From: an uncultured Alphaproteobacteria bacterium
GTDB taxonomy: Bacteria; Pseudomonadota; Alphaproteobacteria; UBA8366; JADFVY01
NCBI GenBank assembly: GCA_947259105.1
Contig: CAMYKU010000032.1
Span: 1-64,000, forward strand
Length of the DNA stretch: 64,000 nucleotides
Reading direction: 5' to 3'
In this document: positions 1-64,000 of the stretch, in pieces
How the letters are laid out: the number at the start of each line of letters is the position of its first letter
Position numbering within the stretch: the first letter of the stretch is position 1
Notes under the pieces: generated by a model
What the model was told of the DNA's origin: nothing
The model's input: only the letters and a program-made list of their open reading frames with translations
Database searches by the model: none
Translations under genes and position numbers: made by a program

Positions 1-1
1 C

Positions 2-103
2 ACACACTTCAATGCCGGCGCGGTCTTCTGGCTCGAGGAAAATGCGGACCGGAAAGACCGCGTTCACATCTGGGCGGTCGAAATCATCGTCTCGAATAAC
101 TGA
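2..103 (+). CDS. C-terminal end of an unidentified protein (partial)
   Basis: An open frame enters from the left edge and ends at a TGA at 101-103, giving 33 residues ending in VHIWAVEIIVSNN. Alternating hydrophobic residues suggest a final beta-strand. It lies about 100 bp upstream of a pilus-type chaperone on the same strand, so a secreted or fimbrial subunit is possible from context, but the fragment is too short to identify. Confidence 0.4.
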   Translation, partial: THFNAGAVFWLEENADRKDRVHIWAVEIIVSNN

Positions 104-203
104 CGCCGGACGGTTTGTTCGCAATTTATCAACCAATTTCGATTGTATTATGGGCCAGGCAAGCTCGAATGAGCTTACAGAGCTCCCAGGCTGGAGGAAA
201 CTT

Positions 204-1106
204 ATGCGAATCGGATCGGCGTCGTCTGTCGTCCCTGCGGGCAGGTCCTGGTGGCCCCTCGCACTGGTGGCGCTCGCCTTCGCCCTGTTTGGCTTGTCCA
301 CGCCCGGGCCAGGGCACGCCCAGGGCATCGGCGACCTGGCGGTGGCGCCGACGCGCATAATCCTCGAAGGGCGCACGCGGACCGCCCAGGTCTCGCTGCT
401 CAACAAGGGATCCACGCCCGCGACCTACAGAATATCGATCATCAACATGCAGATGACGGAGTCCGGCGAATACCGCCGGGTCGAGGAATCGGGCGTCGAC
501 GGCGGCTATGCCGGTTCGCTGGTGCGCTACGCACCGCGCCAGGTCGAGCTCGCCCCCGGCAAGTCGCAGACGGTGCGTATCATCCTGCGCAAGCCCGGCG
601 GCCTCAAGGAGGGCGAATACCGCTCGCACATCCTGTTTCAGGCGGTCCCCGATCCGACGGTCGGCCAGAGTGTCGAGGTGACGACCACGGAAGAAGGGCT
701 GAGCATCCGCCTGGTCGTCGTGCCGGCGATCACCATCCCGCTCATCGTCCGCCACGGCACGCTGGACGCGACCGCTTCGCTCAGCAACCTGCAGCTCGCC
801 GCAGCGGGCGCAACGCCGGACGGCCGGCCATCCCTCAAGTTCCAGATCAACCGCAGCGGCGACCGCTCGGTGTTCGGCGACATTTCGATCGCCTATCACC
901 CGCCCGGCAGCACTCAGGAATACATCATCGGCGAGATCAGCCAGCTCGCGGTCTACACGCCGAATTCGCGCCGCAGCGTCACCATGCCGCTGCGCGTCCC
1001 GGAACACGTCAAGCTCGCCGGCGGCCGCATCGCCGTCCAGTACCGCGCGCGCGACGACGACGGCAAGGGCGACGTCCTCGCAACGGCTGAACTGAACGTC
1101 CCGTAA
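204..1106 (+). CDS. Periplasmic pilus-assembly chaperone, PapD-like
   Basis: This 300-residue protein is predicted to hold fimbrial subunits in the periplasm before the outer-membrane usher takes them. Residues 1-39 form a signal peptide with a hydrophobic core around 18-31 and likely cleavage after GHA. A VAPTRIIL strand with Arg51 follows, then the typical LAPGKSQTVRIILRKP segment near 116-131, both hallmarks of the PapD immunoglobulin-like domain. The C-terminal domain ends in short beta-strands. I chose the ATG at 204 because GGAGGA lies 5 bp upstream and the signal peptide starts there; the frame stays open upstream without a credible start. At about 300 residues it is longer than classical chaperones. 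The convergent usher at 1142-4045 is its likely partner. Confidence 0.8.
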   Translation: MRIGSASSVVPAGRSWWPLALVALAFALFGLSTPGPGHAQGIGDLAVAPTRIILEGRTRTAQVSLLNKGSTPATYRISIINMQMTESGEYRRVEESGVDGGYAGSLVRYAPRQVELAPGKSQTVRIILRKPGGLKEGEYRSHILFQAVPDPTVGQSVEVTTTEEGLSIRLVVVPAITIPLIVRHGTLDATASLSNLQLAAAGATPDGRPSLKFQINRSGDRSVFGDISIAYHPPGSTQEYIIGEISQLAVYTPNSRRSVTMPLRVPEHVKLAGGRIAVQYRARDDDGKGDVLATAELNVP

Positions 1107-1141
1107 TCCGTCCGCAGTCGCTTCCGCGACCCGACCATTCA

Positions 1142-4045
1142 CTACCGATCGTAAAGTGTAAATTCGATGCCGCTGACCACGGTGCCGTCGCCACCAATGC
1201 GCACGGCGATCGGCGGGGATGACCGCAGGTCAAGGCGGTCCAGTTGCGCCGGGTTTACCCGCACGGTATATCGCCCGGGCAGCAGCGACTCGAAGAGATA
1301 GAAGCCGTCATAGGCCGTCTCGATCTCCTGCACGAGATTGCCTTCTTCGTCGAAAAGCTGGATCGCAACTTCCGAGACTTCCCGGCGCTGGCCATCGCGC
1401 AACCGATATGCAGTGCCATCGACTTCGCCCGTGGTGACAACGGGAAATTCTGCGATCGCCGCGCGGCCGGGCCGCGGCGTCAGGGTTAAGCCTTCAGGTT
1501 GCGCCACCCAGTAGGGGTCGTCGAGGCTCCGTGGCGGCAGGGTGATGTTCACCCTCTCGTACGACGAGAGATTGGTGACGAAGGCGACGCCGTTCTCGTC
1601 GGTGCTCTGGCGCGGGCGTCCCCGGCTGGTCTCGAACCGGACGCCCTCGATCGGCTCGTCGCCGTCGTCAAAGGTGCCTGAGAGGTTATGGTCGAGGAAG
1701 GCGCGCGCCGAGACCGCCCCCTGCTCGGCCGTCGGGTCCGCGCCGGCGTACCAGGAGCCGGTCCGCGGGTCGCGCCCGAGCCCGAACGAGATCGTGAGCA
1801 GCGCCGATGCACTTTCGTCCGATCCGTATTCCCCGGTCAAGCCGACCGAAGCATGCTTGAACTTGCGGCTTATTCCGGCGCCGTAGACCGTACGGGCAGG
1901 CGCCACGAACTGCCTCTGAACACTAAGCCGTGCGCTCATGTCGGTACCGAAATACCAGTCGCCGGTCAGCCCACTCGCGGCCACGCGGGAGTCGGGTTCG
2001 ACGTCGTATTGCATTTCGCCACGGATGTTGGCGCGTCCGAAGCGACCGCCGATCAAGAGCGATCCGTTGGCCGTTTCGGTCTCAACCCCGGCGTTATCGA
2101 CGTTCAGCCATGTGTATGTATTCGACAGCGCGATCATCCGAATCGCCAGCGATAGCCGGTTGCTGATCTCGGTCTCCCGATAACCACCCTCGCGCCGTTC
2201 GTGCCGGCCGGTGATGCTGAACGGAAGGCGCGGCAGGGCCGGCGCCGATATCACACCGTCGAGACGCAGGTTCGACAGGCTCTGCAGCGGCCCGTTCACG
2301 TCGTCGGCTTGCTCGCTGACAAAATTGTCGAACTGCGCGTGCTGCAGCAGCAGCGAGAGATCGGCCGGCAGAACCATCTGCAGGCTGGCCTGCCCGGCGA
2401 CACCGCCCTCACTGTCCGCGATGAGATCCAGCTCCGAGAAGGTGTTGCGAAAACCAAGCCGTGCGCCGAGCGATCCGTAGTTGCGCCGCCCGGACAGCAG
2501 CGGGATGCTGCTGGCGCCACCAGCCACAGAGAAATTCCGCGTGATTCCATATTCCGCCTCCGCAAAGAAGCGACCGTCGCCCTCGAGGGCGCTTTCCGGG
2601 GTCACGACGCTGTCGTCGTTCACGTCGATCAGGTCGGTGTCGTGCTGGTTTGCCGACAGACGGAAATTGAACTTGCCCTTCGGCGCCTGCTCGTCCCCGA
2701 CCAGGATACGCCTGGATTCCGTCCGCCGCTGGCCTTGCGGTCCGAAAAAATCCAGGCGCAGGACATTGACGCCATAGACCAGCGGCACGTCGCGGAACTC
2801 GTACCGGCCGTCCGGCCGCGCAAGCTGAAAATCTATGAGGACCTCGTTGCGATAGAGTTCGATGTCCCAGCCCAGCGGCACGTCGCCGGTCAGGTCGATA
2901 CGGCTGAACAGACCGGAGCGTCCGATCGGGAAGCTGGAGATCTCGGCACCGCGTCCAAAATTGCCTTCAGATATCAGCGTCGTGCTCGGGCTGTTGATGT
3001 CGCCCAGCGCGAACTCGCTGACGTGAAGCGGGCCCAACAGTTCGCCCTGCGGATCCTTGCGCCCGAGGGTGAGCCGCGCCTGCGACAGGCCGTCGTCCTG
3101 GTCGCCGGCCACGAACATGGTCGCGTTCATCTTCAGGACGTCGCCCGTAATCAGGCTGTTGTAGCGGGACAACCATGTCTCGCCGGTGTCCGGATCGTGG
3201 GTATAGCCGCCTTCCGTGCTGAAATCGATGAACGGCCAGTCGATCCACCGGTACGGAACGTCGAGTTCCGCGTAGCGCGGCTGTTCGGCACCCTGTCGGC
3301 CCGAGAGCCGTGCCCCCGCCTCCTCGCGCGCCAGCCGGGCTTCCACCGGCAGCGGCTCGCGCGAATGCACCTTGACGATCGAATTCGAAAGATCGTAACG
3401 CAGATCGACCGGAAACCAGCGCGACAGAAGGCGCGAGTCGACATAAATATCGTCGGCGTGGAGTTCCACCGACCGCGGATCATAAGTGCCGCTGCGTCCC
3501 TCGACGACGACTTCCTGCCGCGCCATATCGAGCGAGAACAGGCGGTTTTCGCTCAGGAACCAGCCGCTCGCCCGACCGCCGAGCGGATCGACGCTGATCG
3601 GAAAATCGAGCGCCTCGGAGATCTGGCCGAGCGGCAGATACAGGGTGCTGTCGTCGAGATAGCCAAGGACCCCGGGGCTGAGGACGAAGCTTTTGAGCCG
3701 CAACTCCAGAATATAGAGCTCGTCATCGGAGCGGTTGACGAGCACCGGGATGTCCGCCGGTCCCGACCGCGAGTATCCCGCCTCGTCGATACCGTCGACG
3801 GATGCCTGCGCCGTGATCTGCGGACTCGGCGCGCCATCCGTCGCGCCGGTCGTCGGTGCCGCGCCACCGGCGCAGGCCGACAACCCGTAGGCCAGCAGCA
3901 TCGCCACCAGAACGCGACACAGGACGTCATCCCGGCGTAACCGAACGCCAACAACGAGATCCCGGCCGTCTTCGGTAGCCGGGGTGATCAGGCCGGATGC
4001 CCGGAGGGCCAATGTTCGCCAGCAGTGGTCTCGCGGGACAGTCAT
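1142..4045 (-). CDS. Outer-membrane fimbrial usher, PapC/FimD-like, with C-terminal Ig/carboxypeptidase-regulatory-like domains
   Basis: The product is up to 967 residues. The central part (roughly 240-700) resembles an usher beta-barrel, including the plug-like stretch with IDLTGDVPLGWDIELYRNEVLIDFQ and the following RILVGDEQAPKGKFNFRLSANQ. Near 750-810 is an SdrD/Cna-B-like segment (AFLDHNLSGTFDDGDEPIEGV), and the last 100 residues look like a carboxypeptidase regulatory-like fold. The N-terminus carries a lipobox-like LSAC at Cys58 preceded by a hydrophobic run. This is odd for an usher, and the 57 residues before it make the start uncertain: ATG at 4045 has a poor ribosome site, while ATG at residue 49 leaves too short a signal. 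It is convergent to the chaperone, whereas usher and chaperone normally share an operon. Confidence 0.7.
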   Translation of the reverse strand: MTVPRDHCWRTLALRASGLITPATEDGRDLVVGVRLRRDDVLCRVLVAMLLAYGLSACAGGAAPTTGATDGAPSPQITAQASVDGIDEAGYSRSGPADIPVLVNRSDDELYILELRLKSFVLSPGVLGYLDDSTLYLPLGQISEALDFPISVDPLGGRASGWFLSENRLFSLDMARQEVVVEGRSGTYDPRSVELHADDIYVDSRLLSRWFPVDLRYDLSNSIVKVHSREPLPVEARLAREEAGARLSGRQGAEQPRYAELDVPYRWIDWPFIDFSTEGGYTHDPDTGETWLSRYNSLITGDVLKMNATMFVAGDQDDGLSQARLTLGRKDPQGELLGPLHVSEFALGDINSPSTTLISEGNFGRGAEISSFPIGRSGLFSRIDLTGDVPLGWDIELYRNEVLIDFQLARPDGRYEFRDVPLVYGVNVLRLDFFGPQGQRRTESRRILVGDEQAPKGKFNFRLSANQHDTDLIDVNDDSVVTPESALEGDGRFFAEAEYGITRNFSVAGGASSIPLLSGRRNYGSLGARLGFRNTFSELDLIADSEGGVAGQASLQMVLPADLSLLLQHAQFDNFVSEQADDVNGPLQSLSNLRLDGVISAPALPRLPFSITGRHERREGGYRETEISNRLSLAIRMIALSNTYTWLNVDNAGVETETANGSLLIGGRFGRANIRGEMQYDVEPDSRVAASGLTGDWYFGTDMSARLSVQRQFVAPARTVYGAGISRKFKHASVGLTGEYGSDESASALLTISFGLGRDPRTGSWYAGADPTAEQGAVSARAFLDHNLSGTFDDGDEPIEGVRFETSRGRPRQSTDENGVAFVTNLSSYERVNITLPPRSLDDPYWVAQPEGLTLTPRPGRAAIAEFPVVTTGEVDGTAYRLRDGQRREVSEVAIQLFDEEGNLVQEIETAYDGFYLFESLLPGRYTVRVNPAQLDRLDLRSSPPIAVRIGGDGTVVSGIEFTLYDR

Positions 4046-4641
4046 CCAATAGGTACTCGCAGAAATCGTTTTATAAAATGTTAAATAAACTCTATGAGTC
4101 CGCCCTTTGATTCATTAAACACTGCAAGAAATGGGCCAAATGATCGCGACGATCAGGATAGTTTTCCGTCAGGGCAAGCCGGCGGCGCGAGCATGAGCAA
4201 CCGGCCGCAGGCCGTTGCCGGAGCTTCCTAAACCCGATCTTTACCAATTCCGCCGATCATTGAGTTGGGATCGGAGAACTATTATTTGACGGGAGTGCGC
4301 GGACCCTGCTTGTCGACCTGCATTCACGCGGACCTGCTCCTGACCGGAAGCCTGATGGCGCGAATTCGCATAGGCCGCGCTCCGGGCAGCGGTATCGCAC
4401 GCGGATGGGCGCATCCGGGTGTCCTGACGCCGATCGACAGGCCTGGAATCGTCCCCGATATCGCGGCGGCCGAGCACGCCATGCCCGAAATCCGGGACGT
4501 GATCACCGTATTCACGTCAATTCATGGTTAAAGCGGGGCAATGGCCGTGAAATCGAGTGCTGCAGCCGCCCATATGAGGTATGAATTTTGTGGCGGGGAC
4601 GAAAAAATAAGGGCCCCAGCGTTGTGAACCAAGGAAGACTC
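4046..4641. other. 596-bp intergenic region between divergent usher and acyl-CoA ligase
   Basis: No gene is supported here. The stretch from about 4065 to 4135 is clearly AT-richer than its surroundings and includes a TATAAA-like hexamer readable on the minus strand, so it probably holds the usher promoter. A reading frame at 4265-4531 has no ribosome site and an overlapping frame on the other strand, and its product has no recognisable pattern. The last 60 bases carry the leader of the ligase gene. Confidence 0.5.
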
Positions 4642-6492
4642 ATGGCGTCAGAGATCCTGACCCGCATCAAGGATATCGCCGGCCGGCTTCGTGACCGCAT
4701 CGGACCGCGGACGCCGCCCCCGGAAATTCCGGGGCCTCCGGAACCGCAACCCTATCCGTGGGAGGCGACGTATCCGGACGACGTCGACTGGTATGCGGAG
4801 ATCGCGACCGCGCCGGTCCAGGCGATCCTCGACGATGCGGTCGAGAAGTGGCCCAAGCGCCCGTGCCTTGCCTTCATGGGCAAGCAATACACCTACGCGC
4901 AGATCGGCAGCCTGGTCGCGCGCGCCGCCAAGGGATTCCAGGTCCTCGGAGTTGCCAAAGGCGTGCGGGTCGGCCTGTTCCTGCCGAATTCGCCCTATTA
5001 CGTGATCTGCTATTACGCGATCATCAAGGCCGGCGGCACCGTGGTCAATTTCAACCCGGTCTATGCCGAGCGCGAGATCGCCCGCCAGGTCGAGGATTCC
5101 GACACGCGTGTCATGGTCACGCTGCAGCTGACCGCGACCTATCCCAAGCTTGCTGGGCTGTTCGAGAAAACGGCACTGGAGAAGGTGGTGGTCTGCCCGA
5201 TGGGCAGTGTATTGCCGCTGGTTGCCCGCGCGTTCTTCACCCTGTTCCGGCGCAACGAGATCGCGAAAATCCCGGATGACGGCCGGCATATCGACTTCGA
5301 CGACCTGATCGACAACAAGGGCGACTACACGCGATACCCTGTCGATGTCGGGTCGGACATTGCGGTGCTGCAGTACACCGGCGGCACGACCGGATTGCCC
5401 AAAGGCGCCATGCTGACCCATGCCAACGTCTATGCCAACACCGTCCAGACGCGGATGTGGGCCGTCAACTCGCGACCCGGCGAAGAGAAATTCCTCGGCG
5501 TGCTGCCGCTGTTCCACGTTTTCGGCATGACGGGCGTTATGAATGTCGGCCTGTTCCTGGGCGCCGAAATCATCCTGGTGCCGCGCTTCAAGCTGGCGGA
5601 GGTGCTGAACATCATCGACAAGGAAAAACCCAGCGTGCTCCTGGGCGTGCCGATGATCTACGCCGCCATCAACGGATTCGATGAGCTCGACAAATACGAC
5701 CTGTCCAGCCTGACCGACTGCATATCCGGCGGCGCGCCGTTGCCCGTCGAGGTCAAGCTCACCTTCGAGAAATTGACCGGCTGCGTGCTGGTCGAGGGCT
5801 ACGGTCTCTCGGAGGCGTCGCCGGTATGCACAATCAATCCGTTCGTGGGCGTCAACAAGCCGGGCTCGATCGGCATGCCGGTACCGGGCACGGTCATCGA
5901 GATCACCTCGCTGGACGATCCCGACGAGTTGCTGCCGGTCGGCAAGCAGGGGGAAATCTGCGTGACCGGCCCGCAGGTCATGGCCGGTTACTGGAATCGT
6001 CCCGAGGAAACCGAGACCGCCTTCCACGGCGGACGTCTGCACACCGGCGATGTCGGCTATATCGACGAAGAGGGCTATGTCTTCCTGATCGACCGGATCA
6101 AGGACCTGATCCTGAACGCCGGCTTCAACGTCTATCCCAGGATGGTGGAGGAAGCGATCTACCTGCACCCGGATGTCGAGGAGGTGGTCGTCAGCGGCGT
6201 GCCCGACAAGCAGCGCGGCGAGCTCGTCAAGGCCTACATCAAACTGCGCAACGGTTCGGACCTCAAGGCCGGCGAACTGAAGCGCTTCCTCAAGGACAAG
6301 CTTGCGCCCTATGAGCAGCCGCGCCGCATCGAGTTCCGCGACGAGTTGCCCAAGACCTTCATCGGCAAGCATTCCCGCCGCGAGCTCGTGGCCGAGGAGG
6401 TGCGCCGCTTCAATAAGGGCCTGCCGCCGCTCGGCGACGAGATCGAGATCGATGACCTCGACGCCGGGCGGGCCCGCGCGGTCAATTCATGA
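4642..6492 (+). CDS. Long-chain/dicarboxylate acyl-CoA ligase (AMP-forming)
   Basis: This 616-residue ANL-superfamily enzyme activates a carboxylic acid to its CoA thioester via an acyl-adenylate. The phosphate loop YTGGTTGLPKGAML lies near 243-256. The YGLSEASP segment follows, then the hinge motif HTGDVGYIDEEGYVFLIDRIKDLI near 465-488 and the C-terminal PKTFIGKHSRREL containing the catalytic lysine (about 575). Length and motifs fit long-chain fatty acid ligases and PimA-type pimeloyl-CoA ligases; the sequence does not settle the substrate. The ATG at 4642 follows AAGGAAG at 4631; in-frame codons upstream lack a ribosome site. The SCP2 gene follows after 22 bp. Confidence 0.88.
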   Translation: MASEILTRIKDIAGRLRDRIGPRTPPPEIPGPPEPQPYPWEATYPDDVDWYAEIATAPVQAILDDAVEKWPKRPCLAFMGKQYTYAQIGSLVARAAKGFQVLGVAKGVRVGLFLPNSPYYVICYYAIIKAGGTVVNFNPVYAEREIARQVEDSDTRVMVTLQLTATYPKLAGLFEKTALEKVVVCPMGSVLPLVARAFFTLFRRNEIAKIPDDGRHIDFDDLIDNKGDYTRYPVDVGSDIAVLQYTGGTTGLPKGAMLTHANVYANTVQTRMWAVNSRPGEEKFLGVLPLFHVFGMTGVMNVGLFLGAEIILVPRFKLAEVLNIIDKEKPSVLLGVPMIYAAINGFDELDKYDLSSLTDCISGGAPLPVEVKLTFEKLTGCVLVEGYGLSEASPVCTINPFVGVNKPGSIGMPVPGTVIEITSLDDPDELLPVGKQGEICVTGPQVMAGYWNRPEETETAFHGGRLHTGDVGYIDEEGYVFLIDRIKDLILNAGFNVYPRMVEEAIYLHPDVEEVVVSGVPDKQRGELVKAYIKLRNGSDLKAGELKRFLKDKLAPYEQPRRIEFRDELPKTFIGKHSRRELVAEEVRRFNKGLPPLGDEIEIDDLDAGRARAVNS

Positions 6493-6514
6493 AATACGGA
6501 ATAGGACGGACGGC

Positions 6515-6817
6515 ATGAGCCTGGATACCATCGAGCAGGAGGTCCGCGACAATTTGATGAAGTTCGCGGGCCTGGGATACAAGGTGAAGTTCGTTTTCGA
6601 CGATGGCCCGGCTTTCGTGCTGGACGGCACCGCCACGCCGCCGACATTGACCGCGGAAGACGGCGACGCCGACTGCACCCTGCGCCTGTCGGCCGAGAAC
6701 ATGGAGAAACTGATGGCCGGGACGCTCAACCCGACGCTGGCCTACAGCCTCGGCAAGCTGAAAGTCGACGGCTCGCTCGGCGTGGCGCTGAAGCTCGCCG
6801 CGATGATGGAGGAATAG
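6515..6817 (+). CDS. SCP2 sterol-binding domain protein
   Basis: A 100-residue single-domain protein with the SCP2 pattern: a helical start, VKFVFDDGPAFVLDG strands, the DADCTLRLSAENMEKLMAGTLNPTLAYSLGKLKVDGSLGVALKLAAMM core, and no signal peptide. SCP2 domains bind hydrophobic ligands such as fatty acyl-CoAs in the cytoplasm. Its position directly downstream of an acyl-CoA ligase suggests it buffers or delivers the ligase product. That role is inference; the family assignment rests on the clear core motif. Confidence 0.85.
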   Translation: MSLDTIEQEVRDNLMKFAGLGYKVKFVFDDGPAFVLDGTATPPTLTAEDGDADCTLRLSAENMEKLMAGTLNPTLAYSLGKLKVDGSLGVALKLAAMMEE

Positions 6818-6834
6818 CGGGGCGGCGCGCGACT

Positions 6835-7506
6835 TCAATCCAGCGGCGTGATCCGCGTGAAGGTCAGGGTCGCGCCGTCGTTCACGAAGCGGAACTGCAT
6901 CAGATTCCCGTCCGGGTCGAACCAGAGCTCGCGCGCGAGGTCGCCGGAAATTTCGTATTTCCATGTCTTGACCACCTTCCCGGTCACCGTGACCTCATCC
7001 TCGCCGGCCGCCGCGACCGATACCTTCAGCAGTTTCCCCGTCTTGGTGTCCATCAGCAGGCGCGACTTGACGATATCGGGGTGCCAGGGATTGGTCGGAA
7101 ATACCGTCGCGTCGGCCTCCGCCCTGCCCTCCGGGCCCTCGATGACGAGCTTGCCTCCGTCGGTGCGCGCCGACACCTCGAACAGCTTTTTGTTCTCAAC
7201 GGTGCGGGACGTGTAGGCAACGAGGCGCCCGTCGCGCCAGGTCTCGCGACGTTCGGCGGCGACCGAATGCGCGGTGATGAACAGCAGCTTGACCTTGATC
7301 CTGACGGCGACGTCGACGACCAGGTCGTTGCCGCTACGCGAGAAGGTCAGGCTGTGCGTGCCGATTTCGTCGTATTTCGAGTGGCTTATCCGGTATTCGA
7401 CGGTGCCCGACGGCGGCTCGTACGCCAGTGCCTGCGCCGCCCACGCTATGGCGATCAGCATTGCCGCCACGATGCCGCCAGCGCGCTTGAGAAGAGATCC
7501 GGACAT
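6835..7506 (-). CDS. Secreted DUF6134-like protein
   Basis: A 223-residue protein with an N-terminal signal peptide (LLKRAGGIVAAMLIAIAWAAQALA) and an all-beta mature region rich in paired strands. It resembles the DUF6134 family found in many proteobacteria. No enzymatic motif is visible and its function is unknown. I preferred the ATG at 7506, with GGAGG at 7511-7515 upstream, over a GTG at 7542. It is the last gene of the MerR/beta-oxidation operon, about 40 bp after the acyl-CoA dehydrogenase, and could be cotranscribed with it. A convergent neighbour ends 17 bp away. Confidence 0.65.
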   Translation of the reverse strand: MSGSLLKRAGGIVAAMLIAIAWAAQALAYEPPSGTVEYRISHSKYDEIGTHSLTFSRSGNDLVVDVAVRIKVKLLFITAHSVAAERRETWRDGRLVAYTSRTVENKKLFEVSARTDGGKLVIEGPEGRAEADATVFPTNPWHPDIVKSRLLMDTKTGKLLKVSVAAAGEDEVTVTGKVVKTWKYEISGDLARELWFDPDGNLMQFRFVNDGATLTFTRITPLD

Positions 7507-7545
7507 GCTGCCTCCGGCTGTTTGTGTGCCTTTACCGGCCACAGC

Positions 7546-9330
7546 CTAGAACGACTCCGCCTCCAGTTCCATCAGCGGCTTCTTGCCGGCCATGATCGCG
7601 GCGAACAGGCCGGACGACTGCGGCAATATCCGGGTCATGTAGAACCGCGCGGTGGCCAGCTTGGCGCGATAGAACCCGGTCTCGTCGCCCTCCGCCTTGG
7701 CCAGCGCCACGGCCGCCATGCGGGCCCACAGATAGGCCAGCGCGGTGAGGCCGAACAGCCGCAGATAGTCGCTCGCCGCGGCGCCCGCCTCCTCGGGATC
7801 GCGCAGCCCCTGCTGGGCGATCCAGGCGGTGGCCTGCTGCAGCCGGCCGAAAGCCTTGGCAAAGGGCAGCACGAAGTCCTGCATCTCGGGCTTTTCCATC
7901 TCGGCCTCGATGAAGTCCATGCCGGGATGGAAGAAGCTGCGCAGCAGCCTTCCGGTGTTCTGGCCGAGCTTGCGGCCGACGAGGTCGAGCGCCTGGATGC
8001 CGTTCGTGCCCTCGTAGAGCTGGGCGATGCGGGCGTCGCGAACCAGCTGCTCCATGCCCCACTCGCGGATATAGCCGTGCCCGCCGAACACCTGTACGCC
8101 GAGATTGGCGCATTCCGATCCGATGTCGGTGAGGAACGCCTTGACCGTGGGGGTGAGCAGCGAGACCAGGTCGTCGGCCGCCTGCCGCGTCGCCTCGTCG
8201 GGGTGTTTTGCGGCGATGTCCAGGTGCATCGCGGTCCAGGCGGCCAGGGCCCGGCCGCCCTCGGCATAGGCGCGCATGGTCAGCAGCATGCGCCGCACAT
8301 CGGGGTGCACGATGATCGGATCGGCCGGCTTGTCTGGCGCCATGGCGCCAGCCAGCGAGCGCATCTGCAACCGCTCCTTCGCATAGGAAACGGCGCTCTG
8401 ATAGGCGATTTCCGCCAGTCCCAGCCCCTGTATGCCGACCGCGAGCCGCGCATCGTTCATCATCGTGAACATGGCCCGCATGCCCTTGTGCGGCAGGCCG
8501 ATAAGCTCGCCCTCGGCCGCCTCGAAGTTCAGCACGCAGGTCGGCGAGGCCTTGATGCCCATCTTGTGCTCGATCGAGCCGCATGTGACGCCGTTGCGCG
8601 GGCCGACCGACCCGTCCTCCTTGAGCAGGAACTTCGGCACCACGAACAGGCTGATGCCGCGGATCCCCGGCGGCGCGTCGGGCAGGCGCGCCAGCACCAG
8701 GTGGATGATGTTCTCGGTCGCGTCCTGTTCGCCATGCGAGATGAAGATCTTGGTGCCGGTGACCGTGTACTTGCCGTCGCCGGCGGGTTCCGCCCTGGTG
8801 CGGATCAGGCCGAGGTCGGTGCCGCATTGCGGTTCGGTCAGGCACATCGTGCCGCTCCAGGTTCCCGCCAACATCTTTGGCAGGTACGTCGCCTTCTGCT
8901 CGTCCGTGCCCCAGCGCTCGAACGCGTGGCAGGCGCCCTCGGTCAGCCCCGGCAGCATGGCGAGCGAGACGTTCGTCGAGCAGGCCATCTCCTTGACCAT
9001 GGCGCCGACCAGTGCCGGCAGGCCCTGGCCGCCGTATTCCGGGTCCGCGACCAGCGAGCCCCAGCCCGCCTGCGCGAAGGCCTGATAGGCCTCCTTGTGG
9101 CCCTCAGGGAGGCGCACGACGCCGTTCTCATAGGTGCAGCCCTCCTCGTCGCCGCTGCGGTTCAACGGCAACAGGACCTCCTCGCAGAGCTTTCCAGCCT
9201 CGGTCAGCACGGCGTCGACAAGATCGGGGGTCGCATCCTCGAAACCCGGCAGTTCGGCGAGTTTTTCCGCCTCCAGCAACTCGTTCATGACGAACTTCAT
9301 ATCGTCCAGCGGTGCGCTGTATACGGTCAT
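7546..9330 (-). CDS. Acyl-CoA dehydrogenase, large (FadE-like) type
   Basis: This 594-residue FAD enzyme introduces the 2,3 double bond in acyl-CoAs, the first step of beta-oxidation. Visible are the N-terminal helical domain, the MCLTEPQCGTDLG segment (about 158-170) and ITGTKIFISHGE-type beta-domain residues. The long helical C-terminal half contains FGGHGYIREWGMEQLVRDARIAQLYEGTNGIQALDLVGRKL, where the catalytic base region lies. Its length is that of the class with an extra C-terminal domain rather than the 380-residue class. It starts 3 bp after the upstream multifunctional gene, so the two are almost certainly cotranscribed. Chain-length preference cannot be read. Confidence 0.92.
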   Translation of the reverse strand: MTVYSAPLDDMKFVMNELLEAEKLAELPGFEDATPDLVDAVLTEAGKLCEEVLLPLNRSGDEEGCTYENGVVRLPEGHKEAYQAFAQAGWGSLVADPEYGGQGLPALVGAMVKEMACSTNVSLAMLPGLTEGACHAFERWGTDEQKATYLPKMLAGTWSGTMCLTEPQCGTDLGLIRTRAEPAGDGKYTVTGTKIFISHGEQDATENIIHLVLARLPDAPPGIRGISLFVVPKFLLKEDGSVGPRNGVTCGSIEHKMGIKASPTCVLNFEAAEGELIGLPHKGMRAMFTMMNDARLAVGIQGLGLAEIAYQSAVSYAKERLQMRSLAGAMAPDKPADPIIVHPDVRRMLLTMRAYAEGGRALAAWTAMHLDIAAKHPDEATRQAADDLVSLLTPTVKAFLTDIGSECANLGVQVFGGHGYIREWGMEQLVRDARIAQLYEGTNGIQALDLVGRKLGQNTGRLLRSFFHPGMDFIEAEMEKPEMQDFVLPFAKAFGRLQQATAWIAQQGLRDPEEAGAAASDYLRLFGLTALAYLWARMAAVALAKAEGDETGFYRAKLATARFYMTRILPQSSGLFAAIMAGKKPLMELEAESF

Positions 9331-9333
9331 GGC

Positions 9334-11664
9334 TCAGTTCCTCAGGGGTTTGCCGGTGTCAAGCATATGCTCGACCCGCGCCAGGGTGCCGGGATGCCGG
9401 ATCAGCGTCATGAAGGCCTTGCGCTCGAGCTTGAGCAGGTCGTCCTCGCCGACCTCGTCGACGATGTCGGTGTCGCCGCCGGTCAGGACTTGTTTCAGCT
9501 CCTCGATCACGACCCGGTCATGCGGCGTGACCAGCCCCTGGAGCTCGAACACGCGCACCGCCATCTCGATCGCCGCGCGTCCCGTCTCGCCGGGAAGGTT
9601 CAGCTTGACCTCCTCGGGCGGCGCATAGCCGTCGGCCAGCTCCAGCGCCTTCGCCTTGGCGTCGGCCAGCAGACGGTCGCGGTTCATGGTGATCGCGTCG
9701 CCTTCCCGCAGGATCATCAGCTCCTGCGCTTCGGCGGCCGATTTGGCGACCTTGGCCGTGCCGATCGTCTCGAAGGCCTTGGCCACGGGCGGCATGGGGC
9801 CCTTGGGCGCCTTCGGCGCCGTCGCCCAGCGGGTCAGCAACTCCTTGCAGCCGCCCCAGCCCGGAACCACCCCGACGCCGACCTCGACGAGGCCGGTATA
9901 GGTCTCCGCATGGGCCTGGATCGCATCGCTATGCAACAAGATCTCGCAGGCGCCGCCGAGCGCCATGCCGGACGGCGCGCCGACCACCGGGAAGGGCGCA
10001 TATTTCAGCGCCTTGTAGACCCGCTGGCCGTTGGCGACGAGGTCTTCGATCATCGGCCACAGCGCGACATTGGCGGCGAACAGGGCGAGGCCGATATTGG
10101 CCCCGACCGAGAAATTGGAGCCCTCGTTGTAGACCACCAGGCCCTTGTGGGCCTTGGGCACGATCCTGACCGCGTCCTCGACCATCTTCAGGGAATCCTG
10201 ATCGAGCGCATTCATCTTGCTGTGGAATTCCAGACACAGAATGCCGTCGCCGAGATCCCACAGGCTGGCCGACCCGTTGCGTTTGACCGGCTCGGAGTCG
10301 CGCTTGATATCCTCCAGCAGCAGCACGCCCTCGCGGCGCGTGAGGTCGGCATAGGCGCCATCGACGGTCAGGTACTGCAGCACACCGTCCTCGACCCGGT
10401 AGAAGCCGCCTGCTTCGGCCGCCTTCCGAAGCAGCGCCGGGACCTCGCGTCCCTCTGCCTCGAGGCGTTCGACCAGCCAGCCCGCACCGACCCGGTCGGC
10501 GAGTTGGAACGGCCCCTCCTTCCAGGCATAGCCGAGCCGCATCGCCTCGTCCGCCGCCGCGACGTCGTCGGCGATCTCCGGGATCAGCGAAGCCGCATAG
10601 GTCAGCACCTGCGAGAGCACCCGCCACGCGTAGGCGCCGGTCTTGTCGTCGTATTCGGCGAGTTTGCGCAGATCCCTACCGGCGGCCGTGACGCTTTCCA
10701 GCCGCGGACGCTGCGCCGGCGCGTATTCGCCGGTGGCAAGGTCGATGGCCTGCTTCTCGCGCTTGCCCCCTTCCCTGTCGAGCCGGTAGAAACCGCCCTT
10801 GCCCTTGCGGCCCGTATAGCCACCGTCGATCAGCTTCTGGAACAGCGGCAGATCGGTCTTGACCTCGTGATAGGCGTCGCTCTTGGGCAGTGCCGCGGTC
10901 AGTTCGCGCGACACGTGGCGACTGAGGTCCAGCCCGACCAGATCCAGCAGCCCGAACACGCCGGTCCTGGGGATGCCCATCGGCCGGCCCATGACGGCGT
11001 CCGCCTCTTCGACGTTCAGCCCGCCCTCGACCGCACCGGACACCGCCGCCTCGATCCAGAAGGCGCCGAGACGGTTGGCGATGAAGCCCGGCGTGTCCTT
11101 GGCGTCGACCACGCCCTTGCCGAGCCGGCGGTCGCAGAATTCGCGGATTGTCTGTACAGCCTCCGGACTGGTCGTCGGGCCGGACACGATCTCCAGCAGC
11201 CGCATATAGCGCGGCGGGTTGAAGAAATGGGTGACCAGGAATCTCTCGGCGAAGCCCTTCGGCATGCCCTTGGTCAGCACCGCGATCGGCAGCGTCGAGG
11301 TGTTCGACGAGACAATCGAGCCCTTCTTGCGATGCTTTTCGATCTTCTTGTAGAGGTCCTGCTTGATCTTCGGATCCTCGAGCACGGCCTCGAGAATCCA
11401 GTCGCAGTCCGCCAGTTTTTCCAGATCGTCCTCGATATTGCCGGGCGTCACCAGCTTCGCGTTGCGCCTGTGCATGAAGGGCGCCGGATCGGTCTTCAGC
11501 AGCCTGGCCAGCGCCCCCTGGGCGATGGCGCTGCGCCCGCCTTCCGGTGCGTCCTTCGGCACGATGTCAAGCAGCAGGACGGGTACCCCCGCATTGGCGA
11601 TATGCGCGGCGATGCCGCTGCCCATGACGCCGGCGCCGATGACGGCTGCGCGTTTGATCTCCAT
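9334..11664 (-). CDS. 3-hydroxyacyl-CoA dehydrogenase / enoyl-CoA hydratase fusion (FadN/FadB-like)
   Basis: A 776-residue bifunctional beta-oxidation enzyme. The N-terminal NAD-binding domain has VIGAGVMGSGIAAHIA from residue 8, the catalytic-His region VTHFFNPPRYMRLLEIV near 143, and a C-terminal 3HCDH domain to about 430. A crotonase-type hydratase domain follows, with GMALGGACEILLHSDAIQAHAETYTGLVEVGVGVVPGWGG near 575-615. This dehydrogenase-first order is the reverse of E. coli FadB and matches the FadN/YusL type. The start is the ATG at 11664 with GGAGG upstream. The thiolase gene ends 2 bp upstream and the dehydrogenase gene starts 3 bp downstream. Confidence 0.92.
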   Translation of the reverse strand: MEIKRAAVIGAGVMGSGIAAHIANAGVPVLLLDIVPKDAPEGGRSAIAQGALARLLKTDPAPFMHRRNAKLVTPGNIEDDLEKLADCDWILEAVLEDPKIKQDLYKKIEKHRKKGSIVSSNTSTLPIAVLTKGMPKGFAERFLVTHFFNPPRYMRLLEIVSGPTTSPEAVQTIREFCDRRLGKGVVDAKDTPGFIANRLGAFWIEAAVSGAVEGGLNVEEADAVMGRPMGIPRTGVFGLLDLVGLDLSRHVSRELTAALPKSDAYHEVKTDLPLFQKLIDGGYTGRKGKGGFYRLDREGGKREKQAIDLATGEYAPAQRPRLESVTAAGRDLRKLAEYDDKTGAYAWRVLSQVLTYAASLIPEIADDVAAADEAMRLGYAWKEGPFQLADRVGAGWLVERLEAEGREVPALLRKAAEAGGFYRVEDGVLQYLTVDGAYADLTRREGVLLLEDIKRDSEPVKRNGSASLWDLGDGILCLEFHSKMNALDQDSLKMVEDAVRIVPKAHKGLVVYNEGSNFSVGANIGLALFAANVALWPMIEDLVANGQRVYKALKYAPFPVVGAPSGMALGGACEILLHSDAIQAHAETYTGLVEVGVGVVPGWGGCKELLTRWATAPKAPKGPMPPVAKAFETIGTAKVAKSAAEAQELMILREGDAITMNRDRLLADAKAKALELADGYAPPEEVKLNLPGETGRAAIEMAVRVFELQGLVTPHDRVVIEELKQVLTGGDTDIVDEVGEDDLLKLERKAFMTLIRHPGTLARVEHMLDTGKPLRN

Positions 11665-11666
11665 GG

Positions 11667-12806
11667 TCACACCGCCTCCAGAATGGTCGCGATACCCTGC
11701 CCACCGCCGATGCACTGCGTCGCCAGGGCGTATTTGCCCTTCTCGCGCTTCATCACCTGCGCTGCCTTGCCGGTGATGCGCGCTCCGGTCGCGCCCAGGG
11801 GATGGCCCAGCGCGACGGCGCCGCCATCCAGGTTCGTCTTTTCGTAGTCGAAGGGCATTTCGCGGTGACAGGCAATCACCTGGCTGGCGAAGGCCTCGTT
11901 CATCTCGATCACATCCATGTCGTCGAGCTTCAGCCCGGCGCGCTGCAGCGCCTTGTTTGTGGCCACGACCGGGCCGATCCCCATGATCTCGGGCTGGCAG
12001 CCGGCGACGGCGATGCTCTTGACCCGGGCCAGCGTTTCGAGACCGTTCTTCGCCGCGTAGTCCTCCGTGCAGACCAGCACTGCGGAGGCGCCGTCGGTCA
12101 GCGGCGAGGACGTGCCGGCGGTCACCGATCCGCCCTCGCGGAAGGCGGGCTTCAGACCGGCCAGCGCCTCCTTGCTGGTGTCCGGGCGGATGCAGCCGTC
12201 GCGGTCGACGATGCCGTCCTTGGTTTCGACGGGCACGATCTCGTCGGCGAGCCGGCCGGCGTCCTGGGCCGTCGCCGCCTTGGCATGGCTTTTAACGGAG
12301 AATTCCTCTTGTTCGTCTCGGGTTATCTGATATTTCTCGACCAGATTCTCCGCCGTTTCACCCATCGACATGTAGGCGCCCGGGACGTTCGCGGCGAGCC
12401 CCGCATTGGGCATCGGGTTGTAGCCGCCGACCGGCACCCTTGTCATCGATTCGACCCCGGCGCAGACGAAGACATCGCCCGCGTCCATCTTGATCGCGCC
12501 GGCCGCCATGTGGATCGCGTTCATCGACGAGCCGCAGAAGCGGTTGATCGTGGCCCCGCCGACGGCGATGGGCAGGTCCGACAGCAGCCCGACCAGCCGC
12601 GCAACGTTGAGCCCCTGCTCCGCCTCGGGCATGGCGCAGCCGCAGATCAGGTCCTCGATGTCCTCGGGCTTCACGCCGGTTCGCTCGATCAGCCCGCGGA
12701 CGGCGGCGGCGGCCAGGTCGTCGGGCCGCACGCGCACGAGTTCGCCCCTGTTGGCGAAAGTGAAGGGGGTCCGGGCATAGCCCGCGATGACGACGTTCCT
12801 GCTCAT
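11667..12806 (-). CDS. fadA: Acetyl-CoA acyltransferase (3-ketoacyl-CoA thiolase)
   Basis: A 379-residue thiolase that cleaves 3-ketoacyl-CoA with CoA, the last beta-oxidation step. The nucleophile is Cys91 in INRFCGSSMNAIHMAAGAI. The second catalytic set is His335 in GGAVALGHPLGATGARI and Cys365 in ALATQCIGGGQG. NEAFASQ marks the conserved N-E-A-F loop. Its start codon overlaps the MerR stop by 4 bases (ATGA), a sign of translational coupling. The symbol fadA is assigned from the pairing with the hydroxyacyl dehydrogenase/hydratase; a more specialised substrate is possible. Confidence 0.92.
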   Translation of the reverse strand: MSRNVVIAGYARTPFTFANRGELVRVRPDDLAAAAVRGLIERTGVKPEDIEDLICGCAMPEAEQGLNVARLVGLLSDLPIAVGGATINRFCGSSMNAIHMAAGAIKMDAGDVFVCAGVESMTRVPVGGYNPMPNAGLAANVPGAYMSMGETAENLVEKYQITRDEQEEFSVKSHAKAATAQDAGRLADEIVPVETKDGIVDRDGCIRPDTSKEALAGLKPAFREGGSVTAGTSSPLTDGASAVLVCTEDYAAKNGLETLARVKSIAVAGCQPEIMGIGPVVATNKALQRAGLKLDDMDVIEMNEAFASQVIACHREMPFDYEKTNLDGGAVALGHPLGATGARITGKAAQVMKREKGKYALATQCIGGGQGIATILEAV

Positions 12807-13234
12807 TGTCGCGCCTTTCGGGTGGGTTTGCAGTTCGGGTCGGCCAGCCAGCGTTCGGTGGCGGCCACGATGTCACGCAGTTCAGCGATGGTCGCGTCGA
12901 TGTCCCTGCGCTGCTGTTCCAGCGCCGCGATCCGCTCGCCAACCGTGGCCAGCAGCGTTTCCATCTGCTGGCGCTGGCCGGGCCCGGCCTCGTAGAGATC
13001 CAGCCATTCGCGGATTTCCCGCAGGCTGAAGCCCAGCCGCTTGCCGCGCAGGATGAGGATCAGCCGTCCCCGGTCGCGATGGGTATAGACCCGCGTATTG
13101 CCGATGCGCCGGGGCTCGATCAGCCCCTTGTCCTCATAGAAGCGCAGCGCGCGGGCGGTCACGCCGAGATTCGCGGCCAGTTCGGTCACGGAGAAAAGAT
13201 CTGTATGGCTCGAGGCGTCCATGGCATGCACCAT
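12803..13234 (-). CDS. MerR-family transcriptional regulator of the beta-oxidation operon
   Basis: A 143-residue MerR protein. The winged helix-turn-helix is at about 14-80 (FSVTELAANLGVTARALRFYEDKGLIEPRRIGNTRVYTHRDRGRLILILRGKRLGFSLREIREWL), followed by a coiled-coil dimerisation helix around 85-125. There is no cysteine-rich metal-binding tail, so a metal sensor is unlikely; acyl-CoA-linked MerR regulators such as LiuR are a better parallel. It is the first gene of its operon and overlaps the thiolase start by 4 bp. The ATG at 13234 has GAGG 8 bases upstream. The AT-rich 80 bp before it contain a TTGACG element at 13254-13259 and presumably the autoregulated operator. Confidence 0.85.
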   Translation of the reverse strand: MVHAMDASSHTDLFSVTELAANLGVTARALRFYEDKGLIEPRRIGNTRVYTHRDRGRLILILRGKRLGFSLREIREWLDLYEAGPGQRQQMETLLATVGERIAALEQQRRDIDATIAELRDIVAATERWLADPNCKPTRKARQ

Positions 13235-13316
13235 ACACGCAACCTCACCTATACGTCAATACAATCACGAAAACGTTATTTGTATCTCATAAAGGTAAAA
13301 TCGGACCGGATGGACG

Positions 13317-13805
13317 TCATTTGCGCTCTCCCGGAAGGGCAATGGCGCGGCCGGCCTGTTTCGGCACCGGCAGCCCCGCATGTGCGGCCCGGATCGCAGC
13401 CAGCCGGTCGGCGATCTCCGGCGGGAACGGCGCCGATTTCGGGCCGCTAATGTCGACATGAACCAGCATATGCTCACCGGTGGCCAGCAGATCGCCGCTG
13501 CCGGCATGATACATGCTGTGGAACAGCCGGTAACGCTTTTCGTCGTGGCCCAGGAGTTGCGTTTCGACGCGCACCGCCCCGCCTTCGGAGACCTCCTGCA
13601 GATACATCACATGGGTCTCCAGCGTGTAGATCGAGGTGTTGCTGCGCTTGCGGTATTCCGAATGCTGGCCGGCAAAATCCATGAACGCATCGGTCGCATG
13701 GCTGAACACCAGCACGTAATACGCCTCGTTCATATGCCCGTTGTAGTCCAGCCAGTCCGGCCTGACAGTCGCGCGGTGCAGGCAAAGCGGCGCGTCGATG
13801 GTCAT
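13317..13805 (-). CDS. Hotdog-fold thioesterase, probable betainyl-CoA thioesterase
   Basis: A 162-residue 4HBT-type thioesterase. The N-terminal DWLDYNGHMNEAYYVLVFSHATDAFMDF contains the Asp and the GHMN pattern of this fold, followed by typical strands (YTLETHVMYLQEVSEGGAVRVETQLLG). In carnitine-degrading bacteria a thioesterase of this class hydrolyses betainyl-CoA released by the BKACE enzyme, and in some species it is fused to carnitine dehydrogenase. Here it is divergent from the BKACE and dehydrogenase genes across 727 bp, which supports that role by context. I chose the ATG at 13805; the longer frame upstream has no protein-like pattern. Confidence 0.75.
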   Translation of the reverse strand: MTIDAPLCLHRATVRPDWLDYNGHMNEAYYVLVFSHATDAFMDFAGQHSEYRKRSNTSIYTLETHVMYLQEVSEGGAVRVETQLLGHDEKRYRLFHSMYHAGSGDLLATGEHMLVHVDISGPKSAPFPPEIADRLAAIRAAHAGLPVPKQAGRAIALPGERK

Positions 13806-14532
13806 GGCGAATCCCTGTCGTTGCCGGGAAGCATAGAGCATGAATCGGGTCGTGCGGAAGCGTCTCCGCACGGGCGAGCCAGCGTGGCCGCAATCCATGC
13901 ACTGCGCACTGCGCCAAATCGGGAAACTTGCTTTCGGGGGAACCGGCCTTGGCCGTTGTTGCCCTTTCGGCATTGCGCGCAGCCACCAGCAAATAGCGCG
14001 CAAATTAAAGGAGGCGCCAAGTGCTCAGACGCGGAGTCTTCGCATCGCACCCTCGCGGGCACATCCTGACGCCTCCTGAACCGTTCCGTCTGCAGCTATC
14101 TCGACCCGGTTGGCCCGAAGGCCTCCCGAACCGGTACACCTGCTGGCTTCCCGATCCACACGTCGTTCGGTCCGAAAACCTCGCGTCGTGCAATTGAATA
14201 TTGCCGGTCATTCAAATCGGTGGCAATAGAAAAATCGCCGCTGAAGTCATTTTCTTGTGGATTACATAGTGTTTATCTTGTGTATAACTTGATTATTTCT
14301 GTGGATAACATGGTGTCTTTCGTGTGAATAAGTTGCCAAATTCGCTGATATATCCGGCCCCTACCCCCTCTCCTCCCGCGGTGGATGACCGGGATGGGCG
14401 CGGCAAGCCCGGAAGAATCGCCGTCGCAAAAAAGCTTTCCCTGGTCGGTCGAACGCAAATACCCTGAGGGATATTCCACCAAGATGCGCGTCGTGGAGCA
14501 GGACGCTGGCCGCCGGTTCAGGGAGGAGAGAC
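13806..14532. other. 727-bp divergent intergenic region with an AT-rich core
   Basis: No gene is supported here. Around 14010-14077 is an inverted pair, AGGAGGCG and CGCCTCCT. From about 14195 to 14350 the base composition drops sharply to AT-rich, and this core carries the DnaA-box-like array listed separately. The promoters of the thioesterase gene and of the BKACE operon must lie somewhere in this region; I could not fix them. GGAGGAG just before 14533 is the BKACE ribosome site. Confidence 0.6.
14255..14338. promoter_or_regulatory. Array of four DnaA-box-like 9-mers in a 44-bp direct duplication
   Basis: Four sites in one orientation read TGTGGATTA (14256-14264), TGTGTATAA (14279-14287), TGTGGATAA (14300-14308) and TGTGAATAA (14323-14331). 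The last three match the DnaA-box consensus TGTGNATAA exactly and the first differs at one base. Spacing is 23, 21 and 23 bp, about two helical turns. The flanks also repeat: sites 1 and 3 are followed by CATAGTGT/CATGGTGT and sites 2 and 4 by CTTG/GTTG, so the array is a 44-bp unit present twice. It sits in an AT-rich island. It could be a replication origin, a DnaA-titrating locus or a DnaA-controlled operator; the sequence alone does not decide. Confidence 0.7.
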
Positions 14533-15414
14533 ATGAACACCGATGTCATTATCGCGTGCGCCGTCACCGGATCCGGCGACTCGGTCGGCAAGCATCCGGA
14601 TATTCCCGTCACCCCGGAACAGATCGCCAATGCCGCCATCGAGGCCGCGAAGGCCGGCGCGGCGGTCGCCCACTGCCATGTGCGCGAGCCAGATACCGGC
14701 AAGCCGAGCCGCCGGGTCGATCTCTATGAAGAGGTCGTCGAGCGCATCCGCGCCAGCGATACCGACGTCATCATCAACCTGACCGCCGGCATGGGCGGCG
14801 ACTACGTGCCCGACCCGGATGACCCGACCCGGGGCATCGAGGGCACGGACCTGGTCAGCGCCACCGAGCGCCTGGCCCATGTCGAGGCGATCCAGCCGGA
14901 AATCTGCTCGCTCGACTGCGGCTCGCTGAATTTCGGCGACAGCCTCTATATCAGCACCCCCGCCATGCTGCGACAGATGGCCAAACGCATCCAGGAACTG
15001 GGCGTGAAACCGGAACTGGAAATCTTCGAGATGGGGCATCTGCGCTTCGCCAACCAGCTCGTCGCCGAGGGGCTGGTGGATGCGCCGCCGCTCTACCAGA
15101 TCTGCCTCGGCATTCCCTGGGCGCTGGGCGCGGACCCGGACACCATGCGGCTGATGCGCGACAATTTGCCGGACGGCGCGAACTGGTTCTCCTTCGGCAT
15201 CGGGCGCACGCAGATGCCGATGGCGGCGACCGCGGCGATCCTTGGTGGCAATGTGCGGGTCGGGCTGGAGGACAACCTCTATCTCGAGAAGGGCGTGTTC
15301 GCCAGCAACGCACAGCTCGTCGAACGCGCCGCCGAGATCGTGCGCCTGCTGGGCGGGCGCACGCTGACCCCCGGCGAGGCCCGCGAGAAGCTGGGCCTCA
15401 GGCCGCGCAACTGA
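14533..15414 (+). CDS. Beta-keto acid cleavage enzyme (BKACE), probable 3-dehydrocarnitine cleavage enzyme
   Basis: A 293-residue member of the DUF849/BKACE family. These TIM-barrel enzymes use a divalent metal to cleave a 3-keto acid with acetyl-CoA, giving acetoacetyl-CoA and a shortened acid or CoA ester. The metal-binding H47-x-H49 in AHCHVRE and the [29 protein letters not shown] block near 235-265 are both present. The next gene is a carnitine-dehydrogenase homologue, which points to 3-dehydrocarnitine as substrate and betainyl-CoA as product. The start has GGAGGAG 5 bp upstream. The family covers other keto acids, so the substrate is inferred from context. Confidence 0.85.
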
Positions 15415-15433
15415 CCCGGACCGGACAACGGAC

Positions 15434-16417
15434 ATGAAGGAAGTCAGGAAGATCGCGGTGGTCGGCACCGGCGTCATCGGCGCCGGCTGGGCGACCCGTT
15501 GCCTTGCCCGCGGCATCGACGTGGTGGCGACCGACCCCGGGCCGGATGCGGAGGCGAAACTGCGCGCATCGCTGGATAACGCCCGCCCGGCGGCCAGGAA
15601 ACTCTACGGTTCGCCGGACGTATCGCCGGGCGCCCTCACTTTCGTCGGCAGCGTTGCGGACGCGGTGGCCGATGCCGATTTCGTCCAGGAAAGCGCGCCC
15701 GAGCGCGAGGACCTGAAGCGCAAGCTGCACGCCCAGATCGATGCGGCGGCGCGGCCGGGCGTGATCGTGGCCTCGTCGTCGTCGGGCCTGATGCCGACCG
15801 CGATCCAGGCGGATTGCAGACATCCCGAACGCGTATTGATCGGCCATCCCTTCAACCCGGTCTATCTGCTGCCGCTCTGTGAGGTGGTGGGCGGCGAGAA
15901 GACCTCGGCGGAAAACATTCAGCAGGCTTGTATGTTCTACCGCTCGATCGGCATGTACGCGCTGCATGTGCGCAAGGAAATCGAGGGCTACCTTTCGGAT
16001 CGGCTGCAGGAGGCAATCTGGCGCGAAATCCTGCATCTGGTGAATGACGGCGTGGCAACCACCGGCGAGCTCGACGACGCCATCAAGTACGGCCCCGGCC
16101 TGCGCTGGGCGATCATGGGGACCAACCTGATCTTCCATCTGGCCGGCGGCGATGCCGGCATGCGCCATATGCTGCATCAGTTCGGCCCGGCCCTGAAACT
16201 GCCCTGGACCAGACTGGAAGCGCCGGAACTGACCGCGGAGCTGATCGACCGCATGGTCGAGGGCACGCAAGCGCAGGCGGCGGGCAAGACGGTCAAGGAG
16301 CTGGAGCAACTGCGCGACAACTGCCTGATCGACATCATGCGCGCGCTGCAGAAGTATGAAACGGGCGCCGGCAAGGTGCTGGCCGAGGACGAAGCGCGCC
16401 GCAAGGCGGGAGGGTAA
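15434..16417 (+). CDS. L-carnitine 3-dehydrogenase
   Basis: A 327-residue 3-hydroxyacyl-CoA-dehydrogenase-fold protein with an NAD-binding motif IAVVGTGVIGAGWATRC from residue 7. The His-containing loop IGHPFNPVYLLPLCEVV is near 136-152 and is followed by the family's helical C-terminal domain. Its length and the GDAGMRHMLHQFGPALKLPWTRLEAPELT segment fit L-carnitine dehydrogenases, which oxidise L-carnitine to 3-dehydrocarnitine. It starts 19 bp after the BKACE gene and 3 bp before the flavoprotein gene. This is the single-domain form; the thioesterase fused to it in some rhizobia is encoded separately here. Confidence 0.85.
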   Translation: MKEVRKIAVVGTGVIGAGWATRCLARGIDVVATDPGPDAEAKLRASLDNARPAARKLYGSPDVSPGALTFVGSVADAVADADFVQESAPEREDLKRKLHAQIDAAARPGVIVASSSSGLMPTAIQADCRHPERVLIGHPFNPVYLLPLCEVVGGEKTSAENIQQACMFYRSIGMYALHVRKEIEGYLSDRLQEAIWREILHLVNDGVATTGELDDAIKYGPGLRWAIMGTNLIFHLAGGDAGMRHMLHQFGPALKLPWTRLEAPELTAELIDRMVEGTQAQAAGKTVKELEQLRDNCLIDIMRALQKYETGAGKVLAEDEARRKAGG

Positions 16418-16420
16418 CCC

Positions 16421-17581
16421 ATGGATTTCGGACTGACCGAAGAGCAGAACATGGTGGTGCAGACGGTTCGCGCCTTCGTCGAGAACGAGCTCTACCCGCT
16501 GGAAGCCGAGCTGGAGCGCAGCGGCGAGCTGCCGCGCGAGATCGCCCGCGATATCCAGGACAAGGTGCTGAAGATGGGCTTCTATGCGCCCAACATCCCG
16601 GAAGAGTTCGGCGGCGGCGGGCTGGACAATCTCACATTCGCCCTGCTGGAGCGCGAGCTCGGCCGCACCTCGATGGGCCTCAACCACTGGTGGGGCCGGC
16701 CGTCCAATATCCTCTGCGCCGGCACGCCGGAGCAGTTGGAGCGGTACCTGATCCCGTGCGTGAAGGGCGAGCGGCACGACGCGCTGGCGATGACCGAGCC
16801 CGATGCGGGATCGGACGTGCGCGGCATGAAATGCGCGGCCCGGCGCGACGGCGGCGACTGGGTGATCAACGGCACCAAGCATTTCATCAGCCATGCCGAC
16901 ATTGCCGATTTCGTCATCACCTTCATCGCCACCGGCGAGGAAGAGACATCGCGCGGGCCCAGGAAGCGCATCACCTGTTTCCTGATCGACCGCGATACGC
17001 CGGGCTTCGAAATCCGCAAGGGCTACAACTCGGTCTCGCACCGCGGCTATCAAAACTGCATCCTGGATTTCGACGACTGCCGGGTGGCGGACGCCCAGAT
17101 CCTCGGCGCGGAAGGCAAGGGCTTCGAGGTCGCCAATGACTGGCTCTACGCGACGCGCATCACGGTGGCGACCATGTGCGTCGGACGGGCGCGGCGGGTC
17201 TTCGACATCGCCGCTGAATGGTGCGCCACCCGAAAACAGTTCGGCCAGACCATCGGCAAGTTCCAGGGAACGTCGTTCAAACTGGCCGACATGATCACCG
17301 AAATCGACGCTGCGGACTGGCTGACCCTCGCCGCTGCCTGGACGCTGGACCAGGGCGGGGACGCCAACCGCGAGATCGCCTCAGCCAAGCTCTATGCGTC
17401 CGAGATGCTGGCGCGAGTGACCGACCACGCGATCCAGATCCATGGCGGCATGGGGCTGATGGACGACCTGCCGCTGGAGCGGTTCTGGCGCGACGCAAGG
17501 GTCGAGCGCATCTGGGACGGCACATCCGAGATCCAGCGCCACATCATCTCGCGTGCGATTTTGCGGCCGCTGGAGGGGTGA
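16421..17581 (+). CDS. Acyl-CoA dehydrogenase, CaiA/gamma-butyrobetainyl-CoA dehydrogenase-like
   Basis: A 386-residue acyl-CoA dehydrogenase of the standard class. It shows ALAMTEPDAGSDVRGMK near 123-139, WVINGTKHFISHADIADF, and the C-terminal IQIHGGMGLMDDLPLERFWRDARVERIWDGTSEIQRHIISR with Glu370 at the usual base position. In the carnitine context the likely reaction is interconversion of gamma-butyrobetainyl-CoA and crotonobetainyl-CoA, as for CaiA. The start follows GGGAGGG by a few bases and lies 3 bp after the previous stop, so it is cotranscribed. The substrate is inferred from neighbours, not from a diagnostic residue. Confidence 0.88.
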   Translation: MDFGLTEEQNMVVQTVRAFVENELYPLEAELERSGELPREIARDIQDKVLKMGFYAPNIPEEFGGGGLDNLTFALLERELGRTSMGLNHWWGRPSNILCAGTPEQLERYLIPCVKGERHDALAMTEPDAGSDVRGMKCAARRDGGDWVINGTKHFISHADIADFVITFIATGEEETSRGPRKRITCFLIDRDTPGFEIRKGYNSVSHRGYQNCILDFDDCRVADAQILGAEGKGFEVANDWLYATRITVATMCVGRARRVFDIAAEWCATRKQFGQTIGKFQGTSFKLADMITEIDAADWLTLAAAWTLDQGGDANREIASAKLYASEMLARVTDHAIQIHGGMGLMDDLPLERFWRDARVERIWDGTSEIQRHIISRAILRPLEG

Positions 17582-17586
17582 CGCGG

Positions 17587-19662
17587 ATGACACCGCGCCC
17601 TTCACCGGCGGCCCTGCGGCGCCTGCTGCGCCCGAAGACGATCGCCGTGGTCGGCGGGCGCGAGGCGGAGATCGTCGCCGAACAATGCGACCGGCTGGGC
17701 TACGACGGGACGATCTGGCCGGTCAACCGCAAGCGCGACGGCATTGCCGGCCGCGCGTGTTTCGGGCGCCTGGAGGATCTGCCGGGCCCGCCCGATGCCG
17801 CATTTGTCGCCATCCCCGCGGAGCCGACCATCGAGGCCGTGGAACTGCTCGCTGCCATGGGCGCCGGCGGCGCGGTCTGTTTCGCGTCGGGCTTCCGGGA
17901 AGTCGGCGGCGAAGGCGTCGAGCGCCAGGAACGGCTGGTCGCCGCCGCCGGCCCGATGCCGATGATGGGGCCGAACTGCCACGGCTTCGTCAACTACCTG
18001 GACGGCGCGGCCCTGTGGCCGGACCAGCATGGCGGCGCGCGCACGGAACGCGGCGTGGCGCTGATCACCCAGAGCGGCAACATGGCGATCAACCTGTCCA
18101 TGCAGCAGCGCGCGCTGCCGCTGGCCCATCTGGTCACGCTGGGCAACCAGGCCATGATCGGCATTCCCGAATGCATCGAGGCTCTGGCCGGAGACGAGCG
18201 CATCACCGCCATCGGCCTGCATATCGAGGGACTGGGCGACCTCGCCGCTTTCGAACGCGCCGCCGCCACGGCGCGGGCGCGCGATATTCCGCTGGTGGCG
18301 CTGAAGACGGGCCGGTCGATCAAGGGCGCCGAGATCGCCCTCTCACATACCGCCTCGCTGGCCGGGCCGGATGGACTCTACGACGCGCTGTTCGAGCGTC
18401 TGGGCGTCGCCCGCGTCCATACCATCCCGGAATTGCTGGAGACGCTGAAGCTGCTGTCCGTCTGCGGGCCGCTGCCCGGCGCCCGCATCTGCTCGATGAG
18501 CTGCTCCGGCGGCGAGGCCTCGCTGATGGCGGACCTGGCCGAGGGCCGCGCGGTGGCGTTCCCGCCGATGGCGGCGGACCACCGCGAACGCGTCGCGGCC
18601 ACTCTGAACCGGCTGGTCAGCGTCTCCAACCCGCTGGACTACCACACCTTCATCTGGGGCCGTGAAGAGCAGCTTACCGCGACCTTCACCGCCATGATGA
18701 GCGGCGGCTACGATCTCTCGATGGTGGTGCTGGACTTCCCGCGGCGCGACCGCTGCGACGACACGGACTGGTGGTCCACCGTCAACGCCGTCGCCGGGGC
18801 CGCGCAAGCATCCGGGGGCCGCGCCGCGGTGCTGGCCAGCATGCCGGAATGCCTGCCGGAGGACGTCGGCGCGTATCTCGCCGAACGGGGCGTGGCGCCG
18901 ATGCAGGGCATGGCCGAGACGCTGACGGCGATCGAGGCGGCTGCGCAGATCGGCCGCGTGCTGGCCGACGGCGACCCCCCTGCCCTGCTGCGGCCCGGGC
19001 CGCCGGCCCATGGCGGCGCGCGGCTCTACGACGAATGGGAGTCGAAACGCATGCTGGCGGCGCACGGGCTCACCGTCCCGGACGGCGCGCTGGTCACCAC
19101 GGCGGCCGAGGCCGTCGCGGCGGCGGAAGCCCTGGGCCATCCGGTCGCGGTCAAGGCGGTGTCGGCGGAGATGGCGCACAAGACGGAACACGGCGCGGTC
19201 GCCCTGAACCTCGTCGACGCCGACGCGGTGGATGCGGCGGCGGCGAGGATGCTCCCGATCTCGGGCCGCGTCCTGGTCGAGCGGATGGTGACCGACGGAA
19301 TCGCGGAACTGATCGTCGGCGTCGACCGGGATGTGCAGTTCGGCCCCTATCTGGTGGTCGGTTTCGGCGGCGTGCTGGTGGAGCTGATCGACGACAGCCA
19401 TACGCTGCTGCTGCCGACCGACCGCGGCCGGGTGCTGGCGGCCCTGCAATCGCTCAAGACCGCGCCGATGCTGACCGGCTATCGCGGCCTGCCGCCCGCC
19501 GACCTGGACGCGGCGCTCGACGCAATCCTTGCCGTCGCGGCGTTTACCGCCGAACATGCCGACACCGTCCTGGAGCTCGACGTGAACCCGCTGATCGTCC
19601 GCGCGCAAGGCAAGGGCGCCGTCGCCGCCGACGCCCTGATCCGCCTCGCGGAGCCGGAATGA
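17587..19662 (+). CDS. Acetate-CoA ligase family protein (ADP-forming type), probable betaine/carnitine CoA ligase
   Basis: A 691-residue single-chain protein of the NDP-forming acyl-CoA synthetase family. Domains in order are a CoA-binding Rossmann domain (about 10-130) and a succinyl-CoA-ligase-like domain (150-440). The latter contains LITQSGNMAINL and the phospho-His loop LSHTASLAGPDGLYDALFERL near 253. An ATP-grasp domain follows (475-690: YDEWESKRMLAAHGLTVPDG, GHPVAVKAVSAEMAHKTEHGAV). It probably attaches CoA to carnitine, crotonobetaine or gamma-butyrobetaine, the job done by the unrelated AMP-forming CaiC in E. coli. The ATG at 17587 has GGAGGGG 8 bp upstream; a GTG at 17578 overlaps that site and is less likely. 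Confidence 0.85.
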   Translation: MTPRPSPAALRRLLRPKTIAVVGGREAEIVAEQCDRLGYDGTIWPVNRKRDGIAGRACFGRLEDLPGPPDAAFVAIPAEPTIEAVELLAAMGAGGAVCFASGFREVGGEGVERQERLVAAAGPMPMMGPNCHGFVNYLDGAALWPDQHGGARTERGVALITQSGNMAINLSMQQRALPLAHLVTLGNQAMIGIPECIEALAGDERITAIGLHIEGLGDLAAFERAAATARARDIPLVALKTGRSIKGAEIALSHTASLAGPDGLYDALFERLGVARVHTIPELLETLKLLSVCGPLPGARICSMSCSGGEASLMADLAEGRAVAFPPMAADHRERVAATLNRLVSVSNPLDYHTFIWGREEQLTATFTAMMSGGYDLSMVVLDFPRRDRCDDTDWWSTVNAVAGAAQASGGRAAVLASMPECLPEDVGAYLAERGVAPMQGMAETLTAIEAAAQIGRVLADGDPPALLRPGPPAHGGARLYDEWESKRMLAAHGLTVPDGALVTTAAEAVAAAEALGHPVAVKAVSAEMAHKTEHGAVALNLVDADAVDAAAARMLPISGRVLVERMVTDGIAELIVGVDRDVQFGPYLVVGFGGVLVELIDDSHTLLLPTDRGRVLAALQSLKTAPMLTGYRGLPPADLDAALDAILAVAAFTAEHADTVLELDVNPLIVRAQGKGAVAADALIRLAEPE

Positions 19663-19675
19663 GGAGGATGAAGGA

Positions 19676-20458
19676 ATGACCAAACCGGTGATCATCGAGC
19701 GCCGCGGCGCGGTGCTGGACGTGACGCTCGACCGGCCGAAGGCGAACGCCATCGACGCGCCGACCAGCCGCATCATGGGCGAGGTCTTCGCCGGCTTCCG
19801 CGACGATCCGGCGCTGCGCGCCGCGATCCTGACCGGCGGCGGCGAGCGGTTCTTCAGCGCCGGCTGGGACCTCAAGGCGGCGGCCGCGGGCGAGGCGCCC
19901 GACTCCGATTACGGGGCCGGCGGCTTCGGCGGCCTGCAGGAACTGCCGGGCTTGAACAAGCCGGTCATCGCGGCGGTCAACGGCATGGCGCTGGGCGGCG
20001 GCTTCGAGCTGATGATCTCGTGCGACATCATCGTCGCCGCCGACACCGCGACCTTCGCGCTGCCGGAGATCAGCTCCGGCACCATCGCCGACGCCGCCAC
20101 GGTCAAGCTGCCGCGGCGGATTCCGTATCACGTCGCCATGGAGCTGCTGTTCACCGGCCGCTGGATGGACGCGGCGGAGGCCAAGCACTGGGGCCTCGTC
20201 AACGAGATCGTGCCGGCGGACCGGCTGATGGCGCGCGCCCGCGAGATCGCCGGCCTGCTGGCCGGCGGCCCGCCGCTGGTCTACGCCGCGATCAAGGAGG
20301 TCGACCGCGAGACCGCGCACCTGCCCGTCCAGCAGGCCATGGACATGATCAACGGCCGGAAACTCAAGACCATCGAGACCCTCTATGCGAGCGAGGACCA
20401 GCTGGAAGGCGCCAAGGCCTTCGCCGAGAAGCGCGGCCCGGTGTGGAAGGGCCGGTAG
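19676..20458 (+). CDS. caiD: Carnitinyl-CoA dehydratase (crotonobetainyl-CoA hydratase)
   Basis: A 260-residue crotonase-fold enzyme that hydrates crotonobetainyl-CoA to carnitinyl-CoA. From memory of E. coli CaiD the similarity is strong: TLDRPKANAIDAPTS, MGEVFAGFRDDPALRAAILTG, FFSAGWDLKAAAAGEAPDSDYG and the C-terminal AFAEKRGPVWKGR all have close counterparts. The two catalytic glutamates fall at Glu111 (GGGFELM) and Glu131 (ALPEISSG), the E. coli positions. After Glu131 the usual GIVPDSGG is GTIADAAT here, a notable change near the active site. AGGAGG precedes the ATG. It is the last gene of the carnitine-type operon. Confidence 0.9.
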   Translation: MTKPVIIERRGAVLDVTLDRPKANAIDAPTSRIMGEVFAGFRDDPALRAAILTGGGERFFSAGWDLKAAAAGEAPDSDYGAGGFGGLQELPGLNKPVIAAVNGMALGGGFELMISCDIIVAADTATFALPEISSGTIADAATVKLPRRIPYHVAMELLFTGRWMDAAEAKHWGLVNEIVPADRLMARAREIAGLLAGGPPLVYAAIKEVDRETAHLPVQQAMDMINGRKLKTIETLYASEDQLEGAKAFAEKRGPVWKGR

Positions 20459-20537
20459 CACCCCGTGGCGGGCCAATGCCGTGAAACAACCCCATGCACC
20501 GGCGTTTTCTGCGGGTTTCAGCGGGCCTTCGCGGCGT

Positions 20538-21005
20538 TCACTCCGCCACCACCAGCTTGTAGTCCGGGGTCGGGTTGAGCGGGCAGGAGTAGACGTATTC
20601 GCCGGGCTTGAGCTCGATCTCGTAGTCCTTCGTCGTGCCCCTGGTCAGGCCGCCGCCGGAGACGCTGGGCAGGGTCGCGCGGCTGACGATGCCGTCGCCG
20701 CGCAGCCAGAAGCCGAGGCCGTAGGGCACGTTGCTGTTGGTCACGCGGAAGACGTACTTGCCGGGCTTCAGCGTCATCGGCGCCGCGGCGGCCAGCCGTT
20801 CCGCGCCGGTGCGCTTGTTGATCGCCTCGCAGTCGGCCTTGCTTGCCGACTTGTAGCCATGGTCCGCGCCGCCCTCGGATTCGAGGAACTGGCAGGGCGT
20901 CTGCGTCAACTCGATAACGGTGGGCTCGGCCGCCAGGGCCGGGCCTGCGAGAGCGATCGCGAGGCCCAAGGATACGACGGAACCGACGAGGGTATTGCGC
21001 TTCAT
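20538..21005 (-). CDS. Secreted cupredoxin-like protein of unknown function
   Basis: A 155-residue protein with a clear signal peptide (MKRNTLVGSVVSLGLAIALAGPALA). The mature part ends like a cupredoxin, with LKPGKYVFRVTNSNVPYGLGF and LKPGEYVYSCPLNPTPDYKLVVAE. The copper-site pattern C-x(2-4)-H-x(2-4)-M is missing: the Cys is followed by PLNPTPD without His or Met, so type I copper binding is unlikely. Two further Cys near 40-65 could form a disulfide. The start at 21005 has GGAGAC upstream; an ATG at 21017 is an alternative. It is convergent with caiD and its role is unknown. Confidence 0.7.
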   Translation of the reverse strand: MKRNTLVGSVVSLGLAIALAGPALAAEPTVIELTQTPCQFLESEGGADHGYKSASKADCEAINKRTGAERLAAAAPMTLKPGKYVFRVTNSNVPYGLGFWLRGDGIVSRATLPSVSGGGLTRGTTKDYEIELKPGEYVYSCPLNPTPDYKLVVAE

Positions 21006-21171
21006 ACTTGTCTCCATTGCCGGGAATGCAGGGTTGACCCCGGATATGCGCCGCATCGCCGGTGCCGGCAACCAACGATGCTTCACAAATTTGTCAGCAG
21101 TCATCTGCAGGACAACGGCCGCCTCTTGCGTCAGACCCTTGAACAAATGCAGTTTCCCGGCTCCGCCGGTC

Positions 21172-21288
21172 GCCCCACCCCCTCCCCAACCCCTCCCCCG
21201 CCCAGGCGGGAGAGGGGCTAAATAGTTCGGCCAAAACGATAAAAAGCCCCTCTCCCTTGACAGGGGGAGGGGTTGGGGAGGGGGGTGA
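21172..21288. repeat. C-rich/G-rich palindromic dispersed repeat, copy 1
   Basis: A noncoding element built from two hairpins. Outer arms CCTCCCCAACCCCTCCCCC and its complement GGGGGAGGGGTTGGGGAGG enclose CGCCCAGGCGGG and CCTCTCCCTTGACAGGGGGAGG. A second copy lies at 23888-23987. Such elements occur between genes in many alphaproteobacteria, and this one could also act as a terminator for the rhodanese gene. Confidence 0.75.
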
Positions 21289-21354
21289 CGCTCGGTTTCC
21301 CGTTCCGTGCAAAGGTCTCCATGTAGAACTGGCCGTCGACCCATGCTACGGCGC

Positions 21355-21768
21355 TTATCCTTTCTGTCGCCCCCGCGGCGCCTGCACCGGGCCGCCGGCT
21401 TCCTTCCAGGCCTCGAAGCCGCCCTCGAAATGGGCGACGGGGGCAAGGCCCATGTCCTGCGCCGCCCTGGTCGCCAGCGCCGAGCGCCAGGCCACCGCGC
21501 AGTAGAACACGAAGGTCCGCTCCTCGGCGAAGAACGGCTTGTGGTAGGGGCTCTTCGGATCGATCCAGAACTCCAGCAGGCCGCGCGGCACGTGGCGCGC
21601 GCCGGGGATGCGCCCGGTCTCGGCCAGCTCGCGCACGTCGCGCACGTCGATGAACAGCACGTCGTCGCGCCCGTGCAACGCCATCGCCTCGGCGACCGTG
21701 AGGATGCGTATATTCCTGTTGGCCTCGGCGACCAGCTCCTCGACCGAGCGGGTGATGTTCTGGGTCAT
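21355..21768 (-). CDS. Rhodanese-like domain protein
   Basis: A 137-residue single-domain rhodanese without a signal peptide. It has the VLFIDVRDVRELAETGRIPGARHVPRGLLEFW segment and the active-site loop FYCAVAWRSALA with its catalytic cysteine near 97. It ends with the usual FEGGFEAWKEAGGPV. Such proteins transfer sulfane sulfur to thiophilic acceptors in the cytoplasm; the partner is unknown. It is a monocistronic minus-strand gene bounded by a palindromic repeat downstream. Confidence 0.88.
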   Translation of the reverse strand: MTQNITRSVEELVAEANRNIRILTVAEAMALHGRDDVLFIDVRDVRELAETGRIPGARHVPRGLLEFWIDPKSPYHKPFFAEERTFVFYCAVAWRSALATRAAQDMGLAPVAHFEGGFEAWKEAGGPVQAPRGRQKG

Positions 21769-21978
21769 GTTGCCCCGTCCTTCGGTTCTGCGTCCGGCGA
21801 TCTCTCCCCGTCCTTACCATCCCGCCAAGCCTTCACCAATGACGGATCGCAGCCCGCGAGGTCGCACGGACGAGTGGATCGCGGTATCCTGTAACGAGAT
21901 CAACCGCCGGGCAGTCGGGATGCACGATGATATCTGCGCGTCGCCGGGGAAATCGCAGATCGGAACTGGAGGTTTGAA

Positions 21979-22371
21979 ATGAGCCGAAAACTCCGCTGGT
22001 TGAAGGCGAGCTTCCTGGCCGGCGCGGTGGCCGATGTCGGCATCGGAATCCTGACGCTCATACCAAGCCGCATGGGGCAAACGGCAGTCACCTACCCGAT
22101 GGGCCTGGCCGCCACCGCGATGTTCGGCTGGGCGGTGCTGCTGGCCTGGGGATACCGGAAACCGGTCGAGAGGAAGGGCCTTCTGGCCATCACGATCTTC
22201 CCGGTCATCACCGGGCTGATGGCGACCGGCCTGTACGCGGTCGCCGCCGGCATCTTCCCGGTCGGCAGGATCGTCCCGACCTCCGCTCTCGGAATCGGGC
22301 TGATCGCCTTGATGGCATACAGCTACCTTGGCGCGCGGGATCTGGAGCGGGAGAGCGCGTCCGTCCGCTAA
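21979..22371 (+). CDS. Small four-helix inner-membrane protein, unknown
   Basis: A 130-residue hydrophobic protein with four predicted transmembrane helices at about 8-28, 38-58, 68-90 and 98-117, short loops, and a charged C-terminal end (GARDLERESASVR). I do not recognise a family. The start follows GGAGG a few bases upstream (ACTGGAGGTTTGAAATG). It stands alone between the rhodanese gene and a repeat. Confidence 0.7.
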   Translation: MSRKLRWLKASFLAGAVADVGIGILTLIPSRMGQTAVTYPMGLAATAMFGWAVLLAWGYRKPVERKGLLAITIFPVITGLMATGLYAVAAGIFPVGRIVPTSALGIGLIALMAYSYLGARDLERESASVR

Positions 22372-22400
22372 CGCGATTCTGGATTGCCCGGCGCCAGCAC

Positions 22401-22515
22401 TGAGCGATCTCGCCCTTCGAGACGGGCCTGTGGCCCTCCTCAGGGTGAGGACACAGGCGTTGGAGCCTCATGCTGAGGAGGCGCGGAGCGCCGTCTCGAA
22501 GCGTGAGGTCGCGCC
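22401..22515. repeat. Dispersed palindromic repeat (CTCGAAGC...TGAGG family), copy 1
   Basis: Two adjacent hairpin-like blocks, about 22411-22450 and 22466-22508. The second reads CCTCATGCTGAGGAGGCGCG then GAGCGCCGTCTCGAAGCGTG, ending in AGG. The same core appears at 26345-26403. It is an intergenic repeat type often seen in alphaproteobacterial genomes and is not coding. Confidence 0.65.
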
Positions 22516-22543
22516 GCCGGTGCGGGCGTAAATTGAAAGGCAC

Positions 22544-23866
22544 CTAGCCCGCCACGCCGCGCGCCAGCCGCGGGTAATACGCCGCCAGGGTCAGGCCGCG
22601 CAGGGCGTTCATGCACAAGAGCGCGAGCCACAGGCCGTGGTTGCCCCACAGCGGCAGAAGCGTCCACAGCGCCGCGACGTAGAGCGCCGTCGTGAGGATC
22701 GCCGCGTTGCGCATCTCGTGGGTGCGGGTCGCGCCCAGGAAGATGCCGTCATAGAGATAGCACCAGACGCTGATCAGCGGCATCGCCACCGCCCAGGGCA
22801 GGTAGACGCGGGCGAGGTCCCGGACTTCCGGAATGGTCGTCAGCAGGTCGATCAGCAAACCGCCGGCCGCCGCGAAGGCCGCCGCCGTCGCCACCGCGGC
22901 GATGCCGCCCGAGCGCATCGTCGCCCGCACCGCACCGGACAGATCGGCCCGGCTGCGCCGCCCCACCGCGCCGCCGACCAGGGCCTCCGCGGCATGGGCG
23001 AAGCCGTCGAGCGCGAAGGCGGACGTCGCCACCAGGTTCAGCAGCACCGCATTGGCCGCCAGCGTCACGTCGCCCAGCGTCGCGCCGCGGTCGGTGAACA
23101 GCGCGAACGAAGTGATCAGCAGCAGGGTGCGGATGAAGATGTCGCGGTTGACCGCCAGCATGCGGCGGAACCGGGCGCCGTCGAGAATGCGGCCCCTGGC
23201 ATGCCCCTCTCCCAGCATGCCGAGCCTTTTTGCAACCAGCACGAGGCCCAGCCCCAGCGCCGCGTATTCGGCGATCAGCGTCGCCGCGGCAACACCCTCG
23301 ACACCCCACCCCAGCCCCATGACGAAGACCAGGTCGAGGGCGATGTTGAGCCCGTTCATGAAGATCTGCAGAACGAGCGGCCAGCGCGCGTTCTGCAGCC
23401 CGAAGAACCAGCCGAGCAGCACGTAATTGGCGAGCGCCGCCGGCGCCCCCCAGACCCGCACCGCATAGTAGGCCGCGCCTTCCGCCTCCACCTCGGCGCT
23501 GGCATGCAACAGCCGGAAGGCGAGCACGCCGATCGGCCCCTGCACGAGCAGCAGGACGACGCCCAGCCCGAACGCCAGCAGCAGCGCCCTTGCCAGCACC
23601 GCGCGGATTTCCGCCGGATCGCCGGCGCCCCAGGCCTGGGCCGTCGGGCCGGTCGTGCCCATGCGCAGGAAGCCGAACCCCCAATAGACGAAATTGAAGA
23701 TCAGCGCCCCGATGGCCACGCCGCCGATATAGCGCGGATCGGGCAGATGGCCGACGACGGCGGTGTCGACCATGCCGAGCAGCGGAATCGTGACGTTCGA
23801 GACGATGATCGGCCCGGCCAGCGCCCAGATCCGGCGGTTCCAGGATGGTGCGGTGGGTGCGGTCAT
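22544..23866 (-). CDS. MATE-family multidrug/efflux transporter (DinF-like)
   Basis: A 440-residue inner-membrane protein with about 12 transmembrane helices arranged as two repeats. It begins RRIWALAGPIIVSNVTIPLLGMVDTAVVGHLPDPRYIGGVAIGALIFNFVYWGFGFLRMGTTGPTAQAWGAGD, the typical MATE N-terminus with its conserved Asp in MVDTAVVGH. MATE proteins export cationic compounds using Na+ or H+ gradients; substrates cannot be predicted. I chose the ATG at 23866: the longer frame runs into palindromic repeat copy 2 and would encode only repeat-derived residues. Confidence 0.88.
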   Translation of the reverse strand: MTAPTAPSWNRRIWALAGPIIVSNVTIPLLGMVDTAVVGHLPDPRYIGGVAIGALIFNFVYWGFGFLRMGTTGPTAQAWGAGDPAEIRAVLARALLLAFGLGVVLLLVQGPIGVLAFRLLHASAEVEAEGAAYYAVRVWGAPAALANYVLLGWFFGLQNARWPLVLQIFMNGLNIALDLVFVMGLGWGVEGVAAATLIAEYAALGLGLVLVAKRLGMLGEGHARGRILDGARFRRMLAVNRDIFIRTLLLITSFALFTDRGATLGDVTLAANAVLLNLVATSAFALDGFAHAAEALVGGAVGRRSRADLSGAVRATMRSGGIAAVATAAAFAAAGGLLIDLLTTIPEVRDLARVYLPWAVAMPLISVWCYLYDGIFLGATRTHEMRNAAILTTALYVAALWTLLPLWGNHGLWLALLCMNALRGLTLAAYYPRLARGVAG

Positions 23867-23887
23867 TTCTGCGTTCCCCACCGGACG

Positions 23888-23987
23888 CCCCCCCACCCAA
23901 CCCTCCCCCACCAGGGGGGAGGGCTCATAGCTTGGCCTGGCGAAATCAAGCCCTCCCCCTTGATGGGGGAGGGTTGGGTGGGGGTGG
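23888..23987. repeat. C-rich/G-rich palindromic dispersed repeat, copy 2
   Basis: Same architecture as the copy at 21172-21288: outer arms CCCACCCAACCCTCCCCC and GGGGGAGGGTTGGGTGGG, with inner CACCAGGGGGGAGGG and CCCTCCCCCTTGATGG blocks. It lies between the MATE gene start and the end of the next gene, so it separates two minus-strand genes. Confidence 0.75.
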
Positions 23988-24014
23988 AAATCATCGCGGC
24001 CCGAGGATAGCCGA

Positions 24015-24956
24015 TCACTCCTTACCCGCCCTCTCGTAGGCCAGCAGGGCAGCAGCCAGGTCCTCCAGCGCGGCGCCGGCCGCCTTGAACAGGGTGATCT
24101 CGTCGTCTGTCGTGCGGCCGGGATGCTTGCTGCGGCACAGATCGTAGAGATCGGCCGGGATGTCCTCGAGCTTCAGCACACCGCTTGCCAGCGGCTGCAC
24201 GAGGTCGCCGGCCTCGACGGTGGCGCCGGCGCGGGTGTCGCAGAACACGGTGGCGCGGCGGACGCAGTCGTCGTCGGCTTCGCGCATCTTCGGCGTGAAG
24301 CCGCCGATCAGGTCGAGATGCTGGCCGGGCCGCAGCCATGCCCCGTGGATCAGCGGGTCGGTCGCCAGCGTCGCGCAGGAAACGATGTCGGCCTCCGCGA
24401 CCGCCGCCTCCAGGTCCGTTGCGACCCCTGCCTCGATGCCGCCGTCGAGCGCTTCGACGACCCTCGCGGCCCGGTCCGGATTGCGGCCCCAGACCGTCAC
24501 GCGCCCGATCGGCCGCACCGCCCTGAAGGCGCCGATCTGGTTCAGCGCCATCCGTCCGGTGGCGACCACCAGCAGGTGCGCGGCATCCTTGCGGGCGAGG
24601 TAATCGGCGGCCAGCGCCGAGACCGCCGCCGTGCGCCGTACCGTCAGTTCCCCGCCGTCGATCATCGCCAGCGCCTGGCCGGTCGTGCCGTCGAACAGCA
24701 CGTAGACGCCGCTGACCGCGGGCAGGCCGCGCTCCGCATTGCCCGGGAACACGTTGACCAGCTTGACGCCGAGGTAGTGGCCGACCGTCCAGGCCGGCAT
24801 CAGCAGCGCCGTCGCATCCGGCTCGCCGGGCACCTCCACGGTGTGATGGTGGCGCAGCGGCATCACGCAGTCCTGGCGGAACATCTCCCGGATTGCGTCG
24901 ACGAGCGCGCCGAATTCCATGAAGCGCTTAACCGCTTCCGCATCGATCATCTGCAT
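24015..24956 (-). CDS. Ornithine cyclodeaminase / mu-crystallin family protein
   Basis: A 313-residue Rossmann-type enzyme of the OCD/mu-crystallin/alanine-dehydrogenase group. Family features include MPLRHHHTV, LGVKLVNVFPGN, the substrate-lysine region YVLFDGTTGQALAMIDGGELTVRRTAAVSALAADYLAR, and GRVTVWGRNPDRAARVVEAL in the nucleotide-binding domain. Members deaminate ornithine, reduce ketimines or form N-(carboxyalkyl) amino acids, so the exact reaction is open. The ATG at 24956 is preferred because the longer frame lacks protein-like sequence and overlaps the metZ promoter. It is divergent from metZ with about 145 bp between. Confidence 0.82.
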   Translation of the reverse strand: MQMIDAEAVKRFMEFGALVDAIREMFRQDCVMPLRHHHTVEVPGEPDATALLMPAWTVGHYLGVKLVNVFPGNAERGLPAVSGVYVLFDGTTGQALAMIDGGELTVRRTAAVSALAADYLARKDAAHLLVVATGRMALNQIGAFRAVRPIGRVTVWGRNPDRAARVVEALDGGIEAGVATDLEAAVAEADIVSCATLATDPLIHGAWLRPGQHLDLIGGFTPKMREADDDCVRRATVFCDTRAGATVEAGDLVQPLASGVLKLEDIPADLYDLCRSKHPGRTTDDEITLFKAAGAALEDLAAALLAYERAGKE

Positions 24957-25029
24957 GAAATCGCATCCCCGACAACCCGGAATCGCGGCGCATCCTGCTG
25001 ATAGGCGACAGGAAAGGCAAGCCTTCCGA

Positions 25030-25058
25030 TTGACATAGCGGAACCGGCGGCCTATCCC
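25030..25058 (+). promoter_or_regulatory. Predicted sigma70-type promoter of metZ
   Basis: A perfect TTGACA at 25030-25035 is followed by a 17-bp spacer and TATCCC at 25053-25058. Transcription would begin near 25065, about 37 bp before the metZ start and inside the palindrome described next. The -35 box is exact; the -10 is weak, as is common in high-GC alphaproteobacteria. Confidence 0.55.
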
Positions 25059-25063
25059 TCTGC

Positions 25064-25079
25064 GGCCTTTCGAAAGGCC
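25064..25079. promoter_or_regulatory. 16-bp perfect palindrome at the metZ transcription start
   Basis: GGCCTTTCGAAAGGCC is a perfect inverted repeat sitting directly after the predicted -10 box. It could be a repressor operator for methionine regulation or a short 5' hairpin. I see no S-adenosylmethionine riboswitch pattern around it. Confidence 0.45.
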
Positions 25080-25101
25080 CCGCGGGAAGGGGGAAGAAAC
25101 G

Positions 25102-26289
25102 ATGAGCAAGGAGAGCAAACGACCCGGCCGGCCGCAGACGCAAGCGGTTCGCGGCGGCCTGGAGCGGAGCCGGTTCCACGAGACCTCCGAGGCCATCTAC
25201 ATGACCTCGGGCTACGTCTACGAATCCGCCGAGGAGGCCGAGGCCGCCTTCAAGGGGGACGCCGAGCGTTTCATCTATTCGCGCTACGCCAACCCCACCG
25301 TGGCCATGTTCGAAGAACGCCTGCGGCTGATCGAGGGGGCGGAAGCCTGCATGGCGACGGCCAGCGGCATGGCCGCGGTGTTCGCGGCGCTGATGAGTCT
25401 CCTGAAGGCCGGCGACCGCATCGTCGCCTCGCGGGCGCTGTTCGGATCCTGCCATTTCATCGTCAACGATGTCCTGCCGCGCTACGGCGTGGCGCATGAG
25501 TTCGTCGACGGCGCCGACGCCGCGCAGTGGGAGGAAGCGCTCTCGAAACCGGCGCAGGCGGTGTTCCTCGAGACGCCCTCGAACCCGGCGCTCGAGATCA
25601 TCGACCTCGACCTGGTGTCGGAACTCGCGCACAGGGCGGGCGCCCAGGTCGTGATCGACAACGTGTTCGCAACGCCGCTGCTGCAAAGGCCGCTGGAGCG
25701 GGGCGCCGACATCGTCGTGTACTCGGCGACCAAGCACATCGACGGCCAGGGCCGGACGCTGGGCGGCGCGGTTCTGGGGCGCAAGGATTTCATCGGCGGC
25801 GAACTGAAGACCTTCCTGCGCCATACCGGGCCGGCGCTCAGCCCGTTCAACGCCTGGGTCCTGGTCAAGGGGCTGGAGACCATGGACCTGCGGGTCGACA
25901 GGATGTGCGACAGTGCGCTGGAGATCGCCCGGTTCCTCGAAGGCCACAACAGCATCAGCCGGGTCCTGTATCCCCACCTGGACAGTCATCCCCAGGCGGC
26001 GCTGGCGCGCCGCCAGATGAGCAAGGGCGGCACCATCGTGTCGTTCGAACTGGCCGGCGGCAAGGCGGCCGCCTTCGGTCTTCTGAACGGCCTGGAGATC
26101 ATCGACATCTCCAACAACCTCGGCGATTCGAAGAGCCTGGCCACCCATCCGGCCACCACCACGCACCAGCGCCTGCCCGCCGAGGAGCGCGTGCGCCTCG
26201 GCATCACCGACGGGCTGGTGCGGCTGTCGGTCGGGCTGGAGGATGTCGAGGATTTGAAGGAAGACCTCGCCCGGGCGCTGGGAACCTGA
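25102..26289 (+). CDS. metZ: O-succinylhomoserine sulfhydrylase
   Basis: A 395-residue PLP enzyme of the Cys/Met metabolism family that makes homocysteine from O-succinylhomoserine and sulfide. It opens with the MetZ-type start TQAVRGGLERSRFHETSEAIYMTSGYVYESAEEAEAAFKGD. It contains YSRYANPTVAMFEERL, ATASGMAAVFAAL and the PLP lysine Lys210 in VVYSATKHIDGQGR, and ends with THPATTTHQRLP and GLVRLSVGLEDVEDL. GGGGGAAG precedes the ATG. It is monocistronic, with its own promoter and palindrome. O-acetylhomoserine as substrate cannot be fully excluded. Confidence 0.9.
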   Translation: MSKESKRPGRPQTQAVRGGLERSRFHETSEAIYMTSGYVYESAEEAEAAFKGDAERFIYSRYANPTVAMFEERLRLIEGAEACMATASGMAAVFAALMSLLKAGDRIVASRALFGSCHFIVNDVLPRYGVAHEFVDGADAAQWEEALSKPAQAVFLETPSNPALEIIDLDLVSELAHRAGAQVVIDNVFATPLLQRPLERGADIVVYSATKHIDGQGRTLGGAVLGRKDFIGGELKTFLRHTGPALSPFNAWVLVKGLETMDLRVDRMCDSALEIARFLEGHNSISRVLYPHLDSHPQAALARRQMSKGGTIVSFELAGGKAAAFGLLNGLEIIDISNNLGDSKSLATHPATTTHQRLPAEERVRLGITDGLVRLSVGLEDVEDLKEDLARALGT

Positions 26290-26344
26290 AGCGCGGCACC
26301 CCCGCGGACACCCGTTATCCCCCGTGCCGGTCACTTCGGCGCGA

Positions 26345-26403
26345 CCTCATGCTTCGAGACGGCGCTCCGCGCCTCCTCGGTATGGGCGTCTCGAAGCATG
26401 AGG
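26345..26403. repeat. Dispersed palindromic repeat (CTCGAAGC...TGAGG family), copy 2
   Basis: Perfect 17-bp arms CCTCATGCTTCGAGACG (26345-26361) and CGTCTCGAAGCATGAGG (26387-26403) enclose 25 bp. It shares the CTCGAAGC/TGAGG core with the element at 22401-22515. It lies downstream of metZ and may act as a terminator for it. Confidence 0.75.
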
Positions 26404-26446
26404 CCGCCCGGTGCAGATTGCGCCATCGCTAACGGACGGAACGGCC

Positions 26447-27397
26447 ATGACGGAGCATGACGAGGCACCCGCGGGAATCGGCATGGGCGAGACCGGGGCG
26501 ATCGCGGCGCCCCCGAACCGGGCCCCCTCACCCGCCGTCGAAAACCACCTGGCGGGCATCCTGTTGATCGTGGCCGCGATGATGGTCGTGCCGTTCATGG
26601 ATGCGCTGGCCAAGTATCTGAGCGACCGCTACGCCGTGTCGCAACTGACCTGGGCGCGGTTCTTCTTCCATTTCATGATCCTGGCGCCGATCGTCCTGTA
26701 CCGCCATGGCGCGGCGGCGCTGCGGCCGGCCCAGCCGGTTCTGCAGCTGGTGCGCAGCGGGTTCACGCTGCTGGCGACGCTCCTGTTCTTCGCGGCCATC
26801 GCGCGGATGCCGATCGCGGACGCGCTGGCGCTGCTGTTCGTCTCGCCCATGGTGGTCACCGCCCTGTCGCCGGTCATGCTGGGCGAACGCGTCGGCGTGC
26901 GGCGTTGGGCGGCGGTGGTCGCCGGGTTCGCGGGCGCGCTGATCATCCTGCGGCCCGGTTTCGGGGTGGCGCAGCTGGCATCGTTCCTGGCCATCGGAGC
27001 CGGCTGTTCCTTCGCGCTCTATACCCTGCTGACGCGGAAGCTCGCCGGCAGCGCGCCGCCGCTGATCACCCTGGCCTATACCGCCGTTACGGGCGCGGTG
27101 CTGATGAGCGTCGCGGTCATCCCCGACTGGATCACCCCGCCGCCGATGGACCTCCTGATGATGGCCGGAATCGGCGCCATCGCCGCCGGCGGGCACTTCC
27201 TTCTGATCCGCGCTTTCGATTACGCGCCGGCCTCGCTGCTGGCGCCCTACACCTATTCCGAGATCGTCATGGCGACCGCGGTGGGATGGTTCATCTTCAG
27301 CGATTTTCCGGACGGCTGGACGTGGACGGGGATTGCCGTGATCGTCGCGAGCGGAATCTACATATCGTGGCGAGAGCGGCGAACGAAAACAACATAG
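26447..27397 (+). CDS. DMT-superfamily transporter with two EamA domains
   Basis: A 316-residue inner-membrane protein with ten predicted helices in two EamA repeats. The first is about 36-165 (LLIVAAMMVVPFMDALAKYLSDRYAVSQLTWARFFFHFMILAP). The second is about 175-305 and ends ASLLAPYTYSEIVMATAVGWFIFSDFPDGWTWTGIAVIVASGIYISWRERR. Members export metabolites such as amino acids; the substrate is unknown. I chose the ATG at 26447 over an upstream GTG that would add residues without a ribosome site. The first 30 residues are hydrophilic and probably cytoplasmic. Confidence 0.85.
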   Translation: MTEHDEAPAGIGMGETGAIAAPPNRAPSPAVENHLAGILLIVAAMMVVPFMDALAKYLSDRYAVSQLTWARFFFHFMILAPIVLYRHGAAALRPAQPVLQLVRSGFTLLATLLFFAAIARMPIADALALLFVSPMVVTALSPVMLGERVGVRRWAAVVAGFAGALIILRPGFGVAQLASFLAIGAGCSFALYTLLTRKLAGSAPPLITLAYTAVTGAVLMSVAVIPDWITPPPMDLLMMAGIGAIAAGGHFLLIRAFDYAPASLLAPYTYSEIVMATAVGWFIFSDFPDGWTWTGIAVIVASGIYISWRERRTKTT

Positions 27398-27411
27398 TGT
27401 GTACAGCGCCG

Positions 27412-27440
27412 TTGCATTGTCCGGCTCCCAAAGCTAAACT
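27412..27440 (+). promoter_or_regulatory. Candidate promoter of the PA2779/PA2778 locus
   Basis: TTGCAT at 27412-27417, a 17-bp spacer and TAAACT at 27435-27440 form a plausible sigma70-type promoter about 60 bp before the first PA2779-family gene. The match is moderate and rests on hexamer similarity alone. Confidence 0.4.
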
Positions 27441-27499
27441 CGCGCCTTGATGAGGGGATGTTCCGGCGGTCGCAACGGTTATATTAGGGAGGTACCCGA

Positions 27500-27922
27500 A
27501 TGTTTTTTCTGCGCAGATATTCCCGATTTGTAGCGCTGCCGCTGGCGGCCCTGATGATGGCGGTATCGATGCCTCTTGGCGCGGCGCAAGCGGCGCTGGT
27601 GAGCACGGACCAGGTCATCGACAAATCGGAAGTCGCAGCCGACCGGGCGCGTGTGGTCGCGTTTTTTGCGCGCGAGGACGTTCGCCGCGAAATGCAGGCC
27701 ATGGGCGTAAATCCCGGCGAGGCGAACGCCCGCCTCGCCGTCATGACCGATGCGGAAGTGCAGCAGATGGCGGCCAGGATCGACAGGCTGCCCGCGGGCC
27801 AGGGGGTCGCCGAGGCGCTGATTAGCGCTGCCCTGATTATTTTCATCGTTCTTCTGGTCACCGACCTCATGGGGGTCACGGACGTCTTCCCGTTCGTCAA
27901 GGGTGGCAGGGCCGGGCGCTAA
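27500..27922 (+). CDS. PA2779-family small membrane protein, first copy
   Basis: A 140-residue protein with a signal peptide (LPLAALMMAVSMPLGAAQA), a charged helical middle (DRARVVAFFAREDVRREMQAMGVNPGEANARLAVMTDAEVQQMAARIDRLPAGQG), and a C-terminal transmembrane helix (ALISAALIIFIVLLVTDLMG) followed by TDVFPFVKGG. This is the layout of the PA2779 family, usually encoded beside a PA2778-type cysteine peptidase, as here. Function is unknown. The ATG at 27500 has GGGAGGT 7 bp upstream. A second, divergent copy follows at 28143. Confidence 0.8.
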   Translation: MFFLRRYSRFVALPLAALMMAVSMPLGAAQAALVSTDQVIDKSEVAADRARVVAFFAREDVRREMQAMGVNPGEANARLAVMTDAEVQQMAARIDRLPAGQGVAEALISAALIIFIVLLVTDLMGVTDVFPFVKGGRAGR

Positions 27923-27960
27923 CGACCGACGCGGCGCCTCCCCTCGAACGACGCGTCGCG

Positions 27961-28146
27961 GTGGCGGGCGTCGGGGCGTGGCTCGGCTGCAATCCGGCCG
28001 GCCGGGATGCGGCATCCGTTGCGGTCATTCTGTTGATTGTCGCATTGCCGGTCCTGATCTGGCCGTTCGACAGAATTTCGCGCGATCGGCCGATGGCGGA
28101 GGCGATACCGATGTCTCCTGTTTCTGGAAAGGTGACTGTCCCATGA
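27961..28146 (+). CDS. Possible small membrane protein between the two PA2779 copies
   Basis: A 61-residue frame beginning with GTG. It contains one strongly hydrophobic segment (AASVAVILLIVALPVLIWPF, about 18-37) followed by basic residues. Its stop overlaps the start of the next gene by 4 bases (ATGA), a pattern of translational coupling. Third codon positions are mostly G or C through the hydrophobic part, as expected for a real gene here. There is no clear ribosome site and no known family. It could also be the remnant of another PA2779-type C-terminus. Confidence 0.4.
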   Translation: MAGVGAWLGCNPAGRDAASVAVILLIVALPVLIWPFDRISRDRPMAEAIPMSPVSGKVTVP

Positions 28147-28508
28147 GCAAACTACGCAATATGCGGTCGGCGCTCGCCACGGTGCTGGCGGCGGCCATGT
28201 TCACGGTATCGATGCCCGTCGGTATCGTCCGGGCGGAGATGGTGAAGACGGACCGGATCATCGAGCGGATGGAAGTGGATGCGCGGCGCGCCGAAATCGC
28301 CGCTTTCGTGGCCCGGGCCGACGTCCGCGAACGAATCGCGGCGCTGGGCGTTGCGCCGGACGAAGCGTCAATGCGGGTTGCCAGCCTGTCGGATGCCGAG
28401 GTACTGCAGGTCGCCCAGGAAATCGAGAACCTGCCGGCGGGACAGGCCGGGGGCGTGTCCCTCGTCGTCATTCTCCTGCTCATTATCATCGTGATCCTGC
28501 TGGTATGA
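28143..28508 (+). CDS. PA2779-family small membrane protein, second copy
   Basis: A 121-residue paralogue of the protein at 27500. It has a signal peptide (ALATVLAAAMFTVSMPVGIVRA), the middle helix pattern RRAEIAAFVARADVRERIAALGVAPDEASMRVASLSDAEVLQVAQEIENLPAGQ, then AGG and a pure transmembrane helix (VSLVVILLLIIIVILLV) reaching the last residue. Unlike copy 1 it has no tail after the membrane helix. The conserved ALGV.P.EA..R...L.DAEV pattern shows the two arose by duplication. The PA2778-type peptidase gene follows after 56 bp. Confidence 0.8.
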   Translation: MSKLRNMRSALATVLAAAMFTVSMPVGIVRAEMVKTDRIIERMEVDARRAEIAAFVARADVRERIAALGVAPDEASMRVASLSDAEVLQVAQEIENLPAGQAGGVSLVVILLLIIIVILLV

Positions 28509-28564
28509 GCGTCCGCACCCGGGCCGTCGAATACCGCCACGCGTATGGATAGCGGGCATTCCCA

Positions 28565-29503
28565 GTGACGGTTGCGAGTCTCGCGAAACGTCTTCTGGCC
28601 GCGGCTCTTCTGATATCGGCCGCGGCCTGTGCCACGACCGAGCAGACCGCGCGGCTGCTGGACGACCCCGGCGTCCTGCCGCCCCGGGCCATGGTCGACG
28701 GGGTGCCGTTCTTCCCGCAGGAGAGATACTATTGCGGTCCGGCGGCCGTGGCCATGGCGCTGGCCTGGACCGGGCTGCCGGTCACCCAGGACGATCTCGT
28801 ACCGCAGGTTTACACGCCCGGCCGCGAGGGGACGCTGCAGCCCGACGTCATCGCGGCGCTGCGGCGCAACGGCAGGCTTGCCGTCGCGATCGACTCCCTG
28901 CCCGACCTGCTCGCCGAACTCGCGGCTGGCCGGCCCGTGCTCGTATTCCAGAACCTCGGCCTTTCCTGGGCGCAGCGATGGCACTTCGCCGTCGCCATCG
29001 GCTATGACCTCGAGGCGCGCGACCTGATCCTGCACTCGGGCACTTATGAAAATTACACGATGGATCTCGGCACGTTCGAGCGGACCTGGCAGCGTGGCGG
29101 TTACTGGGCCCTGGCCGTCCTCAAGCCCGGCCAGCTTCCGGTGCGGGCCGACGAGCTCGCGGTGCTTCGCGCCGCCGCCGGGCTGGAGCGCGTCGCCCGG
29201 TACGATGCCGCCGCCAGCGCATATGAGGCGATCGGACAACGCTGGCCGGCCAGCTTCGCGGCCCATTTCGGACTGGGAAACGTCCGGTACAGACTCGATG
29301 ATCTGGGCGGCGCCGAGGCCGCCTACCGGCGGGCGATCGCGGCGAATCCGGACGCCGCCGGGCCGGCCTGGAACAACCTCGCATACGTGCTGGCCGGGCT
29401 GGACCGCAAGCAGGAGGCGATCCTTGCTGCGCAGGAAGCGGTCGACAGCGATCCCCGGGATGCCAACTACCGGGCGACGCTCACCGAGCTGTCCGCCCGG
29501 TAA
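28565..29503 (+). CDS. PA2778-family C39-like cysteine peptidase with TPR repeats
   Basis: A 312-residue protein that begins with GTG. Its signal sequence ends in a cysteine (LAAALLISAAAC), so it may be a lipoprotein. Residues about 45-175 are a C39-like peptidase domain: the nucleophile is the Cys in VPFFPQERYYCGPAAVAMALAW, and the catalytic His is in WHFAVAIGYDLEARDLILHSG, followed by the Asp/Asn region. Residues about 195-305 hold TPR-like repeats (HFGLGNVRYRLDDLGGAEAAYRRAIAANPDA, AWNNLAYVLAGLDRKQEAILAAQEAVDSDP). C39 peptidases often cut after Gly-Gly in small peptides. The PA2779 proteins upstream are natural candidates as substrates or partners; that link is inference. Confidence 0.82.
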   Translation: MTVASLAKRLLAAALLISAAACATTEQTARLLDDPGVLPPRAMVDGVPFFPQERYYCGPAAVAMALAWTGLPVTQDDLVPQVYTPGREGTLQPDVIAALRRNGRLAVAIDSLPDLLAELAAGRPVLVFQNLGLSWAQRWHFAVAIGYDLEARDLILHSGTYENYTMDLGTFERTWQRGGYWALAVLKPGQLPVRADELAVLRAAAGLERVARYDAAASAYEAIGQRWPASFAAHFGLGNVRYRLDDLGGAEAAYRRAIAANPDAAGPAWNNLAYVLAGLDRKQEAILAAQEAVDSDPRDANYRATLTELSAR

Positions 29504-29625
29504 CGCCGGCCCCGGCAAGAACTTGCAATAATTCCTTCCCTTGGAGTTTCGCTTGGGCCAGTATTGCGGGTATACGGACGGGATTCGCGCCAGAGAAGCT
29601 CGGCCCCAGAACGGAGGAGATTTCC

Positions 29626-30915
29626 ATGCATTACACGACGAAACCGTCGACCAGCCTGCGCGCGCGTCTGCTCGGCACGTCGGCGGTCATCGCGCTCACC
29701 GCCTCCCTGAACATCGTGCCCGCGCGTGACGCGGACGCGGCCGGCTTCGCGCTGAAGGAACAGAGCGCCGCGGCGCTGGGCAACGCCTTTGCCGGCGCAA
29801 CCGCCGGCGCCGAGGACGTGACCTACATGTTCTTCAACCCGGCTGGACTGACGCGGCACGACGGGAACCAGGTGTCGGTGGTTGGCAGCTATATCATCGT
29901 CGACGGCGAGACGAACAATGCAGCGACGACCCCGAACGTTGGCGGCGAGGCGTTTTCCGGAGATGCGGCCGATGACGCCTTCGTTCCGGCCGCCTACCTG
30001 ATGTGGTCCCTGAGCCCCGACCTGAAGCTCGGGCTTGGGATCAATGCGCCGTTCGGCCTGACCACCGAATACAGCCAGACCTGGCAGGGCCGGTTTCACG
30101 CGGTCGAGTCCTCGATGACGACGGTAAACCTGAACCCGACGATCGCCTACCGTGTGAATAGCCAGCTTTCGCTCGGTGTCGGCCTGCAAGCGCAATATAT
30201 GGACGTGACGCTCAGCAGTATCGTCGACGTCGACCCTGGTCCCGGGATAATCGAAGCACTCGGCGAAGTTACAGGCGACGACTGGGCATTCGGGGTCACG
30301 CTCGGCGCACTGTACGAGTTTTCGGACACGACCCGTATGGGGCTGGGCTACCGCTCACAGGTCTCGCAGACGCTGGAGGGCGACTTCACCGTTGGCGGCG
30401 CGCCGGTCAGCGGTGCAGAGGCGGATTTCAAGTCGCCCGATACGATTTCGCTGGGCCTCTACCATGATTACAACGACCAATTCGCGGTCATGGCCGAAAC
30501 AGTGTGGACGCGCTGGAGCACGTTCGACGAGCTTCGGATCGAGGATGGCAGCGGCGGCCTGATCAGCGTCACGCCCGAGGATTGGGATGACGTCTGGTTC
30601 TTCGCCCTCGGCGCGACCTGGAAACCCAATGAGAAGTGGGCTTTCCGGGGCGGCGTGGCCTACGATCAGACCCCCATTTCCGACGATCGGCGGACCCCGC
30701 GAATCACCGACGAGGATCGCACCTGGCTCGCCATCGGCGCGCAATTCCGTCCGACGCCGAACGTCACCATCGACGCCGGCTACACGCATATCTTCGTTAA
30801 GGATGGGGCGGTCAATCTGGCCGCCGGATATACCACGCCCGGGCTGCCGGCATTAACGGCGGATTACGAGAATAACCTCGACATACTGACGGTTCAGGCG
30901 ACGTTCCGGTTCTGA
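29626..30915 (+). CDS. FadL/OmpP1-family outer-membrane transport protein
   Basis: A 429-residue outer-membrane beta-barrel with a signal peptide. The N-terminal hatch reads AGFALKEQSAAALGNAFAGATAGAEDVTYMFFNPAGLTRHDGNQVSVVGSYI, the FadL-family signature including the NPAG motif. The barrel ends in an aromatic residue (ILTVQATFRF), as needed for BAM-dependent insertion. FadL proteins import long-chain fatty acids or other hydrophobic compounds, in keeping with the many acyl-CoA genes nearby. GGAGGAG precedes the ATG. A hairpin terminator follows the stop. Confidence 0.88.
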   Translation: MHYTTKPSTSLRARLLGTSAVIALTASLNIVPARDADAAGFALKEQSAAALGNAFAGATAGAEDVTYMFFNPAGLTRHDGNQVSVVGSYIIVDGETNNAATTPNVGGEAFSGDAADDAFVPAAYLMWSLSPDLKLGLGINAPFGLTTEYSQTWQGRFHAVESSMTTVNLNPTIAYRVNSQLSLGVGLQAQYMDVTLSSIVDVDPGPGIIEALGEVTGDDWAFGVTLGALYEFSDTTRMGLGYRSQVSQTLEGDFTVGGAPVSGAEADFKSPDTISLGLYHDYNDQFAVMAETVWTRWSTFDELRIEDGSGGLISVTPEDWDDVWFFALGATWKPNEKWAFRGGVAYDQTPISDDRRTPRITDEDRTWLAIGAQFRPTPNVTIDAGYTHIFVKDGAVNLAAGYTTPGLPALTADYENNLDILTVQATFRF

Positions 30916-30939
30916 TCGGGCGCACCCGCGCAAAAGAAA

Positions 30940-30971
30940 ACGGCCGCCGGGGCGATCCGGCGGCCGTATTT
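30940..30971. terminator. Bidirectional rho-independent terminator between fadL-like gene and bioY
   Basis: An 11-bp stem, ACGGCCGCCGG with CCGGCGGCCGT, around a 6-base loop. On the minus strand, downstream of bioY, it is followed by TTTTCTTTT. On the plus strand it is followed by ATTT. The genes are convergent, so it serves both. Confidence 0.8.
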
Positions 30972-30994
30972 CATTGTGCAGGGTTCGCCGGCGA

Positions 30995-31606
30995 TCAGCC
31001 GTCGCGCCAGCGCCGCACCGCCTTCCAGGCCAGCGGCATCACCGCCGCTGCGAGCGCCAGCTTGAAGACGTCGCCGATGAGGAACGGGTACAGGCCCCAT
31101 TCGAGAATCGGATTCTCCCAGGTGAAGATCGCGCCGAGCCACAACAGGCCGGGCAGGTAGATCGCCAGATTGCCGATCAGCATGGCCAGCGCCGTGGTCG
31201 CTACGCTCCGGTCCCAGCCGCGCTCCGCCAGCCAGCCGACCAGCGCCGCGGCGAGCACGAAGCCGAACAGATAACCCGCGGTCGTGCCCGTGACCGGATC
31301 GAGGAAGAAGGTCGCGACCCCGCCACCCTTGGCGAACACCGGCAGGCCGGCCGCGCCCTGGGCCAGGTACAGCAGCACGGTGGCGCCGCCGAGGCGCCAG
31401 CCATAGGCCATGCCGATGGCGAGCACGGCGAAGGTCTGCATGGTGATCGGCACCGGGTAGAACGGCACCTGGACCCTGGCGCTCAGCGCCAGCAGCGCGG
31501 TGCCGGCCAGCGCCAGGATGGCGAGGCGAAGCGGCTTCGAAAGGCTGCCCTCGGGCCAGATCGCGCCAGCCAGGGTCTGTTGCGGAAAAGCGGTGGAAGT
31601 TGCCAT
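30995..31606 (-). CDS. bioY: Biotin transporter BioY
   Basis: A 203-residue substrate-binding S component of a biotin ECF transporter with six predicted helices. Family features are LSARVQVPFYPVPITMQTFAVLAIGMAYGWRLGGATVLLYLAQGAAGLPVFAKGGG, DPVTGTTAGYLFGFVLAAALVGWLAERG and a C-terminal PFLIGDVFKLALAAAVMPLAW. No BioM or BioN gene is adjacent, as is common in alphaproteobacteria where BioY can act alone. The start at 31606 begins the recognisable protein; the much longer open frame upstream does not look coding. A strong terminator follows. Confidence 0.9.
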   Translation of the reverse strand: MATSTAFPQQTLAGAIWPEGSLSKPLRLAILALAGTALLALSARVQVPFYPVPITMQTFAVLAIGMAYGWRLGGATVLLYLAQGAAGLPVFAKGGGVATFFLDPVTGTTAGYLFGFVLAAALVGWLAERGWDRSVATTALAMLIGNLAIYLPGLLWLGAIFTWENPILEWGLYPFLIGDVFKLALAAAVMPLAWKAVRRWRDG

Positions 31607-32062
31607 GTCGATCGTCTCATTCTGGAAAACCGTCGCGCCGTTTATAGCGGCCCGCCGGGAAAATCCATAGCCGATTCTTCGCATCGGGCTCACGCGCTGC
31701 CGGATTGGCATGCCGCGATCCGTCGCCGGGAGCGTGCCGCCGCGGTTTTCCCGGATGACAAAGTGCCAGTTGGTTCCGCCCCGGAACGAGTCCGATAGGA
31801 GCCGAAGTCCCCGTTGCCTGCGCCACGCAAATATGGCATTTTGATTTGAGGGGACAAGCGTGCAGTAAATGGCTCTCCCGGGGCGGCAGTTCAGCGGCAG
31901 ACCCCGGCGGGATTGAGGGACGCCCTGGCACGAATCGTGGCCGGGCTCTGCAAGCTGGGCTGAAGTCTCCGAGTTAACCGGTTCTGTCCTTATCTCCTGA
32001 GTACGAGCGTGTCTTGCGGCATGCTCGCGCGATTGGTTCTCTATTCGCACTGGGAGGAAATC
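31607..32062. other. 456-bp divergent region between bioY and a secreted propeller gene
   Basis: I see no gene. The base composition falls from about 31850 onward and stays lower through the next gene. A half-site-like TTTATAG occurs near 31640, but no full BioR-type palindrome. GGGAGGAAA at the right end is the ribosome site of the next gene. Promoters for both divergent genes should lie here. Confidence 0.5.
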
Positions 32063-33778
32063 ATGAAATCGTTCGGATTGAGCCGCATGGCTCTCGCACT
32101 GGCTGTCCTTGCGGCTGCAGGGGGGGTGGCGACGCAGGCGGCGTCCGCTCAACCGGAAATCACGCAGCATCCACTCGTCACCGCGCCTTCCCCTGTCTAT
32201 GAAACTACCCCTAGCTTCGGAAACGATGGGGTCAGCGATCTTGTCACTTATACGCAGAGAGAGATTCTCAGCAACGGCTTCTTCGATCAGGGCGACATCT
32301 ATTTCCAGCGCGTCAATCCGGATGGATCGGCCTCGGGCGCACCTGTGCCGGTAGCAACCGACCTCACGGACGATAAGCTGAACGATACGAGCGGCGACTA
32401 CATCGTCTTGACGTCCTACGACTCGGTCGACACCGCGACCGGCCGCATCCTGCTCTATCAGATCTCGACCGGGACAGTGACCGAGCTGGCGAATGAACTG
32501 ATCATCCAAGAGGCCCGCATTTATGGTGGTACGGTGGTCTGGGTCCAAGGCGGTTCTGGTGCCAGCGAGGTCATGATCTATGACCTTGCATGGCTCGGCA
32601 CCGGACAGATGGCGGAGCCCCTGACCGGGTCCATACCTCCAACCGGCAACGTAGATGTAGGGGACCGCTTCGTCACCTGGATCGAGCAGGTTGGGGATCT
32701 GGATATCGGGTTGCACGACTTTACAACGGGCACCCGTATGCAGCTCACGGACTCGCCGAACATCGACGAAAGGCATCCCGCAACATCGGGCGACTGGATT
32801 GTCTGGGAGTCTCAGGACCACGGTGCTTTGAGCAAGCGGATCGAGGCTATCAATTTGGCGACAGTCGATTACCGGATCATCGCCGACGATGGCTCGCGAG
32901 CGTCACGCCCCAGCATCGACGGCGACTTCATCGCATTCGAATCGGACATCGGCGGCGACTTCGATGTGTTTCTCTACCGGATCTCCACCGGCGAGACGAT
33001 TCAGGTCCTGGACGGCGCTGGCGACCAGTACCTCAACGATGTCTGGCAGAGCAGGGCCGACTCCGGCGTGGTGTTTGTCGCCTATGCCACGAGCATGTCA
33101 GGTTCAGAGGACATTTTTGTATCCCGGATCGACTTCAACCAGCCGACCATCGAGGTTGCCCCGCGGACCATCTCCTTCGGAGAGGTCGAGGTCGGCAGTT
33201 CGGCATCGCAGATCGTGACTGTCACAAACACGGGTGGTGCCAACTTGACGATCAATGCTGTTCTCCTTTCCGCCGGGACCGGCCCGGCTTTCTCGATCGG
33301 CGCGGCGCCGGAGACGCCATTCGTGTTGGCGCCGGGAGAGACTGCAGACATAGGGCTTACTTTTTCACCCTCGGCCGCGGGCCTGTACGCGGGTTCGATG
33401 AACGTAAGCAGCGATGCATCCAATGGGACCGAAGGAGAGGTGACGTTCAGCGGCGAAGGAGTCTTGGTCAACGTGCCGCCGGATCAGCAGGTTGAGGACA
33501 TCCTGGCGTTCTTCGACGACTCGGTGGCGGCCGGCACATTGGTCGGCAGTGGGCACGGTAACTCGGGCAATGGCCGCCTCGGCGCGCTGCGCAACATGAT
33601 CGAAGCGTCCAGCGACTACATCCAGATTGGTCTGACCGCCGAGGCTTGTCGACAGCTACTCGACGTATGGCGGCGCACCGATGGAGAAGCGCGACCGCCG
33701 GACTTTGTCGCCGGCGAAGCCGCGGCCGAACTGGCCGCCCAGATCGCGGCACTGCGCAACAGCCTCGGATGCAGCTGA
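32063..33778 (+). CDS. Secreted beta-propeller protein with a choice-of-anchor D (ASH-like) domain
   Basis: A 571-residue exported protein. A signal peptide (LALAVLAAAGGVATQAASA) is followed by TolB-like propeller blades over about 35-360, seen as repeated motifs such as DRFVTWIEQVGDLDIGLHDFTTGT, GDWIVWESQDHG and GDFIAFESDIGGDFDVFLYRISTGE. Residues 370-475 are an ASH/choice-of-anchor D domain (IEVAPRTISFGEVEVGSSASQIVTVTNTGGANLTINAV). A C-terminal helical region with a glycine-rich SGHGNSGNGRLGAL follows. Codon use is visibly less GC-biased than in the neighbours, suggesting acquisition. Such proteins are usually periplasmic or surface-linked; function is unknown. Confidence 0.75.
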   Translation: MKSFGLSRMALALAVLAAAGGVATQAASAQPEITQHPLVTAPSPVYETTPSFGNDGVSDLVTYTQREILSNGFFDQGDIYFQRVNPDGSASGAPVPVATDLTDDKLNDTSGDYIVLTSYDSVDTATGRILLYQISTGTVTELANELIIQEARIYGGTVVWVQGGSGASEVMIYDLAWLGTGQMAEPLTGSIPPTGNVDVGDRFVTWIEQVGDLDIGLHDFTTGTRMQLTDSPNIDERHPATSGDWIVWESQDHGALSKRIEAINLATVDYRIIADDGSRASRPSIDGDFIAFESDIGGDFDVFLYRISTGETIQVLDGAGDQYLNDVWQSRADSGVVFVAYATSMSGSEDIFVSRIDFNQPTIEVAPRTISFGEVEVGSSASQIVTVTNTGGANLTINAVLLSAGTGPAFSIGAAPETPFVLAPGETADIGLTFSPSAAGLYAGSMNVSSDASNGTEGEVTFSGEGVLVNVPPDQQVEDILAFFDDSVAAGTLVGSGHGNSGNGRLGALRNMIEASSDYIQIGLTAEACRQLLDVWRRTDGEARPPDFVAGEAAAELAAQIAALRNSLGCS

Positions 33779-33840
33779 CCGCGGCACGAGGGGTCTAGGT
33801 CCGCGTACGACCGAACGCCGGGGCGCAATGCCGCTCTTAT

Positions 33841-33875
33841 GCAGGCGCTGGACATTCCAGCGCCTGCCCCGTTTT
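33841..33875. terminator. Rho-independent terminator after the propeller gene
   Basis: A perfect 10-bp stem, CAGGCGCTGG and CCAGCGCCTG, with a 5-base loop (ACATT), followed by CCCCGTTTT. It lies about 65 bp after the plus-strand gene and just before the convergent end of parC. Confidence 0.75.
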
Positions 33876-33898
33876 GCTGCCGCTTTCAAGTGTGCGAC

Positions 33899-36127
<2,229 letters not shown>

Positions 36128-36155
36128 CTGGGCGCCTCCGCCAGGAAACGACCGC

Positions 36156-36245
36156 CGTCATTGCGAGGAGGCGAAGCCGACGCGGCAATCCAGACTCCCC
36201 GCGGCCAGCCTGGATTGCCGCGGCGCGTTGCGCCTCGCAATGACG
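36156..36245. repeat. Dispersed palindromic repeat (CGTCATTGCGAGG family)
   Basis: Outer arms CGTCATTGCGAGG and CCTCGCAATGACG pair perfectly over 13 bp. Inside them GGCAATCCAG and CTGGATTGCC form a second, perfect 10-bp pair. Such elements are widespread intergenic repeats in alphaproteobacteria and other groups. This one sits between recO and parC. Confidence 0.8.
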
Positions 36246-36315
36246 AAATCCTAAGTCGCACTAAAGTCTCCACCTGGGCAAATCTCCTACCAGATATGGT
36301 GTCTTTCATCAGGGC

Positions 36316-37056
36316 TTATACAATGTCTCGCCGGTCCGCGTCGAGCCCGCGCAGATGCGTCACCAGCCTCTCGCGGGCGTCCGGGCTCCTGCGGTCGTGC
36401 GGCTCGAAGACGTGGCGCTCGAGGAACCAGCCGGTCAGCCGCAGCCCGTCCACGACCTGCCGTGCATCCGCCGCACCGCCTTCAGGCGACAGGAACCGGG
36501 GCAGCGGCAGCATCCGGTCGCGCCACTTCTCCCCCGCCGACAGCGAGACCGCGCGCCCGCTCTTCGGAGACACAAATGCCAGCCCGTCATTCGCGCCCGT
36601 GGCGGCGCAGGACTCGAGATCCAGCCCGAAGCCGAGATCTGCCAGCAGCAGCAGCTCCCAGCGGACATAGGTTTCCGCCCAGTCCGGCCGTTCCAGGGCC
36701 CCGAGCAGAACGCCGAGCGAGCGGTACATTTCGGGATGCGGCGACCGCTCGGGCAACGTCGACTCCAGCAGCGCCATGGCCGCGGTCAGCGCCGCCAGCG
36801 GTCCCGGCCGATCGTACAGCGCCGCACAACTGTGCAGCGGTTCCACCACATAGGCGCCGAGATGCTCCTCCAGCCGCGCCCGCCACGTCGCCGACACCGT
36901 GTTGCCCGGCTGCAAAAACCCCCGCATGCGCCGCGACGCCCCGCCCCGCACCAGCCCCGCGTGGCGGCCATGCTCCGCCGTCAGCAGGCTGAGTATGGCG
37001 GAGGTTTCGCCATGCCGCCGGACCGCCAGGACAATCCCCTCGTCGCTCCATTCCAT
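36316..37056 (-). CDS. recO: DNA repair protein RecO
   Basis: A 246-residue RecFOR-pathway protein that anneals ssDNA and loads RecA. The N-terminal OB fold is clear (MEWSDEGIVLAVRRHGETSAILSLLTAEHGRHAGLVRGGASRRMRGFLQPGNTVSATWRARLEEHLGAYVVE), followed by the helical domain with YRSLGVLLGALERPDWAETYVRWELLLLADLGFGLDLESCAATG. The ATG at 37056 shares one base with the stop of the upstream gene (TGATG), which indicates coupling. In many alphaproteobacteria recO directly follows era; here three metabolic genes intervene. Confidence 0.9.
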   Translation of the reverse strand: MEWSDEGIVLAVRRHGETSAILSLLTAEHGRHAGLVRGGASRRMRGFLQPGNTVSATWRARLEEHLGAYVVEPLHSCAALYDRPGPLAALTAAMALLESTLPERSPHPEMYRSLGVLLGALERPDWAETYVRWELLLLADLGFGLDLESCAATGANDGLAFVSPKSGRAVSLSAGEKWRDRMLPLPRFLSPEGGAADARQVVDGLRLTGWFLERHVFEPHDRRSPDARERLVTHLRGLDADRRDIV

Positions 37057-37940
37057 CACCCCGGCGGCGGCGCCACGACCTTGGCGTAGGCGTCGCCCTC
37101 GACGGCGCGGCCGACGTTGCGGAAGACGTCGAGGGTGACCTCGAAGGCTTCGCGGGTGATCTCGACATGCTCCGACCAGTTGCCGAGTTTCTGGTAGGCG
37201 GCGATGGTGCTGGCCAGGACCTCCGGGTCGATCTCGGGGAAATGCTCGCGCTCGACGGCGGCGATCTCGGCGGCCGGGGTGGCGTTGATCCACTTGCGGG
37301 CCTTAGCGTACGCGCGCGTGAAGGCGCGGGCCATGTCGGTCTGCAGCCATTCGCGGGTGGCCGCGAGGCTGGAGAACGCGCAGGGGCCGATGGCGTCGCC
37401 CAGCCCGGTGACCACGTAGCCGACACCGTCGTGCTCGAGCTGTTGCGGGGCCGGGCCCTGCTGGTGGATGTAGTCGCCCTCGCCGGCGCGGAAGGCGGCG
37501 TCCATCTCATTTACGTTGCCGGCATCCACGGCGACGATCGAATCGTAGTCCAGCCCCTGTTTCAGGCACGCATACTTGAACATCGCCAGCGGCTGGCCGC
37601 CATGGTCGACGAGCACCCGCTTGCCGGCGAGCTTCGACCACGCGAACGCCGCGTCGGGGGCGCGCGCGGTCAGGAAGAAGCCGTCCTTCTCGTTGACCTG
37701 GGCGAAATGCACGGCCGGCGGGTCCTCGCCCTTTTCGAGGGAGCTAAGCCCCTGCGAGGGCGCCGACTGGACGACATGGGCGCTGCCGTCGAGCAGCGCG
37801 GCGATGGCCGAGACGCCGGGCGGCGCGATCGACAGCGCCGGCTCCAGCCTCTCTTCGGCCAGGAAGCCGCCCGCAGCGGTCGCGATCAGCGGGCTGTAGA
37901 AGGCGGAAAACCGGGTGAACTGGATGTTGATACGTGTCAT
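37056..37940 (-). CDS. NMT1/THI5-like substrate-binding domain protein without a signal peptide
   Basis: A 294-residue protein with the periplasmic-binding-protein fold of the NMT1/SsuA type (FSAFYSPLIATAAGGFLAEERLEPALSIAPPGVSAIAALLDGSAHVVQSAPSQGL, GKRVLVDHGGQPLAMFKYACLKQGLDYD). It begins MTRINIQFTRFSAFYS with no signal peptide, and no ABC permease or ATPase gene is near. It is therefore either a cytoplasmic enzyme-like member of this fold or an orphan binding protein. Its stop overlaps the recO start. Upstream is a hydroxyisobutyrate-dehydrogenase-like gene on the same strand. Confidence 0.75.
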   Translation of the reverse strand: MTRINIQFTRFSAFYSPLIATAAGGFLAEERLEPALSIAPPGVSAIAALLDGSAHVVQSAPSQGLSSLEKGEDPPAVHFAQVNEKDGFFLTARAPDAAFAWSKLAGKRVLVDHGGQPLAMFKYACLKQGLDYDSIVAVDAGNVNEMDAAFRAGEGDYIHQQGPAPQQLEHDGVGYVVTGLGDAIGPCAFSSLAATREWLQTDMARAFTRAYAKARKWINATPAAEIAAVEREHFPEIDPEVLASTIAAYQKLGNWSEHVEITREAFEVTLDVFRNVGRAVEGDAYAKVVAPPPG

Positions 37941-38001
37941 GGGATGTCCTCGCCCTTCAATGTGCAGTCGTTCGCAATGATACTCGCCGCAGCAGATCGG
38001 T

Positions 38002-38895
38002 TCAGCCGCGGATTTCCACGCCCGCCCAGTCCTCGATCACCCGGGCGATCGAGGTGAAGTCGGACTCAGGTCCGAATGTCGCGTTGGTGACGGCCATCAT
38101 CTCGCGCACCACCGCGCCGACGAGCATCGGCACGCCGAGTGCCTCCGCCTCGTCTACGCACAGGCGGACGTCCTTGTAGGCCAGGCCCGTGGCGAAACCG
38201 GCATCGAAGGTGCGGGTGAGGATCCGGCGCGGGAACTTGTCCTGGGTGGCGCTGTTGCGCCCGGTCCCGGCATTGAAGATATCGACCAGCACGTTGGGAT
38301 CGAGGCCGGCCTTGACGCCCATCGCCACCACTTCAGAGGTCAGCGCCAGCGCCGCCACCGACAGCATGTTGTTGCCCAGCTTGGCGACCTGGCCCATGCC
38401 CGGCCGCTCGCCGACGTAAAAGACCTTGCCGAACACCTCGAGGACCGGCTCGAGCATGGCCCGCTCCGCCTCGGGACAGGCCAGCATGACCGCGAGCGTA
38501 CCGGCCACGGCGCCGGCGACGCCGCCGCTTACCGGGGCGTCGGCCCAGACGATATCGCGCGCGGCCATCCGTTCCGCGATCAGGCCGGCGGCGCTCGGCC
38601 CGGTGGTCGAAAGGTCGACCGCGCAGCGGATCCGGGAGCCGTGGATCAAGCCCCCCTCCTCCAGCGCGACCGCCTCAACGATGGCGGGCATCGGCAGGCT
38701 GACGAACACCGTTTCCGTCTCCGAGGCGACCTCCCCGGCCGAGCCGGCGATGCGCGCCCCGCGACCGGCCAGCGGCGCGGTCGCCGCCGGATCGGTGTCG
38801 AACACGCAAAGGGAATGTCCCGCGTCCATGAGGCGCGACGACATCGGCCCTCCCATCTGGCCGACCCCGACGAACCCAAGTGTCTGTGCTGCCAT
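38002..38895 (-). CDS. NAD(P)-dependent beta-hydroxyacid dehydrogenase (3-hydroxyisobutyrate dehydrogenase family)
   Basis: A 297-residue beta-hydroxyacid dehydrogenase. The dinucleotide motif is GFVGVGQMGGPMSSRLMDAGH (7-27), the substrate motif is DAPVSGGVAGAVAGTLAVML near 118-137, and the catalytic lysine lies in GQVAKLGNNML near 168-178. This group includes 3-hydroxyisobutyrate, tartronate semialdehyde and 6-phosphogluconate-like dehydrogenases; I cannot choose among them. It is followed on the same strand by the NMT1-like gene after about 60 bp, and preceded by a metallo-hydrolase gene. Confidence 0.85.
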   Translation of the reverse strand: MAAQTLGFVGVGQMGGPMSSRLMDAGHSLCVFDTDPAATAPLAGRGARIAGSAGEVASETETVFVSLPMPAIVEAVALEEGGLIHGSRIRCAVDLSTTGPSAAGLIAERMAARDIVWADAPVSGGVAGAVAGTLAVMLACPEAERAMLEPVLEVFGKVFYVGERPGMGQVAKLGNNMLSVAALALTSEVVAMGVKAGLDPNVLVDIFNAGTGRNSATQDKFPRRILTRTFDAGFATGLAYKDVRLCVDEAEALGVPMLVGAVVREMMAVTNATFGPESDFTSIARVIEDWAGVEIRG

Positions 38896-38949
38896 CGATC
38901 CTGCCTTCCTGTTCGGTCCATCCGCGTGAGCTCGCCCCCGCCGCGCGGC

Positions 38950-39732
38950 TCACGCGGGCGGCGCGTCGAGCCTCGCGACCCAGCCCTTGAGCGCCTCGTT
39001 CGGCGCCGGATACCGGTTCAGCACGTCGGGATCGTGGCCCGGTATCACATGGTCCGGCGAGTCCGCGAGGCGCCTGATCGTCGCGTAGCCCTCGAGCATG
39101 TCGCCGACATTGTAGACGATGGGAAACGGCCGCGCCTGTTCGATATTGGCATACAGGTGCGTGGCGTCGGACGCCAGCACGACCCAGCCGCGGCGGGTGC
39201 GCACCCGCACGACCTGAAGGCCGTTGGTGTGGCCGCCGACGAGATGGACGCTGACCCCGGGCGCGAGTTCGGCGGATCCGTCATGGAACGCGACCCGGCC
39301 CTCGAACAGGCGCCGCACCATCACCGCGACATCCTCGGGCTCGAAGGCATGCCGCAGGGCGTCGTGGCACATGCAGCGGCCGGTGCAGTACGCCATCTCG
39401 CGGTCCTGGATGTGGTACCGGGCCCGCGGGAACAGCGCGTGGTTGCCGGCGTGATCGTAGTGCATGTGGGTGACGATCACGTCCTCGACCTTCTCCGCCT
39501 CCAGCCCGATCGCCTTCAGCCCTTCCGATGGCGGCTGCAGCATCTCTCGCTGGCGCTGCTTGCCCATCGCGGGATCGAAGCCGGTGTCGACGACGAAGGT
39601 CCCGTGCTCGCCGACGATCGCCCAGACGAAATAATCGAGCGGCATCGGCCCGTCGTGCGGGTCGCCGCCGATGAAGTTGGCGCTCGCTTTGCGCTCGTGA
39701 TGTGCGTATCTGATCGCGTAGACTTCGCTCAT
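38950..39732 (-). CDS. Metallo-beta-lactamase-fold hydrolase, AHL-lactonase (AttM/AiiA)-like
   Basis: A 260-residue MBL-fold enzyme with the dizinc motif HMHYDHAGNH, a second zinc ligand in VHLVGGHTNGLQVV, an Asp in LASDATHLYANIEQ and the final His in VIPGHDPDVL. The order and spacing fit the N-acyl-homoserine lactonase family of lactone hydrolases. In a metabolic context it may instead open a sugar or hydroxyacid lactone. The ATG at 39732 has GGGGGGAAG upstream. It lies 29 bp downstream of era on the same strand. Confidence 0.82.
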   Translation of the reverse strand: MSEVYAIRYAHHERKASANFIGGDPHDGPMPLDYFVWAIVGEHGTFVVDTGFDPAMGKQRQREMLQPPSEGLKAIGLEAEKVEDVIVTHMHYDHAGNHALFPRARYHIQDREMAYCTGRCMCHDALRHAFEPEDVAVMVRRLFEGRVAFHDGSAELAPGVSVHLVGGHTNGLQVVRVRTRRGWVVLASDATHLYANIEQARPFPIVYNVGDMLEGYATIRRLADSPDHVIPGHDPDVLNRYPAPNEALKGWVARLDAPPA

Positions 39733-39761
39733 CGCGGCTTCCCCCCCTTGCAATCGTTACA

Positions 39762-40673
39762 TCACGCGTCGAAATCCAGGCCCCAGTCGCGGTAGCGCTC
39801 GGGGTCGTCGCCCCATTTTTCGCGCACCTTGACGAACAGGAACAGATGGACCGCGCAACCCAGCATCCCTTCCAGCTCCTCGCGCGCGGCGGCGCCGACC
39901 GATTTGATGCGCTGCCCGCCCTTGCCCAGGACGATCGCCTTCTGGCTGTCGCGCTGGACGTAGACGACCTGACCGATGCGCACGCTGCCGTCGGGCCGGT
40001 CCTCCCATTCCTCGGTCTCGACGGTCAGCGAATAGGGCAGTTCCTGGCGCAGCTGGAGGAACAGCTTCTCGCGGGTGATCTCGGCCGCCAGCAGCCGCTC
40101 CGGCATGTCGGAAAGCTGGTCCTCGGGATAGAGCCAGGGGCCTTCCGGCAGACGGGCGACGAGCGCCGTCATCAGATCGTCGACCCCGTCGCCCTTGCTC
40201 GCCGAGATCATGAAGGTGTCGGTGAAGACGCCGCTCGCATTGAGTTCGGCGCTCAGCGCCAGCAGCGAGTCCCGGCGCACCAGATCGATCTTGTTGAGCG
40301 CGAGGATCGCCTTGCGGCCGGCCTTTTCGAGCCCCTCGACGATGCGCCTTGCGTCACGGGAGGCGCCTTTTTCGGCATCGATCAGCAGCACCACGAGATC
40401 GGCATCCGCCGCTCCGGACCAGGCGGCGGCAACCATCGCGCGGTCGAGCCGCCGGCGCGGCTGGAAGATCCCGGGCGTGTCGATGAAGATGATCTGGGCG
40501 GCGCCGCGCAGCGCGATACCGAGGACCCGCGTGCGTGTCGTCTGCACCTTCGGCGTGACGATCGAGATCTTGGCGCCGACCAGCCGGTTGAGCAGCGTGG
40601 ACTTGCCGGCATTCGGGGCGCCGATCAGCGCGACGAAACCGCAGCGGCGCGGCGCGGTATCAGCCCGTGACAT
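39762..40673 (-). CDS. era: GTPase Era
   Basis: A 303-residue GTPase for 16S rRNA maturation and 30S assembly. Its GTP motifs are G1 GAPNAGKST near 17-25, G3 DTPG, G4 NKID and an ISAS-type G5. The C-terminal KH domain includes VLGKGGQRIKSVG. The family's cell-cycle-linked linker ERLLAAEITREKLFLQLRQELPYSLTV is present. The start at 40673 overlaps the rnc end by 14 bp, the usual rnc-era arrangement; the longer frame upstream lies inside rnc. Confidence 0.95.
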   Translation of the reverse strand: MSRADTAPRRCGFVALIGAPNAGKSTLLNRLVGAKISIVTPKVQTTRTRVLGIALRGAAQIIFIDTPGIFQPRRRLDRAMVAAAWSGAADADLVVLLIDAEKGASRDARRIVEGLEKAGRKAILALNKIDLVRRDSLLALSAELNASGVFTDTFMISASKGDGVDDLMTALVARLPEGPWLYPEDQLSDMPERLLAAEITREKLFLQLRQELPYSLTVETEEWEDRPDGSVRIGQVVYVQRDSQKAIVLGKGGQRIKSVGAAAREELEGMLGCAVHLFLFVKVREKWGDDPERYRDWGLDFDA

Positions 40674-41337
40674 CGGTGCCCTCGAGGCGTTCGAGCAGCC
40701 TTTCCGCGGCACTCTGCTCGGCGGCCCGCTTGGTCGGGCCCTCGCCCAGTTCCGGCGGGAAATCGCCGACCCCGACCTCGATTGTGAATTGCGGCGCATG
40801 GTCGGGCCCGCTGCGCGCAACCTGGCGGTAGGACGGCAGCGCGAAACCGCGGCCCTGCGCCCATTCCTGAAGGCTTGTCTTGGCGTCCTTGGGCGGCTCG
40901 GCGGTGCCTTCCATCAGCGCCGACCAGTGCTGCCCGATGAACGCGCGGGCGGCCTCCAGCCCGCCGTCACGATAGACCGCACCGATCAGGGATTCGCAGA
41001 CGTCGGCCAGAATCGCTGGGTTCTCGCGCCCGCCCGCCTCCTCCTCGCCGCGGCTGAGCCGGATCAGCGGGCCGACGCCAAGGTACGTTGCGACGTCGGC
41101 CAGGGTTTCCCGGCGCACCAGCGCAACCAGCCGCTTGGCCAGTGCGCCCTCGTCTTCCTGCGGGAACGCGTCGTAGAGCATGTCGGCGATCACCAGGCCC
41201 AGCACGCGGTCGCCCAGGAATTCCAGGCGCTCGTATGTCTGGTGTTCGCGCCCGACGGCGCTGCGGTGCGTCAGGGCGATCGGGGCCAGGGCCGGGTCGC
41301 CGAATTCATAACCGATGATGTCCGTCAGTTCATCCAT
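40660..41337 (-). CDS. rnc: Ribonuclease III
   Basis: A 225-residue double-strand-specific RNase for rRNA and mRNA processing. The signature ERLEFLGDRVLGLVIADMLYDAFP is near 36-59. The second acidic set lies in ILADVCESLIGAVYRDGG, and a C-terminal double-stranded RNA-binding domain occupies about 150-222 (KTSLQEWAQGRGFALPSYRQV, AAEQSAAERLLERL). The gene sits between lepB and era as in most proteobacteria. Confidence 0.95.
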   Translation of the reverse strand: MDELTDIIGYEFGDPALAPIALTHRSAVGREHQTYERLEFLGDRVLGLVIADMLYDAFPQEDEGALAKRLVALVRRETLADVATYLGVGPLIRLSRGEEEAGGRENPAILADVCESLIGAVYRDGGLEAARAFIGQHWSALMEGTAEPPKDAKTSLQEWAQGRGFALPSYRQVARSGPDHAPQFTIEVGVGDFPPELGEGPTKRAAEQSAAERLLERLEGTDVTG

Positions 41338-41358
41338 CGCGGCGACCGGTCCCGCCGG

Positions 41359-42144
41359 TCATTCGATGCCGTCGAATATCCGGTCGAAGCGGATAAAGAA
41401 ATTGTCGGGCTCCTGGTTCCAGTTCAAGGAAAAGAACAGGATCTCCGCCCGGCCGATGAAATTCTGCGCCGGTACCGACCCAATCTTGCGGCTGTCCGCC
41501 GAGTTGTCCCGGTTGTCGCCCATGGCGAAGTAATGCCCATCGGGCACGGTGATTTCACGGGTGTTGTCGCTGTCTGCGGCATCGCCCCTCGCTTCGATGA
41601 TCGGGTGCACCCTTCCGTTCGGCAGCGTCTCGAGGTACTGCGGCACCATGCGGCCGGGCGTGAGTTCGTAATCCTCGATCCGCTCCCGTTTGACCGGCTC
41701 GCCGTTGATGTGGAGGATTCCCTTGTTGACCTGGATGCGGTCGCCCGGCAGGCCGATGATCCGCTTGATATAGTCCTCCGAGAGGTTCTCGGGGTTGCGG
41801 AATACGGCAACGTCGCCCCGTTCGACGGGGCTTTCCCAGATCCGGCCATCGAACGGCGCCAGCCCGAAGGGGAAGGAATAGCGGCTGTATCCATAGCTGT
41901 ATTTCGAGACGAACAGATAGTCGCCGACCATCAGCGTCGGGTACATCGAGCCCGACGGGATATTGAAGGGCTGGAACGCGACGATGCGCACGACGAGCGC
42001 GATCAGAACCGCGTAGAAGACGGTCTGGACCGTCTCGTTCCACAGCCATCGGCGCAACGGGCCATGTTCCGCCGCCGCCGGCGCGCTGCCCGGTGCGGCG
42101 GCGGCAGGTTTGTTTGTTTCGGTCTCGCTGTTCTCTGTTGTCAT
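41359..42144 (-). CDS. lepB: Signal peptidase I, downstream copy
   Basis: A 261-residue signal peptidase I that removes signal peptides at the outer face of the inner membrane. One transmembrane helix is at about 40-58, followed by the nucleophile Ser66 in IPSGSMYPTLMVGDYLFVSKYSYGYSRYSFPFGL and the general-base Lys127 in DYIKRIIGLPGDRI. The box GHYFAMGDNRDNSADSR and FIGRAEILFFSLNW follow. A close paralogue lies immediately upstream (42247-42999), and the rnc gene starts 21 bp downstream. Position next to rnc suggests this is the ancestral copy. Confidence 0.93.
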   Translation of the reverse strand: MTTENSETETNKPAAAAPGSAPAAAEHGPLRRWLWNETVQTVFYAVLIALVVRIVAFQPFNIPSGSMYPTLMVGDYLFVSKYSYGYSRYSFPFGLAPFDGRIWESPVERGDVAVFRNPENLSEDYIKRIIGLPGDRIQVNKGILHINGEPVKRERIEDYELTPGRMVPQYLETLPNGRVHPIIEARGDAADSDNTREITVPDGHYFAMGDNRDNSADSRKIGSVPAQNFIGRAEILFFSLNWNQEPDNFFIRFDRIFDGIE

Positions 42145-42246
42145 AAAATTCCGTGCATTTCTCGACCGTTTCGTGAGCGGCGGTGATAGGCGTTGCCGAC
42201 GGTCCCTGTCAAGGCGTTGACGGCACGGCCGGGGCGCCGCGGCCGG

Positions 42247-42999
42247 TTACTCGACGCCATGGAAGATCCGGTCGAACCGGATGTCGAACCCGTTCCGGGA
42301 AAAGAACAGGACCTCGGCACGGCCGATCAGATTCTCGGCGGGAACCGGTCCGATGACGCGGCTGTCCGCCGAGTTGTCCCGGTTGTCGCCCATGGCGAAG
42401 TAATGTCCCGGGGGAACGGTATATTCCCGTGTACGGTCGAATCCGGAGGTATCTCCCTGCGTCTCGATAATCCGGTGCACCCGTCCATTCGGGAGGGTTT
42501 CGAGGTACTGCGGGACCATGCGGCCCGGCGAGAGTTCGTAATCCTCGATCCGCTCCCGTTCGACCGGCGCGCCGTTGATGTGAAGGATCCCCTTGGCGAC
42601 CTGAATCCGGTCGCCCGGCAGGCCGACGATCCGCTTGATATAGTCCTCCGAAAGTTCGGTCGGGTTCCGGAATACCGCAACGTCGCCCCGTTCGACGGGG
42701 CTCTCCCAGACCCGGCCCTCGAACCGGACCAGCCCGAAGGGGAAGGAATGGCGGCTGTATCCGTAGCTGTATTTCGAGACGAACAGATAGTCGCCGACCA
42801 TCAGCGTCGGGTACATGGACGACGATGGAATACTGAATGGTTGGAACGCCACGAACCTTAAACCAATGACGGCCAAGCCGATCAGGGCGAGCAATAGGAT
42901 CGCGGCACGCCCCGGCCACCTGCGCCGTCCGCCGGCGGCCGCAAACGTGTCCGTCCGCGCCTGCGTGGAGTCCCGTACCGCCGCCTTTGCATCTTCCAT
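42247..42999 (-). CDS. Signal peptidase I, upstream tandem copy
   Basis: A 250-residue paralogue of the adjacent lepB, nearly identical through the catalytic core. The nucleophile is Ser61 in IPSSSMYPTLMVGDYLFVSKYSYGYSRHSFPFGL and the general base is Lys122 in DYIKRIVGLPGDRI, followed by GHYFAMGDNRDNSADSR. The N-terminal 35 residues and the C-terminal end differ; it lacks the extra NWNQEPDNF loop of the other copy. All catalytic residues are intact, so it is probably active. It is the fifth gene of the block that starts at rpoZ, and may have a distinct substrate range or expression. Confidence 0.9.
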   Translation of the reverse strand: MEDAKAAVRDSTQARTDTFAAAGGRRRWPGRAAILLLALIGLAVIGLRFVAFQPFSIPSSSMYPTLMVGDYLFVSKYSYGYSRHSFPFGLVRFEGRVWESPVERGDVAVFRNPTELSEDYIKRIVGLPGDRIQVAKGILHINGAPVERERIEDYELSPGRMVPQYLETLPNGRVHRIIETQGDTSGFDRTREYTVPPGHYFAMGDNRDNSADSRVIGPVPAENLIGRAEVLFFSRNGFDIRFDRIFHGVE

Positions 43000-43035
43000 C
43001 GAATGAGGTTCCCGGTTATTTCGAGTGCCGCTCCG

Positions 43036-43443
43036 TCAGGCGCCGGCACCATCGACGGCGGAAATAATGACGATCGCCTGGGCAAGCGGAAAATCGTCGG
43101 TGATGGTGAGGTCGATCTGCGCCGTCATGCCGGCGGGCGTCATCTCCCGAAGCCGCACCAGCGCACCACCGGTCAGCGCCATGGTCGGCTTTCCCGACGG
43201 CAGGTTCACGACGCCGAGATCGCGCCAGAACACGCCCCTGCGGAAACCGGTCCCCAGCGCCTTCGAACACGCCTCCTTCGCGGCGAAGCGCTTGGCGTAG
43301 CTCGCCGCCCGATTGGCCCGCCGGTCCGATTTCCGGCGCTCGATCTCGGTAAAAATGCGGTCCTCGAAGCGTGCCCCGAACCGCTCGAGCGTCGCCTCGA
43401 CCCGGCGAATATCGATGAGATCGTTGCCAATCCCCAGGATCAT
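43036..43443 (-). CDS. acpS: Holo-[acyl-carrier-protein] synthase
   Basis: A 135-residue phosphopantetheinyl transferase that activates acyl carrier protein using CoA. Typical motifs are [22 protein letters not shown] at the start, with the metal-binding Asp, and [41 protein letters not shown] in the middle. The ATG at 43443 shares a base with the pdxJ stop (TGATG); a GTG one codon earlier is also possible. pdxJ-acpS-lepB is a conserved alphaproteobacterial order. Confidence 0.93.
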
Positions 43444-44198
43444 CACGCGCTCTGCTCGCCCTGGGCGTTGGCGCGGGCCTTGTCCATGAGTGCACGCATC
43501 CGTTTGATGGTGCTGTCGAGCCCGCCGAAGATCGCCTCACCGATCAGGAAATGGCCGATATTGAGCTCGACGACCTGCGGAATCGACGCGACCGGAACCA
43601 CGTTGTCGAAGGTCAGCCCGTGACCGGCATGGCATTCCAGCCCCAGCCCGTCGCAGTGTGCCGCGGCGGCGCGCAGCCGGCCGAGTTCCGCCTCGCGCGC
43701 CCGGCCCTTGAGATTGGCGTAACTGCCGGTGTGCAGTTCGACCACCGGGGCGCCCAGCCGCACCGCGGCGTCGAGCTGCGCCGGGTCGGGCTCGACGAAC
43801 AGCGACACGCGAATCCCGGCGTCTCCAAGGCGATCTGCAAAGGGTTTGAGCTTGTCGAATCCGCCGGCAACGTTCAGCCCGCCCTCGGTCGTCCGTTCCT
43901 CGCGCTTCTCGGGCACCAGGCAGGCGGCGTGGGGGTTGTGGCGCAGCGCGATCGCCAGCATCTCGTCGGTTGCCGCCATCTCGAAATTCAGCGGCAGGTC
44001 GATTTCGCCCGTCAGCCTGGTGATATCGTTATCGGTAATGTGGCGCCTGTCCTCGCGCAGATGCGCAGTGATCCCGTCTGCCCCGGCCCGCGCCGCAAGG
44101 CTGGCCGCGCGGACGGGATCCGGGTCCGGGCCGCCGCGCGCGTTGCGTATGGTCGCGACGTGGTCGATGTTGACGCCGAGCCGCAAAATCCGTTTCAT
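43443..44198 (-). CDS. pdxJ: Pyridoxine 5'-phosphate synthase
   Basis: A 251-residue TIM-barrel enzyme that condenses 1-deoxyxylulose 5-phosphate and 3-amino-2-oxopropyl phosphate into pyridoxine 5'-phosphate. Signature stretches are [74 protein letters not shown] and the C-terminal [13 protein letters not shown] plus [16 protein letters not shown]. The ATG at 44198 follows AGGAGAGG; a longer frame upstream has no support. Its stop overlaps acpS. Confidence 0.95.
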
Positions 44199-44280
44199 CG
44201 ATCCTCTCCTTCCATTACGGCGGTTTTCCTGTCCTCCAGAGCCGATCCTTGAAACCACCCGCCTGGAAAGTCTCGGCCGG

Positions 44281-44988
44281 TCAGCCGCTGGACTCCCGGT
44301 TCACCGGCATGCTCTCGGCCAAGGGGGCATCTTCGCGTACCGGCAGCGTCGTGACCTCCGGGCTTTCGGCGTCGGCGAGAGCCTTGGCCTCGCGTGCCTT
44401 CTTCAACTTCCGCCGGCGGCGCGCGATGCGCCGGGCCTGATAGGCCGTCACAAGGGGTTTCAACATCAGGTAAGCGACCATCCAGACGACGATGAAGGTG
44501 GGCACGCTGCCAACCATCATGGGCCAGATGATCGTCCAGACATTCTCGAAATATGCCGAGTCCAGCTGGAACTTCACGACCGCCTTTCCCAGCACGCCGA
44601 ACAGGTCGGTAAAGATCCTCAGGAAGTCCGGCTGGCGTCCGTGCAGCGCGGAACCCGCCCCCATCTTGGTGCCCAGCGTATAGGTCCACCACCAGATGAA
44701 CGGAAACGTCCAGGGGTTTCCCACCCCGGTGCCGATCAGCCCGGCGATGACGTTGCCGCGCGATAACAGGGACATCAGCGCCGCCAGGATGAAATGCACG
44801 CCGAGGAACGGCGTGCAGGAAATCGCCGCGCCGGACGCGAAACCCGCGGCGATGCTGTGCGGCGTGCCGTGCAGCCGCCCGACCCGGTGCCACAGATACA
44901 TGACCACCCGGCCCCACCCCATGCGGGGCCAGATCAGGTTGCTGACCCGGTGGTGAACCGGCTGCTGGGCGCGGCGTCTGAACATCAT
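44281..44988 (-). CDS. DUF2062 membrane protein
   Basis: A 235-residue inner-membrane protein with the DUF2062 core [66 protein letters not shown] and two to three further helices, ending in a basic tail ([19 protein letters not shown]). Function is unknown. It lies between rsh and pdxJ, its usual place in alphaproteobacteria. ATG at 44988 is taken as start; a GTG at 45021 would add 11 residues. Confidence 0.82.
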
Positions 44989-45053
44989 TGGCAGAATATA
45001 CCGTCGTGCACCGACTGACACGGTGGAATTTCGATACGGAATTGCGGCGGACG

Positions 45054-47189
45054 TCAGCCCCTGGCGCGATCGACCGTGTTTACGACCCGCGTCGCGCGAA
45101 GCGCCGCCATAATGTCCGTCAACTGCCTGAGGTCCGCAACCTCTATATCGATCAGCATTTCGAAAAAATCCACCGACCGATGAACGATCTTGAGGTTGGT
45201 GATGTTGCCGCTGTCACGCCCGATGACCGTGGATATCGTGCCCAGCGCGCCCGGTTCATTGTTCACGACGACATGAATCCGGCCGACATGCATGGCCTGT
45301 TCCGCATTCTCGACATCCCAGGAAACGTCGAGCCAGCGCTCCGGCATGTCGGCGAAGCCCTCCAGGGCGTCGCAATCGATGGTGTGTATGGTGACACCCT
45401 TGCCGGTGGTCACGATGCCGACGATTCGATCCCCCGGCAGCGCGTGGCAGCAACCCGCGAAATGAACCGCCATGCCCGCGATCAGGCCGCGAATCGGGAT
45501 GGCATGGCTTTTTTCGGTGCGCGCGCGGCGGGCGATCGGGACGACTTTCCGCGAGCGTGCCTTCTTGGCGCCCGGGAATACGGCCCAAAGGACTTCGCGC
45601 CCGGTATGCTGGCCCTCGCCCACCACGGCATAAAGATCCTCGACGTTGTGGCAGTCGAAGGTCTTGAGCACACCCTTGAGCGCCTTCTCGGTCAGCTCAT
45701 AGCCTTCCTGACGGAAGGTCTTGGCGACGATCTCGCGGCCGAGGCTGACATACTGCGAACGTTGCTGGCTGCGCACAAAACGGCGGATGCAGGCGCGCGC
45801 CTTGCCGGTGACGACGAAGCTCTCCCATGTCGGAGACGGCGTCTGCGCCCGCGACGTGATGATCTCGACCTGGTCGCCATTGCGCAGTTGCGAGCGGAGC
45901 GGGACGATCCGTCCGTTGATCTTCGCGCCGACGCACGTGTTGCCGACCTCCGAATGCACCGCGTAGGCGAAATCGACCGGGGTCGCACCGTGCGGCAAGG
46001 CGTACAGGTCGCCCTTGGGCGAAAAGCAGAACACCTGGTCGGAAAACATTTCGAGCTTGGTGTGCTCGAGGAATTCCTCGGGCTCGGAGGCGTGTTCGAG
46101 AATTTCCAGCAACTGCCGCAGCCAGCGGTACTGTGTGCCCTCGGTCTGCGGCTTGCCCTCCTTGTAGAGCCAGTGCGCCGCGACGCCCATTTCCGCGATC
46201 TCGTGCATTTCGCGGGTCCGGATCTGGATTTCGATCCGCTGGTTTTCGGGCCCGATCACGCCGGTATGGATCGAGCGGTAGCCGTTCGGCTTGGAAATCG
46301 ACACGTAGTCCTTGAAGCGGCCCGGCACCACGCGGTACGTGTTGTGAATCACACCCAGCGCGCGGTAACAGTCGTCGACCGATTCGACGATGATGCGGAA
46401 CGCCATGATGTCCGACAGCTGCTCGAACGCGACATCCTTGCGCTGCATCTTGCGCCAGATCGAATGCGGTGTTTTCTCGCGCCCCGAAACTTCCGCCGAA
46501 ATGTCCGCTTCCGCGAGTGTTTCGCGCAGTTCCGCGATAACGCGACCGATCACGTCGCCACCGCGCGACCGCAGGAAATCCAGGCGCTTGGCCACCGAAT
46601 CATGGGCGTCGGTGTTCAGCTCCTGGAACGCCAGGTTCTCCAGTTCGTCCTTCCAGTCACGGATGCCGATGCGCTCCGCCAGCGGGACGTAGATTTCCAT
46701 CGTTTCCCGGGCGACACGCTTGCGTTTTTCTTCGCTCTTGACGTGGTGGAGCGTCCGCATGTTGTGCAGCCGGTCCGCCAATTTGACCAGCAACACCCTG
46801 ATATCCTCCGACATCGCCAGCAGTAGCTTGCGGAAGTTCTCCGCCTGCCGCGCCTTGTCGGATTGCAATTCGATCTGGCTGAGCTTGGTGACGCCGTCGA
46901 CCAGCCGCGCGATCTCGTCGCCGAACAGCTCGTTGATGTCTTTGAGCGTCGCGACGGTGTCTTCGACCGTATCGTGCAGAAGGCCGGTGATGATCGACGC
47001 AGAGTCCAGCTTCATGCTGGCCAGGATGCCGGCGACTTCGACGGGGTGCGAGAAATACGGATCGCCAGATGCGCGCAGCTGCGAGCCGTGCACCTTCATC
47101 GAAAAGACATAGGCGCGGTTGAGGGTCTCCTCATCCGCGCCCGGATCGTAACTCTTTACCCGCTCGACCAGTTCATATTGCCGCATCAT
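45054..47189 (-). CDS. rsh: Bifunctional (p)ppGpp synthetase/hydrolase (Rsh)
   Basis: A 711-residue stringent-response enzyme that makes and degrades (p)ppGpp. The HD hydrolase domain is at about 25-180 (YFSHPVEVAGILASMKLDSASIITGLLHDTVEDTVAT, with the HD pair and the RLHNMRTL motif), so hydrolase activity should be intact. The synthetase domain is near 230-350 (SIWRKMQRKDVAFEQLSDIMAFRIIV, SISKPNGYRSIHTGVIGPENQRIEIQIRT). A TGS domain is at 385-450 and a C-terminal ACT domain at 635-710. Alphaproteobacteria usually carry this single RelA/SpoT hybrid. rpoZ lies 55 bp upstream. Confidence 0.94.
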   Translation of the reverse strand: MMRQYELVERVKSYDPGADEETLNRAYVFSMKVHGSQLRASGDPYFSHPVEVAGILASMKLDSASIITGLLHDTVEDTVATLKDINELFGDEIARLVDGVTKLSQIELQSDKARQAENFRKLLLAMSEDIRVLLVKLADRLHNMRTLHHVKSEEKRKRVARETMEIYVPLAERIGIRDWKDELENLAFQELNTDAHDSVAKRLDFLRSRGGDVIGRVIAELRETLAEADISAEVSGREKTPHSIWRKMQRKDVAFEQLSDIMAFRIIVESVDDCYRALGVIHNTYRVVPGRFKDYVSISKPNGYRSIHTGVIGPENQRIEIQIRTREMHEIAEMGVAAHWLYKEGKPQTEGTQYRWLRQLLEILEHASEPEEFLEHTKLEMFSDQVFCFSPKGDLYALPHGATPVDFAYAVHSEVGNTCVGAKINGRIVPLRSQLRNGDQVEIITSRAQTPSPTWESFVVTGKARACIRRFVRSQQRSQYVSLGREIVAKTFRQEGYELTEKALKGVLKTFDCHNVEDLYAVVGEGQHTGREVLWAVFPGAKKARSRKVVPIARRARTEKSHAIPIRGLIAGMAVHFAGCCHALPGDRIVGIVTTGKGVTIHTIDCDALEGFADMPERWLDVSWDVENAEQAMHVGRIHVVVNNEPGALGTISTVIGRDSGNITNLKIVHRSVDFFEMLIDIEVADLRQLTDIMAALRATRVVNTVDRARG

Positions 47190-47244
47190 TCGGCGCTATT
47201 CCCAAATTCGCGGCAATTTCAGTTGCGGTGAACGGGGCGTCGAC

Positions 47245-47655
47245 TCACTCCGTCGGCGCCGGTTCCAGCGTCTCGTTACCGCCCTCTTCCTCGCCGGCGC
47301 CGATTTCCTCGCTGTTCTGCTCGACCAGTTCGCCTTCCTTCAGATACTGGGCCGGGTCGGCCTCGTCGCCGGCCATGATCGCGCCGGCCATGAGCTCGAG
47401 GGTATCCTCTTCCTCGGGCTCGTCGACCTCGACGTGGCGCTGCAAGCTGCGGATCAGCGAATCCCTTGTCTCGACCAGGCCGATCGTTTCGTCCGCGATC
47501 TCCCGCAGCGCGACCACCGGGTTCTTGTCGTTGTCGCGATCGATGGTCAATGCCGCGCCGGCCGAAACGGCACGGCTGCGATGCGCCGCCAGCATCACGA
47601 GGTCAAAGCGGTTGGGTATTTTGAGGACGCAGTCCTCGACTGTTACACGCGCCAT
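47245..47655 (-). CDS. rpoZ: DNA-directed RNA polymerase subunit omega
   Basis: A 136-residue omega subunit that helps assemble RNA polymerase and mediates ppGpp binding. The N-terminal [57 protein letters not shown] is the conserved domain. An acidic C-terminal extension ([14 protein letters not shown] ... [19 protein letters not shown]) is typical of alphaproteobacteria. The rsh gene follows directly. I chose the ATG at 47655; the frame upstream of it is not protein-like. Confidence 0.93.
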
Positions 47656-47987
47656 CTGGTCCGGTTCCGTAAATTGCCTGAAAATCGGCTTGGAATATAG
47701 GGTCGCTACCGCGGCCTTGCAAGCGATTTGGCGGATACCGGGACGGCGGATCCGCTGGCCGGTTGCCTTCAAATTGACATATTTTTCCAGAATTCGGGTC
47801 GCAACCCTTGCCGGATGTCTCCGCAAAGGGTAAATATTTGGTATAGATGCAAATCGGTTTCGTATTACTGCTGTGCATCTTTGGGTGGCAGGCTGCCCTT
47901 CGACAGTACGGGTCAGGGTAATTGACGGATCCGGCTGTAGTAATCGGGCATCCTTGCTTTGAGAATTTTTTTTGGGATCTTAACGCC
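47656..47987. other. 332-bp divergent region between rpoZ and the NYN-domain gene
   Basis: No gene is seen here. A candidate plus-strand promoter is TTGCCG at 47808-47813, a 17-bp spacer and TAAATA at 47831-47836. An isolated TTGACA is at 47774-47779 without a good partner. A run of eight T lies at 47966-47973 just before the NYN start. The rpoZ promoter must also be in this stretch. Confidence 0.45.
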
Positions 47988-48596
47988 ATGCCTATGAATT
48001 TCTATCCCGGTGAACGGATCGCACTGTTCGTCGATGGCGCGAATCTGTATGCCGCCGCCAGGGCACTCGGATTCGACATCGATTACAAACGGTTGCTGGC
48101 CCTGTTCAAGAAGCAGGGCCGCCTGGTCCGGGCCTTCTACTACACAGCCCTTATCGACGATCAGGAGTATTCGCCTATTCGCCCGCTGGTCGACTGGCTC
48201 GACTACAACGGCTACACGATGGTCACCAAGCCGACCAAGGAGTTCACGGATGCGTCCGGGCGTCGGAAGATAAAGGGCAACATGGATATCGAGTTGGCCA
48301 CCGACGTGATGGAAATGGCGGAGCGCCTGGACCACGTGGTGCTGTTTTCCGGAGACGGTGATTTCCGGTGTCTGGTCGAGGCCACCCAGCGCAAGGGGGT
48401 TCGCGTCACGGTGGTCAGCACGGTCAAGTCCTCGCCGCCGATGGTGGCAGACGAACTGCGGCGGCAGGCCGACAATTTCATCGAGCTGCAGGATATCGCC
48501 GACGAGATCTCCAGGGCGCACGCGCCTCGTGAACCCGGCGAGCCAGTTGATCTGGCCGAGGACGAGGAAGAGCCAGCGTACGATCTCGCCACGTGA
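47988..48596 (+). CDS. NYN-domain (LabA/DUF88-like) putative RNase
   Basis: A 202-residue protein whose core, about 8-165, is a PIN-like NYN domain. Conserved acidic residues occur in IALFVDGANLYAAA, KGNMDIELATDVMEMA and VVLFSGDGDFRCLVEA, which would bind the metal for RNA cleavage. It ends in an acidic tail. The family (LabA/DUF88) is widespread and mostly uncharacterised. The ATG at 47988 is chosen because conserved sequence begins there; a second ATG is two codons on. The uracil-DNA glycosylase gene follows after 36 bp. Confidence 0.82.
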   Translation: MPMNFYPGERIALFVDGANLYAAARALGFDIDYKRLLALFKKQGRLVRAFYYTALIDDQEYSPIRPLVDWLDYNGYTMVTKPTKEFTDASGRRKIKGNMDIELATDVMEMAERLDHVVLFSGDGDFRCLVEATQRKGVRVTVVSTVKSSPPMVADELRRQADNFIELQDIADEISRAHAPREPGEPVDLAEDEEEPAYDLAT

Positions 48597-48632
48597 CCCC
48601 GCAAGGGGCGGGCGTGGCGGCCACAGTATAGA

Positions 48633-49271
48633 ATGGGTTTCGCAGGTCCGGCTGCGGATTGCGGGCTGTGCTCGAGACTCGTCCAGTTTCGCTGCGCCAA
48701 TACGGCCGCCTTTCCGGACTGGCACAATGCGCCGGTTCCCAGCTTCGGCGCCTGCGACGCGCGGCTCCTGATCGTCGGGCTCGCGCCGGGTCTGCGGGGC
48801 GCCAATCGTACGGGACGCCCGTTCACGGGCGATTTCGCCGGCGATCTGCTCTATCCCACCATCAAGGCCTTCGGCTTCGGTACCGGGCCTTACGACGCGC
48901 GGCCGGATGACGGGTTCCGGATGGCCGGCACGCGCGTGACCAACGCCGTGCGGTGCGTACCGCCGGAAAACAAGCCGACCACGCCCGAGATCAAGGCCTG
49001 CAACCGGTTCCTCAAGGCGGAAATCGCGGCCATGCCGGAACTCCGGGTGGTCCTGGCGCTGGGGCTTGTGGCGCATAAGGCGATCTTGCGGGCGCTCGGC
49101 CTGGTCGCCGCCCGCTATCCGTTCGCCCACGGGGCGATGCACGCACTACCGACAGGCCTGATGCTGGCCGACAGCTACCACTGCTCGCGTTACAACACCA
49201 ACACCGGCCGCCTGACCGAAGACATGTTCCGCGCCGTGTTCGCCGAACTGAGCGAACGGCTGAACGCCTGA
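48633..49271 (+). CDS. Uracil-DNA glycosylase, family 5 (UDGb)-like, iron-sulfur type
   Basis: A 212-residue DNA glycosylase that excises uracil and probably other deaminated bases. Motif 1 is LLIVGLAPGLRGANRTGRPFTGDFAGDLLY, with Ala and Gly where other families have catalytic Asp or Asn, the mark of family 5. The closing motif is HCSRYNTNTGRLT. Cys10, Cys13, Cys108 and Cys123 are placed to bind a [4Fe-4S] cluster. The start has no clear ribosome site, so coupling to the NYN gene 36 bp upstream is likely. Confidence 0.85.
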   Translation: MGFAGPAADCGLCSRLVQFRCANTAAFPDWHNAPVPSFGACDARLLIVGLAPGLRGANRTGRPFTGDFAGDLLYPTIKAFGFGTGPYDARPDDGFRMAGTRVTNAVRCVPPENKPTTPEIKACNRFLKAEIAAMPELRVVLALGLVAHKAILRALGLVAARYPFAHGAMHALPTGLMLADSYHCSRYNTNTGRLTEDMFRAVFAELSERLNA

Positions 49272-49292
49272 CAGGCCGTCGCGAAACCCGGG

Positions 49293-49760
49293 TTAACCCT
49301 TCTCGCGCATCAGGCGGGCCTGCTGGCGCTTCCAGTCGCGGTCCTTGTCGGCCTGCCGCTTGTCGTGCTGCTTCTTGCCCTTGGCCAGCCCCAGCAACAG
49401 CTTGGCGATGCCGCGCTCGTTGAAATAGATCTTCAGCGGAACGAGGGCCACGCCCTTCTGCCTCACCGCCGCCAGCAACCGCTCCATCTCCTTTTTGCGC
49501 AGCAGCAGCTTGCGCGGGCGCTTGGCTTCGTGGTTCTCGGGGCCTGCCTGCTGGTAGGGCGGGATATGGCAGTTAAGCAACCAGATCGCGCCGTCCTTGG
49601 GTCCGGCGTAGGATTCCGCGAGGCTGGCATGGCCCGCGCGCAGCGACTTGACCTCGCTGCCCATCAGCACCATGCCGGCCTCGACCGTGTCCTCGATAAG
49701 GTAGTCATGGCGGGCCCGCCGGTTTTCGGCGGCGGCGCGCCCACCCTTCTTCGCAGCCAT
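49293..49760 (-). CDS. smpB: SsrA-binding protein SmpB
   Basis: A 155-residue RNA-binding protein that delivers tmRNA to stalled ribosomes. Family features are [66 protein letters not shown] and the basic tail [33 protein letters not shown], which is disordered until bound. It follows dapA by 4 bp, an order common in alphaproteobacteria. Confidence 0.95.
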
Positions 49761-49764
49761 GGGA

Positions 49765-50640
49765 TCAGTTCAACAGCCCAACGGACCGCATCGTCTCCTC
49801 GACCCGGCTGCGACTGGCCTCAGCGATCGGCGCAATCGGCAGTCTCGTCTCGTCGGTACACTTGCCGAGCAGGCTGGCGGCGTACTTCACCGGGCCGGGG
49901 CTGGACTCGCAGAACAGCGCCGCGTGCAGCGGCATGAGCCGGTCGCGGATCTCGCCGAACCTGTCGAAATCCCTCGCCTGCCATGCCTTGTGCAGGTCCG
50001 AGCAAAGCCGCGGCGCAACGTTGGACGTCACCGAGATGCAGCCGTGTCCCCCCTGCCCCAGGAACGCGGCGATGGTCGCGTCCTCACCCGAAAGCTGGCA
50101 GAAATCCGGCCCGATCGTCGTGCGGGTGGCGAGCGGCCGCGCAAGATCGGCCGTCGCGTCCTTGACTCCGACGATGTTCGGCAGCCTGGCAAGCCGCGCC
50201 ATGGTGTCGACCGACATGTCGACGACGCTGCGGCCCGGGATATTGTAGATGATGATCGGAATATCGACCGCGGTGGCAATCGCCTCGTAATGGCGGTAGA
50301 GGCCTTCCTGCGTCGGCTTGTTGTAGTAGGGCGTTACGATCAGCGCCGCATCGGCGCCGGCCTCCCTGGCGTGGCGGGTCAGGTCGATGGCCTCCGCCGT
50401 GGAGTTCGAGCCGGCGCCCGCGATGACCGGCACTTTGTCCTTCGCAACGTCGAGGCATAGCGCGACCACGCGTTTATGCTCATCGTGACTGAGCGTCGGC
50501 GACTCGCCGGTCGTCCCCACCGGCACGACGCCGTCCGATCCCTCGTGGATCTGCCAGTCGACGAATTCCTGGAACGCCTTCTCATCCACCTTGCCGTCGC
50601 GGAACGGGGTAATCAGCGCGGTGATTGAGCCGCTGAACAT
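49765..50640 (-). CDS. dapA: 4-hydroxy-tetrahydrodipicolinate synthase
   Basis: A 291-residue TIM-barrel aldolase that condenses pyruvate with aspartate semialdehyde in lysine and diaminopimelate synthesis. The Schiff-base lysine is Lys160 in [14 protein letters not shown], Tyr132 lies in [10 protein letters not shown], and GTTGE at 42-46 completes the catalytic set. GGAGAAAAAG precedes the ATG. It is divergent from the lytic transglycosylase and followed by smpB. Confidence 0.94.
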
Positions 50641-50847
50641 CTTTTTCTCCTCGATATCTCTCTGCGAGCGCCGGTTCTTGACGGGCGATCGTGCGAACGG
50701 ACGCGTTTGGCGCGACCATACCGTCCCCGATCAGACACGGCAAGCGCGCATGATCACGTCATTGTGCCCCACTCTTTACAGTTTTTTGGTAGTATGATTG
50801 ATACGATAGACTCGGTCAGGCAAGATCGAGTCCGGAGAGGCGGCAGA

Positions 50848-53046
50848 ATGCAGAGTTGGGGCAGATCGGGCCGGACCGGACGTAAGGCCAAATCGTGCGC
50901 CTTCGCTTTATCGTGCGGCGTCGTTTTCGCGCTGGCAGTCTGGTTCAGCCCACCGGCGATCTCCCTGTCCCTCGCGGCCGAGGGACAGGACATCATGCTC
51001 GCGCGCGCGGTGGAGCCGGACGAAATCCAGGACCGGGCCAACCTCGCACCCTGGGGGGCCATTTCACCCCGGATCGAGACGCCGGAAATCGAGCCGAAGA
51101 CCGGGGCGCTGCCGGAACCCGGCGCCGGAATTCCCGTCCATGCGACCGACGATCGCCTGGTCGAAATGCTCGCCGAATGGGTGCTGCTGATCGACCGCAG
51201 CGAGTCTCAGTCGTTTGGCGAGATCACCGGTTTCATCAGGGCCAACCCCGGCTGGCCGAGACTGGGCGCGCTCCGCAACAAGGCGGAACGGGCCATCACG
51301 CGGGACGACAGCGACGGTTCCATCCTGGCGTGGTTCCGCGCCTATCCGCCCCGCACGGTCGAGGGCGCCTCGGCTTACGCCGCGGCGCTCGACCGCAACG
51401 GCGAGAAGGACGAGGCGGTCGGCGTGATCCGTCGCGCATGGATCGATTTCGACATGAAGGCCGCCGACGAGAAGGCCTTCCTGTCGCGCTTCGCCGGAGA
51501 TCTGGCGGCCGAACACCACTGGGCACGTCTCGACAGGCTGCTCTGGGACAACCGCAGATCCGCCGCGACCCGCCAGATGAAACGTGTCGGCGGGGAATAC
51601 CGTGCGCTGGCCGAGGCACGCCTGCGCCTGATGCGCCGCAAGAAGAATGCCAAGGCGGCGGTGGAGACCGTCCCGGCGTGGCTGGCGAAAGACCAGGGCC
51701 TGATATACGAATTGGTGCGGTGGAACCGCCGCAAGGAAAACAACGACGTCGCCATTGCGGCTCTGCTGGCGTTCAAGGGCGATCTCGATCATCCGAAGCA
51801 ATTGTGGACGGAACGGCAGTTGCTGGCGCGTCGCGCGCTTCTCGACGGCGACGCGAAGACGGCTTACCGGTTGATTAGCGATCACGGGCTGGACAGCGGC
51901 GTCGCGCGCGCCGACGCGGAATTCCTGGCCGGTTGGATCGCGCTGCGCTTTCTCGGCAAACCTCGCGCCGCGTTCGATCATTTTTCGGGTCTTTACGAGA
52001 CCGTCCGCTATCCGATCAGCCTTGCCCGCGCGGCGTACTGGTCGGGCCGTGCCGCCGAGGCCGCCGGCGAGAAGCAGATCGCGCGGCAATGGTTTCACAC
52101 CGCCGCACGCAACACGACGACCTTCTATGGGCAGCTTGCGGCGCGGCGGATCGGCATTGCCGCAACGCCCTTCGCGTCGCAGGAGCCCGAAATTTCACGG
52201 GTCGCCCGGGCCGAGTTCGACCGGGGCGAACTGGTGCGGGCGGTGCGGATCCTCGTCGCGCTGCGGGACGCGCCACGCGCGCAGGCCAGGGGCAAGCCCG
52301 ACCCGCGCGACGATCCCAGGGGGTTTCTCGCGAGTCTGAACAATGACGACATGCTGAGGCAGTTTCTGCGGCATATCGCGCGGCAATCCGAGACCGCCGA
52401 AGACTGGACGCTGGCAGCGCAGCTCGCCCGTGATTCCGGCCGCATCGACGTTGCGGTCTATATCGCCCGCAAGGCGGCGCGGGACAGCGTGGTGCTCGGC
52501 GAACACGGTTATCCGACGATGGTTCTGGCCGACGATATTCCACCCGAGCCGGCGCTGCTCCACGCCGTGATCCGGCAAGAGAGCGCATTCGACGTGCACG
52601 CACGCAGCCGCGCCGGCGCCCGCGGACTGATGCAGCTGATGCCGGCGACGGCAAAGAACGTCGCCCGCAAACTCAAGGTCAAGGGTCATTCGACGGCGCG
52701 CCTGACCAGCGATCCCAACCACAACGTCGCACTGGGCAGCGCCTACCTGGAATCGATGCTCGGCCGCTATGAAGGCTCTATGATCATGGCCCTCGCCGCA
52801 TACAATGCGGGACCCCATCGGGTCGACAAGTGGCTCGTCGATTATGGCGACCCCAGGGGGTCGCTGGACGATGCCATCGACTGGATCGAGTCGATCCCGT
52901 TTTCCGAGACCCGCAATTACGTGCAGCGGATCATGGAAGCGCTGCCGATCTACCGCCAGAAACTGACCGGGGCGCAGGTCGCAGCACTGAGGGCCGAGGA
53001 TATCGCGGGCCGACTGCCCGGATACGAGGCGCCCACAGCGCCCTGA
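50848..53046 (+). CDS. slt: Soluble lytic murein transglycosylase (Slt70-like)
   Basis: A 732-residue periplasmic enzyme that cleaves peptidoglycan glycan strands to 1,6-anhydro products. A signal or anchor segment (CAFALSCGVVFALAVWFSPPAISLSLAA) is followed by an alpha-superhelical U-domain of TPR-like helices (about 70-540). The SLT catalytic domain contains HAVIRQESAFDVHARSRAGARGLMQLMPATAKNVA with catalytic Glu578. The later SAYLESMLGRYEGSMIMALAAYNAGPHRVDKWL motif is also present. The ATG at 50848 has GGAGAGG 7 bp upstream; earlier in-frame codons would add a region with no such site. Confidence 0.9.
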   Translation: MQSWGRSGRTGRKAKSCAFALSCGVVFALAVWFSPPAISLSLAAEGQDIMLARAVEPDEIQDRANLAPWGAISPRIETPEIEPKTGALPEPGAGIPVHATDDRLVEMLAEWVLLIDRSESQSFGEITGFIRANPGWPRLGALRNKAERAITRDDSDGSILAWFRAYPPRTVEGASAYAAALDRNGEKDEAVGVIRRAWIDFDMKAADEKAFLSRFAGDLAAEHHWARLDRLLWDNRRSAATRQMKRVGGEYRALAEARLRLMRRKKNAKAAVETVPAWLAKDQGLIYELVRWNRRKENNDVAIAALLAFKGDLDHPKQLWTERQLLARRALLDGDAKTAYRLISDHGLDSGVARADAEFLAGWIALRFLGKPRAAFDHFSGLYETVRYPISLARAAYWSGRAAEAAGEKQIARQWFHTAARNTTTFYGQLAARRIGIAATPFASQEPEISRVARAEFDRGELVRAVRILVALRDAPRAQARGKPDPRDDPRGFLASLNNDDMLRQFLRHIARQSETAEDWTLAAQLARDSGRIDVAVYIARKAARDSVVLGEHGYPTMVLADDIPPEPALLHAVIRQESAFDVHARSRAGARGLMQLMPATAKNVARKLKVKGHSTARLTSDPNHNVALGSAYLESMLGRYEGSMIMALAAYNAGPHRVDKWLVDYGDPRGSLDDAIDWIESIPFSETRNYVQRIMEALPIYRQKLTGAQVAALRAEDIAGRLPGYEAPTAP

Positions 53047-53117
53047 CCGCATCGAGAGGCGCGCGCCCGAGTTGGAGCTTTACCTGGTTTCCGCCATGCT
53101 GTAGTGCAGACTGGCGA

Positions 53118-53145
53118 CGGACAGCCGCGTCAACTAGGCTGTCCG
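53118..53145. terminator. Hairpin downstream of slt, weak terminator candidate
   Basis: A 9-bp perfect stem, CGGACAGCC and GGCTGTCCG, with a 10-base loop, followed by ACAATTTA rather than a T-run. It lies in the 190-bp gap between slt and the next operon, and may be a terminator or part of the downstream leader. Confidence 0.35.
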
Positions 53146-53236
53146 ACAATTTACCCGAGGCGTGAAACGGCCGCCGCACCGCGAAGGACCGGGGCGAATA
53201 TGCACCGGCGACATCCCTTGAATGAAGGAGGACCCG

Positions 53237-53926
53237 ATGCCCAATCCCGAAATTCCCGGCATTCGGGCCTGTGTCTTCGATGCATACGGCACCCTGTTCG
53301 ACGTGCATTCGGCGGCGGCGCGGTGCCGCGACGACCTTGGCGGCAAGGCGGATGCGCTTTCGGACACCTGGCGACAGAAACAGCTGCAATACACCTGGCT
53401 GCGGAGCCTGATGAGGACCCATGCGGACTTCTGGCAGGTCACCGGCGACGCGCTTGATTTCGCACTGGCCGCCGTCGGCCTGGACGACCCGGCGATGCGG
53501 CAGCGCCTGATGGATCTCTACCTCGAGCTCGATCCATACCCGGAAGTGCCGGCGATGCTTGGCCGCCTCAAGGCCGGCGGCATCGCGACCGCAATCCTGT
53601 CCAACGGCGCCCCGGCGATGCTGGATGCGGCGGTCGAATCGGCCGGACTCGCAGACACGCTGGACCATGTCTTTTCGGTCGAGGATGTCGGTATCTTCAA
53701 GCCGGACCCCCGGGTCTACGGGTTGGCGGCCGACCGGCTGGGCGCCGCGGCGCACGAAATCTGCTTCCAGTCTTCCAACGCGTGGGACGCCTATGCGGCC
53801 TCGCATTTCGGATTCCGCGTGGTCTGGATCAACCGCTTCAACCAGCCGCCCGAACGCATTCCGGGTGCGCCCGACCGGCAGTTGAGCGACCTTTCGGCGC
53901 TGCCCGAACTGGTCGGCGTGGCCTGA
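53237..53926 (+). CDS. Haloacid dehalogenase, type II
   Basis: A 229-residue HAD-superfamily hydrolase with the pattern of (S)-2-haloacid dehalogenases. The nucleophile is Asp15 in CVFDAYGTLFDVHSAAARC, motif II is in ATAILSNGAPAMLDAAVE, and SVEDVGIFKPDPRVYGLA with SSNAWDAYAASHFGFRVVWINR supplies the remaining catalytic residues. It should release halide from short 2-haloacids, though many members act on other substrates. AAGGAGGA precedes the ATG at 53237. It heads a three-gene run. Confidence 0.88.
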   Translation: MPNPEIPGIRACVFDAYGTLFDVHSAAARCRDDLGGKADALSDTWRQKQLQYTWLRSLMRTHADFWQVTGDALDFALAAVGLDDPAMRQRLMDLYLELDPYPEVPAMLGRLKAGGIATAILSNGAPAMLDAAVESAGLADTLDHVFSVEDVGIFKPDPRVYGLAADRLGAAAHEICFQSSNAWDAYAASHFGFRVVWINRFNQPPERIPGAPDRQLSDLSALPELVGVA

Positions 53927-53929
53927 CGC

Positions 53930-54778
53930 ATGGCGGCATTCCGGGAATGCCGCTTCCTGTCCCAGGACGGGCGGTCGCTTTACTACCGCGACTACGGCGA
54001 TCCGCTGGCCGCCGCGCCGCCCGTGCTCTGCCTGCCGGGACTGACGCGGAACTCGAAGGACTTCCACACGCTCGCGGGCCGGCTTGCCGCATCGCGGCGG
54101 GTGGTCTGCCCCGACTATCGCGGACGCGGCCGGTCGGACTACGATCGCGACCCCCGCAACTACCATCCCGCCGTGCACGTCAACGACACGCGCCATCTGA
54201 TGACGGTCGCCGGCCTGGACGACGCGGTCGTGGTCGGCACCTCGTTCGGCGGGTTCATGGCCATGGGCCTTGCGATCATGGTGCCGGCGAGCCTCCGCGC
54301 CATCGTCCTGAACGATGTCGGCCCCGCGGTTTCCGATACCGGGCTGCGGCGGATCATGGACTATATCGGCAAGGACAGCCCGCAACCCGACTGGGACGCG
54401 GCGATCGCCGAACTGCAGCGCATGTTCCCGGCGCTGTCCGGCGAATCCCGCGCGGCGTTGCTGGAGGAGGCCCGGGCCACGTGGCGCGAGGGCGAAGACG
54501 GTATGCTGCATTTCGACTGGGATACGCGACTGGCGGAGGCGGTCGCCAGGTCACGGGCCGAAACCGATCCGTGGGTGTTGTTCCGGGCGCTGTCCGGGTT
54601 TCCGGTTCTCGCCCTGCGCGGCGCGCTATCGGACGTCCTCAGCGCCGAGACCTTCGATCGCATGGCGCAGGCGCACCCGGACCTGACCGCGGTGACCGTC
54701 CCGAAGCGGGGTCATCCCCTGACCCTCAACGAACCCGAGGTCACGGAGGCGCTCGATGGGTTCCTTGCGCGGATCTGA
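53930..54778 (+). CDS. Alpha/beta-hydrolase
   Basis: A 282-residue alpha/beta-hydrolase fold protein with the oxyanion region VLCLPGLTRNSKDF, the nucleophile Ser105 in VVVGTSFGGFMAMG, an acidic residue in the LALRGALSDVLS region and a C-terminal His in VPKRGHPLTLNEPEV. No signal peptide is seen. Substrate is unknown; it resembles ester or C-C bond hydrolases. It starts 3 bp after the dehalogenase stop and overlaps the next gene by 23 bp, so the three genes form one transcript. Confidence 0.85.
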   Translation: MAAFRECRFLSQDGRSLYYRDYGDPLAAAPPVLCLPGLTRNSKDFHTLAGRLAASRRVVCPDYRGRGRSDYDRDPRNYHPAVHVNDTRHLMTVAGLDDAVVVGTSFGGFMAMGLAIMVPASLRAIVLNDVGPAVSDTGLRRIMDYIGKDSPQPDWDAAIAELQRMFPALSGESRAALLEEARATWREGEDGMLHFDWDTRLAEAVARSRAETDPWVLFRALSGFPVLALRGALSDVLSAETFDRMAQAHPDLTAVTVPKRGHPLTLNEPEVTEALDGFLARI

Positions 54779-55805
54779 CGGCTACGCGGTCACCTGGGCG
54801 GACATCGAAGCCGCAGCGGCGCGTCTTGCCGGCGTCGCGGTCCGCACGCCGCTCCTGGAGTCGCCCCTGCTGAACGAACAACTCGGGTTCCGCCTGCTGG
54901 TCAAGGCCGAGCCGCTGCAGCTTACGGGGTCGTTCAAGTTCCGCGGCGCCTACAACGCGATCGCGCAGTTCGACAGCGCGGCGCGCAAGGCAGGCGTAAT
55001 TGCGTATTCCTCCGGTAACCATGCACAAGGGGTGGCCGCCGCGGCATCATTGCTGGGTGTCCCGGCGACCATCGTCATGCCGGCCGACGCACCACGCATC
55101 AAGATCGACAATACCCGGGCCTGGGGCGCCGAAATCGTGCTGTACGACCGCGCCGGCGAAGACCGCGAGGCGATCGGGGCGCAGATCGCAAGCGACACCG
55201 GCGCCACTCTGGTCAGGCCCTATGACGAGCCGCAGGTGATCGCCGGGCAGGCGACGATCGGCCTGGAAATCGTGCAACAGGCCGGCGATGCGGGAGTCGG
55301 CCCGGCCGCCGTCGTCATCCCCTGCGGCGGTGGCGGGCTCAGTTCCGGTGTTGCGTTCGCGCTATCCGACGCCTGGCCGGACACGCGGGTCTGGACCGCG
55401 GAGCCGGAGGGGTGTGACGACACTGCCCGCTCGCTCGCGGCCGGGCATCGTGTGGAAGCGCAGCCCGGCGCAACCTCGATCTGCGACGCCCTGCTCGCGC
55501 CGATGCCGGGGGAACTGACCTTCCCGATCCTCAAAGGGCTCGGCGTGCGCGGGCTCGCCGTCAGCGAAGATTCGGTACGGCACGCGATTGGCCAGGCGTT
55601 CCGGCATTTCAAGCTGGTCGTCGAACCGGGCGGGGCGGCGGCGCTGGCGGCGGTGCTCGACGGCAAGTCCGGCTGGGGGGATGCGCCTGTGCTGTGCATC
55701 TGTTCGGGCGGCAATGTCGACCCGGTGCTGTACGCCGATATCCTGAAGGGTTGGGCAGAACGAAATCCGGCCGGACGCGATGTCCGGCCGGTCATTAACG
55801 GTTGA
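54756..55805 (+). CDS. Threonine/serine dehydratase family PLP lyase
   Basis: A 349-residue fold-type II PLP enzyme. The PLP lysine is Lys61 in LTGSFKFRGAYNAI, the SSGNHAQGVAAAASLLGVPATIVMP loop follows, and the phosphate-binding glycines are in VVIPCGGGGLSSG. The C-terminal VVEPGGAAALAAVL and CICSGGNVDP complete the family pattern. There is no regulatory ACT domain, so it is the catabolic type: threonine ammonia-lyase, serine dehydratase or threo-3-hydroxyaspartate ammonia-lyase. It overlaps the hydrolase gene by 23 bp. Confidence 0.85.
   Translation: MGSLRGSDGYAVTWADIEAAAARLAGVAVRTPLLESPLLNEQLGFRLLVKAEPLQLTGSFKFRGAYNAIAQFDSAARKAGVIAYSSGNHAQGVAAAASLLGVPATIVMPADAPRIKIDNTRAWGAEIVLYDRAGEDREAIGAQIASDTGATLVRPYDEPQVIAGQATIGLEIVQQAGDAGVGPAAVVIPCGGGGLSSGVAFALSDAWPDTRVWTAEPEGCDDTARSLAAGHRVEAQPGATSICDALLAPMPGELTFPILKGLGVRGLAVSEDSVRHAIGQAFRHFKLVVEPGGAAALAAVLDGKSGWGDAPVLCICSGGNVDPVLYADILKGWAERNPAGRDVRPVING
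55767..55791 (+). terminator. Strong hairpin overlapping the end of the dehydratase gene
   Basis: A perfect 10-bp stem, CCGGCCGGAC and GTCCGGCCGG, with a 5-base loop inside the last codons of the lyase gene, followed by TCATTAAC. A second short hairpin, CCGGCG-TCTTT-CGCCGG, is at 55807-55823. Together they separate the convergent bactofilin gene. The T-tract is poor. Confidence 0.45.
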
Positions 55806-55830
55806 ACCGGCGTCTTTCGCCGGGGAAGCG

Positions 55831-56346
55831 TCAGTTCGGCAGACTCTTCGCCGACTCGCCGCCCTTCTTTTCCATCTTGTCCATCTTGTCCATCTTGTCC
55901 ATTTCGGGCGCCACCAGGGCCGGCTTCGCCTGACCCGCGCCGTTGGATGCGGGTTTCAGCTTCTGCTCGTCCACATGGCTCATCTGGCCCTGGACGAAGG
56001 CGCCGGGCTCGATGGCGAGACTGAAATGGTTGATGTCGCCGGTGATCCGTGCGCTACGACCCAGTTCGACGACGCGGGCGGTAATCGATCCGTTGACCGT
56101 CCCGGAGATCCGGGCCATGTCGGCCATGATCGCGCCGTTGACCACACCGGATTCGCCGAGCGTGATCGCCTTGCTGTTTACGTCGCCGTCGATCTCTCCG
56201 TCGATCTGCACATCGCCATCGGTGTTAAGATTGCCGGTAACCTTCAGGTTGTTGCTGATGATCGAGGGCGCGCTCGACTTGCCGCCGCGTTCGGGAGAAG
56301 CTGTGGGAGTCACGGTGGGTACATCCTTCTCAGTTTTTGAAAACAT
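55831..56346 (-). CDS. Bactofilin (polymer-forming cytoskeletal protein)
   Basis: A 171-residue bactofilin. The central beta-helix domain is about 28-120 (SIISNNLKVTGNLNTDGDVQIDGEIDGDVNSKAITLGESGVVNGAIMADMARISGTVNGSITARVVELGRSARITGDI), which polymerises without nucleotide into filaments that localise cell-wall enzymes. The N-terminal tail is Pro/Ser/Thr-rich and the C-terminal tail has a DKM-DKM-DKM repeat with basic and acidic residues. The gene overlaps the end of the upstream LytM peptidase gene by 17 bp. That matches known bactofilin/M23-peptidase partnerships in cell-shape control. Confidence 0.9.
   Translation of the reverse strand: MFSKTEKDVPTVTPTASPERGGKSSAPSIISNNLKVTGNLNTDGDVQIDGEIDGDVNSKAITLGESGVVNGAIMADMARISGTVNGSITARVVELGRSARITGDINHFSLAIEPGAFVQGQMSHVDEQKLKPASNGAGQAKPALVAPEMDKMDKMDKMEKKGGESAKSLPN
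55872..55898. repeat. Three tandem 9-bp units inside the bactofilin gene
   Basis: CCATCTTGT is repeated three times without change on the plus strand and encodes the DKM repeats of the bactofilin tail. A degenerate fourth partial unit follows. Such identical in-frame units can change number by slippage without shifting the frame. Confidence 0.7.
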
Positions 56347-58105
56347 ATCGTCCAGCCTTTATGAATTTCATGGGGTCCAAGGGTTTTCCATCATAAAGAA
56401 CCTCGTAATGCAGGTGCGGACCCGTGCTTCTGCCGGTGCTGCCCAGAAGGGCGATGCGCTGACGGTGGCCGACGACCTCGCCAACCTCCACGAGGGTCTT
56501 GTTGAGGTGAGCGTAGCGGGTCTTTATGCCGAAACCATGGTCAATTTCGACAACATTGCCATATCTCCCCTTCGGACCCGAATGGACGACGGTTCCGGGC
56601 GCCGCGGCCCAGATCGGCGTGTTCGTCCACCCACCCATGTCAAGACCGTTATGCTGCGAGCGCCGCTTCTTGACCGGGTCGATGCGCGGACCGAACGTGC
56701 TGGTCAGGTGGTAGGTATCGACCGGCAGAGCCAGCGGCATTACCCGCAGAATTTCCGTAAGCGATTCCCACCGCGTCATATTGCTGTCGAGCGACAGCAT
56801 GGTCTCGCCGAGTTGCTCGTCTGACGGAATTTCCCCCGCCGCGATGAACGGACCGCCCTGTCCGAGCTGACCCTGGCGCGCCTTGGCGAGCAAGCGGTCC
56901 GCGTCGAGACCGGTCATGGCCACGATCTTCTCGACCTCCTGAATACTGCTGGCGGCCCGCTCCGTGGCGCGCTGCAGCACGACTTCCTCGACCGCCTGCC
57001 GGTTGGTCAGATCCGCCACGAGGTTGTCGATCTGCGTGCGCAACTGCCGCGGGCTGCCTTCCAGTTCGGTGGCGTCTCCGGTAACCTCCTGCAGGCTCTG
57101 CGCCACGCCACGAAGATCATCCCAGATCACGTCCTGCTGGGCGCGGGTCAGCATCAACTCGCCGTCCGCCGCGGCCAGCAGCTCCTGCAGGCCCTCGCGC
57201 TCGTTTGCCAGATTTGCCGCCAGCGAATTCGTTGCGCTCAGATCATCGGACAGGCCGGCATTCTGCTTCTCGAGGCGGTCGCGTTCATGCTGCAACGCCG
57301 CGATCTGGCTGTCGAGGTTATCGATCGTGCCGCGCAGCTTCTGGCGCTGCTTCAAGAGTCCGTCACGCTCGGCTGACGTGACCTGAAGATTGGAGGTCAG
57401 GGCGGCATTCCGCTCCTGCATCTTCTGGTTCGTGCCGACCACCGTTGCAAGCCTGTGTTCCAGACCCTCGGCCCGCTCCTTCAAGCGGGTCCGCGCGTTC
57501 TCAACCAGGGCCCGGCCTTTGTCGCTCGCCGCCAGATCCGCGCGGATCTTGGCGATCATGCTCTCGAGCTCCTCGCCGTCGTTGGCGACCCCGGTCAGCG
57601 CCCCGTTCACCTTGTCCAGATGCTGCTGCAGGGCCTCCCGCGACTGCGCTACGGCGGCCCGCGGGCCGGCCTGGGCGTCCCCCGCCTCGGCGAGCTGGCG
57701 CTCGAACTCTCCGGCCTGGGCGAGCTGTGTTTCGAGTTCCACCTTGCTGGCCCGCAACTCGGCGGTGACCTGGTCCACCGTGTCCCGGTATTCGATAATC
57801 TCGTCCAGCAGGTCCTCGTATGCCAGCTTGGCCTCGAAGATCTGGGATTCATTGGTGGAGATTGTCAGCCCTTGCATGACAGCGACCGGCAACGCGGTCG
57901 CCGCCCAGATCGTGCCGCCGACGAGCACGCCGGCCACAGCCATCTGGAAGCGCGGCCCGAAACGCAGGAACTTGACCTCTCCGTCACTGCGAATGAGAAG
58001 TTCGCGTTCACGGAAGATCCTGGCAAGAACCCGGCGGATACCTGTTTCGTCTGCGTCGAAGTTGAAAGGCGAAGTCGCCTCCTTTTTCTTCCAGGGTAAC
58101 ATCAT
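56330..58105 (-). CDS. Membrane-anchored LytM/M23-family metallopeptidase with a long coiled coil
   Basis: A 591-residue protein with a cytoplasmic N-terminus of about 50 residues and one transmembrane helix (about 53-75). A long coiled-coil stretch follows (about 85-340; many Glu, Gln, Leu and Arg heptads such as ALQHERDRLEKQNAGLSDDL), then the M23 domain near 455-585. Zinc ligands are present: His near 484 in HNGLDMGGWTNTPIW, the paired Asp, and the HLHYEV motif. The domain is therefore probably an active cell-wall endopeptidase. It precedes and overlaps the bactofilin gene. Known analogues use the bactofilin to position the peptidase at curved or growing envelope sites. Confidence 0.88.
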   Translation of the reverse strand: MMLPWKKKEATSPFNFDADETGIRRVLARIFRERELLIRSDGEVKFLRFGPRFQMAVAGVLVGGTIWAATALPVAVMQGLTISTNESQIFEAKLAYEDLLDEIIEYRDTVDQVTAELRASKVELETQLAQAGEFERQLAEAGDAQAGPRAAVAQSREALQQHLDKVNGALTGVANDGEELESMIAKIRADLAASDKGRALVENARTRLKERAEGLEHRLATVVGTNQKMQERNAALTSNLQVTSAERDGLLKQRQKLRGTIDNLDSQIAALQHERDRLEKQNAGLSDDLSATNSLAANLANEREGLQELLAAADGELMLTRAQQDVIWDDLRGVAQSLQEVTGDATELEGSPRQLRTQIDNLVADLTNRQAVEEVVLQRATERAASSIQEVEKIVAMTGLDADRLLAKARQGQLGQGGPFIAAGEIPSDEQLGETMLSLDSNMTRWESLTEILRVMPLALPVDTYHLTSTFGPRIDPVKKRRSQHNGLDMGGWTNTPIWAAAPGTVVHSGPKGRYGNVVEIDHGFGIKTRYAHLNKTLVEVGEVVGHRQRIALLGSTGRSTGPHLHYEVLYDGKPLDPMKFIKAGRYVFKN

Positions 58106-58523
58106 TCACCCCCGAAAGAAATAGCCGCAACGCATTTTAATATAAGCGAAAATCCACTGAATGTCATTTTCTTAACGTGCCCGGCGGTTGTTGAACGGCA
58201 TTGTCGTCACACTATTCTCACGTTTCCCCGCTATGCCGAGCCACCCTGACGCCAACTCGATTATCTAGCGCATCGAACTTTGCCGATGCAAGAGACCATC
58301 CCAGCACAAACGTTATTATTGGGAGCAAGCTGGCCCTCTGACCCAATCGGACCGAACACGTTCCTGGTTAACGAACGCAGATTATCGCGCCACACCTTTA
58401 GATTTCGTAAACGATAGACAGTCACGTGCAGCGCATTTCTCGCCGATGATTATGGCGGGAGTTAGGCAGTCGCGTGGCGCCGCCGTCGGCAATCCGGGCA
58501 GCGTTGCGCGGGCCCGCCCGCGT
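58106..58523. other. 418-bp region upstream of the LytM peptidase gene
   Basis: No gene is seen here. The first 70 bp are AT-rich (TTTTAATATAAG, ATTTTCTTAACG) and probably hold the peptidase promoter on the minus strand. From about 58240 to 58440 composition remains lower in GC than in genes. Near 58505 a GCGGGCCCGC palindrome precedes the end of the cytochrome gene and could be part of its terminator. Confidence 0.45.
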
Positions 58524-59036
58524 CTACTGCGATTGCCGTGTGATCTGCTCTTGCCGCCGGCGGATCTCGGGCGGCCAGTGCGACTTGATGAAGGCGATCG
58601 ACGCCGAGATTTCCCGGTCCGTCAGGGTGCCGGCAAATCCTGGCATACCGGACTCGTACCCCGCAGGCGCCACCGCCTGACCACCCGACCTGGTAATCAC
58701 GAACAGCATTCCGTCGGGATGGTGCCAGGTATGGCCGGATTCGTCATGGGGCGGCGCGGGCAACGTGCCGTCCTCCTTGCGCGAGCGCCAGTCCGGCTCG
58801 CCCTCCCGCCCGGCGCCGTGACACGCGGCACAGTTCGCCGCATAGACCTTGCGGCCCAGCGCGACAAGTGCGGCATCGCCCGCATCGATACGGACGGCGC
58901 CGCCGGCCGGCCCTGCACCCGTGCCGGCGTACCGCCACAGCACCACCGCGGCGATGGCCAGCACAACAAGTCCCGCCGCCAGAACAACGATCGAGAGACC
59001 CTTGCGAACTCCCGCCTTCCCGTCTTCGCCTGCCAT
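58524..59036 (-). CDS. Membrane-anchored class I c-type cytochrome, first of two
   Basis: A 170-residue monohaem cytochrome c with an N-terminal transmembrane anchor (LSIVVLAAGLVVLAIAAVVLW). The haem motif CAACH is in LGRKVYAANCAACHGAGREGEPDWRSRKEDGTLPAPPHDESGHTWHHPDGML. A likely axial Met lies in YESGMPGFAGTLTDREISASIAFIKSHWP. It acts in the periplasm in electron transfer; the partner is unknown. A close relative is encoded at 60338-60901, with the TAXI gene between. The start is the ATG at 59036 with GGAGG 12 bases away; an ATG at 59048 touches that site. Confidence 0.85.
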   Translation of the reverse strand: MAGEDGKAGVRKGLSIVVLAAGLVVLAIAAVVLWRYAGTGAGPAGGAVRIDAGDAALVALGRKVYAANCAACHGAGREGEPDWRSRKEDGTLPAPPHDESGHTWHHPDGMLFVITRSGGQAVAPAGYESGMPGFAGTLTDREISASIAFIKSHWPPEIRRRQEQITRQSQ

Positions 59037-59221
59037 GTGCCGGCTCATCCTCCTTCGGCCCGGATCGATAAGACCCGTCTGCCTATCCCCTCCAGCCGCT
59101 GGAAGGTCAAGCCGGACGCGCCGCCGCCCACGCCGCCGCCATGTACAACCATCCCGAATTTACGTTAGACTCGCGGCACTCGAATTCCAGCCGGACAGAC
59201 AGGCCGGGGAAAGATTCCGGA

Positions 59222-60226
59222 ATGCGTTCGATCATTGCCACGGTGATGGCCGTGCTCGCCCTGGCGGGCGCTGGGGGCGCCGCAACAGCCTCCGAGAAGA
59301 TAACGTTCTTCCGCATCGCCACCGGCGGCGTGGGCGGCACCTATTACCCGGTCGGCGGACTGATCGCCCAGGCGATCAGTAACCCGCCGGGATCGCGTCC
59401 GTGCGACAAGGGCGGCAGCTGCGGCGTACCGGGGCTGGTCGCCGTGGCGCAGTCGGCCCACGGGTCGGTTGCCAATATCGCCGCCGTGGCGGCCGGCGAG
59501 GTCGAGTCCGCGTTCGCGCAGTCGGACGTCGCCTACTGGGCGCACACGGGCACCGGCATCTATCTGGAGTCCGGCAAGGTCGAGGGGATCCGGGTGATCG
59601 CCGCCCTGTATCCCGAAAGCATCCATCTCGTCGCCCGCAAGGGCTCGGGCATCCGCTCGGTGCTGGACCTGGCCGGGCGGCGCGTCTCGCTCGACGAGGA
59701 GGGCTCCGGCACGCTGGTCGACGCGCGGCTCATCCTGTCGGCCTTCGGGTTGGCCGAAACCGGCCTGCAGGCGGAATACCTCAAACCCGTCCCGGCGATC
59801 GAGAAGATCAAGGCGGGCGAGCTCGACGCCTTCTTCATCGTCGCCGGCTATCCGGCGAGCGCAGTGGTGGAGCTGGCCGAAACCACCGGCGCGGAGCTGG
59901 TGCCCATCGAGGGGCCGGAGGTCGACCTGCTGGCCGAGAAGTACGGGTTCTTCACGCGGGTGACCATCCCGGCCGGGAACTACAAGGGCGTCAGCACCGT
60001 GCGGACGCTGAGCGTCGGTGCCCAGTGGATCGTCGGCGCGGCGGTGGACGAGGAACTCGTTTACCAGATCACCAAGGCGCTGTGGCACGACAGCACACGG
60101 CCGCTGCTACAGGCGCGACACCCGCAGGCGAGTGCGATCACCCGCAAGACCGCGCTCGACGGCGTCGCCATCCCGCTCCACCCGGGCGCCGAGCGTTACT
60201 ATCGCGAAGTCGGGATGATCGAGTAG
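59222..60226 (+). CDS. TAXI-family TRAP transporter solute-binding protein (orphan)
   Basis: A 334-residue periplasmic binding protein. A signal peptide (MRSIIATVMAVLALAGAGGAATA) is followed by the TAXI signature FFRIATGGVGGTYYPVGGLIAQAISNPPGSRPCDKGGSCGVPGLVAVAQSAHGSVANIAAVAAGEVESAFAQSDVAYWAHTGTGIY. The ligand-binding core continues with GRRVSLDEEGSGTLVDARLIL and IVAGYPASAVVELAETTGAELVPI. Members bind glutamate, other acids or unknown ligands for TRAP transport. No fused DctQM permease gene is in this window, so it is an orphan here. GGGGAAAGA precedes the ATG at 59222. Confidence 0.88.
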   Translation: MRSIIATVMAVLALAGAGGAATASEKITFFRIATGGVGGTYYPVGGLIAQAISNPPGSRPCDKGGSCGVPGLVAVAQSAHGSVANIAAVAAGEVESAFAQSDVAYWAHTGTGIYLESGKVEGIRVIAALYPESIHLVARKGSGIRSVLDLAGRRVSLDEEGSGTLVDARLILSAFGLAETGLQAEYLKPVPAIEKIKAGELDAFFIVAGYPASAVVELAETTGAELVPIEGPEVDLLAEKYGFFTRVTIPAGNYKGVSTVRTLSVGAQWIVGAAVDEELVYQITKALWHDSTRPLLQARHPQASAITRKTALDGVAIPLHPGAERYYREVGMIE

Positions 60227-60337
60227 CGAGACGGAACACGACACCGCGCCGATAGGCCGAGGCGCAAATGATCGTATCGTCGCGGGGCGCGCGGCGGTGA
60301 ATCACTATTGGACCACCGGACAGCTCCATTTGGTCGG

Positions 60338-60901
60338 TTATTCATCGTCCAGTGGTCGAATCGGGGGTCGACTACGAAGACTACGGAAATATTCCGCCGA
60401 ATTATGATCGGACCCCCACCCAACCTCGTTTTCAAAGTCTTTGCCTTTGAAGTGCCTCTTGAAGTATTTGATGTATACAATGGTGGCCCGGATTTCACCG
60501 TCTGTCAGGGTTTTCTCAAATCCGGGCATATTGGACTCAACGGGCGCGGTTCTCGCTTGAACTGATCGTCCACCTTGGCTGATGATCCGAAACATCCAAT
60601 CGTCGGAGCGATGCGGCGTCGTATCGTCGTGCAGCGGCGGTCCGAATGACACATCCCTCGGGTGACCCGTCAAATCGGGATCATGGCAGTGCGCGCAGTG
60701 AGTGCGGTACACGGAACCGCCAAGCCGGAGATCGGCACCCAAGTCATAAACCCGCGTAATGCTCGACGACGATTCCCCTTGATCCGCGTACCATACAACC
60801 AGACCACCCGCCAGGAAGACCGATGCCACCACTGCCGTTGCGGCGAGCCGCCGCCGGAATTCCCCGGCGGCCCGATTATTCGGCGAATTAGGGTACGCCA
60901 T
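60338..60901 (-). CDS. Membrane-anchored class I c-type cytochrome, second of two
   Basis: A 187-residue monohaem cytochrome c with an N-terminal anchor (LAATAVVASVFLAGGLVVWYA), haem motif CAHCH in GGSVYRTHCAHCHDPDLTGHPRDVSFGPPLHDD, and SNMPGFEKTLTDGEIRATIVYIKYF containing the probable axial Met. It shares layout and several blocks with the cytochrome at 58524, so the two are paralogues. It has a distinctive extension, FENEVGWGSDHNSAEYFRSLRSRPPIRPLDDE, after the haem domain. GC content is lower than in its neighbours. GGGAG lies 8 bp before the ATG. Confidence 0.85.
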   Translation of the reverse strand: MAYPNSPNNRAAGEFRRRLAATAVVASVFLAGGLVVWYADQGESSSSITRVYDLGADLRLGGSVYRTHCAHCHDPDLTGHPRDVSFGPPLHDDTTPHRSDDWMFRIISQGGRSVQARTAPVESNMPGFEKTLTDGEIRATIVYIKYFKRHFKGKDFENEVGWGSDHNSAEYFRSLRSRPPIRPLDDE

Positions 60902-60983
60902 TACAAGAACTCCCGGGCAAATTCGTGCGACCCTACCGGGGCAATCCCTTCCAGACTGTAAACGAGTCCCGTCGGCCGGCCGT

Positions 60984-61379
60984 TCAGCCTTCGAGCCGCG
61001 CCTTTAGATACTTCTGATTGCTGCGCGCCAGCCGCGCGCCGACCTGCATCTGCAGCAAGTCCAGAAGCGGCCGCGGGGCCCGATCCCAGTCGCCGCGGCG
61101 GATCTCAACGGCAAGGCGGCGGTTGAGGCCGGCGATCCGGGCCTCATCGTCGGCCCCTGCAGCTTCGACGATCACCGCATCCCACAACTCCGCGAACTGG
61201 CGCAACTCTCGGGCACGGTCGGCGGCGGCATATTCCCGGTCGTACGCGGCAATCGAGAGCGCCTTTGCGGCCAGGCGCTGTTCGTAGCTGCGCGCCTTCG
61301 GGTCGTCCGGCAGCGGGTCGTTGCCCAGGATCGCGGCGGCGAGCCGCTCCAGCTCGTCGGGGCCCGGGCATTGCCTCAT
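60984..61379 (-). CDS. DUF6285 / LvaB-like small protein
   Basis: A 131-residue mostly helical protein (LERLAAAILGNDPLPDDPKARSYEQRLAAKALSIAAYDREYAAADRARELRQFAELW ... PRPLLDLLQMQVGARLARSNQKYLKARLEG). It matches the DUF6285 pattern, a family encoded beside APH-type kinases and acyl-CoA dehydrogenases. In Pseudomonas putida levulinate catabolism, a small protein in the corresponding place (LvaB) is needed for the kinase LvaA. Its start overlaps the kinase stop by 4 bases (ATGA), which supports a complex. Equivalence to LvaB is inferred from context and size. Confidence 0.7.
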   Translation of the reverse strand: MRQCPGPDELERLAAAILGNDPLPDDPKARSYEQRLAAKALSIAAYDREYAAADRARELRQFAELWDAVIVEAAGADDEARIAGLNRRLAVEIRRGDWDRAPRPLLDLLQMQVGARLARSNQKYLKARLEG

Positions 61380-62395
61380 GCCGCGCCCCGCGCCTCGATG
61401 GCGGCGATGTCGAGCAGGGCGTCCAGTTCCATCTCGGGCGCCCTGAGGCCGGTGAGCGCGAGTTCGAGCGACTCCTCGCCGCCGGTCAGATGGCGCTCGC
61501 CCTGCTGCAGCGCGATCACGGCCCAGCGCACGGCGGCCATGACCTCCCAGTAGGGAATGGCTCCCCGGTCGACCGCGCGGCCGGACCCGGCCTCGTAGCC
61601 GCGGTAGAAGGCCTCGCGGGAGCCGATCCCGCCGGCCTCCCGATCCCAGGCGCCGAATCGCCAGCAGCGCGCGCAGAACCAGGCGACGTCCTCCATCGGG
61701 TCGCTCCAGCAGGCGAACTCCCAATCGAGGATACCGGTGATCCGGGCGCCGTCGATCATGATGTTGCCGGTGCGGAAGTCGCTGTGGCAGAGGGTGATCT
61801 CGCGGCTCTCCGGCGCGCGACGCTCGAGCCAGCGCAAGGCGTATTCCAGCGGCGGGTTCGGATCCGGCATCTCGTCCAGATAGCGGCGATATGCCGCAAC
61901 CCGCGACAGCGCCGGCGCACCGTCCGGCAGCGTAAGGAATCCCAAATCGTGCCGCGGCGGCCGGATCGCATGGATGCGCGCAAGCTCACGGCCGAGACGT
62001 TCGACCAGCGCGTCGCCCGCCTCCGCGACGGCCGCATCGCGCACCAGGACATGCCCCTCGGCGCGGCCGGTAACGCGGGCCATCACGTAGAACGGCTTGC
62101 CGAACACCGATGCGTCCTCGCACAGGAACAGCGGCTCCGGCACCGTCACGCCGGCCTCGTGCGCCGCCTTGAGGAGGGCGAATTCCTGCGCGCGGCTGTG
62201 GCTGGTGGCGACGCCGGACGGCGCGTCGGTGCGCAGCACCCAGTCCCGCGCGGCGGCGCCGATTTCGACCGTCAGCCCCCAGTTCTCCTGGATCGCCCCG
62301 CCGGACAGCTTGTCGAGCGCCACGATCCGCAGGTCGTCGACCCCCGCCGCCGCGCCGAGCCAGCGGGCCAGCGCCGCCCGGCCCGCTTCGCCCAT
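61376..62395 (-). CDS. APH-family phosphotransferase, probable 4-hydroxyacyl-CoA kinase
   Basis: A 339-residue kinase of the aminoglycoside-phosphotransferase/ACAD10-11 type. The N-lobe is near 25-110 (IVALDKLSGGAIQENWGLTVE, WVLRTDAPS). The catalytic Brenner-like motif is LCHSDFRTGNIMIDGARITGILDWEFACWSDPMEDVAWF near 218-256, with the catalytic Asp, Asn and the metal-binding Asp. It probably phosphorylates a hydroxyacyl-CoA so that the next enzyme can eliminate phosphate. The start at 62395 shares a base with the dehydrogenase stop, and its end overlaps the DUF6285 start. Confidence 0.85.
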   Translation of the reverse strand: MGEAGRAALARWLGAAAGVDDLRIVALDKLSGGAIQENWGLTVEIGAAARDWVLRTDAPSGVATSHSRAQEFALLKAAHEAGVTVPEPLFLCEDASVFGKPFYVMARVTGRAEGHVLVRDAAVAEAGDALVERLGRELARIHAIRPPRHDLGFLTLPDGAPALSRVAAYRRYLDEMPDPNPPLEYALRWLERRAPESREITLCHSDFRTGNIMIDGARITGILDWEFACWSDPMEDVAWFCARCWRFGAWDREAGGIGSREAFYRGYEAGSGRAVDRGAIPYWEVMAAVRWAVIALQQGERHLTGGEESLELALTGLRAPEMELDALLDIAAIEARGAA

Positions 62396-63594
62396 CACAC
62401 GCCCCAGCGCCAGAAATCCGTGCCTTCCTGCATGTAGAAGCGGGCCAGCACCATCATGTGCACCTCGGACGCGCCGTCGACGAGCCGCGCCTGGCGGGCG
62501 TAGCGGTACATCCATTCCAGGGGCGTGTCGCCGGAATAGCCGCGCGCGCCGCAGAGCTGGATCGCCGTGTCCACCGCCTTGTGCAACGTGTCGGCGACAT
62601 GGACCTTGGCCATCGAGACCTCCTTGCGGGCGAAATCGCCCTGGTCGAGCGTCCAGGCCGCGTTCATCACCAGCAGCCGGCCGATCTGGATCTCCTTGGC
62701 GACCGCGCCCATCTGGATCTGAATGCCCTCGCGCTCGGCCAGTTTGACGCCGAAACTCTCGCGCTCGGCAACGTAGGCCCCGGCGATCTCCATCGCCCGC
62801 CTGGCGAGGCCGAGCCAGCGCATGCAGTGCGTCAGCCGCGCGGTGCCGAGGCGGATCTGCGTTACCTTCAGCCCGTCGCCGACCTCCAGCAGGCGGTTCT
62901 CGTCCGGGATCTCCAGCCCGTCGAACTCGAGCTCGCAATGGCCGCCATGCTCCTCCGGCCCCATGACCGGGATGCGCCGCAGCACCCGCCAGCCCGGCTG
63001 GTCCTTGTGGAACAGGAAGGCGGTCAGCCCCTTGCGCGGATCGTCCGAGGTCTTGGCGATCAGGATGAAATGCGCCGCGCCGTCGGCCCCGGTGATGAAC
63101 CATTTGCGGCCGTGGACGACCCAGTTGTCACCCTGTTTCCCGGCCGTGGTCAGCATCATCGCCGGGTCCGAGCCCGCGCCCGGATGCGGCTCGGTCATGG
63201 CGAACGCCGAGCGCACCTCGCCGTTGACGATCGGCTGCAGCCATTTCGCCTTCTGCGCGTCGGTGCCGATCTTCTCCAGCGCCGTCATGTTGCCGTCGTC
63301 CGGGGCGGCGCAGTGCAGCGCGACCGGCCCGAAGATCGAGCGGTTGGCCTCCTCGTAGAACACCGCCCGCTCGGCCACCGACAGGCCCAGCCCGCCGCGC
63401 GCCTCCGAGACCTGTGGCGCCCACAGCCCGGCCGCCCGCGCCTTGCCGCGCAGCGTCTCCAGGATGGGCTCGTCGATATTGCCGTGCTGGTCGTAGTTCG
63501 CGTGCTCGGCTTCCAGCGGGATGATCTCGGCATCGACGAACGCGCGCACCCTGGCGCGGTAATCCTCAGCCCTGGGTGAAAGCGTGAAATCCAT
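62395..63594 (-). CDS. Acyl-CoA dehydrogenase, ACAD10/11- or LvaC-like
   Basis: A 399-residue acyl-CoA dehydrogenase: SAFAMTEPHPGAGSDPAMM near 136-154, WVVHGRKWFITGADGAAHFILIAKT, and a C-terminal helical domain with AIQLCGARGYSGDTPLEWMYRYARQARLVDGASEVHMMVLARFY. The C-terminal pattern (GARGYSGDTPLEWMYR) is that of the ACAD10/11 group, which act on phosphorylated hydroxyacyl-CoAs. It is coupled to the downstream APH kinase by a one-base overlap, the same two activities that mammals carry in one chain. The SDR gene lies 18 bp upstream. Confidence 0.9.
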   Translation of the reverse strand: MDFTLSPRAEDYRARVRAFVDAEIIPLEAEHANYDQHGNIDEPILETLRGKARAAGLWAPQVSEARGGLGLSVAERAVFYEEANRSIFGPVALHCAAPDDGNMTALEKIGTDAQKAKWLQPIVNGEVRSAFAMTEPHPGAGSDPAMMLTTAGKQGDNWVVHGRKWFITGADGAAHFILIAKTSDDPRKGLTAFLFHKDQPGWRVLRRIPVMGPEEHGGHCELEFDGLEIPDENRLLEVGDGLKVTQIRLGTARLTHCMRWLGLARRAMEIAGAYVAERESFGVKLAEREGIQIQMGAVAKEIQIGRLLVMNAAWTLDQGDFARKEVSMAKVHVADTLHKAVDTAIQLCGARGYSGDTPLEWMYRYARQARLVDGASEVHMMVLARFYMQEGTDFWRWGV

Positions 63595-63612
63595 CGGACC
63601 TCCTAGTCCTCG

Positions 63613-64000
63613 TCAGGGAATGACCTGGCTGTGGCCGCCGTCGACCGTGACCACGCTGCCGGTCGTGTAGGACCCGCCCGCCCCCGCCAGCATCAGCAGC
63701 GCCGCGTCGAGCTCTTCCGGCCCGGCGGCGCGGCGCATGGGAACCCGCTTGAGCATCTCGTGCGCGGGTTCCGTCTTGAAGTACGCGTCGTTCATCTCGG
63801 TTTCGAAATACCCCGGCGCGAGGGCGTTGACGCGGATGTTATGGCGCGCCAGCTCCAGCGCCAAGCTGCGCGTCAACTGGATGACCCCGGCCTTCGAGGC
63901 GCAATAGGCGGCGCCGCCCTTCATGGCCCGCTCGCCGAGGATCGAGGCGATATTGACGATCGCACCGCCCGCCCCTTGCGCGATCATCCGCCGGGCGCCC
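63613..64000 (-). CDS. Short-chain dehydrogenase/reductase (5' end beyond the window)
   Basis: The last 129 residues or so of an SDR oxidoreductase; the N-terminal Rossmann motif lies beyond the right edge. Visible are GGAIVNIASILGERAMKGGAAYCASKAGVIQLTRSLALELARHNIRVNALAPGYFETEMN, which includes the catalytic Ser and the YxxxK pair (Tyr and Lys in YCASK), and the C-terminal GGSYTTGSVVTVDGGHSQVIP. It heads the visible part of the operon and probably supplies the 3-hydroxyacyl or hydroxyacid dehydrogenase step, like LvaD. The substrate is inferred. Confidence 0.88.
   Translation of the reverse strand, partial: GARRMIAQGAGGAIVNIASILGERAMKGGAAYCASKAGVIQLTRSLALELARHNIRVNALAPGYFETEMNDAYFKTEPAHEMLKRVPMRRAAGPEELDAALLMLAGAGGSYTTGSVVTVDGGHSQVIP

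Follow-up and report, generated by a model that had tools for sequence, protein, structure and literature searches.

Antisense control of a structured RNA by a convergent antisense RNA is exemplified by the RNA I/RNA II pair of ColE1, and an alphaproteobacterial replication origin is expected to show DnaA boxes in the AT-rich DNA just upstream of hemE. An alphaproteobacterial non-coding RNA linked to DnaA boxes has been described in Caulobacter crescentus, where CcnA (ca. 180 nt) is encoded inside the hemE origin, holds weak DnaA boxes within its own gene and binds the ctrA and gcrA mRNAs (PMC8959179). In Caulobacter it is also known that one non-coding RNA may sequester another by base pairing in trans: the sponge CrfA, which is induced by carbon starvation, pairs via a G/A-rich loop with the SisA-D RNAs (alphaR8), which have in common the single-stranded core UUUCCUCCCU (PMC12559287).

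Here we compare with these systems a locus of an uncultured alphaproteobacterium, contained in a stretch of 64,000 nucleotides (hereafter the window), for which we favour, as fairly probable, a promoter with DnaA boxes driving a structured RNA; this RNA would pair with a small RNA acting in trans and probably serves as its sponge. Like CcnA, the window RNA is alphaproteobacterial, of similar size and connected with DnaA boxes; unlike CcnA, it is found away from hemE (which is on contig C1 of this genome, and 1.2 Mb off in the relative G001), its boxes match the consensus and lie upstream of the promoter, and it has a dedicated antisense small RNA. As for CrfA and SisA-D, a non-coding RNA would sequester another one in trans, judging here from complementarity, but in the present case the whole terminator domain would pair with an antisense copy and DnaA boxes precede the promoter; the alphaR8 core was absent, by reading, from the 12 aligned small RNAs. 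The likeness to ColE1 resides in a structured RNA faced by a convergent antisense RNA, with the differences that the present pair is located off plasmids and has no known role in an origin, and that its partner is imperfect and sometimes unlinked. Finally, the window shares with the hemE-type origin a grouping of DnaA boxes in AT-rich DNA, whereas the window array lacks hemE and keeps a fixed spacing to a promoter, hemE and its boxes being elsewhere in the same genome.

The box array and its surroundings

The first-pass annotation of the window described four boxes in the same orientation, three exact and one with a single mismatch, 21-23 bp apart. These are indeed found at 14256, 14279, 14300 and 14323, with spacings of 23, 21 and 23 bp. 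Read on the minus strand, which is the RNA strand (see below), they comprise the proximal box at 14256..14264 (TAATCCACA, or TGTGGATTA on the plus strand, with one mismatch to TGTGNATAA), the second at 14279..14287 (TTATACACA), the third at 14300..14308 (TTATCCACA) and the distal one at 14323..14331 (TTATTCACA), whose spacing is identical in the relative G005. The exact plus-strand TGTGNATAA sites at 14279, 14300 and 14323 are the sole exact matches within the window, and shuffled windows contain a mean of 0.28 exact boxes and never reach three, in agreement with the earlier statement that the array is unlikely by chance. The 44-bp unit said to be present twice corresponds to two stretches of 36 nt (14256-14291 and 14300-14335), 81% identical and offset by 44 bp, and the AT-rich island to the 150-mer with the highest AT content in the window (65%), which begins at 14192. 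The genome-wide count that had been proposed yields 20 TGTGNATAA sites in the 4.20-Mb draft assembly, 3 of the 20 in the array, and no second array of similar kind in this draft genome.

The array is flanked on one side by a 4HBT thioesterase gene (13317-13805, minus strand) and on the other by a BKACE gene (14533, plus strand), the first gene of a carnitine-type cluster. Comparison of the intergenic region with those of G005 and G001 shows that the conserved unit exceeds the array, extending from ~13995 to 14335 and including a structured element. Used alone as a DNA query, the box island brought only G005 above noise, and the longer element was needed. Neither of the two RNAs described below is present at the other TGTGNATAA sites of this genome or at box pairs in relatives. 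Within the class, a few other genomes have paired TGTGNATAA boxes unlinked to the structured RNA (L021-L027); a very weak RNA match of 14.8 bits in L027 was disregarded.

A predicted structured non-coding RNA on the minus strand

The fold, the covariance models and the homologues predict a leftward structured RNA of ~190 nt (14002..14191, minus strand). Its predicted 5' part (14078..14191) consists of hairpins whose number varies between species, while alignment and covariation define a conserved 3' domain (14009..14077) composed of a long closing helix P1 (14077-14065 paired with 14021-14009), a hairpin P2 and a hairpin P3. Relatives have a partner small RNA whose 5' half is complementary to the P3 loop and 3' strand, CUCCGCGUCUGAGCACUUGG (14017..14036), and the GC-rich 3' strand of P1 followed by UUUAAUUU (14002..14021) makes a predicted terminator-like end. 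The minus strand folds better than shuffled sequences, with z values of -2.58 (window), -4.39 (G001b, one of two copies in G001) and -2.58 (G021, from the second family of the order), versus +0.29, no better than shuffles, for the plus strand of the window.

The same architecture is found in 22 homologues, with the long closing helix P1, an optional P2, and P3 with a UCCGC/CCCGC loop or a close variant. Among 35 distinct 3' domains, aligned to the model and thus fitted to the structure, 21 of the 26 pairs show changes on both sides and 94% of cells are paired; with an unfitted MAFFT alignment, both-side changes are seen in 12/26 pairs. The covariation score is 0.393, against 0.199 +/- 0.010 for shuffles and at most 0.136 when the alignment is slid. 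The frequent G-U pairs, which would be C/A mismatches on the other strand, and the T-run after P1 place the RNA on the minus strand. Covarying helices on one strand are what is expected of a structured RNA gene.

Covariance models from Rfam 15 gave chance-level matches only, for both RNAs, in the window, G001b and many homologous loci, and a literature search of partial coverage retrieved no description of either RNA. In f69, a match to the Rfam rpsB sRNA (RF01815), barely above threshold, adjoins the RNA pair (L115 5463-5585, minus strand).

Distribution of the RNA

G001 carries the element twice, copy a at the position it has in the window and copy b at 0.071 Mb; in G021 the 26-nt core is identical and one hairpin is cleanly missing. 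Two further carriers, a Magnetovibrio sp. MAG (JAPPPF01, L086) and a Rhodospirillales MAG (JANQJG01, L087), emerged when 85,462 species genomes were scanned for an exact pattern. A five-sequence covariance model located the element in 16/385 genomes of the class, and a 3'-domain model built on 22 sequences in 41/385 at E <= 0.001; weak R2 matches (E above ~1e-6) were left out of the argument. The structured RNA recurs in many alphaproteobacterial families.

In distant families the RNA adjoins maoC (mesaconyl-CoA hydratase), an HpcH/HpaI lyase gene or sdhCDA or, as at L215, occupies the maoC-sdhC interval in the opposite orientation. Homologues from several families, at L215, L213, L210, L211, L205, L118 and L119, lie between maoC and sdhC, or beside sdhCDA or an HpcH-HpaI lyase gene, and lack DnaA boxes; f63-type loci lack the small RNA too. 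The maoC-sdhC region looks like the ancestral locus of the structured RNA, and the window copy looks like a relocated one, placed between the thioesterase gene and the carnitine-type cluster. Outside the maoC/sdhC loci the neighbouring genes vary, as expected for the gene of a trans-acting RNA. Extra copies that, like that of the window, have no small RNA nearby were seen at G226:C8:3274-3382 (L112), where the box is kept, and at G346:C23:36078-36157.

Promoter geometry and DnaA boxes

The predicted promoter on the minus strand has a -35 hexamer TTGCCA (14221..14226), with TTG at the same place in relatives, and, 17 bp from it, a -10 hexamer CAATAT (14198..14203), which would set the RNA start site near 14191. 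Outside f71 and f106, most RNA copies display the TTG -35, the 17-bp spacer and a weak -10. With respect to these predicted promoters, the distance from box start to -35 is exactly 38 nt for 11 copies, which represent 7 lineages: the window, G001a (degenerate), G001b, G005, G021 (TTATCCCCA), L087, G352, two copies of G226, G346 and G050; f69 has its box, TTATCCACC, at 39 nt and more boxes upstream. The proximal position is kept in relatives with the sequence TTATCCACA, and all four positions are common to the window and G005. Exact boxes amount to 20 in the up to 900 nt upstream of 22 RNA copies versus 5 in ~200 kb of flanks, i.e. their density upstream of the RNA is roughly 40 times that of the flanks.

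Since the box positions are fixed relative to the non-coding RNA promoter, control of this promoter from upstream is the best reading of the array; consensus boxes at a defined distance from a predicted promoter are what a DnaA-regulated promoter would be expected to present. The earlier suggestion of a DnaA-controlled locus thus holds in kind, with another target: most likely the leftward RNA and not the carnitine cluster, because the boxes are fixed to the RNA promoter and in G005 a different gene lies beyond them. The comparison of relatives that had been recommended does not show the poor conservation that would have spoken against the array, the proximal box being kept together with the RNA in several families. 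The boxes of G001a, the same-genus copy at the position of the window, are degraded, so that selection on the relocated window copy may be relaxed. In f71, f106 and the distant homologues the RNA is present and a box at that distance is absent, hence DnaA control either is not ancestral or was lost.

The partner small RNA

At 11 RNA loci a second gene is found downstream on the opposite strand, convergent and 0.1-0.3 kb off (1.07 kb in the Magnetovibrio MAG). It corresponds to a predicted small RNA of ~85 nt with its own promoter (TTGAC and a 17-bp spacer in 12/12, then a -10), whose 5' half, CARGUGC-N2-5-GAYGCGG...CUGACGC, is the antisense of the structured RNA's P3 and P1 and is followed by a terminator. 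A model of this small RNA (R3) matched 13/385 genomes at E < 1e-4, and all 13 carry the structured RNA. Besides the 11 convergent loci, the small RNA is unlinked in three further genomes; in f71 it is 12.6-13 kb away or on another contig, complementarity being retained, and in f106 it is convergent, though this family was absent from model training. Contig ends suggest the convergent arrangement for G005 as well. The ends of G005 contigs C565 and C92 (L127, L085) have in common GCGGAGCGCAACGCCGCGA and an inverted repeat, suggesting that a small palindromic insertion between the small and the structured RNA broke the assembly.

Computed cognate duplexes are ~3-7 SD better than those with shuffled small RNAs. 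Among all pairings the cognate duplex ranks 1-8 of 12 and is not always the best, which is expected for orthologues and is no proof. At three variable pairing positions the bases match in 32/34 cases (permutation p = 5e-5, uncorrected for species kinship, which makes the value overstate independence). Such conserved complementarity to a small RNA that appears to be separately transcribed is what would be expected of a sponge.

The small RNA model found no match in the genome of the window, whose assembly is 88.8% complete, which reflects either missing sequence or loss; if the small RNA is truly lost, the window copy is partnerless. P3 is conserved in the window copy, which could therefore pair with this partner. 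A CCACAAAATTTTG-like motif upstream of the small RNA promoter (L115 5790-5840, L120, L121, L122) is conserved and in some cases repeated, and may be the site of a regulator.

Proposed mechanism and alternative readings

The computed features, namely the RNA structure, the geometry of the promoter, the conserved box, the co-occurrence of the two RNAs and their complementarity, lead us to infer transcription, DnaA binding, sponging and cell-cycle coupling. The array would activate (or repress), from upstream, a sigma-70-type promoter whose RNA would run from ~14191 to 14002. The protein that binds the boxes is most likely DnaA; the proximal box is centred ~65-70 bp before the putative start site and the extra ones are spaced by two helical turns, and with this geometry RNA synthesis would track the level or state of DnaA, i.e. 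growth and replication. The transcript would combine 5' hairpins (up to ~15 UUCG-type loops in relatives) with a conserved 3' domain that doubles as terminator. The ~85-nt small RNA, expressed from its own promoter as an antisense of this domain, would pair in trans, and the structured RNA most likely sponges it, relieving the repression of mRNAs. What had been suspected to be an odd origin becomes an RNA family scattered widely in Alphaproteobacteria and not in Rfam 15; its antisense partner is a dedicated one, and boxes of the replication initiator keep a fixed distance to its promoter. Should DnaA bind these boxes, the initiator would directly drive a regulatory RNA outside the origin.

That the array is itself a chromosomal or plasmid replication origin, the first proposal made for it, is extremely improbable. 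DnaA boxes within AT-rich DNA would fit an origin and an RNA with an antisense partner resembles ColE1-type control, but hemE is on another contig (C1:56760), where the AT-rich intergenic region before it (G000 C1:56340-56760; L071 6340-6760) holds TGTGGATAA, TTATTCACA, TTATCCC and TTATCCATA and is likely the true chromosomal origin. In G001, the nearest relative with a one-contig chromosome (3.86 Mb), hemE, also preceded by a DnaA box, maps to 1.304 Mb, ~1.2 Mb from each of the element copies (2.511 and 0.071 Mb); GC skew in this genome (40 samples of 20 kb) shows no clear V, is unremarkable at 2.51 Mb and is too weak to place the origin. Homologues are moreover located at ordinary chromosomal loci, often adjoining sdhC, replication genes are absent nearby, and the plasmid, phage and viral collections searched gave no match. 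A DnaA titration site, or a regulator of the divergent carnitine cluster (BKACE, 14533) to which the RNA is incidental, is very unlikely as well: the four closely spaced boxes are ~200 bp upstream of BKACE, yet in G005 the gene that follows the element and its array encodes a solute-binding protein and BKACE is 6.3 kb distant, and neighbours differ again in other families, only the distance to the RNA promoter being constant. Another transcription factor might bind the boxes, leaving RNA and promoter real with no link to replication. Conservation reaching past the 9-mer (TTATCCACAAGAAA), possibly the site of another protein, and the families with RNA and no box point in this direction; TTATCCACA is, however, the textbook DnaA consensus and is repeated 2-4 times with some phasing, and we know of no other regulator with this consensus, so that we regard this reading as unlikely.

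Concerning the transcribed element, conservation due to a small plus-strand protein (GTG at 14021, 58 aa) is scarcely credible. The GTG is preceded by AAAGGAGG and the frame is open with an identical stop in G000 and G005, but in G001a and G001b its end differs, in G021 it is disrupted by a deletion of 20 nt, and paired changes preserve helices of the opposite strand; this ORF was rejected because its reading frame is not kept among relatives. The serious rival to the sponge is the inverse relation, in which the small RNA silences the structured RNA, the latter being the effector and the former its antisense repressor (counter-transcribed RNA control), with no sponge. In its favour, the small RNA is antisense to the 3' domain over nearly the full length (both GCGUCAG and CCGCGUC-GCACYUG) and in most cases lies convergent at no more than 0.3 kb, and no small RNA accompanies the structured RNA in the distant homologues. 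On the other hand, the f71 small RNA is unlinked (12-13 kb off or on another contig), and the promoter with its conserved upstream motif is like that of an independent regulator; we judge effector control rather unlikely and retain the DnaA-box promoter driving a probable sponge.

Hairpin number and evolution of the RNA pair

Tentatively, and as a possibility rather than a probability, the structured RNA may be ancient and originally located between maoC and sdhC, several lineages having later gained DnaA control and the antisense partner. The result would be a two-RNA switch through which the state of replication or growth is coupled to control after transcription, its capacity tuned by the number of hairpins (1 to ~15). 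A hairpin array of variable copy number and antisense pairing over a whole domain are unusual for sRNA sponges. The window's own family has 0-2 UUCG-type loops in the 5' part, and across species the predicted RNA measures from 137 to 605 nt. In L113 (G346), L114 (G050) and L086 (the Magnetovibrio MAG) there are hairpin arrays of type GGUCGGGAAGCCUUCGGGCGGAACGGUCC, with 12-15 UUCG-type loops, a symmetric GGAA/GGAA internal loop and a highly variable copy number, which possibly constitute a protein-binding array.
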